Shown here piece after piece: positions 1 through 64,000 of a stretch of DNA of 64,000 nucleotides. The stretch lies in NCBI GenBank assembly GCA_949299755.1, contig CASGBA010000004.1, forward strand, positions 62,001-126,000. Reading direction: 5' to 3'. The translations under genes and the position numbers were made by a program. The notes beneath the pieces were generated by a model. That model had not been told where the DNA came from. It saw nothing but the letters and a program-made list of their open reading frames with translations, and did no database searches. This stretch comes from an uncultured Treponema sp. (GTDB taxonomy: Bacteria > Spirochaetota > Spirochaetia > Treponematales > Treponemataceae). Every line of letters begins with the position of its first letter. Within the stretch, counting starts at the first letter, position 1.

Positions 1-1034
1 CAACGGTTGAATACATAATCCCCAAGCCGCTTCCTTTTTTACGGCTGGGGATTGCAAACTTCCCCCTTGTTATCGCCGCAGGTTTTTTTCCGGCAAGGGC
101 ATATTTCCTGCTGGCAATTGTGAAAGTCCTCGTCCAGGGAATCACCGGCGGGACTTTTTTTTCCTGGATTTTTTTATTTTCCTGCCTTGGCACTTTTTCC
201 TCCGCAGCAATAATGTTTTTATTCAAACGGTTATTGGGAAAATCCATATCCGCCGTGGGATTAAGTACCGCAGGTGCCTTTGTTTCCAACGGTATACAGC
301 TGGCTGTGGCAGGATTTTGGATTTTCGGGGAAAGTATATTGGCGGTTGCACCCATATTACTGACCGCGGGAATTATTTCGGGAATTATTGTCGGAGCTTT
401 TGCGGAATTTTTTTCCCGGAAATCCACATGGCTGGCAGAAATTCAAGCCCCCGGATTTTTCCTGAAACTTTCCCCAAGCGCACCGCAAAAAAATAAAATT
501 CCGGAAACACTATGTCAGAATGATAATGGAAACAAAAACTCCCCGCTGATTATTTTCCGTATTGCTTTCGGTTTTTCCGTGGCAATCGCCTCGGGTTTTT
601 TCACCCAACTATCCGTCAGAGCCATGATTTTTTTACTTTTTTTCACGGGTTTATGTTTCACAAAAAAACGACCACGACCGGTGCCTGTTATAATCACTTT
701 AGTTTCAATAACTGTTTTTAACCTTTATCCTCCCTGTGGACAGGTTTTATTTCAAAGAGGGCCTTTCTCTATTACAACTACAGCGTTATACACCGGTTTA
801 TCCAGAGCTATCTTATTTGAAAGTCTGATTTTTATTTCCCGGTGGACTTTCCTGAAAGGGTCTTTTAAATTTCGCCGAAAAAAACCCTGCTGGCGCCTGC
901 CTTTCCTTATGGAAAAAACCTTTTCTGTTTTTGCGGAATTGAATTCTGCTCTGCCGTCTCTTTCAAAAGAAAAAAAGAAAATCAGGGACTTCCCCGCATA
1001 CATGGATAAACTTTTGAGCTCTCTTGAAGGATGA
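1..1034 (+). CDS. Gx transporter family / heptaprenyl diphosphate synthase component I-like membrane protein (5' end outside window)
   Basis: The reading frame is open from the first bases of the window and carries family-typical residues (VEYIIPKPLPFLRLGIAN) upstream of the first possible GTG start at 120, so the gene begins outside the window and that GTG is internal. The first part is strongly hydrophobic with several membrane helices, as in the Gx transporter / Hpre_diP_synt_I family (pfam07456), which resembles ECF-transporter S components. After a polar linker (about 130-145 residues past the GTG) comes a second hydrophobic part and a basic cytoplasmic tail, longer than the usual family member. 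Substrate unknown. The stop lies 3 bp from the stop of the convergent plsC. Confidence 0.75.
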   Translation, partial: TVEYIIPKPLPFLRLGIANFPLVIAAGFFPARAYFLLAIVKVLVQGITGGTFFSWIFLFSCLGTFSSAAIMFLFKRLLGKSISAVGLSTAGAFVSNGIQLAVAGFWIFGESILAVAPILLTAGIISGIIVGAFAEFFSRKSTWLAEIQAPGFFLKLSPSAPQKNKIPETLCQNDNGNKNSPLIIFRIAFGFSVAIASGFFTQLSVRAMIFLLFFTGLCFTKKRPRPVPVIITLVSITVFNLYPPCGQVLFQRGPFSITTTALYTGLSRAILFESLIFISRWTFLKGSFKFRRKKPCWRLPFLMEKTFSVFAELNSALPSLSKEKKKIRDFPAYMDKLLSSLEG

Positions 1035-1037
1035 GGC

Positions 1038-1766
1038 TCAAGCCCTGGACGGCAAAGCAGAAAGAACCGTTTCCTCAACCCGGGAAACAATTTCCTTCTG
1101 TTCATCCTTTGATAAGTTTTCAGTCATTACAGGAGGATGAATTGTCACAAAGACATCGGCCGGTTTAAGCCTGTTACTGCCTTCAAACAATTTCCAGGTA
1201 CCGTCAATTGACACCGGAATAATGGGGGCTCCGGATTTAAAGGCCAATTTAAAGCTTCCCGGCTTAAACGCCCCTGGGGTATCGCCCTTGCTCCTGTGCC
1301 CTTCCGGGAAAATCAACAGGGAATAACCCTTTTTTATCCTTTCAACAGCGCCTTCCATGTCTTTAACGGATTGGTGGGGGCTTTTCCTGTTCAAAAAAAC
1401 GCATTCCATCAATTTCATCCAACCGGACAGAAAAGGCACCTTCAGTATTTCAACCTTTGCGATAAAAGCCATCGGTTTTTTCACATATCCGAGAAGGACA
1501 GGGATATCCATATAACTCTGGTGGTTTGCTATAAACACAACGGCTCTGTCCATGGGCAGGTTCTCCTGTCCGGACACAGAAATTTTCGTTTTCTTGCCGG
1601 TTAAACCGACAACATATCTGGCCCACTCCTGAACCATAGGAGCAATTTGCTTATCACGTTCCTCAATATTGCCGGTTTTTTGCAGACGGAGCATTTTCCG
1701 CTGCTTCCCCTGCCTGATTATAAGATAAAAAAAGAACCTTATTACCGCAAAAATTGTTTTAATCAT
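1038..1766 (-). CDS. plsC: 1-acyl-sn-glycerol-3-phosphate acyltransferase
   Basis: A 242-residue membrane-bound acyltransferase that adds the second acyl chain to lysophosphatidic acid to give phosphatidic acid. It shows the PlsC block I motif with H82 and D87 (NHQSYMD) and block III FPEGHRS at 153-159, followed by the conserved PVSIDGTW segment. A hydrophobic N-terminal stretch (about 5-18) probably anchors it to the inner face of the membrane. It is the last gene of the leftward fatty-acid operon, 25 bp after the TPR gene, which places acyl use next to acyl synthesis. Family assignment is firm; acyl donor specificity (ACP or CoA) cannot be read from the sequence. Confidence 0.92.
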   Translation of the reverse strand: MIKTIFAVIRFFFYLIIRQGKQRKMLRLQKTGNIEERDKQIAPMVQEWARYVVGLTGKKTKISVSGQENLPMDRAVVFIANHQSYMDIPVLLGYVKKPMAFIAKVEILKVPFLSGWMKLMECVFLNRKSPHQSVKDMEGAVERIKKGYSLLIFPEGHRSKGDTPGAFKPGSFKLAFKSGAPIIPVSIDGTWKLFEGSNRLKPADVFVTIHPPVMTENLSKDEQKEIVSRVEETVLSALPSRA

Positions 1767-1791
1767 ATAAATGCAAGCCTAAAATCAGGAA

Positions 1792-2469
1792 TTATGTCCG
1801 CTGGCGGCTTTGAACCCGCCTTAATCCATCCGTTGCTTCCCTATAATCCGGACGTAATTGAATCGCCCTGCGGTAAGCATCCGCGGCACCGGAATTATTT
1901 CCTGTTTCTTCCCGGACTGTGGCAAGCCGGTACCACCACAGAGACAGGGCCGGCTCATAATAAACAGCGGTTGTATAAGCAAATTCAGCCAGATTATAAC
2001 GTCTTGTCAGCCTGTAAATTTCCGCCATAAAAAAGTATGCGGTGCTTATTCTTTCACCTTTCGGAGCCACATCCGTATATTTTTCCATATTGCGCAGGGA
2101 TTCCCGGTAGTTGTCGAGATAAAAATATGCCTCTCCCATCGTCTCAATAATCCGCGGGTCAAAGGAAATATTCAAAGCAGTATTGCATATTTGCACAGCT
2201 TCCTGATAACGGGTTAAACGGACAAGAGCCCATCCATAGATTGTATATGCATCCATATTCCTTGAATTAACCACGAGATCCTGTTTGCAAATTTCAATAG
2301 CTTCTTTGTAGGCTTCTTCAGCTTCCTTTGTTCTGTTCCGCGCTTCATAATCCCTTCCTATACGGTAAGACCTAAGGGCATCCGGTTTTGGCTGGGTTTG
2401 GGAAAAAGCCGGTATAATGGAAACCGATAATATGATAATTAAAACTAAACGGGCTGATAATAACTTCAT
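1792..2469 (-). CDS. Secreted TPR-repeat protein
   Basis: 225 residues beginning with a signal peptide (about 1-23, ending ISIIPAFSQ). The rest is a chain of tetratricopeptide repeats with typical A/Y/P spacing, for example around the segments AYTIYGWALVRL, IETMGEAYFYL, AYFFMAEIYRL and ALSLWWYRLATV. Such proteins are protein-protein scaffolds; here it would act in the periplasm. It lies between accA and plsC in the same direction (45 bp and 25 bp gaps), so it is co-transcribed with lipid genes, but no direct role in lipid synthesis can be inferred. An AGGA ribosome site lies 9 nt before the ATG. Confidence 0.75.
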   Translation of the reverse strand: MKLLSARLVLIIILSVSIIPAFSQTQPKPDALRSYRIGRDYEARNRTKEAEEAYKEAIEICKQDLVVNSRNMDAYTIYGWALVRLTRYQEAVQICNTALNISFDPRIIETMGEAYFYLDNYRESLRNMEKYTDVAPKGERISTAYFFMAEIYRLTRRYNLAEFAYTTAVYYEPALSLWWYRLATVREETGNNSGAADAYRRAIQLRPDYREATDGLRRVQSRQRT

Positions 2470-2514
2470 AAACTAAGTATCCTTTTTTTCAGGTAAATGT
2501 TCAACAGAAATGCA

Positions 2515-3465
2515 CTAATTCGCTGAACTTTCTATTCCTCCGTCATCATCATAAAAAGCCCCGGATTCCCGGATTTTTTTATTACGGTATTTCACAAGAA
2601 CTTCCGGATTACGTCTGCACAAATCCGATAAATCAGAAATAATTCTTTCCCGGATAGCTTTTGCAGTCATATGGGGATCACACTGGGCTCCACCTTCCGC
2701 TTCCGGAATCACTCCGTTTATAACCTTCAAGCCTAAAACTTCCCGGCTTGTGATTTTCATCATGGCAGCGGCATCTTTTGCACGGGAAGAATCCCTCAAA
2801 AGAATAGAAGCGCAACCTTCAGGACTTATTACGGAATAAATCGCATTTTCCAGCATATAAATCTTATCGCCCACTCCTATACCCAGGGCACCGCCGGAAC
2901 CGCCTTCACCGATAATAATACAAATGATAGGCGTCTTAAGTCTGCTTAATTCCCTCAAATTGACAGCAATGGCTTCACCAATCCCCCTCTCTTCCGCAGC
3001 CAATCCAGGATAAGCGCCCTGGGTATCAATAAAGGTGATTATGGGCCGTTGGAATTTTTCAGCCTGTTTTGCCAACCGGAGGGCTTTCCTGTATCCTTCA
3101 GGATTCGACATACCGCCGTTGCGTTCTATTGTCTCTTTCAAGGTACGGCCCTTCTGGTTGCCGATAATTGTAACAGCAAGTCCGTCGATAAAACCTATTC
3201 CTCCGATCATTGCCGGATCATCGCCAAAAAACCGGTCACCGTGAAGCTCCACAAAATCATCACAGATAAGCTCTATGTAATCCAGTGTTCTAGGCCTGTC
3301 GCTGTGTCTGGCAAGTTCAACCCGCTCCCAAACTTCAGAAACAGCTTTTTCACTTGTCTGGAATTTTTCCGTTATTTTTCCAAGTTCTTCGCTTATATCC
3401 AATCCGCTTTGTTTTGCCAGTACTTGTAGAGAATTAATCAAATCCTGCTGGTTATCTTTTCCCAT
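2515..3465 (-). CDS. accA: Acetyl-CoA carboxylase, carboxyltransferase subunit alpha
   Basis: Together with AccD this forms the carboxyltransferase that moves CO2 from carboxybiotin to acetyl-CoA, giving malonyl-CoA. Family segments are plain: DRPRTLDYIELICDDFVELH, GDRFFGDDPAMIGGIG, the oxyanion-hole region IIGEGGSGGALGIG, and SPEGCASILLRD. I chose the ATG at 3465 because GGAGG sits 7 nt upstream and the overlap with accD is then 14 bp. An ATG at 3492, nine codons earlier, also has an AAGGA and gives 325 residues with a 41-bp overlap, so it remains possible. Overlap with accD implies translational coupling of the two subunits. Confidence 0.95.
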   Translation of the reverse strand: MGKDNQQDLINSLQVLAKQSGLDISEELGKITEKFQTSEKAVSEVWERVELARHSDRPRTLDYIELICDDFVELHGDRFFGDDPAMIGGIGFIDGLAVTIIGNQKGRTLKETIERNGGMSNPEGYRKALRLAKQAEKFQRPIITFIDTQGAYPGLAAEERGIGEAIAVNLRELSRLKTPIICIIIGEGGSGGALGIGVGDKIYMLENAIYSVISPEGCASILLRDSSRAKDAAAMMKITSREVLGLKVINGVIPEAEGGAQCDPHMTAKAIRERIISDLSDLCRRNPEVLVKYRNKKIRESGAFYDDDGGIESSAN

Positions 3466-4309
3466 TTTCGCCCTCCGGTTTTCTTTGCTCATGGGTTTCC
3501 TTGTTTTTTAAATCAAAAAGTATTTCTCTTTTCACAGGATAAGAAGGAACGGACTGCATATGGGCATCTATCATTTTAACGAAAAAAGCCCTTTGCTCTT
3601 TCCTGGGAACAATACAATCCACAAATCCTTTTTGAAGCTGGAATTCCGAGCGCTGGAAACCCTCCGGCAACTTCTGGCGGATTGTCCCTTCAATTACGCG
3701 GGGACCGGCAAAGCCAATAAGGGCTCCAGGTTCCGCACAAATTAAATCACCGAGCATGGCAAAACTTGCTGTAACACCGCCGGTCACCGGATCGCAAAGC
3801 ATTATAAAAAGGGGGATTCCCGCTTTATCCATTTCCGCCGCAGCGCTGGAGGTTTTTGCCATCTGCATCAGGGAGAAAAGCCCTTCCTGCATACGGGCAC
3901 CTCCGGATGTTGCATAGATGATAACAGGAAGAGCCTCCGCCGCCCCTGTAAGCATAAGCCTTGAAATTTTCTCGCCTACAACAGAACCCATTGATCCACC
4001 CATAAAGGCAAAAGACATAAGAGCGATAAGAGCCGGCCGTTTTTCTATAGTACAATAACCGGTAATAACAGCGTCCGACATATTTGTTTTTTCCTGGGCG
4101 GCGGAAATTTTCTCTTCGTAGCCTTCCATTTCTATGGGATTGGCGCTTTTCAGATTCTTATACAGTTCTAAAAAGGAATCTTTATCCACAAGATATGCAA
4201 GCCTTTGAGCAGGTTCCATCCGCAAATGGGTTCCACATTCCGGGCACACACACAGATTTTCTTCCAGAATCTTATTGTCTATATTGATTTTGCAATGGGT
4301 ACATTCCAT
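3452..4309 (-). CDS. accD: Acetyl-CoA carboxylase, carboxyltransferase subunit beta
   Basis: 285 residues. The N-terminal four-cysteine zinc ribbon is visible (C3, C6, C22, C25), followed by the crotonase-fold carboxyltransferase domain with SFAFMGGSMGSVVGEKI and SGGARMQEGLFSLMQMAKTS, which are diagnostic for AccD. It pairs with AccA, whose gene overlaps the 3' end. AAGGAAGG lies 5 nt before the ATG. It sits 11 bp after accC, completing an accB-accC-accD-accA run; in many bacteria accBC and accAD are split between loci, so the full set here is a compact arrangement. Confidence 0.95.
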   Translation of the reverse strand: MECTHCKINIDNKILEENLCVCPECGTHLRMEPAQRLAYLVDKDSFLELYKNLKSANPIEMEGYEEKISAAQEKTNMSDAVITGYCTIEKRPALIALMSFAFMGGSMGSVVGEKISRLMLTGAAEALPVIIYATSGGARMQEGLFSLMQMAKTSSAAAEMDKAGIPLFIMLCDPVTGGVTASFAMLGDLICAEPGALIGFAGPRVIEGTIRQKLPEGFQRSEFQLQKGFVDCIVPRKEQRAFFVKMIDAHMQSVPSYPVKREILFDLKNKETHEQRKPEGENGKR

Positions 4310-4320
4310 AAATCCTTCCT

Positions 4321-5640
4321 TCAGCTATTGCCGAATAATTCGGCATATAAGCCTGTTCCAAATTTTCCGGATAAAAATTGGGGAGATGTCAGAATTTTCT
4401 TCTGCTCCTCTATGTTTGTAGGCACTCCGTCAATTTCAAGCTCATCCAAGGCTCTTAAAAGTCTTTTTACGGCCCGTTCCCTGGTACTGTCATGGACAAT
4501 AAGTTTTGCTATCATCGAGTCATAAAAAGGCACTACAGAATAACCGGTATACACAAAAGTATCAAACCGTACCCCAGGTCCTCCGGGGACATTAAGTTTC
4601 TTTATTAATCCGGGAGAGCGCGCATTGATTCTGGCTTCAATGGCCCAGCCTCTTATATCATTCACGCCTTCCGCGGCTTCCATGGGTAAACCGGCACAAA
4701 CCCCGATTTGATCCCTGATAATGTCTGAAAAAGTGACAAGCTCTGAAACAGGATGCTCAACCTGAACACGGGCATTTACTTCCATGAAGAAAAACTCATC
4801 GCCTGCGGCCAAAAACTCAATGGTTCCAGCCCCCCTGTATTTTAAGGCGGAAAAAAGAGACAAGGCCCCGGAACACATTTTTTTCCGCATCTCCGGAGAA
4901 ACTCCCGGAGAAGGACTTTCCTCAATAAGCTTTTGATGGTTTTTCTGCATGGAACAATCCCGTTCACCCAATACAGCGACTCCGCCTTTTCCGTCCCCCA
5001 AAACCTGAAGTTCCACGTGCCTGGGATTCACAAGGTATTTTTCAATATAAACGGTTCCGTCCGCAAAATTAGCCTGGGCTTCGGAAGAGGCGATTTTAAG
5101 ATTTTCCGCCAAATCCTTTGCCTCATAAACAATGCGCATTCCCTTTCCGCCGCCTCCAGAAGCAGCCTTGATAATCACAGGGTAGCCGCATCGCTCAGCC
5201 ACTTTCAAAGCTTCTTTTTCGGAAGAAACGGCCCCGTCGGAACCGGGGGTCACCGGAAGGCCGTGGGCGGAAGCGGTTGCCCTCGCCTGAACCTTGTCCC
5301 CTAAAAGCTCGATGGTTTCGGCTTCCGGACCTATCCAAATCAACCCGGCTTTTTTCACCTTTGAGGCAAAGCCGGCATTTTCTGACAGAAAACCCACCCC
5401 GGGATGGACGGCATCACATCCGGTTGCCAAGGCTGTGGTTATATAGGCGTCCGCATTCAAATAGCTTTTTGCGGAAGGCGGGGCTCCAATACATACAGCC
5501 TTATCCGCCAATTTTACATGGAGATTTTCCTTGTCCGCCGTAGAATAAACCGCAACGGTTTTTATGCCCAACTCACGGCAGGCTCTTATAATGCGGACAG
5601 CTATTTCTCCCCTGTTTGCTATCAATAATTGCTTTATCAT
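4321..5640 (-). CDS. accC: Acetyl-CoA carboxylase, biotin carboxylase subunit
   Basis: ATP-grasp enzyme of about 439 residues that carboxylates the biotin on AccB using ATP and bicarbonate. It begins with the canonical MIKQLLIANRGEIAVRI, has the glycine-rich ATP loop GGGGKGM near 162-168, the FMEVNARVQVEHPVSE metal and active-site segment, and the RINA motif (IEARINARSP). The start is the ATG at 5640, which overlaps the accB stop as TGATG, with AGGA 7 nt upstream; a TTG three bases earlier is less likely. A minor variation is HPGVGFLSEN where most homologues have HPGYGFLSEN. Confidence 0.95.
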   Translation of the reverse strand: MIKQLLIANRGEIAVRIIRACRELGIKTVAVYSTADKENLHVKLADKAVCIGAPPSAKSYLNADAYITTALATGCDAVHPGVGFLSENAGFASKVKKAGLIWIGPEAETIELLGDKVQARATASAHGLPVTPGSDGAVSSEKEALKVAERCGYPVIIKAASGGGGKGMRIVYEAKDLAENLKIASSEAQANFADGTVYIEKYLVNPRHVELQVLGDGKGGVAVLGERDCSMQKNHQKLIEESPSPGVSPEMRKKMCSGALSLFSALKYRGAGTIEFLAAGDEFFFMEVNARVQVEHPVSELVTFSDIIRDQIGVCAGLPMEAAEGVNDIRGWAIEARINARSPGLIKKLNVPGGPGVRFDTFVYTGYSVVPFYDSMIAKLIVHDSTRERAVKRLLRALDELEIDGVPTNIEEQKKILTSPQFLSGKFGTGLYAELFGNS

Positions 5641-6146
5641 CAATTTTTCCTGACAAGGAACAAAGGTTGTTCAAATTCCACCAAATCACCGTTATGAACG
5701 AGAATTTTTTGGATTGTGCAATCAAATTCGCATTCAAGTGTATTCATCATTTTCATGGCTTCAAGAATGCAAAGAGGATCTCCCTTTTTAATAGATTTGC
5801 CCTCTTCCACATAAACAGGGGAATCGGGGGAAGGAGCCCGGTAAAAGGTTCCGACAATCGGACTTTTTATCTGAACCAAGGACGGATCCTCTCCGGCTTC
5901 CGGGGATTTTTCGGGAGCGGGAACCGGACCCGCCGACGGGGCAGGAGGAACCGGGGCGGAACCTGCCTGGGGTGCGGCAGAAACAGGGATAAAACCGGGC
6001 TGTGCGGGAAACGCCCCTTTGGGAAGCCTGTCAAAAGCCTCTTTTTTCTTGAGCACCAGTTTATCCTCGCCCTGTTTTACCTCAAGGGAAACCGCCGGAC
6101 TAGTATTGAATTTTTCTATCAGTGAAAGGATAAAATTCTCGTTCAT
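5640..6146 (-). CDS. accB: Biotin carboxyl carrier protein of acetyl-CoA carboxylase
   Basis: 168 residues. An N-terminal helical part (1-35), a Pro/Ala-rich flexible linker (about 45-85) and a C-terminal biotinyl domain with the acceptor motif EAMKMMN, in which K132 is the biotinylated lysine. The protein carries carboxybiotin between AccC and the AccAD complex. Its stop overlaps the accC start by one base (TGATG). It follows fabV by about 15 bp in the same operon. Length and domain order are normal for AccB. Confidence 0.95.
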   Translation of the reverse strand: MNENFILSLIEKFNTSPAVSLEVKQGEDKLVLKKKEAFDRLPKGAFPAQPGFIPVSAAPQAGSAPVPPAPSAGPVPAPEKSPEAGEDPSLVQIKSPIVGTFYRAPSPDSPVYVEEGKSIKKGDPLCILEAMKMMNTLECEFDCTIQKILVHNGDLVEFEQPLFLVRKN

Positions 6147-6161
6147 TTTGACTCCTTTAAA

Positions 6162-7352
6162 TTAAACGCAGTCCAACCTGGGGACATCTTTTTCATAGTC
6201 CACACCCGCAATATCGAATCCGCTTGTGGCCAGGAAATCATGTTTATATCCGGCCAAGTCCGCCAAGTCCGTGATGTTCTCTGCGGTAACATCCGGCATA
6301 ATCGAAGAAACTTCCGCCTGGACAGAGGGATCCATTTCCCAATCGTCTATACGGATACGTTTTTCCTCATCAACCGGAATGGAAGAACCGGTATACAACC
6401 TATCTGTAAACAACCTGTTAATCTGTTCGATACAACCTTCGTGGGTTCCCTTTTTCTTCATCACTTTGAAAAGAACGGACAGATAAAGCGGTATAATCGG
6501 GATAACAGCGCTTGCCCTGGTTACGAGCCCTTTGTTTACAGAAACATAGGCACTTCCTTTATAGGCTGCCATTTCCTTGTTAAGCTCGGCGGCTGTTTTT
6601 TCCAGATGCTCTTTTGCCTTTCCAATTGTCCCGCGCCTGTAAATAGCCTGGGAAAGCTCCGGACCCACATAGGAGTATGCAACAGTGATTACACCTTCCG
6701 CAAGAACCCCTCCTTCGGACAATCTGGAAATCCAGCGTTTCCAGTCCTCTCCGCCCATAACCTTAACAGTCTGGTTTATTTCATCTTCTGTCGCAGGTTC
6801 AGCGGAAATCTCCTTCATTTCTCCGGTCATGGGGTCAAAGGTTTTCCCGGAAAACGGGCTTCCGATGGGTTTTATGACAGATTTATACATAACACCGGTG
6901 TCGGGATCCGTCCGGACAGGACTGGCCAAACTGTAAACAACCAAATCAAACTTCATTCCACGGGCCTTCGCCGCATTTATAACCTCTTCTTTCAGTCCAT
7001 CGGAAAAAGCATCCCCATTCAAGGTCTGGGAAAACAAACCCTCTGCGGCAGCGGCCTCATCAAAGGCAAGATTATTGTACCATCCGGGAGTACCTCCCTT
7101 GTTTTCCGTTCCAGCCTTTTCCAAAGAGACACCGATTGTATCCGCCCCGTATCCGAAAGCTGCGACAATGCGGCTTGCCAGGCCATAACCGTTGGAACAG
7201 CCTAATACAAGAACATTTTTTGCACCGGCGGAATAATTCTTTTTTTGTTTTTCGTTTTTAACATAAGCAATTTGATCCATCACGGATTTTTTGCATCCGG
7301 CGGGATGGGCATTAAGACAAATATTACTGCGTACCATGGGTTTTATAACCAT
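6162..7352 (-). CDS. fabV: Enoyl-ACP / trans-2-enoyl-CoA reductase, FabV/Ter type
   Basis: About 396 residues, an NADH-dependent reductase that removes the double bond in the last step of each elongation cycle. Evidence: near-N-terminal MVRSNICLNAHPAGCKK, nucleotide-binding GCSNGYGLASR (about 51-61), YSLASPVRTDPDTG, and the FabV active-site motif Tyr-X8-Lys (Y238 to K247 in YRRGTIGKAK). The sequence is very like the well-studied T. denticola trans-2-enoyl-CoA reductase. I prefer the second ATG (7352): GGGAG is 7 nt from it but only 1 nt from the first ATG at 7358. It is the only enoyl reductase in the cluster (no fabI, fabK or fabL), so it probably serves fatty-acid synthesis here. Confidence 0.93.
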   Translation of the reverse strand: MVIKPMVRSNICLNAHPAGCKKSVMDQIAYVKNEKQKKNYSAGAKNVLVLGCSNGYGLASRIVAAFGYGADTIGVSLEKAGTENKGGTPGWYNNLAFDEAAAAEGLFSQTLNGDAFSDGLKEEVINAAKARGMKFDLVVYSLASPVRTDPDTGVMYKSVIKPIGSPFSGKTFDPMTGEMKEISAEPATEDEINQTVKVMGGEDWKRWISRLSEGGVLAEGVITVAYSYVGPELSQAIYRRGTIGKAKEHLEKTAAELNKEMAAYKGSAYVSVNKGLVTRASAVIPIIPLYLSVLFKVMKKKGTHEGCIEQINRLFTDRLYTGSSIPVDEEKRIRIDDWEMDPSVQAEVSSIMPDVTAENITDLADLAGYKHDFLATSGFDIAGVDYEKDVPRLDCV

Positions 7353-7387
7353 TTTCATTCTCCCTTAATAAATATATATTTTCCTGT

Positions 7388-7813
7388 TTATTTTCCGACA
7401 AGACACATCCATTCCGCTTCTGCGGCGACTTCGTCTCCCACATAGGCCACACCGGACTGCTTTATCATTCTGGGGGAAACCCGAAGGTTTTTCACTTCCA
7501 CCCGGACAGTGTCCCCGGGCCGTACCTGGCGGCGGAATTTCACTTTATCCACCGTTCCCAGGAAAAACAGGGAACCTTCCGGGAAAACTTTCTGGGAGCT
7601 TAAGGCAGCCCCGCCGCACTGGGCCATGGTCTCCACGAGAATAACTCCAGGAACAACGGGATATTCGGGAAAATGCCCCTTGAAGAAAAAGTCTTTATCC
7701 GTAAAAGTCCTCAAAGAAACGCTTCCGTCTTTGTCAGCGCTTACAATTTCATCCACAAACAGAAACGGATCCCTGTGCGGGAGCAAATCTTTTATATTTT
7801 TTATACTGTCCAT
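7388..7813 (-). CDS. fabZ: 3-hydroxyacyl-ACP dehydratase
   Basis: Hot-dog-fold dehydratase of about 141 residues that removes water from 3-hydroxyacyl-ACP. It shows LLPHRDPFLFVDEI and the catalytic-helix region FFKGHFPEYPVVPGVILVETMAQ, with the family His (GHFP) and the Glu of ETMAQ. The ATG at 7813 is favoured because GGAGG lies 4 nt upstream and the protein then begins as FabZ normally does; an ATG 11 codons earlier (7846) overlaps the fabF stop (TAATG) with AGGA upstream and cannot be excluded. No fabA is present, so unsaturated fatty acids are either not made by that route or are made elsewhere. Confidence 0.93.
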   Translation of the reverse strand: MDSIKNIKDLLPHRDPFLFVDEIVSADKDGSVSLRTFTDKDFFFKGHFPEYPVVPGVILVETMAQCGGAALSSQKVFPEGSLFFLGTVDKVKFRRQVRPGDTVRVEVKNLRVSPRMIKQSGVAYVGDEVAAEAEWMCLVGK

Positions 7814-7845
7814 ATTTCCTCCGTGATCAAATTTACCGGTGGGCA

Positions 7846-9102
7846 TTAAATCCTGCGGAAAACAACAACACCGTTGTGACCGCCAAATCCAAGAGAACCG
7901 GAAGCGGCGCAGGAAATTCCTCCGCTGTTTGAAACATCCACACCCTTGTTCGGAACATAATCCAAATCGCAGCCATGCTCAACGTCAGGGTTATCAAGAT
8001 TGATTGTGGGAGGGTAGAATCCTTCCTGAATAGCTTTTACACAGAAAATAGCCTCAATGGCTCCTGCGGCACCAAGACAGTGGCCGGTCATGCTTTTTGT
8101 GGAAGATATTTTCATTTTGTAAGCATGATCACCGAAAGCCTTTTTTATCATGGCGGTTTCCGCCGGGTCGTTTAGAGGGGTTGCGGTTCCATGGGCATTG
8201 TAGTACTGGACTTCCTCCGGAGAAATCCCCGCGTCTTTAATCGCATTCACCATGGCCAGAGCCCCTCCGTTTCCTGAAGGATCCGGGCTGGTAATGTGAT
8301 ATGCGTCCGATGAGCCGCCATATCCGGCGAATTCAGCGTAAATGCGGGCTCCCCTGGCCTTAGCGTGTTCATACTCCTCGAGAATAAGGATACCGGCTCC
8401 TTCGCCCATAACAAATCCTTCCCGCTTGGTATCAAAGGGTCTGCTGGCTTTTTCGGGACAATCGTTAAAGGAAGTTGCCAGGGTTTTCAAAACCTGGAAA
8501 CAGCCGATTCCGTATCCGGTCACAGTGGCCTCGGTTCCTCCCGCAAGACACACATCAAGCCGTCCGGAACGCACCTGATCCAAGGCAAGACCAAGGGCAT
8601 CTGTTCCGGAGGAACAAGCCGTGGCCAGAGAAAGGGCGGTTCCGTGGAGACCGAAAATCATACTTATGTTTCCAGGAGCCTCGTTCGGAATCAACATGGG
8701 GATACTGAGGGGCGGGATTCTGGTATTTCCGACTTCAAAATATTTCTTTATCGAAGCCTCAAGAACCTCGAATCCGCCAATACCATTACCGATAAGAACA
8801 CCGGCACGGTCGGCGTCTATGTTGTCTTTGGATAATCCGGCATCCTTCATGGCCTGCATGGCGGCGACAACCGCAAACTGGGAATACCGCCCCATTTTCC
8901 TGGCTTCTTTTTTGTCTATCCACAGACTCGGATCAAAGTTTTTAACCTCTCCGGCTATTTTACATTCGTAGGCAGTTGTATCAAACGCTGTTATTCTCGC
9001 AATTCCGCTTTTTCCTTCCCGGACAGACTTCCAGCTTTCTTCCAGAGTATTTCCTATAGGAGTAACTGCGCCCAAACCAGTAATGACAACCTTTCTATTC
9101 AT
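7846..9102 (-). CDS. fabF: 3-oxoacyl-ACP synthase II
   Basis: Condensing enzyme of 418 residues that extends acyl-ACP with malonyl-ACP. The KAS II catalytic triad is visible: C163 in TACSSGTDAL, H304 in NAHGTATPLND and H341 in MTGHCLGAAGA. The start at 9102 (MNRKVVITGLGAVTPIG) has AGGAG 7 nt upstream; the frame stays open 20 codons further upstream into fabG, but that extension lacks family similarity. It sits between fabG and fabZ. Confidence 0.96.
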   Translation of the reverse strand: MNRKVVITGLGAVTPIGNTLEESWKSVREGKSGIARITAFDTTAYECKIAGEVKNFDPSLWIDKKEARKMGRYSQFAVVAAMQAMKDAGLSKDNIDADRAGVLIGNGIGGFEVLEASIKKYFEVGNTRIPPLSIPMLIPNEAPGNISMIFGLHGTALSLATACSSGTDALGLALDQVRSGRLDVCLAGGTEATVTGYGIGCFQVLKTLATSFNDCPEKASRPFDTKREGFVMGEGAGILILEEYEHAKARGARIYAEFAGYGGSSDAYHITSPDPSGNGGALAMVNAIKDAGISPEEVQYYNAHGTATPLNDPAETAMIKKAFGDHAYKMKISSTKSMTGHCLGAAGAIEAIFCVKAIQEGFYPPTINLDNPDVEHGCDLDYVPNKGVDVSNSGGISCAASGSLGFGGHNGVVVFRRI

Positions 9103-9139
9103 TTCTTGCTCCTTATATAAAAACAAGCCCGGCACAGAA

Positions 9140-9883
9140 CTATGCACCGAGCCCACCATCAATTCCCAGAACTTGTGCCGTTATGTATGAGGACATATCC
9201 GAAGCCAGAAAAACAGCACCATTCGCAATGTCAACAGGATTTCCCGCCCGTTTCAGGGGAATTCCTTTCAACCACTCATTACGGGCGTCCTCATTCACAG
9301 CCCTTGTCATGTCAGTATCAATGAAACCTGGGGCAATGGCATTAACACGGATTCCCCGCCCCCCGACTTCTTTCGCAAGGCTTTTTGTCAACCCAATCAA
9401 TCCGGCTTTACTTGCGGCATAATTAACCTGTCCTGCCTGGCCATGGAGACCCACAACACTCGACATATTTATTATTGAACCGCTTCTTTTTTTCACCATG
9501 TCCGAAGAGACGATTTGGGAAACAATAAAAGCGCTGGTTAAATTAACAGCAAGGACAGAATCCCAATCCTCCTTTTTCATCCTGAAAGAAAGGCCGTCCC
9601 TTGTGATACCGGCATTATTCACCAGAACATCAAAACCACCGGATTTTTCCAACGCATCTTTAATGACAGAAGAAAGCTCTTCCGCATTACCGGCATCGGC
9701 GCAAATTTCGTGGAAAGCCGAGCCTTTTTCGCCGGCAAATTTTTCAAGCTCTTCCCTGGCGGCAGAGGGTTTTGAGCAGAGCCCCCAAACTTCGGCTCCT
9801 TCCTCAAGAAAACGACATACAATTTCCTTTCCTATTCCTCTGGAAGAACCTGTAACAAGCGCTTTTTTTCCTTTCAGCAACAT
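9140..9883 (-). CDS. fabG: 3-oxoacyl-ACP reductase
   Basis: Short-chain dehydrogenase of 247 residues that reduces 3-oxoacyl-ACP with NADPH. Features: nucleotide-binding TGSSRGIG (11-18), NNAG (89-92), catalytic Ser about 141-142, Y155 and K159 in the YAASK motif, and the C-terminal VLGIDGG. GGAGG lies 5 nt before the ATG. Its place between fabD and fabF in the operon supports FabG over the many look-alike SDRs. The gap to fabD (50 bp) holds no gene. Confidence 0.95.
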   Translation of the reverse strand: MLLKGKKALVTGSSRGIGKEIVCRFLEEGAEVWGLCSKPSAAREELEKFAGEKGSAFHEICADAGNAEELSSVIKDALEKSGGFDVLVNNAGITRDGLSFRMKKEDWDSVLAVNLTSAFIVSQIVSSDMVKKRSGSIINMSSVVGLHGQAGQVNYAASKAGLIGLTKSLAKEVGGRGIRVNAIAPGFIDTDMTRAVNEDARNEWLKGIPLKRAGNPVDIANGAVFLASDMSSYITAQVLGIDGGLGA

Positions 9884-9933
9884 AAAATCCTCCGACCGGT
9901 TCCTTTAGCGGCAACCGTAAATTTACAACTGAA

Positions 9934-10890
9934 TTACAACTCAGAAATATTCTCAAAGGTGCAGCACGGAATCACAGGATGGTCTGCACCCAATTCTGTG
10001 TCTCTCCACAAACCACTTAAAACTTTTCCCGGGCCGGGCTCAATCAAAACCCAGTTGCTTCCCGAATCCGCGGAAATAATGTCCGCAAGTTCCTTTTCTT
10101 CACTTGTCCACAGAACACTTTGAATAAGGTGAAGGACAGCGAGTTTCTTTGCTTCCGCCCCGGAAGATATTTTTTTGCCGCTCACATTGGAGAAAAGGAG
10201 AATGGAAGGATCCCTGAATTCAACAGGTTCTATGATTTTTTCAAATTCCTCCGCCGCTGCCTTCATCAACGGGGAATGGAAAGGCCCTGCAACCGCAAGC
10301 CTGACAAACCGCCTTGCCCCGGCTTCCTTGAATTTGCCTTCCGCCTCGTCAAGCCCGTCGGCTGTTCCTGAAATCACTGTCTGCTTTACGCTATTCATGT
10401 TCGCGGCATAAACCCCTTCGCAGGAGGAGCAAATTTCCACGACTTTTTCCGGCGGAAGCCCGATAACCGCAGCCATTCCGGGTGCCCTTCCGGCAGACCG
10501 CCGGGCGATGTCATCGCAAACCCGCTGCATGATTTCCCCGCGCTGTTTGACGACACGCACCGTGTCATCAAAAGAGAGAACCCCGCCGACGCAAAGGGCA
10601 GAAAACTCCCCAAGACTGAATCCGGCGCAAGCGGAAGGCTTTATCCCTTTTTCTTCCAGAGCCGCGATTACGGAAAGGGAGGCGGCTGTTATAGCCAGCT
10701 GGCTGCGGTCACTGCGGGCAAGGATTTCCGCGGATGAATCCCGGAGCAGTGCCAGGATGTCTTCCCCAGCCGCTTCGGAAATGGAATCAATGCATTTCTT
10801 TGAGGCGACGGAAGCTTCATATAAATCCACCGCCATACCCTGAAATTGTGAACCCTGTCCGGGGAACAAGAAAGCATACTTTGTTACCAT
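9934..10890 (-). CDS. fabD: Malonyl-CoA:ACP transacylase
   Basis: 318 residues. It loads malonate from malonyl-CoA onto ACP. The N-terminal FLFPGQGSQFQGM and the nucleophile elbow with S92 (GFSLGEFSAL) identify FabD; most family members have GHSLGE, so residue 91 is Phe rather than His, a change also known in other FabD-like proteins. The second catalytic residue is the His in VAGPFHSPLM near 204. The start overlaps the fabH stop by 7 bp, and a GGAGGGGG stretch lies upstream. No acpP gene accompanies it. Confidence 0.94.
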   Translation of the reverse strand: MVTKYAFLFPGQGSQFQGMAVDLYEASVASKKCIDSISEAAGEDILALLRDSSAEILARSDRSQLAITAASLSVIAALEEKGIKPSACAGFSLGEFSALCVGGVLSFDDTVRVVKQRGEIMQRVCDDIARRSAGRAPGMAAVIGLPPEKVVEICSSCEGVYAANMNSVKQTVISGTADGLDEAEGKFKEAGARRFVRLAVAGPFHSPLMKAAAEEFEKIIEPVEFRDPSILLFSNVSGKKISSGAEAKKLAVLHLIQSVLWTSEEKELADIISADSGSNWVLIEPGPGKVLSGLWRDTELGADHPVIPCCTFENISEL

Positions 10891-11837
10891 ATGATGACAC
10901 CCCCTCCGTTTGTAAGACCGGATCCGAATCCGGCAACAATAATCCGCATTCCTTTTTTCAAAGTTCCCTTTTCTTCCAAAGAGGCAAGGGTCATCGGAAT
11001 GGAGGCGGAAGAAGTGTTTCCGTATTCTTCCATGTTAAATATAAATTTTGAAATAGGAAATGACAGCCTTTTTGCCGCAGCGGAAATAATGCGGGAATTA
11101 GCCTGATGGCAGACTATCATATCAATATCATCCAGCGTGATTGATTCTTTTTCCATCAAAGTTTCTATTATACTGGCAATGGAGGCAACAGCGAAATTGT
11201 ACACCGCATGGCCGTCCATTTTTATGAGCCCGCCGTGCTCGATGTAAAGAGACCTGGCTCCGGTTCCGACCGCACCGAGAACCACGGTCTTTAAGCCCCT
11301 GTTTCCACAGTCAGCGCCGGTGGCGGCAGTGTTCTCAAGAACAGCTGAACCGGATCCATCGCCAAAAAGAACACAGGTGGATCTATCCGACCAGTCCGCA
11401 ACCCTGGAAAGAATTTCTGTACTGCACACAAGAGCGTATTTCCATCCCTGCCTCTCCAAAAGGGCGGCCGCAGTGTCCGCCGCATATACAAAGCCGGAGC
11501 AGGCAGCGGTCAAATCAAAACACGCCGCCTTGTCGGCCCCCAGAGCCGCCTGAAGCAGACAGGCATCAGAAGGACATCCGCTGTACGTAGGTGTAGTTGT
11601 GGTAAAAATTATTAAATCAAGCATACCGGCGTTTATTCCTGCCGCCGTCAATGCTTTTTCCGAAGAGGCTGCCCCCAGCGTTGTGTTTGTATCTTCTTTG
11701 GAAACTAAAAATCTGCTTCCTATTCCGGTATGAGAACGTATCCACTCATCGGAAGTTTGAAGACTTTCGGGTAAGTCATCATTTTTTACCTTATTTTCCG
11801 GAACACACATCCCGATTCCTTTTACAACAACCGCCAT
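10884..11837 (-). CDS. fabH: 3-oxoacyl-ACP synthase III
   Basis: Initiating condensing enzyme, joining acetyl-CoA (or another primer) to malonyl-ACP. Catalytic triad: C113 (DLTAACSGFVYA), H244 (HQANSRI) and N274 (EYGNTSSASIP). With the ATG at 11837, GGAG lies 5 nt upstream and the protein is 317 residues. An ATG at 11861 is in frame but has no ribosome site and lies close to the palindrome described separately. It is the first gene of the leftward fatty-acid operon, so its upstream region probably controls all twelve genes. Confidence 0.94.
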   Translation of the reverse strand: MAVVVKGIGMCVPENKVKNDDLPESLQTSDEWIRSHTGIGSRFLVSKEDTNTTLGAASSEKALTAAGINAGMLDLIIFTTTTPTYSGCPSDACLLQAALGADKAACFDLTAACSGFVYAADTAAALLERQGWKYALVCSTEILSRVADWSDRSTCVLFGDGSGSAVLENTAATGADCGNRGLKTVVLGAVGTGARSLYIEHGGLIKMDGHAVYNFAVASIASIIETLMEKESITLDDIDMIVCHQANSRIISAAAKRLSFPISKFIFNMEEYGNTSSASIPMTLASLEEKGTLKKGMRIIVAGFGSGLTNGGGVIIW

Positions 11838-11868
11838 AGCAACTCCATTAGTCACATCCATTACGACA

Positions 11869-11897
11869 GTTTGACAAAATTTATAATTTTGTCAAAC
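11869..11897 (-). promoter_or_regulatory. Perfect 13-bp inverted repeat, putative operator of the fatty-acid operon
   Basis: The arms GTTTGACAAAATT (11869-11881) and AATTTTGTCAAAC (11885-11897) match perfectly around a 3-nt spacer. The site lies 31 bp upstream of the fabH ATG. On the minus strand it is preceded by TTGACA (11935-11930) and TATAGA, but their 22-bp spacing is poor, and by a TATAAT farther up. TTTGAC/GTCAAA half sites are reminiscent of, not identical to, FabT-type operators. The regulator is unknown and is not adjacent. It could instead form an mRNA hairpin in the leader. Confidence 0.6.
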
Positions 11898-12062
11898 AGC
11901 TCTATACTCTGTATCTTTTTCCAGATAGTGTCAATACGAAGTCGATTATACATGAATTCCTGAGAAAAAAACAGATTAAAATTATTCCGTAAAGGGAAAC
12001 CGCCATATTTTTAAAACCATAAAAAACTTCATGAAATATTAAAAGTACCGATGCCTCAAATA
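11898..12062. other. Intergenic region between the fatty-acid operon and metY
   Basis: AT-rich spacer with no credible gene. On the minus strand it holds possible promoter elements for the fabH operon, including a TATAAT in the stretch catgTATAATcg, but none with a convincing -35 at standard spacing. The only further structure I see is the metY terminator at its far end. Confidence 0.5.
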
Positions 12063-12090
12063 AAAACCCGGGCTTAAAGCTCCGGGTTTT
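12063..12090 (-). terminator. Intrinsic terminator of the metY-like gene
   Basis: Arms AAAACCCGG (12063-12071) and CCGGGTTTT (12082-12090) with an AT-rich loop, followed on the minus strand by a T-rich run (TTTTTATTTG). It starts 5 bp after the stop of the leftward metY-like gene. Confidence 0.8.
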
Positions 12091-12095
12091 CAAAA

Positions 12096-13373
12096 CTAAA
12101 CCGCTGCAAGGGCTTGCTCAATATCGGCTATAATATCATCCACATGCTCGAGCCCGCAACTGAAGCGAACCATTCCTCCGTCAATCCCCGCCACCACAAG
12201 CTGGGCATCGGTAAGCTGCCGGTGGGTTGCGCTTGCAGGATGAAGAACACAGGTTCTTATATCAGCCACATGAACCTCGTTGGAAGCCAGTTTCAAGGCA
12301 TCAGTGAATTTCATGGCCTTTTCCCTGCCACCTTTTATGGAAATGCAGACAACACCACTTGTTCCTTCCGGCAAATATTTATCCGCCAGTTTTTTATATT
12401 TATCGCCAGGCAAAGCAGGATAATTAACCGCCGCAATTTTATCAGATTTTAAGAAATATTCGGCGACTTTAAGTCCGTTCTCACAATAGCGTTTCATCCT
12501 TACAGGAAGGGTTTCCAATCCCAAATTCAGCAAAAAGGCGGAATGGGCGGCGGGATAACAGCCGAAATCACGCATAAGCTGCATCCTGGCTTTTATGATG
12601 AAGGCAGCTTTCCCAAAGGTTTCCACGTACTTTATCCCATGATAACTTTCATCCGGTTCGATAAAATCCCCAAAGGCACCGGTTTGTTTATAAGCCGCGG
12701 CCCAGTCAAAATTTCCGGAATCTATGATTACACCTCCGGTTTGAAGTGCATGTCCATCCAGATATTTTGAGGTTGAATGAACAACAATATCCGCTCCCCA
12801 AGAGAAGGGACGACATAAATACGGGGTCGCAAAAGTATTATCGATAATAAAGGGAACATGATGATTGTGGGCGATACGGGCCAGTTTTTCAATATCGCAG
12901 ACATTTAATGAAGGATTTGTCAGTGTTTCCCCAAAAACCGCCTTTGTGTTTTTTTTGAACACAGCGTTTATTTCTTCTTCGGAACTGTCTCCGTCAATCC
13001 AAATACATTCAATTCCGAACCGTTTTAACGTGACGGAGAACAAATTAATGGTGCCACCGTAAAGGGAATTCATAGCGACAAAACTATCCCCGGCAGAACA
13101 AAGATTCAAAATGGAAAGCAGGGAGGCTGCCTGGCCGCTACTGGTAAGCATTGCTCCGACACCGCCTTCCAGAGCCGCAAGCTTTTTTTCCACAGCATCG
13201 CAGGTCGGATTGGCGAAACGCGAATACATATATTCCGTGGGCATATTGAAAAGATCCGCAATATGCTCAGTTGAATCAAACCTGTATGTTGTACTTTGAA
13301 CAATCGGCATTACTCCGGGACCACCGTTTTCCGGTTTATAACCCTCATGTAAACATTGTGTCTCTATTTTCAT
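12096..13373 (-). CDS. metY: O-acetylhomoserine sulfhydrylase (Cys/Met metabolism PLP enzyme)
   Basis: 425 residues of the Cys/Met-metabolism PLP family. Family features: SRFANPTCDAVEKKLAALEG, the PLP-contacting SSGQAA segment, the IIDNTFATPYL segment and the Schiff-base lysine K203 in VVHSTSKYLDGH. Length and the RPFSWGADIVVHS block match O-acetylhomoserine (homocysteine synthase) enzymes better than methionine gamma-lyase, which is about 400 residues. The reaction would be O-acetylhomoserine plus sulfide giving homocysteine; a lyase side activity cannot be excluded. GGAGG lies 5 nt before the ATG. It is monocistronic, with its own terminator. Confidence 0.85.
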   Translation of the reverse strand: MKIETQCLHEGYKPENGGPGVMPIVQSTTYRFDSTEHIADLFNMPTEYMYSRFANPTCDAVEKKLAALEGGVGAMLTSSGQAASLLSILNLCSAGDSFVAMNSLYGGTINLFSVTLKRFGIECIWIDGDSSEEEINAVFKKNTKAVFGETLTNPSLNVCDIEKLARIAHNHHVPFIIDNTFATPYLCRPFSWGADIVVHSTSKYLDGHALQTGGVIIDSGNFDWAAAYKQTGAFGDFIEPDESYHGIKYVETFGKAAFIIKARMQLMRDFGCYPAAHSAFLLNLGLETLPVRMKRYCENGLKVAEYFLKSDKIAAVNYPALPGDKYKKLADKYLPEGTSGVVCISIKGGREKAMKFTDALKLASNEVHVADIRTCVLHPASATHRQLTDAQLVVAGIDGGMVRFSCGLEHVDDIIADIEQALAAV

Positions 13374-13448
13374 GACAACCTCCAGACAGCAGTATATATT
13401 CCATCGAAATTTGAAACAAGTATAACAACCAAATTAAAAAAATTCCTG

Positions 13449-13477
13449 TTGCCCGAGCACTTGAAAGCAGGTATACT
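13449..13477 (+). promoter_or_regulatory. Sigma-70 promoter of the DtxR-like gene, apparently leaderless
   Basis: TTGCCC (13449-13454), a 17-bp spacer and TATACT (13472-13477). The ATG at 13484 follows after exactly 6 nt and has no Shine-Dalgarno, so transcription should begin at or next to the start codon. Confidence 0.6.
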
Positions 13478-13483
13478 TTATAC

Positions 13484-13933
13484 ATGACACAAAAAATGAC
13501 AGCCTCGAAAGAAGACTATCTTGAAGCTATCCTCGATTACGAAAATGGAGAAGGTAAAACCCGATCAATAGATATTGCAAGAGCCTTGAATGTATCCCGG
13601 CCGAGCGTAAACAAAAGTCTTTCAGTCCTTAAAGAAAGCGGGCTTGTGGAACACGAACGGTACGGAGAAATAAGTCTGACAAAAGAAGGCAGGGCTCTGG
13701 CAAAATACGTAAGAGAGCTACATGATACCCTCAAACTTTTCCTGACAGATGTTCTTAAAATTCCCGCTGAAATTGCGGAAACAGATGCCTGCCGGATGGA
13801 GCATGCCATAAGTAAAACCACAGCCGACAGTCTTAAAAAATACCTCCAGAAAATTCTGCCTAAAAAAACAGCCCCGGCCGGAGGAATTAAATCCGCCCCG
13901 TTAAAACACGCCAAAGGCAGGGGTACGGAATAG
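13484..13933 (+). CDS. DtxR/MntR/TroR-family metal-dependent transcriptional regulator
   Basis: 149 residues. The N-terminal winged helix-turn-helix is typical of iron-dependent repressors: SKEDYLEAILDYE, RSIDIARALNVSRPSVNKSLSVLKESGLV, then ERYGEISLTKEGRALA. A dimerisation helix region follows (about 75-125), with candidate metal ligands including C and E in DACRMEHAIS. The C-terminal 20 residues are basic and low in complexity; no SH3-like domain is present, so it is of the short MntR type. No metal transporter adjoins it, so the target and the metal (Mn, Fe or Zn) are unknown. Its start codon lies 6 nt after a -10 box with no ribosome site. Confidence 0.85.
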   Translation: MTQKMTASKEDYLEAILDYENGEGKTRSIDIARALNVSRPSVNKSLSVLKESGLVEHERYGEISLTKEGRALAKYVRELHDTLKLFLTDVLKIPAEIAETDACRMEHAISKTTADSLKKYLQKILPKKTAPAGGIKSAPLKHAKGRGTE

Positions 13934-13948
13934 CCGGACTCTCGGAAT

Positions 13949-14890
13949 TCAAGAAATCTGCCATTTTCCGTCTGTCTGGGACATACGGGAAGCGGGAATT
14001 TCCAAAATCCGGTCATCATCGCCTATCAGCCGGATTCTTTCGGTAAGGAGATTTACCTCCGTCACACGGAAATTACATCCGTCATAAAAAACACGGACAT
14101 TCTCTGAAGGCATCTTTTTCCTGGATTCAATGTACCATTCATATTCGTAAGCCAAACAGCAGAGAAGGCGGCCGCACTGTCCTGAGATTTTAAGGGAATT
14201 GAGGGATAAATTCTGGTCTTTCGCCATCCTTATCGATACAGGTCTTAACCTGTCCGTGACAGCATGGCAACAATAGGGTCTGCCACAAACACCAAGCCCC
14301 CCGGTAATCCTGGATTCATCCCGGACACCTATTTGCCGCAGCTCAATTCTTTTTTTGAAAATAGCCACCAAATCCTTCACAAGGTTCCGGAAATCCACCC
14401 GGTTTTCCGCACTGAAGAAAAAAAGGATTTTCGGTTCTTCCAACAAAAAATGTGCGGTGATAGGTTTCATTTCAAGATGGTGTACGGCAATTTTTTCCAC
14501 GAAAACCTTAAAAGCTTTTTCCGCCTCTTTCCGGAAACCTTCGGCTTTTTTTAAATCCTGGACATTGGCACATCGCTCAACAACAAGCACGTCTTCCGGC
14601 TTTATTCTCATTGGAGAACGTACTTTTCCCAAAACAAGGGCTAAATCTTTCCCATACCGGGTGGGAACAAGCACATAGGTATTTTTTTCCAGCTCCCCTC
14701 CTTCGTATGAGGCGTACAAGCTTTCATTTGAATATTCCAGTTTAAGATGGTACAGGGGTTCAGGAAAAACAAAGTCACCCTCTACAAAAGTTTCTTCCGT
14801 CTGGGGATCCTCAAGCTGGTTAAGCTCTTCGGGAGAAATCGCTTCATCGGAATAAGTGCTGTCTATATAAATATTACCATCGGAATCCAT
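13949..14890 (-). CDS. PSP1-domain protein, YaaT-like
   Basis: About 313 residues. After an acidic N-terminus the PSP1 core runs from about 90 to 270, with the cysteine-rich signature GGLGVCGRPYCC and SGQCGRLLCCLAYE. B. subtilis YaaT (RicT), with this domain, acts with RicA and RicF in RNA maturation and development; whether that holds in spirochaetes is unknown. The ATG at 14890 is favoured, since GGAGG lies 5 nt before it; an in-frame TTG at 14902 overlaps that site. It follows the YaaR gene by about 30 bp; yaaR and yaaT are also neighbours in B. subtilis, so the pairing is old. Confidence 0.9.
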   Translation of the reverse strand: MDSDGNIYIDSTYSDEAISPEELNQLEDPQTEETFVEGDFVFPEPLYHLKLEYSNESLYASYEGGELEKNTYVLVPTRYGKDLALVLGKVRSPMRIKPEDVLVVERCANVQDLKKAEGFRKEAEKAFKVFVEKIAVHHLEMKPITAHFLLEEPKILFFFSAENRVDFRNLVKDLVAIFKKRIELRQIGVRDESRITGGLGVCGRPYCCHAVTDRLRPVSIRMAKDQNLSLNSLKISGQCGRLLCCLAYEYEWYIESRKKMPSENVRVFYDGCNFRVTEVNLLTERIRLIGDDDRILEIPASRMSQTDGKWQIS

Positions 14891-14920
14891 CATTTCCTCC
14901 AAATATTTCCATATTATGAA

Positions 14921-15475
14921 TTACGAAATTAAATCCACCAGCAAACCGTTTATTTCTTCAATTTTTGCAAGAATTGAAAGCTGATCTTTTTGGTTTGCCA
15001 TTATACCGGCGGCCAGTTTTTCAAGCTTTTGGTTTATAACCTGAATTTGGGTATATTGTTTTTGCTTGATTTCCAGTCCACGCCTTATTTTAATTCCGTC
15101 TGAATTTTCCACATCAAAAGATTTTGAAACAACAAATTTTATGAAATTTCTGACCGACTCCTTGTACCGGATTATATTATCCGGCACAGGTTTTTCCTTT
15201 AAGGCATCCCCCGCTTCAGTAACATTGTCCAGCAAAACCGAAAGAATTTTATCCTCCGGCAAATTCCTTATTTCCTCAGGAAGTTCCAACAACGAAGATT
15301 CTTTTAATGCATCCGATTCCTGCTGTTTTTCAAGGAGTTTTTCAAACCTCAGGCTTTTTTTTCTTTCGGTTTTGTCGAGTTTACCCGCCCCGGTTCCAGC
15401 CTGTCTGGCCGCTGTTTGGGCCGCGATTGAAGCAAAATAAGAAGAACTTGTATCTATTTGCCCCGGAGAAGCCAT
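14921..15475 (-). CDS. YaaR-family (DUF327) protein
   Basis: 184 mostly helical residues, soluble, without a signal peptide. The C-terminal half, including YKESVRNFIKFVVSKSF, RRGLEIKQKQYTQIQVINQKLEKLAAGI and ILAKIEEINGLLVDLIS, is the DUF327/YaaR pattern. Function is not established. It lies between bactofilin (5 bp gap) and the PSP1 gene in a leftward operon. The N-terminal 40 residues are low in complexity and rich in Ala and Gly. Family call is fairly secure; biochemical role unknown. Confidence 0.8.
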   Translation of the reverse strand: MASPGQIDTSSSYFASIAAQTAARQAGTGAGKLDKTERKKSLRFEKLLEKQQESDALKESSLLELPEEIRNLPEDKILSVLLDNVTEAGDALKEKPVPDNIIRYKESVRNFIKFVVSKSFDVENSDGIKIRRGLEIKQKQYTQIQVINQKLEKLAAGIMANQKDQLSILAKIEEINGLLVDLIS

Positions 15476-15480
15476 GGGAT

Positions 15481-15912
15481 TCAGGACTCCCTGTTTCCAG
15501 AAGCAGAATACCGTGAATTCGCCAGCGCCTTTTTATTGCTGTATTTTAAATAGGCGGCATCAAAACGTTCCTGGTCATCCACGGCAAAACAATAACCGTG
15601 AAGCAAAACAGACTCCGACACGGAAAGGCGTTTCGTTAAGACGGAACCGATAACCATCCCGGAGGATAAAATGACAATGCCTTCCGGAGCTACAACATCC
15701 CCTTCGACAACGCCTCCCACCGTCACAATCTGTCCCTGAACATCACCCCGGATTCTTGCATTTTCACCGATAATAATCCGCCCGGATGCTTGCAAATCTC
15801 CATCGATGTCACCGTCCACCCGGACAAACCCGGCAACTTTCATTTCCCCGCGTATAAAAGTACCAGGCCCGATTAATGTGTTTATAGAAATGTCTTTTAT
15901 CGAAGAAGCCAT
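15481..15912 (-). CDS. Bactofilin (polymer-forming cytoskeletal protein)
   Basis: 143 residues with the beta-helical bactofilin core: TLIGPGTFIRGEMKVAGFVRVDGDIDG, then SGRIIIGENARIRGDVQGQIVTVGGVVEGDV. Flanking tails are short, as in the family. Bactofilins polymerise without nucleotide on the inner membrane and commonly guide cell-wall hydrolases. The M23 peptidase gene directly upstream (9 bp) is the expected partner. A TAGAAT lies exactly 6 nt before the ATG and no Shine-Dalgarno is seen, so an internal leaderless start is possible, but the -35 region is poor and translation may be coupled to the upstream gene. Confidence 0.92.
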   Translation of the reverse strand: MASSIKDISINTLIGPGTFIRGEMKVAGFVRVDGDIDGDLQASGRIIIGENARIRGDVQGQIVTVGGVVEGDVVAPEGIVILSSGMVIGSVLTKRLSVSESVLLHGYCFAVDDQERFDAAYLKYSNKKALANSRYSASGNRES

Positions 15913-15921
15913 AATCTGATT

Positions 15922-16944
15922 CTATTTCTTGTTCGTCACTTTAATATTCAGATATTTTATCGGGTCAACGACTTCTGAACCAAGGTGTATTTCATAATGA
16001 AGGTGAGGCCCTGTGGAAACACCTGTATTTCCAATATATCCGATTACCTGTCCCTGTTCCACATGTTCTCCCCTCTTTACCTTGTGGGAAAGAAGATGTG
16101 CATAACGGGTATAAAAACCATGTTTATGTTTAATGATAATGTAATTACCGAAACCAGGATCGTAATCAACCATGACAACCTGTCCGTCAGCGGTGGCAAG
16201 AACCGGATCCCCGGAACGGTAAGTGGAAAGATCTATACCCTTGTGGATATACCACCTTTTTGAAAATGCGTGTTTGTTTTGTCCAAACATTTGAGAAATA
16301 TGACCGATACCACCTTGGATAGGCCACAAACTGGGAATATCAGAAAAAAGTGCGTCCCGGGAATTAAGTAATTTTCCTATTTCCTCCACGGACTGCACAG
16401 AATTATCCAAAAAGTCTGAAATCTGCTTTAAATCAGAAACTTCAGGGATAACACCCTGTTCCGTTTCCCTCACATTGAAAAGAGAAGAAAGGTCTCCCGC
16501 CCGGGAAAGGGATTCATCGGAGGCGGTATTGATACCCACCAAAGACAAAGTATCAGAAAAACTGGCTTGAAAATTACGGGCGGCATTCAAAAGAGAGCCT
16601 GTTTCATCTTTAAGACGATCAAGGCTTGCCCGTGTTTCCGTTATTTCCCGTTCAAGATCCGCAAGGGTTGTTTCCGAAATGATTATCCGCCTGGAATAAA
16701 GGAAAAATGCGGAAAAAACCCCTAAAAGAACCACAACAAAAAGGACAAGGGAAAAAACAGACGCCTGGAAATTTATAACTTTTTTCTGTGAATGGGGCAC
16801 CAGCATTATTGTTACTTTATGCCTTGCTCCTTCCACAATCCCTTTGAAAAATCCGGCGATAGCGGAAAAAATTTTCTTAAAAAAACGGCCCACTGCACGG
16901 ACCATATTATTTTCGACTCGTTTATAGCCTCTAGTTCTTGCCAA
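15922..16944 (-). CDS. Membrane-anchored M23 metallopeptidase (LytM-type)
   Basis: 340 residues: a basic cytoplasmic N-terminus, one membrane helix (about 61-83), a periplasmic coiled-coil (about 90-118) and a C-terminal M23 domain (about 215-325). Zinc and catalytic ligands are intact: H234 and D238 in HKGIDLS, H314 and H316 in HLHYEIH, so it should be an active peptidoglycan endopeptidase. The start codon is TTG with GGAG 8 nt upstream. A good promoter precedes it. Its pairing with bactofilin matches the bactofilin-M23 couple that sets cell shape in other bacteria, including spirochaetes. Confidence 0.9.
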   Translation of the reverse strand: MARTRGYKRVENNMVRAVGRFFKKIFSAIAGFFKGIVEGARHKVTIMLVPHSQKKVINFQASVFSLVLFVVVLLGVFSAFFLYSRRIIISETTLADLEREITETRASLDRLKDETGSLLNAARNFQASFSDTLSLVGINTASDESLSRAGDLSSLFNVRETEQGVIPEVSDLKQISDFLDNSVQSVEEIGKLLNSRDALFSDIPSLWPIQGGIGHISQMFGQNKHAFSKRWYIHKGIDLSTYRSGDPVLATADGQVVMVDYDPGFGNYIIIKHKHGFYTRYAHLLSHKVKRGEHVEQGQVIGYIGNTGVSTGPHLHYEIHLGSEVVDPIKYLNIKVTNKK

Positions 16945-16981
16945 AACAAATTCTCCTGTATTTTACATCGGAAAGCAGTAT

Positions 16982-17011
16982 ATTCTATCATAAGAAGAAA
17001 CATACTGTCAA
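16982..17011 (-). promoter_or_regulatory. Sigma-70 promoter of the M23-bactofilin-yaaR-PSP1 operon
   Basis: On the minus strand TTGACA (17011-17006), an 18-bp spacer, then TAGAAT (16987-16982). It lies about 40 bp before the TTG start of the M23 gene. Confidence 0.75.
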
Positions 17012-17038
17012 ATGATACAGCCGACAAAGTTATTTTTG

Positions 17039-17067
17039 TTGACGGCGGAAATCCGCTGTGTTATATT
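17039..17067 (+). promoter_or_regulatory. Sigma-70 promoter of the tatD gene
   Basis: TTGACG (17039-17044), a 17-bp spacer and TATATT (17062-17067). The spacer contains a short inverted repeat, GCGGA-AA-TCCGC, which may be chance or a regulator site. It is divergent from the M23 operon promoter. Confidence 0.7.
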
Positions 17068-17117
17068 TACAGCAACACACAAAATTCGAAAGCAACCCTA
17101 ACTAAAGAGAGTAAGCC

Positions 17118-17891
17118 ATGCAAATATTTGATACTCATGCCCATATCGGGCTTATTTACGATGATCCCATAGAACAACTTCGTGTTATACAGGAAGCCAA
17201 AAGGGCAAATGTAAGCCGCATTATAAGTATCTGCAACAACCTCCATGACTTCAGTAAAGTATACCAAACCTTAAAATCCGAGCCTTCCGTTTTCCACGCC
17301 ATCGGGGTATCCCCTTCGGAAGTGACAAATCCCGGAAGGGACTGGATACACACAGTAGAAGAGGGATTAAAACTTCCCAATGTCGTAGCCCTCGGGGAAA
17401 TAGGTTTGGACTATTTCAGGAAATTCGGAGACCGGACTTCCCAAATAGAGCTTTTTATTACACAGCTCGAAATAGCTGCAAAAGCCGACATTCCTGTCAT
17501 TATACATAATCGGGAAGCAGGCCAAGATGTTTTAGCGATTCTTGCGGAAAGATTGCCGAATGCAGGGGGAGTTCTCCATTGCTATTCAGAAGACGCTGAA
17601 TATGCCAGGATTGCCTTGGATTTGAACTTGTATTTTTCCTTTGCCGGGAATTTAACTTACAGAAACGCACGGAACCTGCACGAAACGATTTTAACCCTGC
17701 CTATAGACAGAATTCTGGTTGAATCTGAAAGTCCCTTCATGGTTCCTGCTGAATACAGGGGAAAAAGAAATATGCCTTCCTACACTCCGGCCACTGTAAA
17801 ATTCATGGCGGAAATGCTGGACATGGAAATGGAAGATCTTGCCGCCCAACTGTGGAAAAACAGCTGTGCCTGTTTCAGGTTGCCGGAATAA
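17118..17891 (+). CDS. tatD: TatD-family metal-dependent hydrolase
   Basis: 257 residues of the TatD/amidohydrolase fold. Metal ligands are visible: H7 and H9 in DTHAHIG, E in GEIGLDYFR, H in PVIIHNREA, H in GGVLHCYSED, and an acidic residue in LVESESPFM. Homologues are 3'-5' DNA/RNA exonucleases linked to DNA repair, or D-tyrosyl-tRNA-type deacylases; the exact substrate cannot be told. The typical ESDAP motif near the end appears as ESESP. AGAG lies 6 nt before the ATG. The next gene, dus, follows after 25 bp. Confidence 0.9.
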   Translation: MQIFDTHAHIGLIYDDPIEQLRVIQEAKRANVSRIISICNNLHDFSKVYQTLKSEPSVFHAIGVSPSEVTNPGRDWIHTVEEGLKLPNVVALGEIGLDYFRKFGDRTSQIELFITQLEIAAKADIPVIIHNREAGQDVLAILAERLPNAGGVLHCYSEDAEYARIALDLNLYFSFAGNLTYRNARNLHETILTLPIDRILVESESPFMVPAEYRGKRNMPSYTPATVKFMAEMLDMEMEDLAAQLWKNSCACFRLPE

Positions 17892-17916
17892 TTTTTTCGC
17901 ATTCAGGGACATATAC

Positions 17917-18996
17917 GTGGATAAAACAGAAAACCTCTTTCATCCGGTGCAAATAGGAAACCTCTTCCTTTCCGGGAATATTTTCCTGGCTCCGGTTGCC
18001 GGCTATTCAGATACAGCCTTCCGCAGTATATGTTCCGGATTTGGAGCGGCTTTTTCTTACACTGAAATGGTGTCGGCGGAAGCACTTATCCGGGATTCTG
18101 CAAAAACTGAAAGACTTATGAGGCGGGCTCCCGGAGAGAAAAAATACGCGGTGCAACTTTTCGGGCCTGATCCGGAGCATATGAAAGAAGCGGTAAAAAT
18201 TGTTTTACAGAAAACGGACGCAGACTGTATCGATATCAATGCCGGCTGTCCTGTACCGAAAATCGTCAAAACCGGAGCCGGTTCAGCTTTGACAAGGAAC
18301 CCGGAAAAACTTTTTCAAATTGTAAAAGCCTCCCTGTCAGCGGTTAAGGAATTCTCCGCAGAATATAACCGGGCGGAAATTCCCGTAACCGTGAAAATAC
18401 GTTCTGGATGGGACGAAAAAAACATCACCTGGAAAGAAGCCGCAGAGGCCGCACTGGAAGCCGGAGCGGGGGCTGTCACCCTTCACCCTAGAACCCGAAA
18501 GCAGGGGTACGAAGGGAAAGCGGACTGGGAACTTATAAAACAGCTGGTGGTTTTTGCCCGGAAAAAATTCCCCGCCGCAGGAATTTTCGGCTCGGGAGAC
18601 CTTTTTTCACCGGAGGATGCGGCTGAAATGCTGAAAACAACCGGATGCGCCGCAGTGATGTTTGCCAGGGGTGCCCTTGGAAACCCTTTCATTTTCCGGC
18701 AAACCCTTTCGCTTTTAACCACCGGGCAAGAGGAGCCGGTTTCAGACAGCGAAAAAATAAAAACAAGCTGGCAGGAATTCCTGCTGCTGAAAAATGACTT
18801 GGGTGAAAAAAGCGCCGCTTTGGAAATGAGAAAACGTTTTTGCGCTTACACAAAAGGCATTAAAAACGGAGCTAAACTCAGGAACCATCTGGTACTTGGA
18901 AAAAGCGGGGCGGAATTCCGTTCCATTTTTGAAAACGCGGGTTTCAACATTCCGGATAATTCCAACGGTCCAGAGGGACAGAACAGTTTGACATAA
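17917..18996 (+). CDS. dus: tRNA-dihydrouridine synthase
   Basis: FMN enzyme of about 359 residues that reduces uridine in the tRNA D-loop. Seen: FLAPVAGYSDTAFRSICSGFGA at the start of the TIM barrel, the FMN and active-site segment INAGCPVPKIVKTGAGSAL with the catalytic Cys, VKIRSGWDE, HPRTRKQGYEGKADW and IFGSGDL. The C-terminal helical domain is short. I place the start at a GTG (17917), preceded by AGGGA at 7 nt; the frame is open earlier but that would overlap tatD. It could be DusB-like, but sub-type is not certain. Confidence 0.92.
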   Translation: MDKTENLFHPVQIGNLFLSGNIFLAPVAGYSDTAFRSICSGFGAAFSYTEMVSAEALIRDSAKTERLMRRAPGEKKYAVQLFGPDPEHMKEAVKIVLQKTDADCIDINAGCPVPKIVKTGAGSALTRNPEKLFQIVKASLSAVKEFSAEYNRAEIPVTVKIRSGWDEKNITWKEAAEAALEAGAGAVTLHPRTRKQGYEGKADWELIKQLVVFARKKFPAAGIFGSGDLFSPEDAAEMLKTTGCAAVMFARGALGNPFIFRQTLSLLTTGQEEPVSDSEKIKTSWQEFLLLKNDLGEKSAALEMRKRFCAYTKGIKNGAKLRNHLVLGKSGAEFRSIFENAGFNIPDNSNGPEGQNSLT

Positions 18997-19021
18997 AAAG
19001 TTTATGGATTATGTTTTTACC

Positions 19022-19051
19022 TTGAAAAACCTGATGGTATTGTTCTAAAAT
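19022..19051 (+). promoter_or_regulatory. Putative promoter of the 553-residue spirochaete protein
   Basis: TTGAAA (19022-19027), an 18-bp spacer and TAAAAT (19046-19051). The ATG (19061) follows after 9 nt without a Shine-Dalgarno, so the mRNA would have almost no leader. Confidence 0.5.
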
Positions 19052-19060
19052 AGCGTTACA

Positions 19061-20722
19061 ATGTCTTTCCTAAATACTGTTTTTACTGCAGTCCAGGATT
19101 TTTTTGAATTCCTTTTCGCTTCATCCTCCCCTGAATATAAAAAAAAGCAGGAATTGAAACAAATAATGCGCAGAATAAAACTGCTCCAACCGCCCTTATA
19201 CAAAACAGGCGGATTTCTTCTGCCGGCTTTTGCCACAGCGCTTTATCAGCTTCAACAATTCCTTCAACCCATTCAGAAAACCCTTTCCGCCTCAATATCC
19301 AATCAAGACAAAAGGATATCGGAAAAAAGCCGGGATTTTATCCTGGAAACCGCCCTATCTCCGGAAGAAAAAAAACTGAGGCTTTCCCTGTCCTATACAA
19401 ACAGATACGCCGAACTGAAAGGGTGTTCTGATGTCACAAAACTCCTGGAAACCCAGGGACGGAGGTTTACCCAATATTTAAAACTGGTTGACACGGAGTC
19501 TTTTAAGAAAACTGCGGAAATTTTAGGAAAACTGGATGCTTTGAAAGATTTATGCGATTTCAATTTCCAAGGTATTTTTATTGCCTTTGATCCGACTTAC
19601 CAGGAAGAATTTGAATTCAATTCCGGGAATGAAACCCAAAGCTCCAAGGAAGCCGGAAACTCTGAAGAAAAATCCTCCGGTTCCCAGATGAATTTTCAGG
19701 CGGTTCCTGTCAGTGAAATTATTCCCCAATTGTTGGATCTTAATTTTTTGCTTCAAAACATAGATTTATCCCAAAGAATTTCCGAAGCTTTAGTCCTTTT
19801 GTCCGCTTTTATTCTGAATACGCAGGTTTCAGAAGAAATGCATTTACAGGTTAATCGAATCCTCCAAATGATTTCCTGGCAAATTAAAAATAAAATTTCC
19901 TCCACCTTTATTATGGATGTCATAAAACTGGAAAAAAATGATCCTGCCTTTGTTCCGGAAAACCCGGAACGGAAAAACGATGCCGTACAATTATATAAAA
20001 CGAGGCTCACGGAAGTTTTTCACGGAGATTCCAGAAAAATCCTGCAAAGTGCCCAGGAAAATGAAACCATACAGCTTATTAAAGAAACCTTCGGGAAAAT
20101 CCCCCTTGATACTATTTCAGGATATAATGAAGAAAACAGCCAGATGATTTCTGACAGCACGCCCTTCTCTTTTGAATGGGTCCTCCCACTCAGATTAATA
20201 AAAACCTTTTCCATACATTTCCTTGAACAGCAGTTCAAGCAAATCCTCAATTCCGTAATTGTCGAAGGTTTTTTTGTAAACAGGGGGATTCAATCTTCCT
20301 TCGCCTCTTCCTTTTTCTTTTGCACCGGAATACTTCAAAAAATACAGGAATTTGAAACCCTTTTTCAAAATGAGCAGCCTTTCAGTATTCCCGTCATCCG
20401 CAGTTATGTGGACGGTATTAAAGCCGGAGACGATTTTGAAAAACCGCTGCATAATATGGTGGAAAGCGCAAATATTCAGGCAAAAAACTTTATACAGCAA
20501 TGCGCAACCAACTATGCAGGTCTTTTTAATTTTGCTGAAACTGTACTGGAAGAAAATAAAAAGCCTGTACCGGATTTAATTACAAACATAAAAACGTTGA
20601 CAAGCTCCACAAAAAATGCCGAATCTTTTAGGATTTTGGAAAGTGATATTCAAATTTTTAAAAATTTCTTGGAGTTAATGAAAAAGTATGCTATAATCCC
20701 TGACAATTCAATGAAACCTTGA
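19061..20722 (+). CDS. Uncharacterised 553-residue spirochaete protein (possibly DUF5312)
   Basis: I do not recognise a function. The protein is large, soluble, mostly helical, with no signal peptide and no clear membrane span. Residues about 20-60 are basic and hydrophobic (KKKQELKQIMRRIKLLQPPLYKTGG), 190-215 form a Ser/Glu-rich linker (SGNETQSSKEAGNSEEKSS), and helical repeats dominate the remainder. Its features fit the Treponema-restricted family annotated as DUF5312; I could not verify this by search. It stands alone between dus and a diguanylate cyclase. It may be transcribed from its own near-leaderless promoter. Confidence 0.6.
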   Translation: MSFLNTVFTAVQDFFEFLFASSSPEYKKKQELKQIMRRIKLLQPPLYKTGGFLLPAFATALYQLQQFLQPIQKTLSASISNQDKRISEKSRDFILETALSPEEKKLRLSLSYTNRYAELKGCSDVTKLLETQGRRFTQYLKLVDTESFKKTAEILGKLDALKDLCDFNFQGIFIAFDPTYQEEFEFNSGNETQSSKEAGNSEEKSSGSQMNFQAVPVSEIIPQLLDLNFLLQNIDLSQRISEALVLLSAFILNTQVSEEMHLQVNRILQMISWQIKNKISSTFIMDVIKLEKNDPAFVPENPERKNDAVQLYKTRLTEVFHGDSRKILQSAQENETIQLIKETFGKIPLDTISGYNEENSQMISDSTPFSFEWVLPLRLIKTFSIHFLEQQFKQILNSVIVEGFFVNRGIQSSFASSFFFCTGILQKIQEFETLFQNEQPFSIPVIRSYVDGIKAGDDFEKPLHNMVESANIQAKNFIQQCATNYAGLFNFAETVLEENKKPVPDLITNIKTLTSSTKNAESFRILESDIQIFKNFLELMKKYAIIPDNSMKP

Positions 20723-20820
20723 CTTTTTGCTGTAAAACCGTACCGCAATTTAACATCATGGAGAAAACGGCCGAAATACATAGTGGATATTCAGGTCAAT
20801 TGATATTGATACGGTGAATA

Positions 20821-20852
20821 AAACAGAAAAGATTGGTCTGTATTTTCTGTTT
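20821..20852 (+). repeat. 10-bp perfect inverted repeat in the leader of a diguanylate cyclase gene
   Basis: AAACAGAAAA (20821-20830) and TTTTCTGTTT (20843-20852) with a 12-nt loop. It is AT-rich, so a weak RNA hairpin or an operator are both possible. It lies 27 nt before the preferred ATG of the cyclase and contains no T-run suited to termination. Confidence 0.45.
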
Positions 20853-20879
20853 AGTAATTATTGTTTGAGGAACGTATTT

Positions 20880-21935
20880 ATGTCCCAAAAGAAGATCTCT
20901 GAGGAAAAGGTCTTTTTTGAAAAACAAATCTACGATTTGAAACAACTCCTGGAAATTTCCAAAAGCTTAAATTCCACTATGGATTTTTCAACTCTGATAG
21001 AATCTTTTCTTTATATATGCATGGGACAGTTCCAGACAATAGGGGCGGCCTTGTTTACAAAGGCTGATTTCGATGCTTCCTCGTTCCAAATGGGACAGAA
21101 TTTCTACGGATTTGATGTGAAAGAGGGTGTTGAATACAGCTTTCCGGAAGATCATCCCTTCATAAACTTTTTGGCAAAAAACCCGGAATGTCTTACAATT
21201 GAACAGCTGAATAACAGCGGCTTAAAAAAAGACGAGGCTTTAAAAGCTCTTTTATCTTTGGAACCAACACTGATTGTTCCCCTTAAAGTAAAAGGACATA
21301 TAAACGGTATTTTAGTTTTAGGGCAACAAATAAATCAAAAACCCTATTCAGATTATGACAAAGAACATATGACGGCAATTGCTTCTTTGGCCGCTATCGC
21401 AATAAATAATGCCATGCTTCTGGAAATGAGCACCACAGATATGATGACACATTTGAAGCTTAAACATTTTTTCTACACTGTTTTAGCGGAAAAATTGGAA
21501 ATGTGTGAAAATAAGGGGCTTTCTTTGTCCGTTATAATGTTGGACATTGATTTTTTCAAGCGATTTAACGATACTTATGGCCATGCCTGTGGCGATTTGG
21601 TTCTTCAGAAAGTTTCCAGTGTTATCCAGCAAAATACCAGGGCACAGGATTTGGCGGCAAGATACGGAGGAGAAGAATTCGTTGTTCTGCTTTGTGAAAC
21701 AGACAGTGATATAGCCGAAAAAATAGCGGAAAGAATCCGCTATTCCATAGAAAACATGGACATTGTTTACAGCGAACAACATTTAACCGTAACGATTTCT
21801 GCGGGTGTTGCCCAATATGACCCGCAGACAGACTCTTCCCCTAAAATGCTGGTTGATCGGGCGGATAAAGCTCTTTATATATCCAAAGAAACCGGCAGAA
21901 ACCGCGTTACTGTTGCCGGCCCCGGAGGTTTATAA
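20880..21935 (+). CDS. GAF-GGDEF diguanylate cyclase
   Basis: About 351 residues: a short coiled-coil N-terminus (1-35), a GAF-like sensor domain (about 40-190) and a C-terminal GGDEF domain (about 195-345). The catalytic motif is GGEEF (263-267), a working variant, with an inhibitory I-site RxxD (RAQD 254-257) five residues ahead, so it should make c-di-GMP and be product-inhibited. No membrane span, thus cytoplasmic. Start at ATG 20880 with GAGGA 8 nt upstream; an in-frame GTG 22 codons earlier lacks a ribosome site. The rhomboid gene follows after 9 bp. Confidence 0.88.
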   Translation: MSQKKISEEKVFFEKQIYDLKQLLEISKSLNSTMDFSTLIESFLYICMGQFQTIGAALFTKADFDASSFQMGQNFYGFDVKEGVEYSFPEDHPFINFLAKNPECLTIEQLNNSGLKKDEALKALLSLEPTLIVPLKVKGHINGILVLGQQINQKPYSDYDKEHMTAIASLAAIAINNAMLLEMSTTDMMTHLKLKHFFYTVLAEKLEMCENKGLSLSVIMLDIDFFKRFNDTYGHACGDLVLQKVSSVIQQNTRAQDLAARYGGEEFVVLLCETDSDIAEKIAERIRYSIENMDIVYSEQHLTVTISAGVAQYDPQTDSSPKMLVDRADKALYISKETGRNRVTVAGPGGL

Positions 21936-21944
21936 TTTCAGAAT

Positions 21945-22583
21945 ATGAGTTTTTTATCCACTATCAGAAAACCTTTCAGGTATAGCTTCCAAAATATGGC
22001 TTTAATCCTTATTGGAATAAATCTTCTTGTTTATATGTTTTTACAGGTATTTCCGAAAGGAAAGTTTTACCTGGCCCTTAATCCGGGTTTTTTTATTTAT
22101 TCCAAATTTTATTGGCAGGTTTTCACTTACCAATTCGTACACAGCGGCCTTATGCATCTTTTTTCAAACATGCTGGGATTGTTTTTCTTTGGCATTGCTG
22201 TGGAACGGCGTATCGGGTCAAAGGAATTCCTTTTCGCCTACTTATTTTCGGGAACTGTCTGCGGAATTCTTTCCCTGGTGATTTATATTTTAACGGATGC
22301 CTGGATGGTATTTTTGTTGGGAGCATCCGGAGCGGTGTTTGCCATTCTGCTTTTGTATGCGGTGCTTTTTCCCCGTTCAGTGATTTTTATATGGGGAATT
22401 ATTCCCGTTCCGGCACCTCTCCTGATCATAGGATACGGGGCATTGGAGACTATTTACATGATTTCCGGTTCCCAGACAGGGATTGCCCACAGTACCCATC
22501 TAATCGGATTTGCTGTCGCATGGGTTTATTCCATTGTCCGCCTGGGACTCAATCCTTTCCATGTTTGGTTTCCAAAACGATAA
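21945..22583 (+). CDS. Rhomboid-family intramembrane serine protease
   Basis: 212 residues with about six membrane helices. The rhomboid dyad is present: S128 in GASGAV and His185 in AHSTHLIG, plus the HxxxN-type element HLFSNMLG in the second helix. It should cleave membrane-spanning substrates inside the bilayer; substrates unknown. A TATAAT lies 8 nt before the ATG but without a good -35; GGAGG is 17 nt away. It probably forms a unit with the cyclase before it and the secreted protein after it. Confidence 0.85.
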   Translation: MSFLSTIRKPFRYSFQNMALILIGINLLVYMFLQVFPKGKFYLALNPGFFIYSKFYWQVFTYQFVHSGLMHLFSNMLGLFFFGIAVERRIGSKEFLFAYLFSGTVCGILSLVIYILTDAWMVFLLGASGAVFAILLLYAVLFPRSVIFIWGIIPVPAPLLIIGYGALETIYMISGSQTGIAHSTHLIGFAVAWVYSIVRLGLNPFHVWFPKR

Positions 22584-22584
22584 A

Positions 22585-23271
22585 ATGAATATCCTTTTAA
22601 GGAAAAATATATTCCGGATTTTTTTAGTTTTTTTCATCTTGGAACTTGGTCCGCAATCTTATTCCAGCGCCCAACACATAACACCGCTGCCACGGATGTC
22701 TTCAGCCTCTCTTTGGGTTTATTCCGAGGAGGTTCCCGGCAATGAAAAATATTCACCCCGGGCGGCCCTGGAAAAAACGGCTCTTTTCATAATTTCCGGA
22801 ATGGTTTTCGGTTGGAAATTCGAATACACACCTTCCGATAAAGCCCGTAACGTGCCTGAATATTTTTCGATAGAACCAATTACGGAAATTTCTCCTGAGA
22901 ATCCGAATTTCTCTCTTTCTCATATACAGAACAAAACGCCGAGACTCTATGGACGGGCTGAATTTATTTACGATGAGGCGGCCCTGCAAAGTTTCACATA
23001 TTGGAATTCCATTATTTTTAAAACAAGCGAAGGCCGAGGATATGGTGAAAGACGGGATGAAACAGCCGGAATTCTCCAAGCTTATACAAACGCCCTTAAA
23101 CAGGCGGTCAGGGAGTACGCCCGGACAATAGAAAAAAACAAACCCAAAGAAATCCGGGGCGACATGAAACTTAAAGAAGAACCCCGCCTCTTCGCCGATC
23201 AGGGGCAGGTTATTGCGGAGGTAAGGGTTCTTTTGAATATAAAGGAAATAGTACCTTACACGGTTTTTTAG
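22585..23271 (+). CDS. Secreted hypothetical protein
   Basis: About 228 residues, starting one base after the rhomboid stop. A signal peptide is seen (RKNIFRIFLVFFILELG, cut near residue 25-30). The mature part has no domain I recognise; it ends in a conserved-looking segment, QVIAEVRVLLNIKEIVPYTVF. No Cys lipobox. Likely periplasmic in a spirochaete. The frame is open 25 codons upstream within the rhomboid gene, but the signal peptide supports ATG 22585. No obvious Shine-Dalgarno, so translation is probably coupled to the rhomboid gene. Function unknown. Confidence 0.65.
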   Translation: MNILLRKNIFRIFLVFFILELGPQSYSSAQHITPLPRMSSASLWVYSEEVPGNEKYSPRAALEKTALFIISGMVFGWKFEYTPSDKARNVPEYFSIEPITEISPENPNFSLSHIQNKTPRLYGRAEFIYDEAALQSFTYWNSIIFKTSEGRGYGERRDETAGILQAYTNALKQAVREYARTIEKNKPKEIRGDMKLKEEPRLFADQGQVIAEVRVLLNIKEIVPYTVF

Positions 23272-23303
23272 AATCTTTGTAAAAACACTCTTTACCGCGA
23301 TAC

Positions 23304-23331
23304 TTCACATTTTTTTCAAAAATGTTATACT
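23304..23331 (+). promoter_or_regulatory. Promoter of pheS-pheT
   Basis: TTCACA (23304-23309), a 16-bp spacer and TATACT (23326-23331), with GGGAG and the pheS ATG shortly downstream. No T-box leader or attenuator is visible. Confidence 0.65.
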
Positions 23332-23351
23332 AAAGAAAAGGGAGTTTTGTC

Positions 23352-24911
23352 ATGGATGTAGCACAAATAATAAAAAATCTGCACCCTCTTGAAATCCGTC
23401 TTTTACGGACATATAACCCGGGAGAGAATTTAACTGCGGAAAAATTGGAAAAAGAGCTTGATTACAAGCCCGGTCATGCCAACCAGGCTTTTTCTTGGTT
23501 GACCGGAAAAAACCTTCTGAAAGAAGTGAACCGTGAAACCCGTACTTTTTTTGAATTAACGGATACCGGCAGAATTTTCGCTGAATCCGGAACACCGGAA
23601 GAACGCATCCTCAATTATCTGAAAGAATCAGGGCCCAAATCCCTGCCGGAAATTGCCTCCGCTCTATCATTGGAAAACAAGGACGTGGGCTCAGCCTTTG
23701 GGCAGCTTTCAAAAGAAGGGGCCCTTCAAATGGACGGGGAAAAAAAAGCGTCGTTTGTAAAATACCCGGAATCATCCCGATTGGAAACCATAAAAACTCT
23801 TCTGAAAAAAGGCATGGAAAATCCTGCGGGAATTCTGGAAAAAGAATCCCTTTCCGATAATGAAAACACTGTTATGCAGACGCTGGCAAAAAAACGCGGT
23901 TCTGCCGATGCCCCTTTCAGAACTGTGGAAAGGGATACGGTCGTTTTTACCCTAACAAACGACGCTACCGAAATAAAAACCGCTTTGAATAAGGCCGGAA
24001 TTACCGGTGAAGAAATCGGCGTTTTGTCTCCGGCGATGCTGAAAACCGGAAGCTGGAAAAACGGCGTTTTCCGCGGATACAACATAGCGGTTCCCCCCGC
24101 AAGGATAATACAAGGCCGGATAAATCCCTATGTAAATTTTTTGGAAAGCGTAAAAGACAAACTTTCTTCCTTGGGTTTTGAGGAATTTGACGGACCGCTT
24201 GTTGAAACAGAATTCTGGAATTCAGACGCTTTGTTTATGCCACAATTCCATGCAGCCCGTGACATCCACGACGTATATTATGTAAAGGAACCTTTAAAGG
24301 CAAAAAAAATAGAAGAACCCTTTTTGTCCCAGGTAGCGTTAACCCATGAAAATGGAGGGAAATCCGGAAGCCGTGGATGGAACTATACTTTTGACAAGGA
24401 ATTCACAAAACGGTTGATTCTCCGCAGTCAGGGGACGGTTCTTTCTGCCCATCAATTGGCGTCTAATCCAAAAATCCCGGGCAAATATTTTGGAATAGTC
24501 CGCTGTTTCCGCTACGATAAAGTTGACGCTACGCATCTTTCCGATTTTTACCAAACAGAAGGAATTGTTCTCGGTGAAGAAGTGAACCTCCGGACATTGC
24601 TCGGCTTTTTGGAAATGTTTGCCGTTGAAATTGCCGGTGCAACGGAAGTCAAATACGTGCCCGGCTACTTTCCGTTTACGGAACCGTCCATCGAGGTACA
24701 TATAAAACATCCTGTTCTTGGCTGGTTTGAGCTCGGAGGTTCCGGTATTTTCCGTCCGGAAGTCACCAGCGCAATGGGCATAGATGTTCCTGTCCTTGCC
24801 TGGGGAATAGGTATAGACCGTATGGCGCTTATGGCACTGGCTTTGAACGACTTGCGGGAACTTTTCAGCACCGACATAGAAAGTGTACGTCTTCGCCGTG
24901 CAAAATATTGA
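23352..24911 (+). CDS. pheS: Phenylalanyl-tRNA synthetase alpha subunit, archaeal type
   Basis: 519 residues, far longer than the usual bacterial PheS (about 330-350). The N-terminus has winged-helix repeats (LDYKPGHANQAFSWLTGKNLL and the LSLENKDVGSAFGQLSKEGAL region) as in archaeal and eukaryotic enzymes, and the C-terminal class II core has FDGPLVETEFWNSDALFMPQ, RILRSQGT-type HQLAS, the FRYDKVDATHLSDFYQTEG block and motif 3 GWGIGIDR-like AWGIGIDRMAL. It charges tRNA-Phe with PheT. Archaeal-type PheRS in spirochaetes is an established case of ancient gene transfer. GGAG lies 8 nt before the ATG. Confidence 0.94.
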   Translation: MDVAQIIKNLHPLEIRLLRTYNPGENLTAEKLEKELDYKPGHANQAFSWLTGKNLLKEVNRETRTFFELTDTGRIFAESGTPEERILNYLKESGPKSLPEIASALSLENKDVGSAFGQLSKEGALQMDGEKKASFVKYPESSRLETIKTLLKKGMENPAGILEKESLSDNENTVMQTLAKKRGSADAPFRTVERDTVVFTLTNDATEIKTALNKAGITGEEIGVLSPAMLKTGSWKNGVFRGYNIAVPPARIIQGRINPYVNFLESVKDKLSSLGFEEFDGPLVETEFWNSDALFMPQFHAARDIHDVYYVKEPLKAKKIEEPFLSQVALTHENGGKSGSRGWNYTFDKEFTKRLILRSQGTVLSAHQLASNPKIPGKYFGIVRCFRYDKVDATHLSDFYQTEGIVLGEEVNLRTLLGFLEMFAVEIAGATEVKYVPGYFPFTEPSIEVHIKHPVLGWFELGGSGIFRPEVTSAMGIDVPVLAWGIGIDRMALMALALNDLRELFSTDIESVRLRRAKY

Positions 24912-24940
24912 TTTAAGCGATGAAATAACTGGAGAAAACA

Positions 24941-26674
24941 ATGCCGAAAATAGATGTAAACGAAAAACTTTTTTTCACTTTGCTCGGAAAAAAATTCGAC
25001 TATGAAACCTTTGAAGAAAAACTTACCTGCGCCAAGGCGGAGCTGGACGAAAAACCGGACAACTCCCTCCCTGAAGACGAAAGAATCATAAAAATAGAGC
25101 TGAACGACACAAACCGTCCGGATCTTTGGTCCACCGCCGGTCTTGCCCGTCAAATGAGAACCCACGAAGGGGGCAAAAGCCCGGAATATCCTCAATTTAT
25201 GTCTTCAGAGGAAAAAACCTGCGATTGTGGGAACCGTGTTGTAACAGTTGATCCTGAATTGAAGGACATCCGTCCTTTCATGACGGCTTTTGTCATTTCC
25301 GGGAAACCAATAGACGAACCTATGCTCCTCGACATAATCCAAACCCAGGAAAAATTATGCTGGAATTTTGGCCGTAAAAGGCGCTCCATATCCATGGGGG
25401 TTTACCGTTCCGCCAAAATAACCTGGCCCGTCCATTATTCCGCGGTGGATCCGGACAAAACTTCCTTTGTGCCACTCGCCTGTGAAGAAGAGATGACTTG
25501 CCGCCGGATTCTGTCAGACCATCCGAAAGGGAAAGAATACGGCTGGATATTAAAGGATGCCCCGAAATTCCCTCTGTTGACCGATGACAAAAGTGAAGTC
25601 ATGTCGATGGCTCCTATTATCAACAGCGCAACCCTGGGGGCCGTTAAAGTCGGGGATTCAGATTTGCTTGTGGAAATGACAGGAACCGATATGCCTTCAC
25701 TTCTGCTTGCCACAAATATAGTTGCCTGTGATTTTGCAGATGCCGGATACACAATCCTCCCAGTAAAAATCGAGCATCCTTATGAAACCGGATTTGGGAA
25801 AACCATTACAACTCCCTATTATTTCCAAAAATCCACAGAAACAACAATAACCGCTGTAAATAAACTTTTAGGTTCCCGGTTATCAAGCGGGGAAATTAAA
25901 ACCGCCTTGGAAAAAATGGGAATTGCTGCCGAAATTTCCGGAGAAAAAATAACGATACAGCCTCCGGCTTATAGAAACGATTTTCTCCACGAGGTGGATA
26001 TTATCGAAGATGTTATGATAGGTTGCGGAATCACAGCCTTCCCCCCGGAAAAACCCCGGGATTTTACCATCGGACGGCTTTCTCCGGTAACCTTGTTCAG
26101 CAGAAAAGTAAAAAGCCTTCTGGTAGGGCTGGGCTACCAGGAAATGATTTTCAATTATCTTGGTTCAAAGAAGGATTATGTTGAAAGAATGAATATCAGC
26201 GGTTCTTCTTTGGAAGATAAGGTCATTGAAATTTCAAATCCTATGACCGAAAACTATCAATTTGTCCGGCCTTCCATTCTTCCGAGCCTTTTATCGGCGG
26301 AGGCTCCTTCCGGCAATGCGGTATATCCCCATAAAATCTTTGAAATAGGAAAAATTGCCTTTCGTTGCGATGAAGAAGATACAGGTACGAGGACCCGCCA
26401 AATGGCAGGATTCTTACTTGCGGATACTGAAGCAAACTACAATGTGATGGCAAGCCAAATCTCAAGTTTGCTTTATTACCTGGGAGCTGAATATTGTGTC
26501 AAGGAATCCGATGACCCCAGATTTATTCACGGACGACAAGCGGAACTCATGGTAAAAAACAAAAGCATCGGCATTTTCGGTGAATTGCATCCGGCAGTGT
26601 TGGAAAACTGGGCGATAGGTGTTCCTTGCTCTGCGGCAGAATTTGACTTGGAAATACTGATGACTTTGTTATAA
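24941..26674 (+). CDS. pheT: Phenylalanyl-tRNA synthetase beta subunit, archaeal type
   Basis: 577 residues, against about 800 for bacterial PheT; no tRNA-binding EMAP domain and no C-terminal FDX anticodon domain, as in the archaeal form. It starts MPKIDVNEKLFFTLLGKKFDYETFEEKL, contains the B3/B4 editing region in the middle (around 150-290) and a B5 region (about 300-370, PPAYRNDFLHEVDIIEDVMIG). It assembles with PheS as an alpha2-beta2 enzyme. GGAG lies 7 nt before the ATG; the gap from pheS is 29 bp, so the pair is an operon. Confidence 0.94.
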   Translation: MPKIDVNEKLFFTLLGKKFDYETFEEKLTCAKAELDEKPDNSLPEDERIIKIELNDTNRPDLWSTAGLARQMRTHEGGKSPEYPQFMSSEEKTCDCGNRVVTVDPELKDIRPFMTAFVISGKPIDEPMLLDIIQTQEKLCWNFGRKRRSISMGVYRSAKITWPVHYSAVDPDKTSFVPLACEEEMTCRRILSDHPKGKEYGWILKDAPKFPLLTDDKSEVMSMAPIINSATLGAVKVGDSDLLVEMTGTDMPSLLLATNIVACDFADAGYTILPVKIEHPYETGFGKTITTPYYFQKSTETTITAVNKLLGSRLSSGEIKTALEKMGIAAEISGEKITIQPPAYRNDFLHEVDIIEDVMIGCGITAFPPEKPRDFTIGRLSPVTLFSRKVKSLLVGLGYQEMIFNYLGSKKDYVERMNISGSSLEDKVIEISNPMTENYQFVRPSILPSLLSAEAPSGNAVYPHKIFEIGKIAFRCDEEDTGTRTRQMAGFLLADTEANYNVMASQISSLLYYLGAEYCVKESDDPRFIHGRQAELMVKNKSIGIFGELHPAVLENWAIGVPCSAAEFDLEILMTLL

Positions 26675-26730
26675 ACCTATTAAGATACGGAACAATTTAC
26701 CGAAATTCAAACAAAGGGCATTTTTTTGAT

Positions 26731-26759
26731 TTGTTTTTTTATACTTCATGATGTATACT
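26731..26759 (+). promoter_or_regulatory. Promoter of the adenosine deaminase gene
   Basis: TTGTTT (26731-26736), a 17-bp spacer and TATACT (26754-26759), followed by AGAGG and the ATG at 26782. Confidence 0.6.
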
Positions 26760-26781
26760 GTTCAGATATCAAGAGGATTTT

Positions 26782-27825
26782 ATGCCGGAAACACAAAAAC
26801 TGTCTAAAGATGAATTTTTTGCCAAAGTAAAACTTGTTCCAAAGGTCGAATTGCATATTCATTGCGAAGCGGTTATCACTATTCAGACTGTGAAAAAGCT
26901 TTATGAAAAAGCTTTCAATGAAAAAATGCCTAAAGAAGAAGAATCCTCTCTTTTTTCCTTTTCAGATTTAAACGGATTTATTAAATCCTTTCTGAAAGTA
27001 CAATCATATTTTACCGATATTTCCGATTTTGACCTTTTATTCCTCGATATAGCTGATTATCTGGAAGAAAATAATATTGTTTACTGTGAAATGTTTTTTT
27101 CTCCCTCCGCTTTTTTGAAAAAAGGCTTTTCTTTTGAAGAAATAGCCGGATCCCTGGTAAAAAACATAGAAAAACTGGAAAAAGAAACCGGCAGAAAATT
27201 GAGGATTTTATTTGATGTTTCCAGAACCTTCGGTCGGGAAAACGCTGAAAATAACCTTGATCTGGTTTCCAAATACAAAAATGACTATTTCTTAGGCATA
27301 GGATTAGGCGGAACAGAGGCTTCCGGCCCCGCAAAAGATTTTACCCATCCGTTTGAACGGGCCAGATCCCTCGGTTTTCATGCCGTTGCCCATGCAGGTG
27401 AAGACGTAGGACCGGAATCAGTGTGGGATACAGTAAAATTGCTTAAAGCTGAACGAATAGGTCACGGAATTTCCTCAATCCAGGATGAAAAACTTGTTAA
27501 ATACCTCAGCGAGCATAAAATACCCCTTGAAATTTGTGTAAGCAGTAATACTTTTACAAAAAAGCTCGTTTCAAGAGCGGAAGATCATCCTGTAAGGGCT
27601 TTTTATGATGCGGGGATTCCCATAACCATAGCTACCGATGATCCGGCATTTTTCTTCACTACACTACTGAATGAATATTGGATATTGTATACCAAAATAA
27701 ATTTTACGATGGAAGAAATTCTGGATTTAATCGCAAACGGTTTTCGGCTTTCTTTTCTCACTGAAAAGGAAAAAGATGTTTATCTCGAGAAAATGAAGCA
27801 GGTCATTTCAGCTGCCGGATTATGA
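26782..27825 (+). CDS. add: Adenosine deaminase family protein
   Basis: 347 residues of the ADA-type amidohydrolase fold, releasing ammonia from adenosine or a related purine. Metal and catalytic sites: HIH in ELHIHCEA, H and E in VAHAGEDVGPESVW, H in ERIGHGI, and the D-D pair in IATDDPAFF. The first motif is usually HxHLDG or HLHLEG, so HIHCEA is a small departure. The family also holds adenine and cytokinin deaminases; the substrate is therefore likely but not certain. It stands alone with its own promoter. Confidence 0.85.
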   Translation: MPETQKLSKDEFFAKVKLVPKVELHIHCEAVITIQTVKKLYEKAFNEKMPKEEESSLFSFSDLNGFIKSFLKVQSYFTDISDFDLLFLDIADYLEENNIVYCEMFFSPSAFLKKGFSFEEIAGSLVKNIEKLEKETGRKLRILFDVSRTFGRENAENNLDLVSKYKNDYFLGIGLGGTEASGPAKDFTHPFERARSLGFHAVAHAGEDVGPESVWDTVKLLKAERIGHGISSIQDEKLVKYLSEHKIPLEICVSSNTFTKKLVSRAEDHPVRAFYDAGIPITIATDDPAFFFTTLLNEYWILYTKINFTMEEILDLIANGFRLSFLTEKEKDVYLEKMKQVISAAGL

Positions 27826-27873
27826 TTTTCATTAAAAACTTTTATACCGAAACTATGATATCTAAACAATAAA

Positions 27874-27898
27874 AAAGGCTGTCTTTATGACAGCCTTT
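27874..27898 (-). terminator. Intrinsic terminator between add and the PPIase gene
   Basis: Perfect 10-bp arms AAAGGCTGTC (27874-27883) and GACAGCCTTT (27889-27898) with a 5-nt loop. On the minus strand a TTTTTTATTG run follows, serving the leftward PPIase gene; on the plus strand the T-run is short (CCTTTCAAA), so stopping of add transcripts would be weaker. Confidence 0.85.
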
Positions 27899-27932
27899 CA
27901 AATATTCCAAAGATAATCTCCGTCACAACGGA

Positions 27933-29021
27933 TTATTTAATGTCCAAAACCTCCAAATCAAAAACCAGGAAAGAATTCCCAGGAATAACCCCTGGAATTC
28001 CGCTTGTGCCGTATCCTAATTCCGGAGGAATAACGATGGTTCGTTTTTCACCCCGTTTCATTTCTATAACCTGACTATAAAAACCGGGTATAATCCGGGC
28101 ATTACCCACCTGCAATTCAAGGGGTTTATGCATATCAGAATCATCAAAAACCCGGCCGTCAAGCAAATAACCTTTATATTTTACCGTCATCTTCTGTCCG
28201 ATTGCCGGCAAAGATCCGCTTCCTTCTTTAAGAACCGTGAAAAACACCCCGTTTTTTGCCTGGCTTGCAGAAGGCCACTGTTTGTGGATGAGATTATAAA
28301 TTTCCTGATTTTCCCTTTCCTTACGTTTTTGCTCGTTTTCCAATGCTTGAGCCAGATATTTATCAAAATCAGCCTGGGAACAGGAAAAATCTTTTGCGTC
28401 GTTTCCTCGGCGTTCGATTTTAACTGAAATAATTTTATCCCCGTTTTGAATTTTATTTACCGTATCCATACCGTAAATGACTTTCCCGAATACAGTATGC
28501 TTATCATCGAGCCATGGGGTTTCCACATGAGTTATAAAGAACTGACTTCCGTTTGTACCCGGACCGGCATTGGCCATTGAAAGAACGCCTGGACCATCAT
28601 GCCTTAAAGAAGACACAAATTCATCCGGAAACCTGTAACCCGGCCCGCCGGTTCCGTTTCCGAGGGGATCGCCACCTTGTATCATAAAATTTTCTATTAC
28701 CCTGTGGAAAGTCAATCCATTATAAAAAGGTTTCCCATGGGCGGCATCAAGGGTTCCTTCCGCAAGCCCTGCAAAATTACAAACAGTAAGAGGTGTTTCC
28801 TTGTAAAACAATCTCAAAACAATAACACCTTTTCCTGTTTCCATAACGGCGTACATTCCGTCTCCTGCTTCGGAAATTATCTCTTTTACATCTACTGCCA
28901 TTTTATTCCCCCTAAAATTCAAATCTGGTCCGGCAGCAAAAATAATAGCAGCTGCGGAAATTGTCCCGGCAATAATGATTATCACTGATAAAAACAAAAT
29001 AATTTTTGTGTGTTTTTCCAT
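27933..29021 (-). CDS. Dual peptidyl-prolyl isomerase: cyclophilin fused to FKBP
   Basis: 362 residues. An N-terminal hydrophobic segment (about 6-30) could be a membrane anchor or signal; a cyclophilin domain spans about 55-205 ([50 protein letters not shown]); a charged helical linker covers 205-250; an FKBP domain ends the protein ([62 protein letters not shown]). Both active sites look intact. Such fusions are known from Treponema denticola and a few others. A second ATG at 28901 has an AGGGGG upstream and would give a form without the hydrophobic segment. It ends at an intrinsic terminator. Confidence 0.9.
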
Positions 29022-29039
29022 GTCTGCTCCAAATATCCG

Positions 29040-29870
29040 TCAATTGATTTTTTTATCGTAGGCTGAAATAAACCATTTGTACATGGCATCCAGTCTTGAT
29101 GACAAAGAAGCATCTATTTTCTTTTTCAATCCCGGAAAGGAAATGTAATTTGTACGCACCAATCCGTAAAATAATATTTCATCCCCCAAATCTTCAACAA
29201 GAAGGACATTTTTCATATTGTGCGGATCAATAACATCCAGAAACATCAGCTCCAATGTTGTATCGTTTTCATAAAAAAGTGCTATTTGATTCCCATCTTT
29301 TAAATAAGAAAATCTGTATAAATTCTCGCCAAAAGTTAAATCTTCCTGGAGAACAAGAACGGAAAGTCCGTTTATGTCTTTATCCGTGGGATCCGGAACC
29401 GGAGTTTTGCTTTCCGCATCGGAAACACAAAACACCCTTTTATATAAAAGCCTTTCCTCTTTCCGGGAATTTGAAAAATAAGTTATACCTTCCAGTCCTG
29501 AAATTGATTTAAGAATATTTTCCAGAATTTTCATTGTATTTTCCGGTGAATTTTGACCCGGAGTTTTAGATGCCGGCTTGGTATACAAAAAAACTGTTTC
29601 ATTCATGTAGGAACATTTCTTTTCAGTCCATGAATCCTGTATTTTTCCGGCAATATTTCCAGAAGGCAGGTATGAGTAATTCAGATTTTCCTGTTTAAAA
29701 ACGCTCTTTTGGATTCTTCCTTCTTTCCGAAGAATTTCACATATATCCGGAGAAAATATATCTTCCAGCCGTCTGGTTGAACCCTTTGTTCCTTCAGCCT
29801 GCATAACTTCTTCGGAAACAATATAAAACAAAACCACAGTGAAAAAAATTATGGAAAAAAGTTTTTTCAT
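29040..29870 (-). CDS. Secreted hypothetical protein (possibly DUF6675)
   Basis: About 276 residues starting MKKLFSIIFFTVVLFYIVS, a signal peptide, with a GGGAAG 4 nt before the ATG; the frame runs nine codons further upstream without support. The mature part has a mixed alpha/beta look with no catalytic motif I can name. The segment NENTVFLYTK-like (MNETVFLYTKP) and the C-terminal SSRLDAMYKWFISAYDK recall a spirochaete-specific secreted family, perhaps DUF6675; not verified. It lies 18 bp upstream of the PPIase gene on the same strand, consistent with a periplasmic folding context, but this is inference. Confidence 0.6.
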   Translation of the reverse strand: MKKLFSIIFFTVVLFYIVSEEVMQAEGTKGSTRRLEDIFSPDICEILRKEGRIQKSVFKQENLNYSYLPSGNIAGKIQDSWTEKKCSYMNETVFLYTKPASKTPGQNSPENTMKILENILKSISGLEGITYFSNSRKEERLLYKRVFCVSDAESKTPVPDPTDKDINGLSVLVLQEDLTFGENLYRFSYLKDGNQIALFYENDTTLELMFLDVIDPHNMKNVLLVEDLGDEILFYGLVRTNYISFPGLKKKIDASLSSRLDAMYKWFISAYDKKIN

Positions 29871-29909
29871 TTGACTTCCCGCGTTGTATTTCGCCAAAAT
29901 TTATCAGTT

Positions 29910-30647
29910 TTAACGGCCTTTGTATAAAACACGCACCTGTTTATATAAACCTTCACCTTCGCTTTTGGTTTCAACATCGGCAATATCATTTAAGCTTGTA
30001 TGAATCAGCCGTCTTTCAAAAGGATTCATGGGTTCAAGCAACACAGAAGTTTTTGAGGTTCTGACCCGGTCTGCGGTATTATAGGCAAGTCTGACGAGGG
30101 TTTCTTCCCGGCGTATCCGGTAATTTTCTGAATCCAAAATTATTCTTGTATCCCCCTGTCCGATTTTTCCGGCAAACACGTTAGCAAGCAATTGGAGGGC
30201 ATCGAGATTTTTTCCTTTCCGTCCGATTAAAATTGAAAAATTCGGGGAAATCAGCCGGAGTCCAAGTTTCTTCTCCTCACGGAAAACAACTTCAACTGTA
30301 ATTTCGTAGCCCATTTTTCTGATTACGGAAGAAACAAAGTCTACGATTGTTTTTTCAAAATCGTTCTGCGGAAGCGGATCATCAAATATTCTGTTTCCGG
30401 TACCAGAGTTTCTTTTTGGAGCTTTATCCTCCGGATTTTGCCCGTCTTCAAAAACTTTCCCCTGATTTTTATTTTCATATTCATCGTTTTCCACATGAAC
30501 ACGAATCCGGACAAAGCCTTTTTTGAATAATGAATTTTTTTGGACTTCGATGATCTCCACATCAAACTGATCCTTTTCCAAACCCAATTCAAGCTCCGCA
30601 TTTTCAATGGCTTCTTTGTCTGTTTTTCCTTCAAATTCATATGTCAT
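29910..30647 (-). CDS. jag: Jag/KhpB RNA-binding protein
   Basis: 245 residues: N-terminal Jag_N domain (1-52, MTYEFEGKTDKEAIENA...KKGFVRIRV), an acidic linker (about 55-95), a KH domain (about 105-165) with the GxxG loop in LIGRKGKNLDAL, and a C-terminal R3H domain (about 170-240, NPFERRLIHTSL). KhpB pairs with KhpA to bind many RNAs and affects cell elongation in Gram-positives. It follows yidC by 33 bp, the conserved yidC-jag arrangement. All three domains are complete. Confidence 0.93.
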   Translation of the reverse strand: MTYEFEGKTDKEAIENAELELGLEKDQFDVEIIEVQKNSLFKKGFVRIRVHVENDEYENKNQGKVFEDGQNPEDKAPKRNSGTGNRIFDDPLPQNDFEKTIVDFVSSVIRKMGYEITVEVVFREEKKLGLRLISPNFSILIGRKGKNLDALQLLANVFAGKIGQGDTRIILDSENYRIRREETLVRLAYNTADRVRTSKTSVLLEPMNPFERRLIHTSLNDIADVETKSEGEGLYKQVRVLYKGR

Positions 30648-30680
30648 AAAATCACTCCTTGCACATAATAAAACCGGTTA

Positions 30681-32507
30681 TTATTTTTTATTCGGTGTTT
30701 TTTTTGAGGGGCCTTTATTATAAGTATTGGAGGTCGGCACCTCTCCGTTATTTTGATTTTTTTTCCCGTGGATCATTTTATTTATTATAATCTGTTGCAC
30801 CAACGTAAGAAGGTTGGAGGTTATCCAATAAATAAGAAGACCGGACGGGGCATTGTAAAAAATAAAAAAGAAAATCAACGGCATTCCATACATCATGAAT
30901 TTCATTGAGCCGGCCTGTTGTCCGCTCATCCCGCCAGGCTGGGTTATTTTTCCGAAAAGAAGCTGGGAAAACACATAAATAATCGGTAAAAGCCTGATTT
31001 GATTGCCTATTCCAAGAGGAATATTAAATCCAAGGGTATAAACGGAATCTCCCCGTGATAAATCCGGAATCCATCCCGGAATAAACATTGCACCGCGGAA
31101 TTCAAAGTAATTGTTGAACAGATTATACATGGCAAAAATCAAAGGGAACTGTATGAGCAGCGGAAGGCAACCGGACAGAGGATTGTAACCTGTTTCCTTA
31201 TACAATTTTGCCATTTCCTCATTCATTTTCTGGGGATTCCCGTTATATTTTTCCTGAATTTCCTTCATCCGCGGCTGCAATTCCTGCATTTTCAATGTGG
31301 CCTCGGAACTTTTTCTGGTCAAGGGGAATATAATTAGCCTCATAAGAATGGTCATAAAGAGAATGGATACACCCCAGTTGGGGATTATCTTGTGGAAAAT
31401 TTCCATTATCCATTTCAGTACAATTTCCAGAGGAGCAAGAATACCGGAGCTTTCCACAGCCTGATTTAAATTTCTGCCACTCAAACCGTAGGAGTTGTTT
31501 GATGAGACATTGTAAGCGGCGAGCTCCTTTTCTGTCCTGGGACCTATATAAACATACCAGGTATCACTGTTGCGTGAAGCGTTTATAGCCGGTCTGGTTA
31601 GATAAATTTGGGCGGCGTTGGCGCCTTCACCTTTTACCACGGTGGAATACGAAGTTTTCTGCACCGGGAAGTCAGGAACAGCTATCAGGGTAAAGTATTT
31701 TCCCACAACACCTGCCCAAGACACATTTCCTTCAATGGCTCTGGTTTGTCCTTCTCCCAAGGCGATTTTCTTGTGCTTTCCGTCCTGGATATAGTGGAAT
31801 CTTCTATAATCATATTTATCCCGGGAAGAATCCCATTTCGGACCTATCTGGGGTGAAGTTTTTAAGGTATACGCTGAACCGCCGAAATTAAGTCCGTTAA
31901 AGTTGTTGTCCCCGTCGATTGTGACAACAAGCTCAAACATATAGTCATCGGGATGGAAGGTATATTGCTTTGCAAGGACAAAAGAGCTTTCTTCCCCGGA
32001 ATTTCCTTTCGTTGTTATTGTGGTGTAAAATCCGATTGAATTATCGTCTATAAGTCGGACATTAAAAATTTTATCAACCGGAGCACCGGCACTGTCACCG
32101 AACATGATGGAGAAAGCCCGGTTTGTTTCCGTTGTGTAATCCGCCATTTCTATGAATAAGCTTTCATCGCTTTTATCACCCTGGGAATTCTCTTCTTTCA
32201 GGAGATATGAAAGGATATCCCCTCCCCGGTTCGTAAAAACAACTTTCACCAAATCCGTTTCAATGGTGTACAGCTGTTCTTCCAAAATTTCCTCTGTTCC
32301 GTCAATTCCGGCACTGACACTGTCCTGGACAAACGAAGAAATTTCCGAAGGTTGTATTTCCGTAGATTCCATCGGTTCCTGGATGGATTCAGACACATTT
32401 TCAGATACCGGCTGGTTTACCGGCGGAAATAAATAACTTTGAAGTGAAAAACCAACAATGATTACTAAGGCGGATAAAACAATGGCTATTATTGTATTTT
32501 TTTCCAT
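30681..32507 (-). CDS. yidC: Membrane protein insertase YidC
   Basis: 608 residues. N-terminal membrane helix (about 6-27), a large periplasmic domain (about 60-360) of the Gram-negative kind, and the conserved 60-kDa insertase core with five helices (about 375-590), including the positive hydrophilic groove region with RLIIFPLTRKSSEATLKMQELQPRMKEIQEKYN. The tail (585-608) is basic. It inserts and folds inner-membrane proteins with or without SecYEG. It lies in the rpmH-rnpA-yidD-yidC-jag cluster common near bacterial origins. Confidence 0.95.
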   Translation of the reverse strand: MEKNTIIAIVLSALVIIVGFSLQSYLFPPVNQPVSENVSESIQEPMESTEIQPSEISSFVQDSVSAGIDGTEEILEEQLYTIETDLVKVVFTNRGGDILSYLLKEENSQGDKSDESLFIEMADYTTETNRAFSIMFGDSAGAPVDKIFNVRLIDDNSIGFYTTITTKGNSGEESSFVLAKQYTFHPDDYMFELVVTIDGDNNFNGLNFGGSAYTLKTSPQIGPKWDSSRDKYDYRRFHYIQDGKHKKIALGEGQTRAIEGNVSWAGVVGKYFTLIAVPDFPVQKTSYSTVVKGEGANAAQIYLTRPAINASRNSDTWYVYIGPRTEKELAAYNVSSNNSYGLSGRNLNQAVESSGILAPLEIVLKWIMEIFHKIIPNWGVSILFMTILMRLIIFPLTRKSSEATLKMQELQPRMKEIQEKYNGNPQKMNEEMAKLYKETGYNPLSGCLPLLIQFPLIFAMYNLFNNYFEFRGAMFIPGWIPDLSRGDSVYTLGFNIPLGIGNQIRLLPIIYVFSQLLFGKITQPGGMSGQQAGSMKFMMYGMPLIFFFIFYNAPSGLLIYWITSNLLTLVQQIIINKMIHGKKNQNNGEVPTSNTYNKGPSKKTPNKK

Positions 32508-32531
32508 ACCCGGGCAGCTCCTTTTTTTCTG

Positions 32532-32774
32532 TCATGGTACTGGGTCGCAGCCGCCTTCATGAAAAGGATGACATCTCAAAATACGTTTTATACCAAGCCA
32601 GGATCCTTTTATGGCTCCGTATTTTTTTATGGCTTCATAAGCATATTCTGAACAAGTCGGATAATATCTACAGGACGGAGGAAAAAAAGGAGAAATAAAA
32701 TTCTGGTAAAATTTTATAATCAGGCAGAAAATGCGTCCAATAAAACTTAATTTCTTTTCCCTTTTCAATTCCAT
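32532..32774 (-). CDS. yidD: YidD membrane-insertion efficiency factor
   Basis: About 80 residues with the family core [40 protein letters not shown], containing the two invariant cysteines, and [17 protein letters not shown] at the end. It assists YidC. I choose the ATG at 32774; the frame extends to a TTG at 32813 without a ribosome site. It overlaps the end of rnpA by 10 bp. Confidence 0.93.
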
Positions 32775-33130
32775 GGAGAAAACCCTTCTTCCAAAAGATT
32801 TGCTTTTTTGCAAAGTATCTCAATTTGGAATGCGCGTGCGGAAAATTCATCCTTTCCCGGAAAAACGAGAAGAGCCATATCAAAACCTTTTTTCATCCGA
32901 GACTTTACAAGTCGAAAAACTTCTCTACTCAGTCTTCTTGATCTATTCCTGTCAACAGCTCTTCCATATTTCCGGGGAAAAGTAAAAACTATCCTGTTTT
33001 GTTCCATCCCGTTGGGAAGAACAAATAGCTTTGCCCCGTCACAAGTAATTTTTTTTCCTTTTCTGAAAACTGCTTGAATATCAGCTGAACTTTTTAAGCG
33101 TTCAGCCCTTGGAAAACTAAATTCTTTCAA
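32765..33130 (-). CDS. rnpA: Ribonuclease P protein component
   Basis: 121 residues, basic. It starts with [22 protein letters not shown] and carries the RNA-binding motif [13 protein letters not shown], the RnpA signature. It binds RNase P RNA and helps process tRNA 5' ends. The start codon is TTG and no strong Shine-Dalgarno is visible; the gap to rpmH is 13 bp, so coupling to rpmH is likely. The end overlaps yidD. Confidence 0.94.
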
Positions 33131-33143
33131 GGCTTATAGAGTA

Positions 33144-33299
33144 TTAATACGGCTTTTTTTCGTCGGAAACGGTGAGTTTATAACGTCCTTTTGCACGGCG
33201 GCGTTTTAATACAAGCCGTCCACCCCTAGTGGCCATTCTGGCTCTGAATCCGAACTTTCTAGTGCGTTTTACTTTACTAGGCTGATAAGTCCTTTTCAT
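33144..33299 (-). CDS. rpmH: 50S ribosomal protein L34
   Basis: A 51-residue gene translated from the minus strand: it starts [20 protein letters not shown] and goes on [19 protein letters not shown], the classic L34 sequence, with an unusual acidic-basic tail (VSDEKKPY). GGAG lies 7 nt before the ATG. It is preceded by a strong promoter and followed by rnpA after 13 bp. The family is normally 44-50 residues, so it is complete. Confidence 0.97.
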
Positions 33300-33320
33300 G
33301 AAATTTACTCCTTATATGCA

Positions 33321-33359
33321 TGAATCCACTTTACATTAAAACTGAAAAAAGCGGATTCA
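33321..33359 (-). repeat. Inverted repeat in the rpmH leader
   Basis: TGAATCC (33321-33327) and GGATTCA (33353-33359) pair perfectly around a 25-nt loop in the roughly 100-nt 5' leader of rpmH. It could fold in the mRNA and affect early termination or stability of the rpmH operon transcript, but the stem is short. Confidence 0.3.
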
Positions 33360-33402
33360 AGTATTCTCAATTGAAAACAAAATCTATAAAATCAGGGAAT
33401 AC

Positions 33403-33431
33403 AGTATACAAATAGTTTCGGTTCAGGTCAA
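33403..33431 (-). promoter_or_regulatory. Sigma-70 promoter of the rpmH operon
   Basis: On the minus strand TTGACC (33431-33426), a 17-bp spacer and TATACT (33408-33403). It sits in the gap between the DciA-like gene and rpmH, so rpmH-rnpA-yidD-yidC-jag can be transcribed independently of the dnaA-dnaN-recF run. Confidence 0.8.
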
Positions 33432-33444
33432 TAGAAAATCCTTT

Positions 33445-33945
33445 TCATGAATTTCTGCCGTTTTTCCTTCTTTCGTTTAATTCGAGGGTTTTCCGGAGTT
33501 TTTGAAACTGGTTAAATAAAAGTTCCTTTTCGTCGGTTTCTCCGTTAGTTTCATAGGTTTCATCCGGCGAAAATTTATCATTTTTTGTTATAAAACCTGT
33601 TTCAATGGTGGATTCTTTTTCCTTTCCGGAAAATTCTGAGTTTTTTTCTTTGGAAATCACTTTTATAAAAATATTCCGCACCTTCGCTTCAGGAAAAAGA
33701 TTGTTTACGGCTTCTATGATTTTCTTTTTTTTGAAAAGAATCTGTTGACTCCATCCGGGATGATCCGTTTCAACAATAAGGTTTCCGGATGAAATATCCA
33801 CAAGCTTTGAATGTGAAGAAATTTTATCACCGACTATATTTTTCCAGGTTTTTAAAAGGGAATCGGCCTTTAAAATTTTCTCGTTAACCATGTTATCCAC
33901 AAGAATTTTCAAAAACTCGGAGGCTTTTTTACAAGTATTATCCAT
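33445..33945 (-). CDS. DUF721 / DciA-like helicase-loading protein
   Basis: 166 residues. The N-terminal 95 residues form the DUF721 domain (LLKTWKNIVGDKISSHSKLVDISSGNLIVETDHPGWSQQILFKKKKI in outline), the rest is a charged tail. DciA proteins are ancestral loaders of the DnaB helicase and occur where dnaC or dnaI are absent. Its position directly after recF, overlapping it by 8 bp, in the dnaA-dnaN-recF run fits a replication role, and the same order is seen in other Treponema. Symbol left blank because function is inferred from the family. Confidence 0.85.
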   Translation of the reverse strand: MDNTCKKASEFLKILVDNMVNEKILKADSLLKTWKNIVGDKISSHSKLVDISSGNLIVETDHPGWSQQILFKKKKIIEAVNNLFPEAKVRNIFIKVISKEKNSEFSGKEKESTIETGFITKNDKFSPDETYETNGETDEKELLFNQFQKLRKTLELNERRKNGRNS

Positions 33946-35017
33946 TCCATGAACCTCCGCTTATTTCATAGATTTTTGTCCTGCTTTTTTTGTAATTTTC
34001 GTAAGGTTCACCCGGCAAAAAGGTACAGAACAGCTGGTCATAATCCGGTAAAACAGATGTGAATTTTCTTCTTTTTTCAGGATCAAGTTCCAAAAGAACA
34101 TCATCCATAAGCAGAACAGGAAGTTTTTCAGTTTGTTTAGTATAAAAAACCGCCTGTGAAACCCTTAATAAAAGAGCCAGGAGTCTTTTTTGTCCCATAG
34201 ATGATGTACCAACAAAATCATTTTTATCTTTCAAAAAAATGATTTTATCTCTGTGTGGTCCTGAAATACTGGTTCCGAGCGAAAATTCAATGCCCCGTTT
34301 TTTTTGCAAGTTTGAAAGTATTTCATCAATGGAATTATGGGTCCAAGAAGGAAAATAATTTATTGAAACATTTTCTATTCCACTTACTTCTTCGTATAAT
34401 TTTGAAAAAATCCAGTTAAAATTCCAGACGGCTTTTTTTCTTCTGTTTATGACCTCCAGTCCGGCGGAAACAAACTGTAAATCCAAAATTTCCAGTGTTT
34501 CATTTGAAGTCTCCTTGTTTTTCAAGATCAAATTCCGGCTTTTCAAAATTTTTTTATATTTTCTTAAAATATCCACATAATCGCTGTCATACATTGATAA
34601 GGATTGATCCACAAAAAAACGTCTTCTTTCAGGGCTTCCGTTCACGAAATCCATGTCGTCATGATTGAAAAGGACACAGGGGATGTCGGAAATCAACTCC
34701 TTCCTGTCAGTTATCAGCCTGGAATTCTTTTCAATGCGCTTTTTTCCCTGACGGAATAAATACGAAAAGGAATTGTTCCTGTCCCGGTCGTCCTTGAACA
34801 CGGTTCTGACGGAAAATTCCCTGGTACCCGTCCTGGCAATTTCCGCATCCATTCTGGTTCTGAAAGAAGAGCCATACGAAGACATATACAGGGATTCAAG
34901 GATATTGCTTTTCCCCTGGCCGTTTGAACCTACAAGAAATACTTCGGGATAACAGAAATCAATTGTCCCGTCATTTATATTCCTGAAGTTGGTATAAGAA
35001 ACAGAAAGGAAAGGCAC
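33938..35017 (-). CDS. recF: DNA replication and repair protein RecF
   Basis: 359 residues of the SMC-like ABC ATPase family. Walker A GSNGQGKSN at about 31-39, the RecF-typical FNHDDMDFVNGSPERRRFFVDQSL, signature motif region SSMGQKRLLALLLRVSQAVF, and Walker B LLMDDVLLELDPEKR. It acts with RecO and RecR to load RecA on gaps. It follows dnaN by 8 bp and overlaps the DciA-like gene. Confidence 0.95.
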   Translation of the reverse strand: MPFLSVSYTNFRNINDGTIDFCYPEVFLVGSNGQGKSNILESLYMSSYGSSFRTRMDAEIARTGTREFSVRTVFKDDRDRNNSFSYLFRQGKKRIEKNSRLITDRKELISDIPCVLFNHDDMDFVNGSPERRRFFVDQSLSMYDSDYVDILRKYKKILKSRNLILKNKETSNETLEILDLQFVSAGLEVINRRKKAVWNFNWIFSKLYEEVSGIENVSINYFPSWTHNSIDEILSNLQKKRGIEFSLGTSISGPHRDKIIFLKDKNDFVGTSSMGQKRLLALLLRVSQAVFYTKQTEKLPVLLMDDVLLELDPEKRRKFTSVLPDYDQLFCTFLPGEPYENYKKSRTKIYEISGGSWNG

Positions 35018-35025
35018 GTTTTAAA

Positions 35026-36129
35026 CTATTCCATCTGCATCGGCATAATTATGTGAAAGAAATTCTCTTCCGGTTCCGACTTCAAGGTTATGGCTTTCAT
35101 GGATTCAGTGAATTCCACCTTGAGATTGTCGGTGTCTATAACCTTGATAGGTTCTTCCAGATAAATATAGTTTATTGCGATTGTAATGGTTTCACCATCG
35201 TATCTGCAAGGAATTTCCTCGTTGGCGGCACCTATTTCTGTTTCCTGGGAACTGATTGTAAGGGTTCCGGGTGATATATTGAGGTATACACGTCTTGATT
35301 TTTGCTCTACAAGAAGTGCAACCCGTTTAAGAGCCTCAACCAGCTCCTTTCTTTCTACTTGGAAAGAATAGGCCTGTGATTCAGGAATAACCCGGCTGTA
35401 ATTCGGGAACTGGCCGTCTATCAGCAGGGAGGAAAATTCGTAATTCCCGAATCTGAAGAAAATATTTTTGTCTGTCACCGCAATGGATACAGGACCCTCA
35501 TCAGGGGCTCTTTTTGCCACTATATTTAATATTTTTGTTGGAATAATCGAACCTTTAAAATCTGGAAGAATATAATCGAATTCAGAGGATATAAAAGCAA
35601 GACGCCTTCCATCTGTGGCAACCATTTTCAAGGTTTTTTCATCCTTTTCCATGTATACACCGTTCATGAAGTAACGTAAATCATCATCGGAAACAGAGAA
35701 AATTGTCTGGTTTATCATCTTTTTAAGGGTTTTAGCCGGGATATCAAAGAAAGAAATATTCTCCGCAGAGATAAATTCCGGGAATTTATCCCCTGCAATA
35801 CTTTTTAATTGGAAATTCGCTTTTTTGGATGCAGGTCTTATGTTTACCCTTATGTTGTCCTGGGAGAAATTTATTTCCCCTGCCGGAAGGGAGGAAAGGA
35901 TACTGGAAAATTTATCGCAGAAAACCGTCACCGAACCTGGTTCTATTACTTCCACAGGAATGGAAGTTTCAAAATTCATTTTTATGTCTGTTGCCTTTAT
36001 TTTAAGTGTTCCATCCGCAGCTTCCAGAAAAACATTTGACAATATTGATATGGCGTTTTTTGTTGAAATGATTTCTTGGGCTATTGATATTTCTTTTAAA
36101 AGAGCGTCTCTATCAAAATTGAAATTCAT
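35026..36129 (-). CDS. dnaN: DNA polymerase III sliding clamp (beta subunit)
   Basis: 367 residues with three clamp domains. N-terminal FNFDRDALLKEISIAQEIISTKNAISILSNV, middle RRLAFISSEF, and the C-terminal end HIIMPMQ, close to the usual PMR(L) finish. It ties Pol III to DNA. GGAGGA lies 8 nt before the ATG. The 254-bp gap to dnaA is the candidate origin. Confidence 0.97.
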   Translation of the reverse strand: MNFNFDRDALLKEISIAQEIISTKNAISILSNVFLEAADGTLKIKATDIKMNFETSIPVEVIEPGSVTVFCDKFSSILSSLPAGEINFSQDNIRVNIRPASKKANFQLKSIAGDKFPEFISAENISFFDIPAKTLKKMINQTIFSVSDDDLRYFMNGVYMEKDEKTLKMVATDGRRLAFISSEFDYILPDFKGSIIPTKILNIVAKRAPDEGPVSIAVTDKNIFFRFGNYEFSSLLIDGQFPNYSRVIPESQAYSFQVERKELVEALKRVALLVEQKSRRVYLNISPGTLTISSQETEIGAANEEIPCRYDGETITIAINYIYLEEPIKVIDTDNLKVEFTESMKAITLKSEPEENFFHIIMPMQME

Positions 36130-36383
36130 CGGTTTTATCCTCCTCCATGTTTCCCTTTATTATTATATATATATATAAATAAATAGTAATAATATATAGT
36201 CTGTGAATATCTGAAAAACTTTGTAAATCTTTATGTTGAAATGGTTTAAGCTTAAATTACCTGTGGATTGTAACTTGACTTTATTCACAGTTTCAACAGG
36301 ACGCTTATTTTTCAACATATTCTACACAGTATTTTATCATATAATCCACATAAAATTCCATAAAAAGATTGTGTGGGATTGTA
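36130..36383. other. Candidate chromosomal replication origin (oriC)
   Basis: A 254-bp AT-rich gap between dnaN and dnaA. DnaA-box-like 9-mers (consensus TTATCCACA): TTATTCACA 36281-36289 and TAATCCACA 36342-36350 (8/9 each), TTCTACACA 36320-36328, and on the other strand TGTGGATTG 36262-36270 and TGTGAATAT 36202-36210 (7/9). A run of alternating AT and TAA repeats (about 36158-36200) could be the unwinding element. Genes on the left run left and gyrB-gyrA run right, as expected around an origin. Confidence 0.7.
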
Positions 36384-37841
36384 TTATTTGGCTTCTTTTA
36401 CAGCTTTGGTTATCTCCATTATGCTTTTTTCAATGGCAGGTTCTATTTTTATCCTATCTTCAATTTTTTGGGATCCATGCATTACGGTTGTATGGTCTCT
36501 TCCTCCGAATTCAATACCTATTTCGGTTGTGGATAACTCTGTCAAATTCCTGCATAAATACATTGCGATATGACGGGGAAAAACAAGCGATTGATTTCTT
36601 TTTTTTCCTTTAAGATCTATGTATGAAATATTGAAGTATTCAGCCACTGATTTTTGAATGGCTTCCACTGTTATGTTTTTTTGTGGTTGTGAGCCGAAAT
36701 TATCTTTAAGGAGCCGGTAGGCCATATCTTTTGTTATATTTGTGTTTTTGAAACTCGCGTAGGCTATTATTTTTGTCAGGCACCCTTCCAAATCACGGAT
36801 ATTTGTTGAAACATTTTCAGCGATTAAGGATATTACATCATTGGAAATATCTACACCTTGGGTTGATATTTTTTTCCTGAGTATCGCGCAACGCGTTTCA
36901 AAATTAGGAGGCTGTAAATCTACGTTAAGGCCTTTTTCACATCTGGATTTGAGTCTTTCCTGGAATTTAGACAATTCGTTTACAGGCCGGTCACAGGTAA
37001 AGACAATTTGTTTCCCGGCCTGGTCAAGGGCATTGAAAGTATGGAAGAGTTCTTCCTGAATACCCTCTTTTCCCTGGAAAAAATGAATATCGTCCAAAAG
37101 CAATATGTCGGTTTTTCTATATTTATTTTTGAATTCTGACATTTTGTTCGGCATTTTATGGGAATTTTTACTGTCTGCTGGAACTTGAAGGAATTCTATA
37201 AATTCATTTAAAAAATCCTCAGCTGTTATGTAAACGATTTTATAATCGCCGTGTTCCCAAGCATAATTTCCTATTGCTTCCATAAGATGGGTTTTACCAA
37301 GTCCTGAACCCCCATAAAGCAAAAGCGGGTTGTATGCTTTTCCCGGGTTTGCGGCCACAGCTTTCGCCACATTTGCCGCAAAAGAGTTGTTTTCCCCTAT
37401 GACGAAATTATCAAAAGTATATTCCGGCTTTAATGAAGGATGGGAATCCTTCTTTTTTGTTTCTTTAATGAAACTGGTTTCATTTTTTAATTCTATTTTT
37501 GTTTCAACATTCCGGATTTCTTCCGTTTTTTCTGAAGAAACGGACACCTCTTCAGCAGGTGCAGGGTTTTTTTGAATATTTTTTTTATCTGTTCCGATTT
37601 CAATGTTCAGTTTTATTTTTTGACCGGATATGTCCTCCAAATTTTCTTCAATCAGGGTTTTATAACCTCTGCTTATGAGTTGGTCTCTGGAAAATGAGTT
37701 AAAAACAGAGACAGTTATAGTGTTGTCTTTTGAGTTTTCATATTTTATATTTTTAAACCAAGTGAATTCTTCAGGCTCAAGCTTTTTTTCCAAATTTTTA
37801 ATAGCCTCATCCCAAATTTTATTGTAATCAAAAGCGCACAT
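36384..37841 (-). CDS. dnaA: Chromosomal replication initiator DnaA
   Basis: About 485 residues from ATG 37841 (MCAFDYNKIWDEAIKNLEKKL). Domain I (1-80), a variable linker (about 90-145), the AAA+ domain with Walker A GGSGLGKTHL and Walker B LLLDDIHFF, and the C-terminal DNA-binding domain with the signature GGRDHTTVMHGSQKI. It opens oriC. The frame extends to an ATG at 37928, but that part has no family similarity, whereas a TATAAT lies 6 nt before the ATG used here with no ribosome site, so a leaderless mRNA is likely. Confidence 0.95.
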   Translation of the reverse strand: MCAFDYNKIWDEAIKNLEKKLEPEEFTWFKNIKYENSKDNTITVSVFNSFSRDQLISRGYKTLIEENLEDISGQKIKLNIEIGTDKKNIQKNPAPAEEVSVSSEKTEEIRNVETKIELKNETSFIKETKKKDSHPSLKPEYTFDNFVIGENNSFAANVAKAVAANPGKAYNPLLLYGGSGLGKTHLMEAIGNYAWEHGDYKIVYITAEDFLNEFIEFLQVPADSKNSHKMPNKMSEFKNKYRKTDILLLDDIHFFQGKEGIQEELFHTFNALDQAGKQIVFTCDRPVNELSKFQERLKSRCEKGLNVDLQPPNFETRCAILRKKISTQGVDISNDVISLIAENVSTNIRDLEGCLTKIIAYASFKNTNITKDMAYRLLKDNFGSQPQKNITVEAIQKSVAEYFNISYIDLKGKKRNQSLVFPRHIAMYLCRNLTELSTTEIGIEFGGRDHTTVMHGSQKIEDRIKIEPAIEKSIMEITKAVKEAK

Positions 37842-37847
37842 GGGTCT

Positions 37848-37877
37848 ATTATAAACCTTCTTTACTTTTTTTGACAA
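37848..37877 (-). promoter_or_regulatory. Promoter of dnaA, apparently leaderless
   Basis: On the minus strand TTGTCA (37877-37872), an 18-bp spacer and a perfect TATAAT (37853-37848). The dnaA ATG follows after 6 nt, so the predicted first base is the A of the start codon. Confidence 0.7.
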
Positions 37878-37967
37878 TGACAGTATAGTTTCTTTTACGT
37901 GTTTTCGTTTTCCAGTACTAAAAATCACATGATTTAAGTATGTTGTTTTAACCGGAGAAAATAGACA

Positions 37968-39884
37968 ATGAATTCTTCATATTCAGCAACAAATATTCAA
38001 GTTTTGAAAGGACTTGAGGCGGTGAGAAAACGTCCAGGGATGTATATAGGTTCCACAGGCCCTGACGGACTTCATCATCTTGTCTATGAGGTTGTTGATA
38101 ATTCCATAGACGAAGCCATGGCAGGCTTTTGCGACAGAATTCTTGTTGTTCTTGAAAAAGACGATATATGTAGAATAGAAGATAATGGTCGTGGAATACC
38201 TGTGGATATCCATCCGACGGAAGGTGTAAGTGCCCTGGAGCTTGTTTTAACACGCCTTCATGCGGGAGGCAAGTTCGATAAAGGCTCTTATAAAGTGTCC
38301 GGAGGGCTTCACGGTGTAGGCGTTTCCTGTGTGAATGCCCTTTCAGTATGGATGGAAGCGGTTGTATGCCGAGACGGAACAATGTACCAGCAGCGTTATG
38401 AGGTTGGTGTTCCCGTTTCCCCTGTGGAAGAAGGGGGTTTTACTGAAAAACAGGGTACAATGATACGCTGGAAAGCGGATCCGTCCATTTTTACCGAAAC
38501 CACAACATACAATTATGAGGTTCTTTCAAACAGATTGAGGGAACTGGCTTTTTTGAATAGCGGCATAACCATTGTTTTAAGGGATGAGCGGCTTTCAACC
38601 CCGAAGGAAACGGTTTTTTCATTTGAAGGGGGAATCAAGCAGTTTGTCCTCTATCTTAATGAAAACAAACAGACAGTTCCTGCGGAGCCTATTTACATAT
38701 CCGGTGAGAAAGAAGACATACAAGTGGATCTTTCCATGCAGTACAATGACGGATATAACGAGAATATTTTAAGCTTTGTCAATGACATAAACACCAAGGA
38801 AGGGGGAACCCACCTTGAAGGTTATAAATCCGCATTGACAAGGGTAATGAATGAATTCCTGAAAAAAAACCAGAAACTCCAAAAAAAGATGGATAAAGAA
38901 GAAAAACTTGCAGGTGAAGATGTGCGTGCAGGTTTAACGGCTGTTCTTTCAATAAAAGTGATTGAACCCCAGTTTGAAGGGCAGACGAAAACGAAGCTGG
39001 GAAATACAGAGGCCCGCAGTGTTGTCGATTCCCTTGTAAACGAGCAACTGACCCTGTATTTTGAGCAGAATCCGCGGACTTTGGATTTTATCCTGGAAAA
39101 AGCTGTTTCCGAAGCATCCGCAAGAATCGCCGCAAGGAAAGCGAAAGAAGCTACCCGCCGAAAAAGCGGTATGGACAGCTTCGGGCTTCCAGGTAAACTG
39201 TCCGACTGTTCCCTTAAGGATCCGGAAAAATGCGAGGTTTATATTGTTGAGGGTGATTCGGCAGGAGGTTCCGCTAAAAAAGGAAGGGACAGCCGCACCC
39301 AGGCGATTCTTCCTTTGTGGGGAAAAATGCTTAACGTGGAAAAAACCCGGGTTGATAAGGTTATCAACAATGAAAAGCTCCAGCCTATAATTGCAACCCT
39401 TGGAACCGGAATTGGGAAAGATTTTGACATCAATAAAATCAGGTATCACAAAATCATAATTATGGCGGATGCTGATGTGGACGGTTCCCATATCAGAACA
39501 CTGCTTTTAACCTTTTTTTTCCGGTATATGCCGCAGATTATTGAGAAGGGTTATGTTTATCTTGCCATGCCTCCACTTTATAAAATTTCTTTTAATAAAA
39601 AAGAATGGTATGTTTATGATGATTCCGAGCGGGACAGGGTTTTGGAAGAGATAGGCCGGGACAATGATAAGATTTCCGTCCAACGTTATAAGGGTCTCGG
39701 TGAAATGGACGGAACCCAGCTTTGGGAGACAACAATGGATCCGGCCCAGCGCAAGATGATGAGGGTTACCCTTCCGGATGCGGTGGAAGCCGACAGGATT
39801 TTCAGCACTCTTATGGGGGAGGAAGTTGAACCTCGCAGGAAATTCATTGAAGAAAACGCAGTTTATGCGAATCTTGACGTTTAG
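37968..39884 (+). CDS. gyrB: DNA gyrase subunit B
   Basis: 638 residues. GHKL ATPase domain ([50 protein letters not shown]), transducer, Toprim domain ([26 protein letters not shown]) and the C-terminal [21 protein letters not shown]. GyrB of the short type without the Gram-negative insertion. It works with GyrA to add negative supercoils. GGAG lies 8 nt before the ATG. It diverges from dnaA by about 125 bp counted from the true dnaA start. Confidence 0.97.
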
Positions 39885-39907
39885 CGGGTGGCAGATAGGA
39901 GATTTCT

Positions 39908-42502
39908 GTGGAAGATATAAAAACACCTGAAGGCGGAACTCTCATACCGGTTCCGATAGACACCGAGGTAAAAAAAGCATATATCGATTACTCCATGTCG
40001 GTGATTGTAAGCCGGGCTCTTCCCGATGTCAGGGACGGTCTGAAACCGGTTCACCGCCGAATCCTTTATTCCATGGAGGAAAGGGGTTTACGGAATAGCG
40101 GTCCGACCCGTAAATGTGCCAAAATAGTCGGTGATGTTCTTGGTAGTTACCATCCCCACGGCGATGCTTCCGTTTATGACGCCCTTGTAAGATTGGGTCA
40201 GGATTTCTCACTGCGCTATCCTGTCATAACGCCCCAGGGGAATTTCGGTACAATTGCTGGTGATCCTCCGGCAGCATACAGGTATACTGAAGCGAAAATG
40301 GCCAGGCTTGCGGAAGCCATGGTTGAAGATATAAAAAAGGAAACGGTGGATTTTATCCCCAACTTTGACGAATCCACGAAAGAGCCTGTGGTTCTTCCGG
40401 CGAAGTTCCCGTTTTTGCTTGCAAACGGTTCCAGCGGAATCGCAGTCGGTATGGCGACAAATATGCCGCCCCACAATCTGAGGGAAATCGCCGCCGCTGT
40501 TTCCGCTTACATTTCAAATCCTGATATCACCATAGATGAATTAATGAAGTTTGTAACCGGACCGGATTTTCCCACAGGCGGTATTATTTTCGGCCGGAAA
40601 GGAATAAAACAGGCTTATAAAACAGGGCGCGGTAAAATTTTAATACGCGGCAGATTCATTATAGAAGTGGATAAGAAAGGCCGGGAGACGATTGTTTTTA
40701 CGGAAGTTCCTTATCAGGTCAACACAACGGTTCTGGTTTCCAGAATAGGGGAACTGGCACGGGATAAGGTTATAGACGGAATTGCCGGTGTCAATGATGA
40801 GTCCTCCGACCGGACGGGATTGCGTATAGTCATAGAGCTGAAAAGGGGGGCGATTGCAAAGGTGGTCCTTAACCAGCTTTTTGCCAAAACTTCCCTTCAA
40901 ACAGCCTTCGGTGTAATTAACCTGGCTCTTGTTGACGGCCGTCCCGTGACACTTACTTTGAAGGATTTGATTGTTCAATTCATCAAACACCGTCAGGAAG
41001 TTGTGGAGCGCCGATGCCGTTTCGACTTGAAAAAAGCGGAAGAAAGGGCGCACATCCTCCGTGGTTTGATAATAGCCGTAAACAACATCGATGAGGTTAT
41101 AAAAATCATCAGGGCATCCAGCGATGTTGAAAGTGCCAAAAAGTCCCTGATGGAGCGTTTTTCCTTGGACGACATCCAAGCCCAGGCAGTCCTTGATATG
41201 CCTTTACGCCGCCTGACCAGTCTCGAGATTGAAAAACTTGAAATCGAATTAAAAGAGCTGGAAGCCTTGATTGCCCATCTCAAGGATTTGCTTGCCCATC
41301 CTGAAAAAATCCTTACCCTGATAAAAGATGAAACCAATGAGCTGGCGGAAAAGTTCGGAGATGACAGACGGACGGATATCGTTGACGGTGAAATCGAGCA
41401 AATCAACATAGAAGATTTGATTAAAAAAGAAGAGATGGTCATTTTAATTTCCAGTCTCGGGTATATAAAACGTATTCCCAGCAGCGCTTACAAAAACCAG
41501 AGCAAGGGTGGAAAGGGTTCTGCCAGCGCGAAGCTCGCCGAAGATGATTTTATCAACCAGATTTTTATTGCCTCAACCCATGAGTATATTCTTTTCATTA
41601 CCACGGAAGGAAAGGCATACTGGCTTAAGGTTTTCGAAATTCCGGAATCCAACAGAACCGCCAGAGGGTCACATATTAAGAGTTTGTTGAATATTTCACC
41701 AAATGAAGAAATAACGGTTGTGGTTTCCCTGAAACAGTTTTCAGATACCCAGTTCCTGTTGCTGGCCACAGCAAACGGGATTGTCAAGCGCATAAAGACC
41801 GGAGAATTCCAAAACGCAAAGGCCCGCGGAATCCGGGCTATAACCCTTAATTCCGGGGACAAGCTGATTTCCGCTATTCTTACGGACGGCGGAGACGATG
41901 TGGTGCTTATCACCAGAAAGGGCAGGGCTCTCAGATTCAATGAGGAAAAAATCCGGGTCATGGGACGTACCGGTGCCGGGAACAAGGGGATTAAGCTTTC
42001 TTCCGATGATGAATTGGCGGCTGCCTTGAGGATGGAAGAAGAATCCCGCATGATAATGATAACTGAATTTGGCTACGGTAAGCGGGTTGAGTTTTCCCAG
42101 TTTGAACCCCACGGGCGTGGAACCGGCGGACAAAAAATTTACAACATAAGTGAAAAATCCGGTGAAATTGTGGGTGCCATTACAATTGCCGACCGTGACG
42201 ATGTTGTTTGTATAACAAGTCAGGGTAAAACCCTTAGACTTAAAGCCGGTAAAATTCCTACAAGGAGCCGAACCGCCGGCGGTATAAGGATGTTCAATAT
42301 AGATATTCCTGATATGGTTGTGGGACTTGATAAGGTTGTCAGAGAAGAAATTGCAAAGGAATCCGGGGAAACTGTATCTGCGGAACCTGAACCGGAAGAG
42401 GATTTAACGCCAATGGATTTTGAGGATGATGAAAACGCCGCTATTTCCGCGGAAGATGATTTGTCCGAGGATTCAGCTGAAAACCCTCCGGATTCTGAAT
42501 AA
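39908..42502 (+). CDS. gyrA: DNA gyrase subunit A
   Basis: 864 residues. Breakage-reunion domain with the active tyrosine in AAYRYTEAKM, coiled-coil (about 380-470), and a six-bladed C-terminal wrapping domain that starts with a GyrA-box-like QSKGGKG and ends in an acidic tail (about 820-864). The residue matching E. coli Ser83 is Ala87 here (HPHGDASVYD), followed by Ser88 and Asp91. The gap to gyrB is 23 bp, so they are one operon. Confidence 0.97.
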   Translation: MEDIKTPEGGTLIPVPIDTEVKKAYIDYSMSVIVSRALPDVRDGLKPVHRRILYSMEERGLRNSGPTRKCAKIVGDVLGSYHPHGDASVYDALVRLGQDFSLRYPVITPQGNFGTIAGDPPAAYRYTEAKMARLAEAMVEDIKKETVDFIPNFDESTKEPVVLPAKFPFLLANGSSGIAVGMATNMPPHNLREIAAAVSAYISNPDITIDELMKFVTGPDFPTGGIIFGRKGIKQAYKTGRGKILIRGRFIIEVDKKGRETIVFTEVPYQVNTTVLVSRIGELARDKVIDGIAGVNDESSDRTGLRIVIELKRGAIAKVVLNQLFAKTSLQTAFGVINLALVDGRPVTLTLKDLIVQFIKHRQEVVERRCRFDLKKAEERAHILRGLIIAVNNIDEVIKIIRASSDVESAKKSLMERFSLDDIQAQAVLDMPLRRLTSLEIEKLEIELKELEALIAHLKDLLAHPEKILTLIKDETNELAEKFGDDRRTDIVDGEIEQINIEDLIKKEEMVILISSLGYIKRIPSSAYKNQSKGGKGSASAKLAEDDFINQIFIASTHEYILFITTEGKAYWLKVFEIPESNRTARGSHIKSLLNISPNEEITVVVSLKQFSDTQFLLLATANGIVKRIKTGEFQNAKARGIRAITLNSGDKLISAILTDGGDDVVLITRKGRALRFNEEKIRVMGRTGAGNKGIKLSSDDELAAALRMEEESRMIMITEFGYGKRVEFSQFEPHGRGTGGQKIYNISEKSGEIVGAITIADRDDVVCITSQGKTLRLKAGKIPTRSRTAGGIRMFNIDIPDMVVGLDKVVREEIAKESGETVSAEPEPEEDLTPMDFEDDENAAISAEDDLSEDSAENPPDSE

Positions 42503-42512
42503 ATCCAGGAAT

Positions 42513-42528
42513 TGTTTCACGTGAAACA
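42513..42528. promoter_or_regulatory. parS chromosome-partitioning site
   Basis: A perfect 16-bp palindrome, TGTTTCACGTGAAACA, identical to the consensus ParB-binding site. It lies in the 47-bp gap after gyrA, about 6 kb from the candidate oriC, where parS sites usually cluster. No parA or parB gene is in the window. Confidence 0.9.
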
Positions 42529-42549
42529 TTTCAGACGGTAATCCTGCTA

Positions 42550-43299
42550 TTATTTCTGCCAAAGAGATGCGTCAATCTCGGATTCAAGAAACAGCTCGTT
42601 TTCCGGAAGCCACGGGAAAAAATTCAAACCGGTTAATTCCTCAACTTCATCAATTGAAACCGCATAAGAATAAAAAGTATTGTCTGTCTTTTTGTTTGGA
42701 ATGATAAAAGCGATTCCTTTTTTTTCCGGAAGGGAATAGTCCAATATAACCTTGTAAAAAAACTCGGGAACAGCAACGCTGTTTTTTCCTATCCTGTTGA
42801 AATTTTCCGAAACAAAAGCAGGACCGGTCACTATGAGAAGTGACCCATCCCTAATAGCCCATTTCCTTATTTCCTGTTCCAATTCTGCCCATATTCCCCG
42901 GTTGAATTCAGGCGTTTGAGGAGCTATGTTTGTAAGACAAAAACAAGCTTTCATCGCATCCTTTGAAAAGCGCATATCCGCGGCAGGAGCCAAATGCCCC
43001 CTGTCGTATCCGGAATACTTATAATCGGAATCCTCCGCGGTTTTCTCCGGTATGGTTTTATCGCTGTAAAAACGGTTTGATCTTGGGGCGTTGAGAGTTG
43101 TGACTTCTTCCCCGGTTAATTCATAGGCGACCCAGTCGGAGATTTTCAAATCCTCGTTGTATTTCAAGGTGAATCCTGTATATTCATAAACCGATGTACA
43201 GGGAATTTCTGTTTCCGGAATTTCCGGCAACTCTGTGAACCCGAAGGGAAAGAAAAATAAACGGATGAATAAAAATAAATTCGGAAAAACAGCCCCCAT
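42550..43299 (-). CDS. Exported DNA/RNA non-specific endonuclease
   Basis: 249 residues. N-terminal hydrophobic segment (about 6-20), likely a signal sequence. The NUC1 (Serratia nuclease) motif DRGHLAPAADM gives the catalytic H102, and the metal-binding Asn lies in LTNIAPQTPEFNRGIWAELE. The final residues have no Cys lipobox. Family enzymes degrade DNA and RNA in the periplasm or outside the cell. GGA lies 7 nt before the ATG. It faces gyrA convergently with parS between them. The downstream c-di-GMP gene runs in the same direction. Confidence 0.9.
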   Translation of the reverse strand: MGAVFPNLFLFIRLFFFPFGFTELPEIPETEIPCTSVYEYTGFTLKYNEDLKISDWVAYELTGEEVTTLNAPRSNRFYSDKTIPEKTAEDSDYKYSGYDRGHLAPAADMRFSKDAMKACFCLTNIAPQTPEFNRGIWAELEQEIRKWAIRDGSLLIVTGPAFVSENFNRIGKNSVAVPEFFYKVILDYSLPEKKGIAFIIPNKKTDNTFYSYAVSIDEVEELTGLNFFPWLPENELFLESEIDASLWQK

Positions 43300-43331
43300 G
43301 ATTCTATCCGGAAAAAAAATTTGCTATGTTT

Positions 43332-46300
43332 TTACATCGGAAATACGTGGTTTTCTTCTATAAGCCTATTAAAGTCTTCTACAGGCAAAGGCTGGGAGAA
43401 ATAAAATCCTTGGATTATGTCACATCCGGCGTTTTTAAGGAAATCCACCTGTTCTTTTGTTTCAGCCCCTTCACATAAAACTTTTATATCAAGTTTTTTT
43501 GCCATATCTATAATGCAGGAAAGAACAATTTTATCCTTTTCATTCATTTTGTTTCTTGCCAGGAAATTTTTATCCATTTTTACAATATCAAATGGCAGCT
43601 CTTTCAAAAGTGTTGTAGAAGAATATCCCGAACCGAAATCATCTATTGATATTTTAAATCCTTCCTGTTGCAATGTGGAAAAAATCTGGGAAGCGGTTTG
43701 CAAATTGTCCAGAAAAGTTGTTTCTGTCAGCTCAAATTCCATAAACTCTGATGGAATTTCGTAGCGTTTTATCAGCGGAAGTAGTTTGGATAAAAATTCG
43801 GAAGACAGAAGATGGTGCCCGGAAACATTGACAGAAATGGGAACAACAGGTTTCTTTTCTCTTAGTCTGTAAGAAATATATTTACATACGCTTTCATATA
43901 TGTAAAAATCTATCATGGTAATCAAGCCGTTTTCTTCAAGGGATGGAATGAAATCGTTGGGCAGAAGAATTTTTCCGTCTTTGTTCCAGCGAACGAGAGC
44001 TTCCGCTCCGGCAATTGTTCCCGTGGCCAAAGAAACTTTAGGCTGAAGGTAGAAAAGAAATTCATGATGGGCAAAAGCTGACGGCAGGGAATTGGTTAAG
44101 TGCTTCTTGAATTCAAGTTTTTCTGCGATAACACCTGAATAAATTTTAGAACGGTTTTTGAATAGGGTTTTCAACTCCTTTCTTAAACTGTTTGCATTAT
44201 CCATCGCTTTTTGTACATCAATTTCTGGTAGTATAATTTTACAGGTACCTGAAACAATCCGGAGATTACATCTGGGATACCGATGCATTTGTTTTTCCAA
44301 AAAGACATCTATGTTTCTCAGGATAGTTTCGTTTATGGTTTTTTCAGTCGCATTTTTAGGAACTTTGCTTAGTATAAGAAATATATCCGAAAGCATCCGG
44401 CATCCTGACTCAAAATAAGGGGATTCTGAAATAAAATCCGCAACAGATTTTAAAAAGAGATTCCCGCTTTTATAACCGTAAAATTCATTGATATATTTAA
44501 ATCCCCTTATATCCAGGGCAGAAATGATAAAGTTATTTTTTCCGCCGTCATTTGCAAGAATCTCTATGGCATTTTGCCGGAAATCATCATAATGGTAAAA
44601 TCCGGTGAGGGAATCAATCTGGGAAAGTTTTTTTACCAGTATTTCTGCCCGATTGAATGCTCTGATTTGCAACATATAACCTGAAAGGATTTTGCTGAGG
44701 GTTCTTAATGTTGATAATTCCTGTTTGCTCCATATGTGCCCGGTATCTTTGTTTAAAAACAGGACAAAACCAAAAAACTTCCCTTCATTGTAAATTTTGT
44801 TTTGGGCAAAGGAAAAATCCTGCATCCAAGGATATATCCGCCGGAAAACCTGTGGAAGGTTTTCTGTTGTTGAATTTTGGGGCCACAATATGATTTCATC
44901 CGTTGATTGCAGGCTAAGGATTTCCTGGTGAGTCAGTTTTATAGGACTGCTTCTGTCTTTGTATTCTGTGTCGCTGGCCCAGTCGTAGGTCTTTTGTATT
45001 TTCATGCTTCCGCCGTCTTGATTTAGTTCCAAAATCCGGACGCTGGCAAGGTTATAAAGAATCCCGATTTTCATTATGGAAAGATTTACAGCACTGTCCA
45101 AATCCTTTGTTCTGGAAAGAATATCCAGAAGCATTTCAGAAATCCCGGTTTCTGAGGAAATGTCTGAATTCTGGCTTTTTATCCGGTAAAAGTTTTTTTC
45201 GCCTGTGGTTAAGATTTTTTCTTCTATTTTCTGTGAGTAGAACATGGAGTTTTTTTTATTTCCGGAGATTTTTTGCAGGTAAATTGTTTTATGGGCTTTT
45301 TCTAAGAGAGTTTTCAAGTCAGTTTCTCCGGAGTTTATAACCGCCCCAACAGAAACGGACAAGTGGGAAATTCCGATTTCCCCCACATATATTTTTTGAA
45401 TTTGATCCGTGATTTTTGAAAGAACATCTTGTAGGTCCGAATCATTTTTTATATCTTTGAAAAATAACAAAAATTCATCATTCGCTATTCTGCCCATCAA
45501 GCAATTTATCTTTTTGCAAATTTTTGATATTTTTTCGGCGGCGAATATTATGATTTCATCTCCAAAAACATGGCCAAGTTTTTCATTTATTTCATAGAGG
45601 TTGTCAAAATTCAGAATGATTAAAGCATCCCGGCGTATTTCCAACCGTGTATTCAATTCGGAAATCACGGCGGATTGTATTTCATTTTGATTGAGCAAGC
45701 GGGTCAAGGGATCCAGTTGTTTTTCATTTTCCTCTTGGAGTTCTTTTCTTTTTTGTTTTTCAATTTCCATTATGCAACCGAAACTTTTTTTCGGGGATCC
45801 GTTTGCAAAAAAAGTCTTTGCGGAAATTTTTACCCAATAAAAAATACCGTCTTCTGAAAGGAGTCTGATTTCCTCTGAATGGATTCCTGTGGAGGTTTTC
45901 AGTTTTTCAAAAAAAGCTTCCGATTTACTTTTATCATCAGGATGAATATTTATATGATCGATAGTTTCAGATATGGTTTCTTCCTTAATATGTTGATTTT
46001 TGGAGGACATGTTGTAAGGATATCTGGAAAGCAAAATTTTCCGGCTTGTGTAGTCATATTCAAAAATGGAAAGCTGTAAAATATCCGATATGAAATTCCT
46101 TTGAATGTTATTATTTTCCAGAGATTCGGTCAGGAAGTGTAACGGAGTTAAATTTATAAAATGAAGGAATAAAATATTTTTTTTCTGTTCCTGTATTCCG
46201 TTCCCGGGAACTATGGCCGGAGCCATGCTGATAATAAAGTCAGAGGTTTGTCCGTTTTTTTGGGTTAAACAACAGGAGGCAGAAGAATTCGATGAAGATA

Positions 46301-46565
46301 AAAGGCTTTTTTCCGCGGTTTTTACAAGATTTTTCATGTCACCGGAGGACAAGAGAGCGGCCAAGGAAAGGGATTCTGATTCTGCTTTGGAATAACCTAA
46401 AACAGAAAAAATATCCGGATTCGATTGAGTAAAGGAAAGAACGCCGTCTTTTAACTCTGCCGTTGCGGAAATAACAGCAAATTTATCCTGAGGATTTTCT
46501 GTCACCGTAAAACGGAGGCCGTCATATTGTTCTTTTTCAAAAGCTGGCATCCCATTTTCCACCAT
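43332..46565 (-). CDS. Multidomain PAS-GGDEF-GAF-GGDEF-EAL c-di-GMP phosphodiesterase
   Basis: 1077 residues, no membrane span. Order: PAS-like (about 35-135), second PAS (about 165-275), GGDEF with ANDEF at the active site (about 285-440), GAF-like (about 470-640), second GGDEF reduced to LSDIF (about 655-800), and EAL (about 825-1070). Both cyclase sites are broken, but the EAL domain keeps E855 (EALVRW), NVSG, ELTET, DDFGSGYSS, the Lys of VKMDKNFL and EGAET, so it should hydrolyse c-di-GMP, with the GGDEFs as possible GTP sensors. The start is ambiguous between the first and sixth residues (both ATG). Confidence 0.88.
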   Translation of the reverse strand: MVENGMPAFEKEQYDGLRFTVTENPQDKFAVISATAELKDGVLSFTQSNPDIFSVLGYSKAESESLSLAALLSSGDMKNLVKTAEKSLLSSSNSSASCCLTQKNGQTSDFIISMAPAIVPGNGIQEQKKNILFLHFINLTPLHFLTESLENNNIQRNFISDILQLSIFEYDYTSRKILLSRYPYNMSSKNQHIKEETISETIDHINIHPDDKSKSEAFFEKLKTSTGIHSEEIRLLSEDGIFYWVKISAKTFFANGSPKKSFGCIMEIEKQKRKELQEENEKQLDPLTRLLNQNEIQSAVISELNTRLEIRRDALIILNFDNLYEINEKLGHVFGDEIIIFAAEKISKICKKINCLMGRIANDEFLLFFKDIKNDSDLQDVLSKITDQIQKIYVGEIGISHLSVSVGAVINSGETDLKTLLEKAHKTIYLQKISGNKKNSMFYSQKIEEKILTTGEKNFYRIKSQNSDISSETGISEMLLDILSRTKDLDSAVNLSIMKIGILYNLASVRILELNQDGGSMKIQKTYDWASDTEYKDRSSPIKLTHQEILSLQSTDEIILWPQNSTTENLPQVFRRIYPWMQDFSFAQNKIYNEGKFFGFVLFLNKDTGHIWSKQELSTLRTLSKILSGYMLQIRAFNRAEILVKKLSQIDSLTGFYHYDDFRQNAIEILANDGGKNNFIISALDIRGFKYINEFYGYKSGNLFLKSVADFISESPYFESGCRMLSDIFLILSKVPKNATEKTINETILRNIDVFLEKQMHRYPRCNLRIVSGTCKIILPEIDVQKAMDNANSLRKELKTLFKNRSKIYSGVIAEKLEFKKHLTNSLPSAFAHHEFLFYLQPKVSLATGTIAGAEALVRWNKDGKILLPNDFIPSLEENGLITMIDFYIYESVCKYISYRLREKKPVVPISVNVSGHHLLSSEFLSKLLPLIKRYEIPSEFMEFELTETTFLDNLQTASQIFSTLQQEGFKISIDDFGSGYSSTTLLKELPFDIVKMDKNFLARNKMNEKDKIVLSCIIDMAKKLDIKVLCEGAETKEQVDFLKNAGCDIIQGFYFSQPLPVEDFNRLIEENHVFPM

Positions 46566-46694
46566 AATAATTAAAGAAGAATACCGTATTTTTTGAAATT
46601 TTTCAAACTACAACGTATAATTTATGGATAACCTCTGTTTTTTTTTATATTGTGTGATAAACTGTCCTGAAACTAATTTTTAGGTAGAGTTTTT

Positions 46695-48485
46695 ATGGAA
46701 AAAATGAAACGTACTGACAATTGCGGCGCCGCTAGAAAAGAAGATGCCGGACGAACCCTTGTATTAAATGGATGGGTTCACAGGATCCGGAATCATGGGG
46801 GGATTTTCTTTATAAATCTACGTGACCGGTACGGGATAACCCAGGTTGTTGTGGATTCAGATTCCCCATCTGGGTTAGTGGAGGTTGCGGCAAGCCTTCA
46901 CATGGAATATTGTATTGCCGTTGAAGGGCTTGTCCGGCTTCGTCCGGAAAATATGATTAATCCCGATATGGATACCGGGGAAATAGAAATTTCAGCCCAG
47001 AAAATGGAAATCCTGTCAAAATCGGAAACCCTTCCTTTCGTGATTGATGAACAGACAAACGCAAGTGAAGACCTCCGGTTAAAATACAGGTACTTGGATT
47101 TACGTTCTTTTTCCATGCAGAATAATTTGGCATTGAGGTCTGCGGTGACTTTTTCTGTGAGGAAATTCCTTACGGAAAAAGGTTTTTTTGAAATTGAAAC
47201 CCCGACCTTCATTAAATCAACGCCGGAAGGGGCCAGGGATTATCTTGTTCCGTCCAGGTTATATCCGGGAAAGTTTTACGCTCTTCCCCAGTCTCCACAG
47301 CTTTATAAACAGCTTCTTATGGTTTCCGGATTCGATAAATATTTCCAGATTGCCCGCTGTTACAGGGATGAAGATGCCCGGGGAGACCGGCAGCCGGAAT
47401 TTACCCAGATAGATATTGAGCAGAGTTTTGTTTCCCGGGAAGATATCCTTTCTCTGATTGAGCAAATGTTTAACCGGGTTTTTGATGAAACTATTTCAAT
47501 TAAGCTTCCGGAAACTTTTCCACGGATTTCTTACGATGATGTGATGGATTTGTATGGAACAGACAAACCCGATCTGCGTTTTGACATGAAACTTCAGGAT
47601 GGTTCATTTTTAGCTTCTTTGGGGAATTTCCAAGCTTTCAAGGATGCTTTGTCAGCCGGAGGAAAAATCAAAGTATTGAAGGTCGAAGGCGGTGCGGAGT
47701 CTTACAGCCGTAAAAAAATAGAAGAGCTTGAATCTGTTGCAAAAATCTATAAAGCGAAGGGTTTAGCTTGGATGAAAGTTGGAGCCGGGAATAAACTTGA
47801 AGGCGGAATAAGCAAATTTTTTGAAGGAAAAGAAAATGAAGTTTGTTCTGCCCTGAATGCTTCCGAGAGAGACCTTCTTCTTTTTGTTGCCGACACCAAT
47901 GGAAAAATCGCCTGCACAGCCTTGGGCGCGGTTCGTTCCAAAATCGGAAAAGACAGCGGACTTTGTGACCCGAAACAGTTTTCTTTTGTCTGGGTTGTTG
48001 ATTTTCCTCTCTTTGAATGGAATGAAGATGAAAACAAATGGGAAGCAGCCCATCATATGTTTTCCATGCCACAGGAAAAATATCTGGATACCCTTGAATC
48101 GGATCCTGGAAGCGTAAAAGGGGATTTATATGATTTGGTTCTTAATGGTTATGAACTAGCCTCCGGCTCAATCCGTATTCATGATTCTGAACTTCAAAAA
48201 CGTATTTTCAGAATAGTGGGATTCAGTGAGGAAGACGGCAAAAAGAAATTCGGTTTCCTTACAGAAGCTTTCAGATACGGTGCTCCTCCCCACGGTGGAA
48301 TTGCCCCGGGGCTTGACCGCCTTATAATGCTTATGTGCGGACAGACATCCATAAAAGAGGTTATTGCGTTCCCGAAAAATAGTTTTGCTCAAAGTCCTAT
48401 GGACGGCTGTCCGGGAGATGTGGATTTAACTCAATTGGAAGAGTTGCATCTGCAAATTACCGGAGAAAATAATGCAAACACTTGA
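46695..48485 (+). CDS. aspS: Aspartyl-tRNA synthetase
   Basis: 596 residues, bacterial type with the GAD insertion (about 300-410). Anticodon-binding OB domain (1-110, VLNGWVHRIRNHGGIFFINLRDRYG), class II motif 2 (CYRDEDARGDRQPEFTQIDIEQSF) and motif 3 (GIAPGLDRLIMLM). It charges tRNA-Asp, and may also charge tRNA-Asn if the non-discriminating form is present; that cannot be told from this window. AGGTAG lies upstream of the ATG. Its 3' end overlaps the next gene by 14 bp. Confidence 0.96.
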   Translation: MEKMKRTDNCGAARKEDAGRTLVLNGWVHRIRNHGGIFFINLRDRYGITQVVVDSDSPSGLVEVAASLHMEYCIAVEGLVRLRPENMINPDMDTGEIEISAQKMEILSKSETLPFVIDEQTNASEDLRLKYRYLDLRSFSMQNNLALRSAVTFSVRKFLTEKGFFEIETPTFIKSTPEGARDYLVPSRLYPGKFYALPQSPQLYKQLLMVSGFDKYFQIARCYRDEDARGDRQPEFTQIDIEQSFVSREDILSLIEQMFNRVFDETISIKLPETFPRISYDDVMDLYGTDKPDLRFDMKLQDGSFLASLGNFQAFKDALSAGGKIKVLKVEGGAESYSRKKIEELESVAKIYKAKGLAWMKVGAGNKLEGGISKFFEGKENEVCSALNASERDLLLFVADTNGKIACTALGAVRSKIGKDSGLCDPKQFSFVWVVDFPLFEWNEDENKWEAAHHMFSMPQEKYLDTLESDPGSVKGDLYDLVLNGYELASGSIRIHDSELQKRIFRIVGFSEEDGKKKFGFLTEAFRYGAPPHGGIAPGLDRLIMLMCGQTSIKEVIAFPKNSFAQSPMDGCPGDVDLTQLEELHLQITGENNANT

Positions 48486-50787
48486 TCAGGAAGCGTTTAA
48501 ATTCAAAGTAGGCGTTTTTCTCCCAAGTATGTCCGGATCCTTTTTCGAGCGTGTTGTCAAAGACTTGATACAGGCTGCGAAGGATAGTGGCATCCAGCTG
48601 GTTTTTTTTGTGGGAAATTCTTTCGGGAAAAATGTTGAAACTGGTTTTAACGATCCCGTGTTTCATCTTTCAGAAAATGCCGGCTTGGATGCTGTCATCG
48701 TTTTAACGGATTTTGTCCTGTCCTTTCCTTTTCAGACAGAAAAAAGCAGTTTAACGGAAAAATATCCGGGTTTTAAAAATATTCCTGTTTATTCCATATT
48801 TTCACCTTTGCAGGATGCTTTTTGCGCTGTTATTGATGAGACGGATGCTGTTACCACAATGATGCAGCATCTTATTACCAAGCACAAATATAAGAAATTT
48901 GCCCTTTTGTGTGGAACTGATTTTTGTGTAAATTGCCGCACAGAACGCTATTCAATAATACGCCGGGAACTTGAGGCGGCCGGTCTTTCTCTCGCTCCGG
49001 AAATGATATTCCGGGGAGATTTGTCGGAAAAAGTCGGTAAAAATGCAGCGATAAATCTGATAGCACGCAAAAAAGAGGATTTCCCTGATGTTGTTATTTC
49101 CATGAATGAAGAAGTGGCTTTTGCAGCCCAGGAACTTATGGCTTCCCGTGGTATATTCGTTCCGGATGATATTGCTTTTGTGGGTTTTAATGACAGTGTT
49201 GAGAGGTTTTCGGATCATCTTCCAAGAAGCACGGTTGATTATCCTGTATGGGAAATGGTTTCTTTTGTAATGAACAGGGTTTTTTCGGATTTATCCGGGA
49301 AAACAGCATTCACTCCCTCAGAGCATATATTCAAGGCTGCTTTCATCATCCGTAATTCCTGTGGTTGCACCACCGCACATATCCCTTTATCGGATGAAGT
49401 AGAAGATGACGAAACCTCTGTCAGTACTATAACGGGAAATACTGAAAACAGAGACAGGTTTTTTTCCGGTGAATTAAAACAGATTGCAAGTTTTAAAAAA
49501 GCCCTTAATTTAATTGCGGAAGAATGTGTCGGAAAAGCGGATATTTCAGCTATCGGGTCTTTTATGAAAGAAACGGTTTTAATGCTTAAAGAAGGCGGAG
49601 GTGTCTCTTCCGACTTTATAGACGCTTTTTCCACCCAGTGGATAATCACTCTCCTAAAACATCCGGTTCCCCAAGAACAAATGCTTATAAATTCAGCTTT
49701 CATAGATGCAAACCGTCTTTTATTTAAAACCCAGTTGGATGTTTCTTTGGAAATAAAAAAAGCCGATAAAGGTTTGTTGGATTTTTATCAATGTTGCAAT
49801 GAAATAATGGCGAAAAAAGAAACGGTGACAAACGCCCTAAAGGAAATCGGTTTGTTATTACCCTCCATGGGTTTTTCATTCATGCATATTTTTTTATGCC
49901 GGGAAGGAAATTCCCCGGAAGTTGAATACCGGTTGGGTTTTCAAAAGGACAGAATGATTTCCGTTCAGGAAAAAGATTTTCCTGTTTTTGATGTGGATTC
50001 AAAAACCAATAGTTTTTTGAATAATCCTGTATTCCTTAAAAACATAAAGAAAAACCTGGCTGTGTATTCCATTTCAAATAATAACATGAACTACGGTTAC
50101 CTGGTTTTTTCAGCGGATGAAAAATATTTCAAGAATTTTTCTGAAGTACACCATCTTATTTCACACATGATTGAATCTTTGATGGTGCATGAATATACAG
50201 AGCGGCAGATTTTAGATTTAAGGCTTCAGAATACAGAATTGTCAAAACTTTCCTTTATTGATGAATTTACCCAGTTGGGAAACAGGCGGGTCCTTTATAC
50301 GAAAGGGCAAGACATATTCAATCAGGCAATTGAAAACAAAAAAACAGTCTGCGTGATTTTCCTTGATATGGACAGGCTGAAATATATAAATGATACCTTT
50401 GGTCATGCGGAAGGAGACCGGGCTATTCTTTCTTTTGCGGAAATTCTGAAAAAATGTTTCCGGACTACGGATTTGGTTATACGTTATGGAGGGGATGAGT
50501 TTGTCGTTATTGTAACCGGACTTCAAAGTGCGGTTCACCAGGAAACTTTTCAGCGCATTTCCATGCATATAGATAATTTCAACCGGGAAGGTAACAATCC
50601 CTGGGTTCTTTCAGCTTGCTGGGGTTATGAATGTTTTAACCCGCTGGAAGGCGGAACTCCTCCTACGTTTGAGGAAATGCTCCATGCCAGTGATGAAAAA
50701 CTTTATGAAGAAAAAAGAAGGAAAAAAGGCTTGTCGCCGGATGGAAAATCACCGGCAGATGTGCCGCCAGGCGGAAAACTGCTTTAA
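48472..50787 (+). CDS. LacI-type sensor fused to GAF and GGDEF: diguanylate cyclase
   Basis: 771 residues. The N-terminal 310 residues resemble the Peripla_BP_3 sensor domain of LacI regulators (VGVFLPSMSGSFFERVVKDLIQ, DDIAFVGFNDS) but there is no helix-turn-helix and no signal peptide, so it would sense a ligand in the cytoplasm. A helical linker (330-440) and a GAF-like domain (about 440-590) follow, then GGDEF (about 600-755) with an intact GGDEF at 673-677 and an I-site RxxD (RTTD 664-667). It should make c-di-GMP. GGAG lies 6 nt before the ATG inside the aspS end. The ligand is unknown. Confidence 0.88.
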   Translation: MQTLDQEAFKFKVGVFLPSMSGSFFERVVKDLIQAAKDSGIQLVFFVGNSFGKNVETGFNDPVFHLSENAGLDAVIVLTDFVLSFPFQTEKSSLTEKYPGFKNIPVYSIFSPLQDAFCAVIDETDAVTTMMQHLITKHKYKKFALLCGTDFCVNCRTERYSIIRRELEAAGLSLAPEMIFRGDLSEKVGKNAAINLIARKKEDFPDVVISMNEEVAFAAQELMASRGIFVPDDIAFVGFNDSVERFSDHLPRSTVDYPVWEMVSFVMNRVFSDLSGKTAFTPSEHIFKAAFIIRNSCGCTTAHIPLSDEVEDDETSVSTITGNTENRDRFFSGELKQIASFKKALNLIAEECVGKADISAIGSFMKETVLMLKEGGGVSSDFIDAFSTQWIITLLKHPVPQEQMLINSAFIDANRLLFKTQLDVSLEIKKADKGLLDFYQCCNEIMAKKETVTNALKEIGLLLPSMGFSFMHIFLCREGNSPEVEYRLGFQKDRMISVQEKDFPVFDVDSKTNSFLNNPVFLKNIKKNLAVYSISNNNMNYGYLVFSADEKYFKNFSEVHHLISHMIESLMVHEYTERQILDLRLQNTELSKLSFIDEFTQLGNRRVLYTKGQDIFNQAIENKKTVCVIFLDMDRLKYINDTFGHAEGDRAILSFAEILKKCFRTTDLVIRYGGDEFVVIVTGLQSAVHQETFQRISMHIDNFNREGNNPWVLSACWGYECFNPLEGGTPPTFEEMLHASDEKLYEEKRRKKGLSPDGKSPADVPPGGKLL

Positions 50788-50878
50788 GGAAGTAAGAAGG
50801 CAGGTTATGGAAATCATTGTAGGTTGCATAAAATAACAGTAAAGCTGAAACAGGTTTCCGCCATATGTCCGTATTTTA

Positions 50879-51187
50879 TCAGACTATAACGACAGAATTA
50901 TCTACATCTCCGTAAAGGGATTTTTCATACTTGTCTGCGTTCCAGTCATTTTCCCAGCGGCAATCATCCATTAAATACCTGAATTGATATTCATGTCCGG
51001 GATCAAGGGTGACTGTGGCGGCAAAAAGGCCGTCTTTGTTCTTTTTCATCATTGTGGCGCCCGTTTCCCAATTGTTAAAGTCACCCACAAGAGCCACTTT
51101 TTTTACCCCTGCAGTAGCTTGAGCAGGAAGTTCAAATGTTACTTTGCACTTGTTTGTTGTTTTTGTATAAGTTTTATGTAGTGCCAT
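50879..51187 (-). CDS. Stand-alone CBM48 / isoamylase early-set domain protein
   Basis: 102 residues forming a single Ig-like fold: KVTFELPAQATAGVKKVALVGDFNNWE, MKKNKDGLFAATVTLDPGHEYQFRYLMD, WENDWNADKYEKS. This is the glycogen-binding CBM48 pattern of branching and debranching enzymes and AMPK beta, here without a catalytic domain. It may bind glycogen or regulate other enzymes. GGAGG lies 4 nt before the ATG. It stands alone, between a diguanylate cyclase and metK; neighbours give no further hint. Confidence 0.88.
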   Translation of the reverse strand: MALHKTYTKTTNKCKVTFELPAQATAGVKKVALVGDFNNWETGATMMKKNKDGLFAATVTLDPGHEYQFRYLMDDCRWENDWNADKYEKSLYGDVDNSVVIV

Positions 51188-51237
51188 AAATCCTCCTTCT
51201 TGCCGGTTTACTTGTCTCTAGTATAAACGGCAATATT

Positions 51238-51267
51238 TTGGTATTTTATAAAAGTAAGGTATATGAT
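51238..51267 (+). promoter_or_regulatory. Putative promoter of metK
   Basis: TTGGTA (51238-51243), an 18-bp spacer and TATGAT (51262-51267). A leader of about 25 nt is left before AGGGAG and the ATG, too short for a SAM riboswitch. Confidence 0.4.
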
Positions 51268-51301
51268 ACGCTTTTAAACAGATTTTTCAAGGGAGTGCAA
51301 A

Positions 51302-52471
51302 ATGAGTAATTCTCGTCATGTTTTTACTTCAGAATCTGTCAGTGAAGGTCATCCGGACAAAATATGCGATCAAATTTCGGATGCTGTTCTTGACGAATGC
51401 CTTTCTTTGGATCCTTCCTGTCATGTTGCTTGTGAGGTTTTTGCTTCGACCGGACTGATTCTTATAGGAGGCGAAACATCCTTGTCCGTGCCTCTCAATG
51501 TCCAGAGAATAGCCCGGGATGTGGCCGCTGACATCGGCTATACCGACATAGATTTTGGTTTGGATTGCAATTCCATGGCTGTCCTCAACATGATGCACTC
51601 CCAGTCTGAAGATATAAACCAGGGCGTTGTCGGCGCAGGACTTGAGGAATTTAAGGGGCAGCAGGGGGCAGGGGATCAGGGTATGATGTTCGGATTTGCC
51701 TGTAATGAAACCAGGAATTTTATGCCGGCACCCATAACCTTCGCCCATACAATTTTGCAGAAGGCGGCGGAACTTCGTAAAAATAAAACCATTCCCTGGT
51801 TGCGGCCGGATGCAAAAAGCCAGGTTACAGTTGAATATGAAGGTCACAAACCCGTTGGAATTGATACGGTGGTGGTTTCCCATCAGCATAACCCTGATGT
51901 TTCCTATGATGAAATAAAAGAAACCATCATCGAAAAAATTATAAAACCGTCATTGGAGGAAACCGGATTACTTCATTCCGGAACAAAATATTTTATAAAC
52001 CCTACCGGTCGTTTTGTTACAGGTGGCCCTTTCGGTGATGCCGGTCTTACCGGAAGAAAGATAATTGTCGATACGTACGGAGGAATGGGCCGTCATGGAG
52101 GCGGGGCGTTTTCAGGAAAAGATCCCAGTAAAGTGGACAGATCCGCTGCCTATATGGCCCGCTATGTGGCGAAAAATATTGTTGCCGCAGGTTTGGCAGA
52201 CCGCTGCGAGCTGGAAGTCGCCTATGCAATAGGGGTTCCTTTCCCTGTTTCCGTTACGACTGAAACCTTCGGCACCGCCAAGGTTCCCGAAGAAGTTCTG
52301 ACAAAGGCTGTTTGTGAAGTTTTCGATTTGTCCCCTGCCGGTATTATAAAAACCCTTGATTTGCGCCGTCCCATTTACAGGAAATGTGTAAATTACGGGC
52401 ATTTCGGGCGGCCGGATTTACCCTGGGAAAAAATGGATAAAGTTGAAGCTTTGAAGAAGGCCATTCACTAA
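51302..52471 (+). CDS. metK: S-adenosylmethionine synthetase
   Basis: 389 residues. Starts with [24 protein letters not shown] and has the ATP loop [38 protein letters not shown] and the [19 protein letters not shown] phosphate-binding block. It makes SAM from methionine and ATP. AGGGAG lies 6 nt before the ATG. The lipoprotein gene follows after 12 bp. Confidence 0.97.
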
Positions 52472-52483
52472 ACAGGATAAACT

Positions 52484-55066
52484 TTGAATTATATTCCGGT
52501 ACATATAAAAAAAAATCTTTATGGCCTGTTTTTATTGTCGCTTTTCTGTCTGGCCGGTTGTTCGACCATGCAGACAAAAAGAACTTATCAGCAGGCTGTT
52601 GTGGATTCGGTTTATCCGGACATTAACTTAACTCCGCGGACAGGGTTGGAAAGTATAAACGGAATATTCCCTGAAAAAATATACGTAAACACCCTTGTGC
52701 AGGTTTCTTCATTCGGCTTTGATTTTTGTCTGCATGACGGAAAAATCTACCATAAAAAAGCGGATGAAAAAGAATGGCTTCTAATGCCTCCTTCAGGGCT
52801 GCCCTTTTCCGAAACAGATACTTCTTTCATTCAACCCGAGGCGATAGTTGAAATTGCGGCGGATGCAGACTGTTTATATGCCTTTTCCAACAGCGGTATT
52901 TTATACCGCTATTATTTCAGGAAAATAAAAACCGAGAGACTCAATACCTGGATAATGAATTTTGGCTGGCCTCTTCCTTCTGTTCTTAAGCAAAATATTT
53001 TAGTTTCAAATAAACGGGGCTGGGGAATGGGAGTGCGACGTGGTGATATTCTCTGGTATGAAGATATTTACGGGAATCAACATCACTACGGAACAATGGG
53101 ATTGGAAACCCTATATTTTCTTTCAAAAGACGGAAGATCCATTCCTTTTACGGATTCCGGATTACCGGCAGACTTCAGCCATTTAATCCAAGGTCCGGAA
53201 GACGGCAGGTTTATCGCTGAAAATATCAGTGTCAGCGGTTCCACTATTTTTTTGATAAACGAATGCGGGGAAATGTACACCCGGCTTATTGACTTTGATA
53301 CAATGGGTTGCGATCCGATGTTCTTTAAATATACTTACGAGAAAAAAGAACAATCTTATTCCGGCAGCGATTACCGTTCGAACTTTACTCCCTGGGCTCT
53401 TCCGGCAGAACCCTGGAAAAAACAACCGGCTGTCCCGCTTTCAGGTCAGGCGAAGCTTTCCAGATTTATTTCGATTTTGCAAAACGGCAGGGGAAATTCA
53501 GCCAGGGAATTGCGGATTGCAGGCCTTTCCAAGGATGGTTATCCCGGATATTACACCAAGCAGATAAACGATAGCGAATGGCGGTTTGTTTATGCCCCGC
53601 TCCATATCCCGGAAGAAGCTTTTTTGAAAACATCCTCTGAAGGTCCCCGTGGAGAACCATCCGTTTTTTCTTATGAAGGTTATGTTGTTAAAAACGACAT
53701 TATGTTTCCTTCCCTTAAATGCTCTGTCAGGAATTTTTCTTTGGCAAGTGAAGGAAAAGCTGTTTTAGCCATAACCTTTGATGATAATAAAACAGGAAAA
53801 AGTGAGACAATTGAAATAGACCTGCATTTTGTTGAAGCCTGGACTTATTTGCGCCGTATTTCCCCGGGTTTTGACGGAACTCCCCGCCAATTTCTTGTAA
53901 CCCCGGAATTCAATCCGGAAAGCCTTGATACCGGAGAAAAGAAATTTACTGATATATTGCAGGAAATGTTCGGGGGAAAAAATAAAAACCTGTTTTGCTG
54001 TTATCTTGAGGCCACGACAGATTATTTCCAGCTTTTTATAAAAGGCAGGAAAAATAAATACAGCTTTTTTATGACCTCCAATGGTATGCCGCCGGTGAAT
54101 CCTGAAATCGCTAAAGGAACAATGTTTTACGAGGAAGGCATAACCGATGTTTTTGAAAAAGGAGATTTGGTTTTACCGTACAAAGAAGAAGGTTTTTCCC
54201 GGGAGGATATATCTTTAATCCAAGAAAAAATACATGAAAACAAGGATATTGTTAATTTTTTAACGGAAGAAATAAAAGTATATAAATTTTTCCACCGTAA
54301 CAGTGCCCGCTTCAGATGGGGGTATACGATAGTCGATTTATTAACAACTATTACATTTTTGGATAAAATAGATTTTCCTAAAATAAAAACGCTGACAATG
54401 TTCGGCAGTGATATTGTCCAGATAAACAACCAGAATTTCAGACAAATGGCGGATCTACGGGAGTGGATTTATGCCCATTTTATTGAACTGTCTGAAGCGA
54501 GAATCAACTATTATACGGAACTTCTTTCTGAAGTTGAAAAAACTGAGACTTCTGTTTTTCCGGATAAAAAAATATTTGACACTTTCCCTGAATATTTTAC
54601 TTCGATTGGTATCCCGAAGACATCGGCAGGAACATTTTCTGTCTTTGATTGTGAAGCGAAATTATATGTGGCAGAAGAATTGGCTTTTTTCCCAGGTTTT
54701 TTTCTCTCTTTTGATATAAACGGTGAAAATATAGTTTTTCTTCTGGAACTTGAGAATTCCCTGGAAAAAATAAATTCTTTGCCTTCCCGGGAAAATTTAA
54801 GGACGTTTTTGGGTTCCTCCCCGTTCCAGACTAAGACCCATCTTCTTTTGCTAACGGTGGCCGAAAATATTGAGACTTACAATATGTTGAAGGAATTCAT
54901 GGAAAATCCGGTTGTTTTTGAATGGGATGGAACAAATATAAAACTACGGGAAAATTCCAATGTATCCGGCGGGAAAGTTTTATTGGAAACCTTCCCGGTG
55001 GATGGAAGCGGTTCCGACCGTTTAATCACGCCTGCTGCGAGAAAGAAGAATCAGCCTGAAAAGTGA
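52484..55066 (+). CDS. Large uncharacterised lipoprotein
   Basis: 860 residues from a TTG start with AGGA 6 nt upstream. A lipoprotein signal peptide ends in the lipobox LAGC (C26). The rest, which I cannot assign to a family, seems beta-rich over the first 500 residues and helical later (about 560-700). Trp- and Tyr-rich segments suggest a surface or periplasmic sheet domain. Its last 45 bp overlap the stop of the Zn-peptidase gene on the other strand. Co-directional and close to metK, but a functional link is not implied. In a spirochaete it would sit in the inner or outer membrane leaflet facing the periplasm, or on the surface. Confidence 0.7.
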   Translation: MNYIPVHIKKNLYGLFLLSLFCLAGCSTMQTKRTYQQAVVDSVYPDINLTPRTGLESINGIFPEKIYVNTLVQVSSFGFDFCLHDGKIYHKKADEKEWLLMPPSGLPFSETDTSFIQPEAIVEIAADADCLYAFSNSGILYRYYFRKIKTERLNTWIMNFGWPLPSVLKQNILVSNKRGWGMGVRRGDILWYEDIYGNQHHYGTMGLETLYFLSKDGRSIPFTDSGLPADFSHLIQGPEDGRFIAENISVSGSTIFLINECGEMYTRLIDFDTMGCDPMFFKYTYEKKEQSYSGSDYRSNFTPWALPAEPWKKQPAVPLSGQAKLSRFISILQNGRGNSARELRIAGLSKDGYPGYYTKQINDSEWRFVYAPLHIPEEAFLKTSSEGPRGEPSVFSYEGYVVKNDIMFPSLKCSVRNFSLASEGKAVLAITFDDNKTGKSETIEIDLHFVEAWTYLRRISPGFDGTPRQFLVTPEFNPESLDTGEKKFTDILQEMFGGKNKNLFCCYLEATTDYFQLFIKGRKNKYSFFMTSNGMPPVNPEIAKGTMFYEEGITDVFEKGDLVLPYKEEGFSREDISLIQEKIHENKDIVNFLTEEIKVYKFFHRNSARFRWGYTIVDLLTTITFLDKIDFPKIKTLTMFGSDIVQINNQNFRQMADLREWIYAHFIELSEARINYYTELLSEVEKTETSVFPDKKIFDTFPEYFTSIGIPKTSAGTFSVFDCEAKLYVAEELAFFPGFFLSFDINGENIVFLLELENSLEKINSLPSRENLRTFLGSSPFQTKTHLLLLTVAENIETYNMLKEFMENPVVFEWDGTNIKLRENSNVSGGKVLLETFPVDGSGSDRLITPAARKKNQPEK

Positions 55067-55705
55067 AAGAACCGCGGTTAATGCGGATGCAACGTAAGTC
55101 ATGGCCGCAGCGGTCAAAACTTTTTTTACCCCTTTAAGCTCCTCTTCGGAAAGAACCGCATTCTGCCGTAAAATCGTAATCGCCCTTCTGGATGCGTTGA
55201 ATTCCACCGGCAGGGTTATCAGGTAAAATAAGACGGCGGCGGAAAAAAGAATAATCCCGGCGTTTATGAGCGGAGTCATGCTGAAAAATAATCCGGCAAT
55301 GACTATATACGGGCCGAGGGATGAACCGATGTTGGCTATGGGCACGAGGGTACTGCGCAGCCACAGGGGTGAATATCCAATTTTATGCTGGATAGCGTGT
55401 CCGGTTTCATGGGCGGCAACTCCCACAGCGGCAATGGTGTCCACTCCGTAAACCGGTTGGGAAAGCCTGAGTTTTTTTTCCGTGGGACTGTAATGATCCG
55501 TTAGTTTGCCTGCCACAGGTTCAACCCTGACATCGGAAATATTATTTACGCGTAATAAAAGGCTTGCCGCATCTTTTCCTGTGATGCCTCTTTTTGTTTT
55601 TACCTTTGACCAGCGGGAAAAGGCGGAAGATACGGAGATTTGGGCTATCATCGAAAAAAACAGTGCGGGAACGATGAGAATAATGTAATATTGGTCGATA
55701 AACAT
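55022..55705 (-). CDS. Membrane zinc metallopeptidase (Zn_peptidase_2 type)
   Basis: 227 residues. Membrane helix at the start (about 6-27), then the zinc site HETGHAIQHKIGYSPLW (HExxH form, here HETGH), and two or three further helices (about 125-215). Family pfam04298, widespread and without a defined substrate; a quality-control role is plausible. The ATG lacks a Shine-Dalgarno and is placed 6 nt after a TATATT. It converges with the lipoprotein gene, overlapping 45 bp. Confidence 0.85.
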   Translation of the reverse strand: MFIDQYYIILIVPALFFSMIAQISVSSAFSRWSKVKTKRGITGKDAASLLLRVNNISDVRVEPVAGKLTDHYSPTEKKLRLSQPVYGVDTIAAVGVAAHETGHAIQHKIGYSPLWLRSTLVPIANIGSSLGPYIVIAGLFFSMTPLINAGIILFSAAVLFYLITLPVEFNASRRAITILRQNAVLSEEELKGVKKVLTAAAMTYVASALTAVLSLFRLILLSRSRRD

Positions 55706-55711
55706 ATTTTG

Positions 55712-55740
55712 AATATACTTATGAATTATATTTTTAGCAA
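55712..55740 (-). promoter_or_regulatory. Promoter of the Zn-peptidase gene, apparently leaderless
   Basis: On the minus strand TTGCTA (55740-55735), a 17-bp spacer and TATATT (55717-55712); the ATG begins at 55705 after 6 nt, with no ribosome site between. Confidence 0.65.
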
Positions 55741-55758
55741 GGTTTTAAAAGATATAAC

Positions 55759-56727
55759 ATGAATTTCTGGACAGGACTTATTATCGTTTTTTGCTTGATA
55801 TCATCCGGCCTTTTGATGTTTTCCTTGGCAGCCGGATTTTCCCTTTACCCGGTTTTGGTGAAAAGATTATACAACCTGCTTTTTCATTCCGGATCCGAAG
55901 ATTCTTTTTGTGACGACAGGGAAAACGGAGGAGACACAATATTATCTTTTCCGAAGGATCAGGTTAAAACCCGGTCTTTGATGATGAAGTTCCACCGCAA
56001 AATTTTAAAAGGGAATATTATTTTACCCGGAAATATTTCGTCCGGAGAAAAAGACACAATAAAACACATAATATTGATGGCTGGTTCCGGAACCAGCCTT
56101 CCGGATATTGGTATTACGGGAGAAAATTTTCCTTCGGATACAGGGATTTTTTTTCCGGAATCAGTGGAAAAATTTTGTCCGGGGAAAGGGTTTTCTTTTG
56201 GGGTTAAAGACGGACAGGCTTTAAAGGCTTGGAAATCTTTTTTGAAAACCAGGTATCCTGGAATAAAAATTTCCCTGGCCGGTAGTTTTTGCGGTGGAGC
56301 ATCCGTTATTTTTTGTGCCTCACATTGCAGGAAAGATGATTTTTTACAAGTTGTTGCGGATAGTCCATATTTTTCAGTTCCTTTTTTTATGAATAAAGAG
56401 ATAGCTTCTGTTTTTCCGGGTTTTTTGCGCCGCCGTCTGCTGTTTCTCGGGGTTCTTTTAGCCTCGGTTTTTTTCGGAACCCCTGTTTTTTACCAAAAGC
56501 CCTTCCGGTATGTGAAAAAAATCCTTAAAAACATGGCAGGATGCGTTCGGGAACCGTTTCCTGTTTCTTTATGTTTTGATTGCGCCCTTAATGGAGTGAA
56601 AAAAGAAAAGGAGTTTTTTTCAGCCCAATATATTTTATATAAAAAATTTTTTTTAAGGAAAAAAAAGAAAATCTATGATATATTTCCTTTGAAAACTTCT
56701 GAAGAAATGGAGAAACTGCACAAATGA
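55759..56727 (+). CDS. Degenerate alpha/beta hydrolase-like membrane protein
   Basis: 322 residues with an N-terminal membrane helix (about 5-30). The central part follows the alpha/beta-hydrolase plan ([31 protein letters not shown], then GSFCGGASV and [10 protein letters not shown]), but at the nucleophile elbow, normally G-x-S-x-G, the Ser position is Phe, and no clear catalytic His follows. The C-terminus is basic. It is probably not a hydrolase; a binding or structural role is possible, or decay. No ribosome site is seen. Its end overlaps the yjbQ start by 4 bp (ATGA). Confidence 0.6.
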
Positions 56728-57140
56728 AAAGTTTAACGCGTGAATTATGGTTTTGCACCGAAAAAGAACGCGAATTTGTGAATATTACCTCTACAGTTGA
56801 AGATCTTGTGCGTGAATCAGGAGTAAAAGAAGGTTTATGCCTTGTGAACGCCATGCATATAACAGCAAGCGTTTTCATAAATGATGACGAGTCCGGTCTC
56901 CATCATGATTTTGACGTCTGGCTTGAGAAACTTGCTCCCCATGAACCAGTTTCCGGATACCGTCATAACCGGGGAGAAATAAATGCGGATGCCCATATGA
57001 AAAGGCAGATTATGGGCAGGGAAGTGGTTGTTGCCATCACGGACGGAACCTTACATTTTGGACCATGGGAACAAATATTTTACGGTGAATTTGACGGCCG
57101 CAGGAAAAAGAGGGTTCTTGTAAAAATTATAGGAGAATAG
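56724..57140 (+). CDS. YjbQ-family protein (UPF0047)
   Basis: 138 residues with family features [23 protein letters not shown] in part, the conserved [18 protein letters not shown] and [17 protein letters not shown]. Some members show thiamine-phosphate synthase-like side activity, but the physiological role is open. The His and Asp residues grouped here resemble a metal site. Overlaps the previous gene by 4 bp, so the two are co-translated. The DUF308 gene follows after 24 bp. Confidence 0.88.
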
Positions 57141-57164
57141 GGCTGGGACAGCCGGGGAGGAAAA

Positions 57165-57695
57165 ATGAATATATCAAAGGATAAGATTTTTTTGTTCGGG
57201 GGAATTCTTCTGATTCTTCTGGGCCTTGTAATGTTGATTTCTCCGGAAAAATTTACGGAGATTTTTTCAATCGTTATAGGGCTTTCAGTTATTCTGGAAG
57301 GGTTTGTCACTTTATTTGCCATCCGTCCTGAGTTTGAAGAAAAAAATATCCGGCAAGAGTTGCTGATACGGGGAATCTCGGGAATTATAATCGGGTTACT
57401 GGCTGTTTTCCTTCCCATGTTTATCGCGGGGACTGTATGGGTTATCATGCTTTATATCCTCGGAATCGAAATGCTTGTTTCTGCCTGGCTGGAATTCATG
57501 GTTGTCCGGAAAATGAAGGAAATGGATCTTCCCGTGCGGGATTATATAGTCGAAATCATTCTGCTGGTGGCTTTGGCTGTTTTGCTTTTCATCTTCCCTT
57601 TCAAATTAGGGCTCCTTTTTATCAGGATTGTGGGTTTAATAGTGATTATCGGAGGCGGCGTGGGGTTATACCGCTGGAAAACTTACGCCGTCTGA
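57165..57695 (+). CDS. HdeD-like DUF308 membrane protein
   Basis: 176 residues with about six membrane helices in two repeats (LFGGILLILLGLVMLISPEKF, then GIIIGLLAVFLPMFIAGTV and LIVIIGGGVGLYRWK). This is the DUF308 pattern of HdeD, which is linked to acid stress in E. coli; function here is unknown. It begins a coupled series: its TGA overlaps the ATG of the tcdA-like gene (TGATG at 57693-57697). Confidence 0.82.
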   Translation: MNISKDKIFLFGGILLILLGLVMLISPEKFTEIFSIVIGLSVILEGFVTLFAIRPEFEEKNIRQELLIRGISGIIIGLLAVFLPMFIAGTVWVIMLYILGIEMLVSAWLEFMVVRKMKEMDLPVRDYIVEIILLVALAVLLFIFPFKLGLLFIRIVGLIVIIGGGVGLYRWKTYAV

Positions 57696-58416
57696 TGGCG
57701 GACATTTTTCCCGGACAAGAAAAGTCCTTGGGGAAAATTCCGACAGAATCCTGGCGGAAAAGACCATTGCAGTTTTCGGGCTGGGAGGGGTAGGTTCTTT
57801 CACGGTTGAAGCCTTGGCGCGGGCAGGGGTTGGCAGGTTTTTCCTTGTTGATTCAGACAGGATTGCGGAAAGCAATTTGAACCGGCAGCTTTTTGCCCTG
57901 CACAGCACCCTTGGCAGGGAAAAAACGGAAATCGCCGCCGCCAGGATTTACGATATAAATCCCGGGGCAAAAGTCGAAACCTTTTCCCTGCTTTATCCCG
58001 CTGACGCGGTTCCTGAATCTCCTGTGAATCTCCGGGAGTGTTCTTTTGTGGCGGATTGCATTGATTCAGTCTCTTCAAAAATAACGCTTATCATGAATGC
58101 CAGGGCTGCCGGGGTTCCGCTGATTTCCTGCATGGGGACGGGAAATAAAACAAATCCGCTGCTTTTCCGGTTCGCTGATATTTATGAAACCTCAGTCTGT
58201 CCTTTGGCAAAAGTAATCCGGCATGAATTGCGGAAAAGAAACGTGGAGGGGCAGAAGGTTTTGTTTTCCACGGAAAAGCCCGCTGTCTTTGAATCGGAAA
58301 CAGCCCCGGAGGGAAGGTTTGTCGGGAGCGTTCCCTTTGTGCCTTCTGTGGCGGGTCTTTTGCTTGCGGGAGAGATTATACGTGATTTACTTCAAGTTCG
58401 AAACGGTGACAAATGA
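57695..58416 (+). CDS. tcdA: tRNA threonylcarbamoyladenosine dehydratase-like (ThiF family), frameshifted near the start
   Basis: The 3' frame encodes the ThiF/E1 fold: VFGLGGVGSFTVEALARAGVG, VDSD, SNLNRQLFAL, CMGTGNKTNPLLFRFADI and SVCPLAKVIRHELRKR, matching TcdA, which cyclises t6A in tRNA. This frame has no ATG, GTG or TTG upstream of the nucleotide loop, though family residues (HFSRTRKVLGENSDRIL) continue up to about 57700. The only good start, ATG 57695 overlapping the DUF308 stop, is one base out of frame. Adding one T to the T5 tract at 57705-57709 restores MADIFSRTRKVLGENSDRIL and the whole protein. It may be a slippery site, real mutation or sequence error. A TTG at 57814 would cut off the ATP site. 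Confidence 0.75.
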
Positions 58417-59165
58417 AAACTGATATAGACAGAAAAGACTCATTTTTTTTCGGATTAAGGGACGGGCTTCCCATTTTTTTGGGTTATGTGCCTGTCTCCT
58501 TTGCCTTCGGAATTTTTGCGGTTGGAAGCGGGCTTTCCATTCTGCAATCCCTTGTGATTTCCCTGGTGAATGTGACTTCTGCCGGGCAGCTGGCCGCTGT
58601 CCCCATAATTACCGGCGGTGCCCCGCTCATGGAGTTGGCTCTGTCCCAGCTGGTTATAAATTCCAGATATTCCCTTATGTCAATTTCCTTAGCCCAAAAA
58701 TTGGGAAGCAATGTGCGTCTTTTTGACCGATTTGTGATTTCGTTCATGAATACGGATGAAGTGTTTGCTGTTGCTTCCGGCCGTGCCGGTTTTGTCGGGA
58801 GACATTATATGTACGGCTTGATATTCTTGCCTTATATCGGTTGGGCGGCAGGAACTTTTTTGGGCGCCGTCGCCGGCAATATTCTTCCCGGCAGAATAAT
58901 AAATGCCCTCGGTATCGCTATTTACGGAATGTTTATTGCGATTATTGCCCCGGCCGCAAAAAAAAGTATTCCGGTATTGGCTGTTGTCCTGTTTGCCACC
59001 TTTTTAAGTTGTTTGTTCAAATTTTTACCGGTTTTTAAAGAAATTTCCTCCGGACTGGCAATTATCGCTTGTACCTGCGCCGCGGGTATTTTTGCGGCGC
59101 TTTTTTTCCCCTTGCAGGAGCCGCAGGAAAGGAACCCGGCGGAAAAAACCCAGGAGGTCCGGTGA
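58413..59165 (+). CDS. azlC: AzlC-family branched-chain amino-acid exporter subunit
   Basis: 250 residues, about eight membrane helices. Family features DGLPIFLGYVPVSFAFGIFAV and SAGQLAAVPIITGGAPLMELALSQLVINSRYSLMS. AzlC works with AzlD to export branched-chain amino acids or analogues. Starts with ATGA overlap of the tcdA-like gene stop, ends with TGATG overlap of azlD. Confidence 0.9.
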   Translation: MKTDIDRKDSFFFGLRDGLPIFLGYVPVSFAFGIFAVGSGLSILQSLVISLVNVTSAGQLAAVPIITGGAPLMELALSQLVINSRYSLMSISLAQKLGSNVRLFDRFVISFMNTDEVFAVASGRAGFVGRHYMYGLIFLPYIGWAAGTFLGAVAGNILPGRIINALGIAIYGMFIAIIAPAAKKSIPVLAVVLFATFLSCLFKFLPVFKEISSGLAIIACTCAAGIFAALFFPLQEPQERNPAEKTQEVR

Positions 59166-59497
59166 TGTTTTCCAGCCAGATTGTTTCAACAGGGGTATTC
59201 CTGAAATATCTTCTGGTCATGTCCCTTGTGACCTATGCCGTCAGAATGCTTCCTCTTGTATTATGCAAGGAAAAAGTAAAAAACCGTTTTTTACGCTCCT
59301 TTTTGTATTATATTCCTTATGCTGTTTTGGGCGCGATGACCTTTCCGGCGGTGTTTTTCTCGACAGGTTATGTCTTTTCCGCTGGAGCCGGGTGTCTTGT
59401 GGCTTTGATTTTCGGTTGTTTAGGCAAAAGCCTGGTTTTTGTTGCCGCTTCCGCTTGTGTAGCTGTATTTCTTGTCGAAGTTTTTATGTTTTTGTGA
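59165..59497 (+). CDS. azlD: AzlD-family transport subunit
   Basis: 110 residues, four membrane helices, the small partner of AzlC (YAVRMLPLVLCKEKVKNRFLRSFLYYIPYAVLGAMTFP in outline). The ATG at 59165 overlaps the azlC stop by one base, with AGGAGG 7 nt upstream; the frame runs upstream inside azlC without family similarity. Confidence 0.88.
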   Translation: MFSSQIVSTGVFLKYLLVMSLVTYAVRMLPLVLCKEKVKNRFLRSFLYYIPYAVLGAMTFPAVFFSTGYVFSAGAGCLVALIFGCLGKSLVFVAASACVAVFLVEVFMFL

Positions 59498-59503
59498 TAG
59501 AAT
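59495..59503 (+). promoter_or_regulatory. Extended -10 promoter of the DUF1846 gene, apparently leaderless
   Basis: TGATAGAAT (59495-59503) is an extended -10 (TGn plus TAGAAT). The ATG (59510) follows after 6 nt with no ribosome site. A TTGTCG lies 20 bp upstream, too far for a good -35. It lies at the end of azlD. Confidence 0.5.
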
Positions 59504-59509
59504 TATCTT

Positions 59510-60991
59510 ATGATCGGTTTTGATAATGAAAAATACCTGAAAATCCAATCGGAGCACATAAAAGAACGGATCTCTCTATTTGAAAATAAGCTTTATCTTG
59601 AATTCGGCGGAAAACTTTTTGATGATTTTCACGCATCAAGGGTTTTACCCGGCTTCCAACCGGACAGCAAGCTCAAAATGCTGATGCAGCTGCGGGATTG
59701 TGTGGAAATTGTTATCGTTATAAATGCGGCAGACATAGAAAAAAATAAAATCAGGGCTGACTTGGGGATAACTTATGACATGGATGTTATAAGGCTTATA
59801 AAGGAATTTTCGTCCCGGGGTATGGAAGTTTCAAGTGTTGTCATTACCCATTATGTGGGACAGGCCGCTGCGGATTCTTTCCGGGAAAAACTGGAATCGC
59901 TGGGTATTAGGGTTTATTACCATTATACTATAGAAGGGTATCCGGCGAATGTTTCTCTCATTGACAGTGACGAGGGATACGGAAAAAATGATTACGTTGA
60001 AACAACCCGTCCGCTGGTTGTTGTGACCGCTCCCGGACCGGGAAGCGGGAAATTGGCTACCTGTCTTTCCCAGATTTACCATGACAACAAAAGGGGAATA
60101 AAATCCGGATACGCTAAATTTGAAACGTTTCCTATTTGGAATCTTCCCTTAAAACATCCCATCAATTTGGCTTACGAAGCCGCCACCGCGGATTTAAATG
60201 ATGTGAATATGATAGATCCTTTCCACCTTGAAGCGTACGGCAAAACCGCGGTGAATTATAACCGGGATATTGAGACTTTCCCTGTTTTGAATGCCCTTTT
60301 TGAACGGATTTACGGGAAGAATCAATATAAATCGCCCACAGACATGGGTGTGAATATGGCCGGTTATTGTATAATAGATGATGAAGTGTGTGGCATAGCT
60401 TCAAAACATGAGATTATACGCCGTTATTATAGTGCCCTCGAAAAACAAAGGACAGGTTTCAGTTTAAATGAAAAAGAAATTTATAAACTGGAACTTTTAA
60501 TGAGCCAGGCAAAAATCACACCGGAATTTCGTCATGTAACCACGGCTGCGAAAGAAAAAGCCGCTTCCTCGGGAACCGCTGCCGCCGCCATAGAGCTTGC
60601 GGACGGAAGCATTGTCTGCGGCAAGAATTCGGATTTGCTCGGAACTTCTGCGGCCCTCCTTCTCAATGCGGTGAAGCATCTTGGAGGAATAGACCATTCC
60701 ATCCGCCTTATTCCTCCTAGTGCCATTGAACCCATTCAAGAAATGAAAACGAAGTATCTCAGCGGACGGAATCCCAGGTTGCATACGGACGAGGTTCTTG
60801 TAGCCTTGGCTATGTTGTCAAACAGTGATGAAAATGCCCGGTGCGCTATGTCCCAGCTTTTAAAACTACGGGGATGCCAGGCTCACTCAACGGTTTTACT
60901 TTCTGAAGTGGATAAAAAGATATTTAAAAAGCTCGGAGTTGATATAACCTGTGAGCCTGTTCCGAAAAAAAACCTGAAAACCCTGATATAA
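59510..60991 (+). CDS. DUF1846 family protein
   Basis: 493 residues, soluble. The family-typical start is MIGFDNEKYLKIQSEHIKERISLF, with DFHASRVLPGFQPDSKLKML, VTAPGPGSGKLATCLSQIYHD (nucleotide-loop-like GPGSGK) and ALAMLSNSDENA near the end. Families of this sort are widespread in Firmicutes and spirochaetes without known function; a nucleotide-binding role is suggested by the glycine-rich loop. No Shine-Dalgarno before the ATG. The gene runs convergently against the DUF362 gene with a 57-bp gap that holds no clear terminator. Confidence 0.88.
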   Translation: MIGFDNEKYLKIQSEHIKERISLFENKLYLEFGGKLFDDFHASRVLPGFQPDSKLKMLMQLRDCVEIVIVINAADIEKNKIRADLGITYDMDVIRLIKEFSSRGMEVSSVVITHYVGQAAADSFREKLESLGIRVYYHYTIEGYPANVSLIDSDEGYGKNDYVETTRPLVVVTAPGPGSGKLATCLSQIYHDNKRGIKSGYAKFETFPIWNLPLKHPINLAYEAATADLNDVNMIDPFHLEAYGKTAVNYNRDIETFPVLNALFERIYGKNQYKSPTDMGVNMAGYCIIDDEVCGIASKHEIIRRYYSALEKQRTGFSLNEKEIYKLELLMSQAKITPEFRHVTTAAKEKAASSGTAAAAIELADGSIVCGKNSDLLGTSAALLLNAVKHLGGIDHSIRLIPPSAIEPIQEMKTKYLSGRNPRLHTDEVLVALAMLSNSDENARCAMSQLLKLRGCQAHSTVLLSEVDKKIFKKLGVDITCEPVPKKNLKTLI

Positions 60992-61048
60992 TTTATAGAC
61001 CGGTATTTTTTCGACTGTATCAGGATTCCCAGATTTCCGGCTTTTGCC

Positions 61049-62176
61049 TCACTTTATTTCGTGAAGGATGTATTCATTGTTTCCCAGGCCGATTTTTTCT
61101 GCATGGGAAAGGCAGGATTTCCATTCAGATTCCGGCGTGCTGTTTATAAAATGATCATGCCTGTCAACGAAACCTTCCCCTGCCATATTATCTGAAAGCT
61201 GGGAATCCGGCAGGGGTTTTTGTTTTAAACAAGCATCCGCACAAGCCCTGTCCAAAGCCACCGGATCAAAAGAAGCGAACATTCCGATGTCAGGAAGAAT
61301 CGGAGCGTCGTTTTCAGAATGGCAGTCGCAATTGGGTGAAATGTCAATTACAATGGAAACATGGAAATTCGGTCTTCCTTCCACCACCGCTTGGGCATAT
61401 TCCGCCATACGTTTGTTTAAGTCTTCAACGGCGTTGGAGCAATTAAAAACGATGGCATCAAAATTGCAGGCTCCCAAACACCGGCCACAGCCAACGCAAT
61501 TGGAATGATTTACCTTCATTTTTTTTCTGTCCGCATCAAATTCCAGCCCGTTATTCGCGCATTCCCGAAGGCATCTTTTACAGCCACGGCATTTTTCCTC
61601 TATGATGTCCGGTTTCCCTGATGCGTGCTGTTCTGTTTTTCCTGCCCGGGAACCGCATCCCATTCCTATGTTTTTTATGGCTCCGCCGAAACCCGCCATT
61701 TCATGTCCCTTAAAGTGCGACAGACTGATAAACACATCGGCATCCATGACAGCCCGTCCTATTTTGGCTGTTTTACAGCATTCCCCGTTTTTTACGGGTA
61801 CTTCGATGTCATCGGTTCCTTTGAGTCCGTCGGCAATAATTACCGGACATCCGGCGGACAGAGGTGTGAATCCGTTTTCCCAAGCGCAGTATAGATGTTC
61901 AATGGCGTTTTTCCTGCTTCCCGGGTACATAGTATTGCAATCAGTAAGGAAGGGCTTCCCGCCGAGTTCTTTAACCACATCGACAACAGCCTTGGCATAA
62001 TTCGGACGTAAAAAAGCAATGTTTCCCAATTCGCCGAAATGCATTTTTATTGCCACGAATTTTCCGTCCATATCTATTTTTTCTATTCCTGCCGCCTTTA
62101 TAAGTCTTTTCAGTTTTCCTGGAAGACCGTCTCCGATTTTAGTACGAAGATTGATAAAATAAACATCAGATTTCAT
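61049..62176 (-). CDS. DUF362 iron-sulfur protein
   Basis: 375 residues: an N-terminal DUF362 domain (about 1-180, ending LSHFKGHEMAGFGGAIKNIGMGC) and two 4Fe-4S ferredoxin clusters with CRGCKRCLRECANNG and CVGCGRCLGACNFDAI, then a second DUF362 part. The role is unknown; DUF362 proteins often accompany anaerobic metabolism. GGGGG lies 7 nt before the ATG. It is transcribed alone. Confidence 0.88.
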   Translation of the reverse strand: MKSDVYFINLRTKIGDGLPGKLKRLIKAAGIEKIDMDGKFVAIKMHFGELGNIAFLRPNYAKAVVDVVKELGGKPFLTDCNTMYPGSRKNAIEHLYCAWENGFTPLSAGCPVIIADGLKGTDDIEVPVKNGECCKTAKIGRAVMDADVFISLSHFKGHEMAGFGGAIKNIGMGCGSRAGKTEQHASGKPDIIEEKCRGCKRCLRECANNGLEFDADRKKMKVNHSNCVGCGRCLGACNFDAIVFNCSNAVEDLNKRMAEYAQAVVEGRPNFHVSIVIDISPNCDCHSENDAPILPDIGMFASFDPVALDRACADACLKQKPLPDSQLSDNMAGEGFVDRHDHFINSTPESEWKSCLSHAEKIGLGNNEYILHEIK

Positions 62177-62294
62177 TTTATTACCCCCACAGAAGAAAAT
62201 TCAGCCGTCATTTGAAAATGATTGATATTTCAACGAAGGATACTACTTCATCGCAAAAAACAATTCAATAAGGAGCCTTCCGCATAAGCCGTTG

Positions 62295-62323
62295 TTGACT
62301 TGCTTTTTAGATTTTATTATCAT
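62295..62323 (+). promoter_or_regulatory. Promoter of the YbaK-like gene
   Basis: TTGACT (62295-62300), a 17-bp spacer and TATCAT (62318-62323), with a leader of about 58 nt to the ATG at 62382. Confidence 0.55.
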
Positions 62324-62381
62324 TTTAAAATCTTTTCTTTGCATAACAATTATTGCAGGTTTTTTCAAAAGAGGTTTCCCG

Positions 62382-62861
62382 ATGGATGTAAATGATGTCC
62401 GCTCTTATTTGGATGGATTCGGCTCTGCTTCCCGGGTTCTGGAATTTCCCGTTTCAAGTGCGACAGTGGAGCTTGCCGCTAAAGCTTTGGGAACAGAAGA
62501 AGCCAGAATCGCTAAAACAATTTCCTTTGATTTGGATGGGAGAACCCTGCTAATTGTGACAGCAGGAGATACAAAAATCGACAACAAGAAATATAAGACT
62601 TTTTTTGGAAAGAAAGCCTGTATGCTCCGGGGAGAGGAAGTTGTTTCCCGTACCGGCTTTGTTCCCGGAGGTGTTTGCCCCTTTGCTCCGGCTCCAGGGG
62701 TGGAAATTTATCTTGACGAATCCCTGCTTCGTTTCCCCACTGTTTTTCCTGCCTGCGGAAGTGCCAACAGTGCCATTGAATTAACAACCTCAGAATTGGA
62801 GAAATTCACTCCCGGTAGTAAATGGATTGATGTCTGTAAAGTTGATTCCGCAGACTTGTGA
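62382..62861 (+). CDS. YbaK/EbsC-type aminoacyl-tRNA deacylase-like protein
   Basis: About 159 residues from ATG 62382 (GAGG 8 nt upstream). The editing-domain pattern is present: VRSYLDGFGSASRVLEFPVSSATVELAAKALGTEEARIAKTI in outline, the Lys of KTISF, and GGVCPFAPAPGVEIYLDESL. Homologues clear misacylated Cys-, Pro- or Ala-tRNA; the specific one is not evident. The frame is open 30 codons upstream, but the preceding segment is a hydrophobic shadow of the promoter region. cysK follows after 21 bp. Confidence 0.85.
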   Translation: MDVNDVRSYLDGFGSASRVLEFPVSSATVELAAKALGTEEARIAKTISFDLDGRTLLIVTAGDTKIDNKKYKTFFGKKACMLRGEEVVSRTGFVPGGVCPFAPAPGVEIYLDESLLRFPTVFPACGSANSAIELTTSELEKFTPGSKWIDVCKVDSADL

Positions 62862-62882
62862 TTTTGGTTTATTAGGTATTAT

Positions 62883-63815
62883 ATGAGGGAAAAAATATAT
62901 AATTCGGTTGAACAGCTTGTGGGGAATACCCCCTTGTTTGAATGTGTCCGTACTGCGGAGGAAAAAAAACTTTCCGCCAGGATTTTCCTCAAATTGGAAA
63001 TGTTTAATCCTACGGGTTCTGCCAAAGACCGGGCGGCACTTTTCATGCTGAGGGATGCGGAGAAAAATGGGCTTTTGAAACCGGGTTCTGTGATTATTGA
63101 ACCGACTTCCGGGAACACCGGGATTGGACTTGCCCTGTTCGGCAATATGAAGGGCTACCGGGTTATTATTGTTATGCCGGAAAATATGTCCGCCGAAAGA
63201 CGCATGATGATGGCTGCATACGGAGCCGAAGTTGTTTTATCCCCGGCTTCGGAAGGGATGGCCGGTTCCATTAAAAAAGCGGAAGAACTGGCCGCCAAAT
63301 TGCCAGGTTCATTTATTCCCGGACAGTTTGAAAACCCTGCCAATGCTTTAGCCCACAGGGAAACCACCGGACCTGAAATCTGGAATGACTGTGACGGTGA
63401 AATAGATATTTTTGTTGCTGCTGTGGGAACTGGCGGAACAATTTCAGGAACCGGAGAATACCTGAAATCCCGGAACAGGGACTTAAAGATTGTCGCAGTG
63501 GAACCGGCATCTTCCCCTGTTCTTTCCGGCGGAAAAGCCGGACCCCATAACATCTCAGGAATAGGCGCCGGTTTTATTCCGAAGGCATTGAATACAGAAA
63601 TTTACGATGAAATAATGACAATAACAGATGGAGAGGCAAAAGAGGCGGCGGTTTTTCTTACTATGACGGAAGGGATTTTTGCGGGAATTTCCTCCGGTGC
63701 GGCTTTTTCCGCCGCCTTGAAACTGGCCGGCCGCCGGGAAAATGCCGGGAAGCGGATAGTTGCTGTTCTTCCCGATACCGGCATGAGATATTTGTCTACG
63801 GGTCTTTTTTCTTAA
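62883..63815 (+). CDS. cysK: Cysteine synthase A
   Basis: 310 residues, PLP enzyme making cysteine from O-acetylserine and sulfide. PLP lysine K48 in NPTGSAKDRAALFM (the usual motif is GSxKDR), SGNTG (76-80), GTGGTISGTGEYLKSR and EPASSPVLSGGKAGPHNISGIGAG, which fits CysK. A weak AGG lies 6 nt before the ATG. With the metY-like enzyme elsewhere in the window, it gives a pair of sulfide-using routes. Confidence 0.93.
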   Translation: MREKIYNSVEQLVGNTPLFECVRTAEEKKLSARIFLKLEMFNPTGSAKDRAALFMLRDAEKNGLLKPGSVIIEPTSGNTGIGLALFGNMKGYRVIIVMPENMSAERRMMMAAYGAEVVLSPASEGMAGSIKKAEELAAKLPGSFIPGQFENPANALAHRETTGPEIWNDCDGEIDIFVAAVGTGGTISGTGEYLKSRNRDLKIVAVEPASSPVLSGGKAGPHNISGIGAGFIPKALNTEIYDEIMTITDGEAKEAAVFLTMTEGIFAGISSGAAFSAALKLAGRRENAGKRIVAVLPDTGMRYLSTGLFS

Positions 63816-63835
63816 ATTTCAGGATGGAGGCGGAT

Positions 63836-64000
63836 ATGATGGAAACAGTCATAGGTCTTTTGATACCATTTCTGGGAACAAGCTTAGGTGCCGGGTTGGT
63901 TTTTTTCCTCAGGAAAAATGTTTCTCTCCGTTCCCAGAAAGCCTTAAACGGATTCGCCTCCGGAGTGATGATAGCCGCTTCCGTCTGGTCTCTTCTTATT
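63836..64000 (+). CDS. ZIP-family metal transporter (3' end outside window)
   Basis: The first 55 codons only: after METVIGLLIPFLGTSLGAGL come FFLRKNVSLRSQKALNGFASG and MIAASVWSLL, the start of a ZIP zinc or iron transporter of the GufA-like kind, with two membrane helices visible. GGAGG lies 5 nt before the ATG. It follows cysK by 20 bp and runs off the right edge. Confidence 0.75.
   Translation, partial: MMETVIGLLIPFLGTSLGAGLVFFLRKNVSLRSQKALNGFASGVMIAASVWSLLI

Follow-up and report, generated by a model that had tools for sequence, protein, structure and literature searches.

Locus and palindrome

The window, by which we mean the whole 64-kb stretch of DNA analysed, carries on its minus strand a row of fatty-acid synthesis genes that begins with fabH, runs on through further fab genes and an acc block, and closes with a plsC-like acyltransferase gene (Table 1). 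The most likely start of fabH is the ATG at 11837-11835, behind the GGAG at 11843-11846; a longer fabH from the ATG at 11861 finds no support in the sister genomes. Positions 11869-11897, 31 bp from this start, read GTTTGACAAAATT-TAT-AATTTTGTCAAAC, and the perfect 13-bp arms, 3-nt spacer and distance to fabH given in the original prediction are exact in the sequence. A metB/metC-like gene (12096-13373) on the same strand as fabH ends upstream of the palindrome, and the inverted repeat AAAACCCGG/CCGGGTTTT is its likely terminator. Divergent from this gene is an MntR/DtxR-like metal regulator gene (13484-13933, plus strand), which was set aside as a reader of the palindrome, being two genes away and matching manganese-regulator models best.

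The low chance expectation claimed for the palindrome was borne out, as dinucleotide shuffles of the window (n = 30) gave a mean of 0.067 perfect repeats of its size. It is the sole perfect inverted repeat in the window with arms of at least 13 bp and a gap of at most 10, and it is single-copy in the 2.35-Mb genome with up to three mismatches allowed. A search for similar DNA in phages returned no matches. Only this genome has arms that match over the full 13 bp; across genomes, it is TGACA-N13/14-TGTCA that is conserved.

Table 1. Features of the palindrome region and the fab-acc gene row, in window coordinates.
Feature	Position	Strand	Basis
Perfect palindrome, 13-bp arms, 3-nt spacer	11869..11897		sequence, shuffles, genome search
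Conserved operator core TGACA-N13-TGTCA (putative), A/T-rich inner flanks	11872..11894		order-wide motif
TATAAT, -10-like, upstream of palindrome; conserved in 3 genus genomes	11945..11950	-	consensus match only
TTGACA, -35-like, poor -10; conserved in 3 genus genomes	11929..11934	-	consensus match only
Inverted repeat, likely terminator of upstream gene	12063..12090	-	repeat search
GGAG, fabH ribosome-binding site	11843..11846	-	sequence; conserved in L003, L004 (sister genomes)
fabH, first gene of operon	10884..11837	-	NCBIfam PRK09352, 328 bits (cut-off 249)
fabD	9934..10890	-	ORF; TIGR00128, 237.6 bits, slightly below cut-off 260.9
fabG	9140..9883	-	ORF; by sequence reading
fabF, start uncertain	7846..9162	-	ORF; by sequence reading
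fabZ-like	7388..7846	-	ORF; by sequence reading
FabV-like enoyl reductase	6162..7358	-	ORF; by sequence reading
acc gene block accB-accC-accD-accA	2515..6146	-	ORFs
accB	5640-6146	-	ORF; by reading
accC	4321-5643	-	ORF; by reading
accD	3452-4309	-	TIGR00515, 325.8 bits, over cut-off
accA	2515-3492	-	ORF; by reading
plsC-like acyltransferase, end of gene row	1038..1766	-	ORF; by reading

Conservation ahead of fabH

The palindrome was compared among its own genome and two other genomes of the genus. One of these (G002, FabH 87% identical) keeps it as GTTTGACAAAATTATATTTTTTGTCAAAC, and the other (G001, FabH 74% identical) has TTTCGACAAAATCATGAAATTTGTCGAAA, in which the two arms have changed in step (TTTCGACA...TGTCGAAA). 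Across the genus, the outer ten bases stay symmetric and the centre is variable. At the family level, fabH upstream regions read from about 50 genomes revealed TGACA-N13-TGTCA, sometimes N14, in most cases, embedded in widely divergent flanking sequence, with a half-site base profile of A-N-N-W-TGACA-W-W-W-T. Shuffles of the fabH upstream sequences gave an expectation of 0.04 sites. Among these family upstream regions, no gap between TGACA and TGTCA other than 13 or 14 nt was enriched, and the halves never occurred in direct-repeat order.

In genomes with acpP in front of fabH (G096, G107), the site lies ahead of acpP. In genus g3, the site is found upstream of the apparent fabH promoter and its -35 element, beside a divergent operon for a ferredoxin/2-oxoacid oxidoreductase; enzymes of this type could presumably provide FabH with branched acyl-CoA primers. 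The g3 fabH upstream regions (L050-L061) also contain extra copies, TGTCA-ATT-TGACA-TAT-TGACA, besides the putative operator.

A TetR-type protein as candidate reader

The genome encodes a TetR-type protein at C1:65053-65643, outside the window and behind an RlmKL-like methyltransferase gene. A search with the TetR protein encoded beside fabD in G050 and G071 recovered one strong orthologue (E <1e-56) in almost all genomes of the family; it is missing from genera g15 and g20 and from three genomes of lower completeness. The same two genera lack the site at fabH. Of the 38 TetR-positive family genomes, 28 have an inverted TGACA/TGTCA pair no more than 300 bp from fabH, with a gap of 13 nt (n = 25) or 14 nt (n = 5); none of the 11 TetR-negative ones does (Fisher p 1.2e-5, for related genomes that are not independent and represent about two losses, g15 and g20). 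Some TetR-positive genomes have degenerate fabH sites or none. Members of g15 and g20 (G016, G041, G021, G042 and others) are devoid of both tetR and fabH sites; g15 retains the TTGACA promoter at fabH with the second half-site gone, and g20 includes a reduced genome of 1.1 Mb. Within the order Treponematales, 171 of 197 genomes and 68 of 75 genera carry the TetR protein, and every orthologue match in a phylum-wide sample fell inside the order.

Gene neighborhoods place the regulator close to the site in a few genomes. In G050 and G071, of a g3 clade, the site lies between the TetR-family gene and fabD, and exact-core sites precede the rlmL-tetR pair in G050, G071 and G051. Most genomes examined, the present one included, have no exact site by the tetR gene. 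An RlmKL-like rRNA methyltransferase gene followed by tetR was observed in nearly all genomes inspected (here L144, G000 C1:60059-70643).

The protein itself has the features of a TetR-family member, namely a TetR_N helix-turn-helix domain (PF00440, which the G050 orthologue matches with 56 bits) and an all-helical fold, and TetR proteins fill its fold matches. The helix-turn-helix is nearly invariant (QKIADRCGITRTTLYxYFKNK), and the AlphaFold2 model comprises nine helices with a mean pLDDT of 89.7. The nearest solved relatives are Bacillus FadR proteins, 3whb by profile (E 2.4e-18, 69.8 bits) and, by fold, 3whb and 3whc, a stearoyl-CoA complex, with FadR also the best match by Foldseek E-value. 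Against the Bacillus-type FadR equivalog NF053878, this protein and the G050 orthologue score 51.8 and 65.8 bits, below the curated cut-off of 200. A long-chain acyl-CoA is a possible ligand, given the fold resemblance to 3whc.

Sites at other lipid genes

Sites were counted genome-wide with the strict pattern TGACAHWW-N7/8-WWDTGTCA, using the reversed pattern as a control. The 127 TetR-positive family genomes contained 504 sites versus 64 control matches, whereas the 15 TetR-negative family genomes contained 8 versus 1 (7 versus 0 and 1 versus 1 in the two TetR-negative genera taken separately). Outside the family, 126 genomes from other families of the order yielded 197 sites versus 16. Genes directly downstream of inspected sites are mostly lipid genes, including synthesis genes (fabD, fabF, fabG-like, FabV-like and acyl-CoA carboxylase), acyl-CoA ligases, acyl-ACP and acyl-CoA thioesterases, and FadL-like porins; in another family of the order, sites precede fabH, fabF and fabD. 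A cross-genome search of the kind proposed with the original prediction recovers the signal ahead of fabH and of other lipid genes. Other recurrent downstream genes encode iron-containing alcohol dehydrogenases (L096, L097, L102), an ECF transporter substrate component (L087, L194, L195) and a nitronate-monooxygenase-like protein (L091, L193).

In the genome under study, a second strict site lies 28 bp ahead of a gene for a FadL-like outer-membrane protein. A relaxed search allowing one mismatch returned 12 sites versus 8 for the control, and only sites conserved in sister genomes were retained; among these is one ahead of an acyl-CoA ligase gene that is present in all three genus genomes.

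Proposed mechanism and alternatives

Overall, we consider it very probable, from sequence comparison, that the palindrome is the operator for a TetR-type lipid repressor shared across Treponematales, one that is probably acyl-CoA-responsive. The repressor encoded at C1:65053-65643 would bind the palindrome and control the fab-acc operon, reading TGACA-N13/14-TGTCA with A/T-rich inner flanks. Binding as two dimers is conceivable because the half-site centres are 18-19 bp apart. Several genomes use the left half, TTGACA, as the -35 element, and their right half continues into a -10-like CATAAT or TATTGT, so that the promoter would be covered by a protein bound there. In the present genome the palindrome site lacks a good -10, and both the promoter and the mode of action are uncertain here; the protein may instead occupy the start region, on the downstream side of the promoter. 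An operator that covers the promoter, or that lies at the transcript start as here, makes repression the likely sign of control. Occupation of the pocket by a long-chain acyl-CoA, or by some other acyl thioester, would then release the protein from the DNA, as in FadR.

The alternative that survives best, though we regard it as unlikely, is a lipid operator whose reader is a different DNA-binding protein, one that recognises half-sites set far apart, the TetR protein being only co-inherited. The wide spacing and the 13/14-nt flexibility are unusual for TetR proteins, the distance between half-site centres is wide for one TetR dimer, and an exact autoregulatory site is missing from most genomes. 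This reading keeps its small share of probability because the co-distribution of TetR protein and site depends on just two loss lineages. Arguing for the TetR protein as the reader are the g3 arrangement of tetR beside fabD with the site in between, the sites preceding rlmL-tetR in three genomes, and the fatty-acid regulators that are its nearest solved relatives. FapR is absent as a competing reader, and a FapR regulon was rejected: NF003359 has no match in this genome, and 60 family genomes gave no match above its cut-off.

Far less plausible is that the palindrome acts in the fabH leader as an RNA hairpin, whether an attenuator or a stability or translation element. The palindrome does sit between the promoter-like elements and the ribosome-binding site, and it folds at -11.6 kcal/mol (z -5.7), but conservation is limited to 5 bp and the A/T flanks, shuffled sequences fold as well as several of the orthologous sites do, and no stable paired stem is conserved across the orthologues. 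Furthermore, no T-run follows the palindrome, and the g3 site lies upstream of the apparent -35. That the palindrome arose by chance, or is an ordinary promoter element that no regulator reads, is suggested by the double role of TTGACA as a -35 in several genomes and by its survival without a second half in TetR-negative g15; this reading is of negligible probability and is refuted by the cross-genome statistics, namely the rarity of such repeats in shuffled windows, conservation of the inverted pair at a fixed gap far above shuffles, and the clustering of sites elsewhere than fabH at lipid genes.

Returning to the TetR-type repressor, the proposal of an operator for an unrecognised lipid regulator stands, supported by conservation at fabH, the sites at other lipid genes and TetR co-occurrence; its Treponema-wide extent needs revision, as the system is order-wide and absent from two family genera. 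We think it reasonably likely that this is a global lipid regulator of an entire spirochaete order, a TetR protein separate from FadR, FabR, FasR and DesT, with a two-dimer operator in which asymmetric TGACA elements are spaced by 13/14 nt, and that it couples fatty-acid synthesis, uptake and acyl activation and was lost in two family genera. The candidate regulator, its operator and the target list are now directly testable, and the model predicts that those two genera dropped this lipid control.

Comparison with known regulators

TetR-type fatty-acid regulators are an already known kind. In the open-access literature searched, which leaves most subscription journals outside, we found no paper on the regulation of fatty-acid synthesis in treponemes, nor any account of this TetR member, its operator or its order-wide regulon. 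The half-sites of FabT, a MarR-family regulator, lie about 3 nt apart. The palindrome has TTTGA/TCAAA ends and a fab operon target in common with FabT sites, but the conserved core is TGACA and the conserved gap is 13-14 nt. The FabT-type resemblance of the half-site noted in the original prediction is therefore superficial, and a FabT operator TTTGA-N3-TCAAA was rejected on spacing.

Bacillus FadR, a TetR-family acyl-CoA-responsive repressor of fatty-acid degradation genes, shares the TetR fold with the treponeme protein and likewise has lipid genes as targets, acyl-CoA ligases included. In contrast, the two proteins are only ~20% identical, and the treponeme regulon is centred on the fab-acc synthesis operon and has a wider operator. 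The QacR operator, at which two TetR-family dimers occupy one long site, is a similarly long inverted repeat, and the treponeme operator could hold two dimers as well; the 18-19 bp half-site spacing is suggestive only of such binding, and QacR differs in sequence, targets and ligands. FadR from Sulfolobus acidocaldarius is a TetR-family lipid regulator, as proposed for treponemes, which can bind as one or two dimers, two being reported on one of its operators, and whose dimer is opened by ligand; it differs in its 16-bp motif and in targeting an archaeal lipid gene cluster (PMC6449355). Thermus thermophilus FadR is likewise a TetR-family lipid regulator with a palindromic operator, in this case of 15 bp, TTRNACYNRGTNYAA, versus TGACA-N13-TGTCA in treponemes (PMC5597230).
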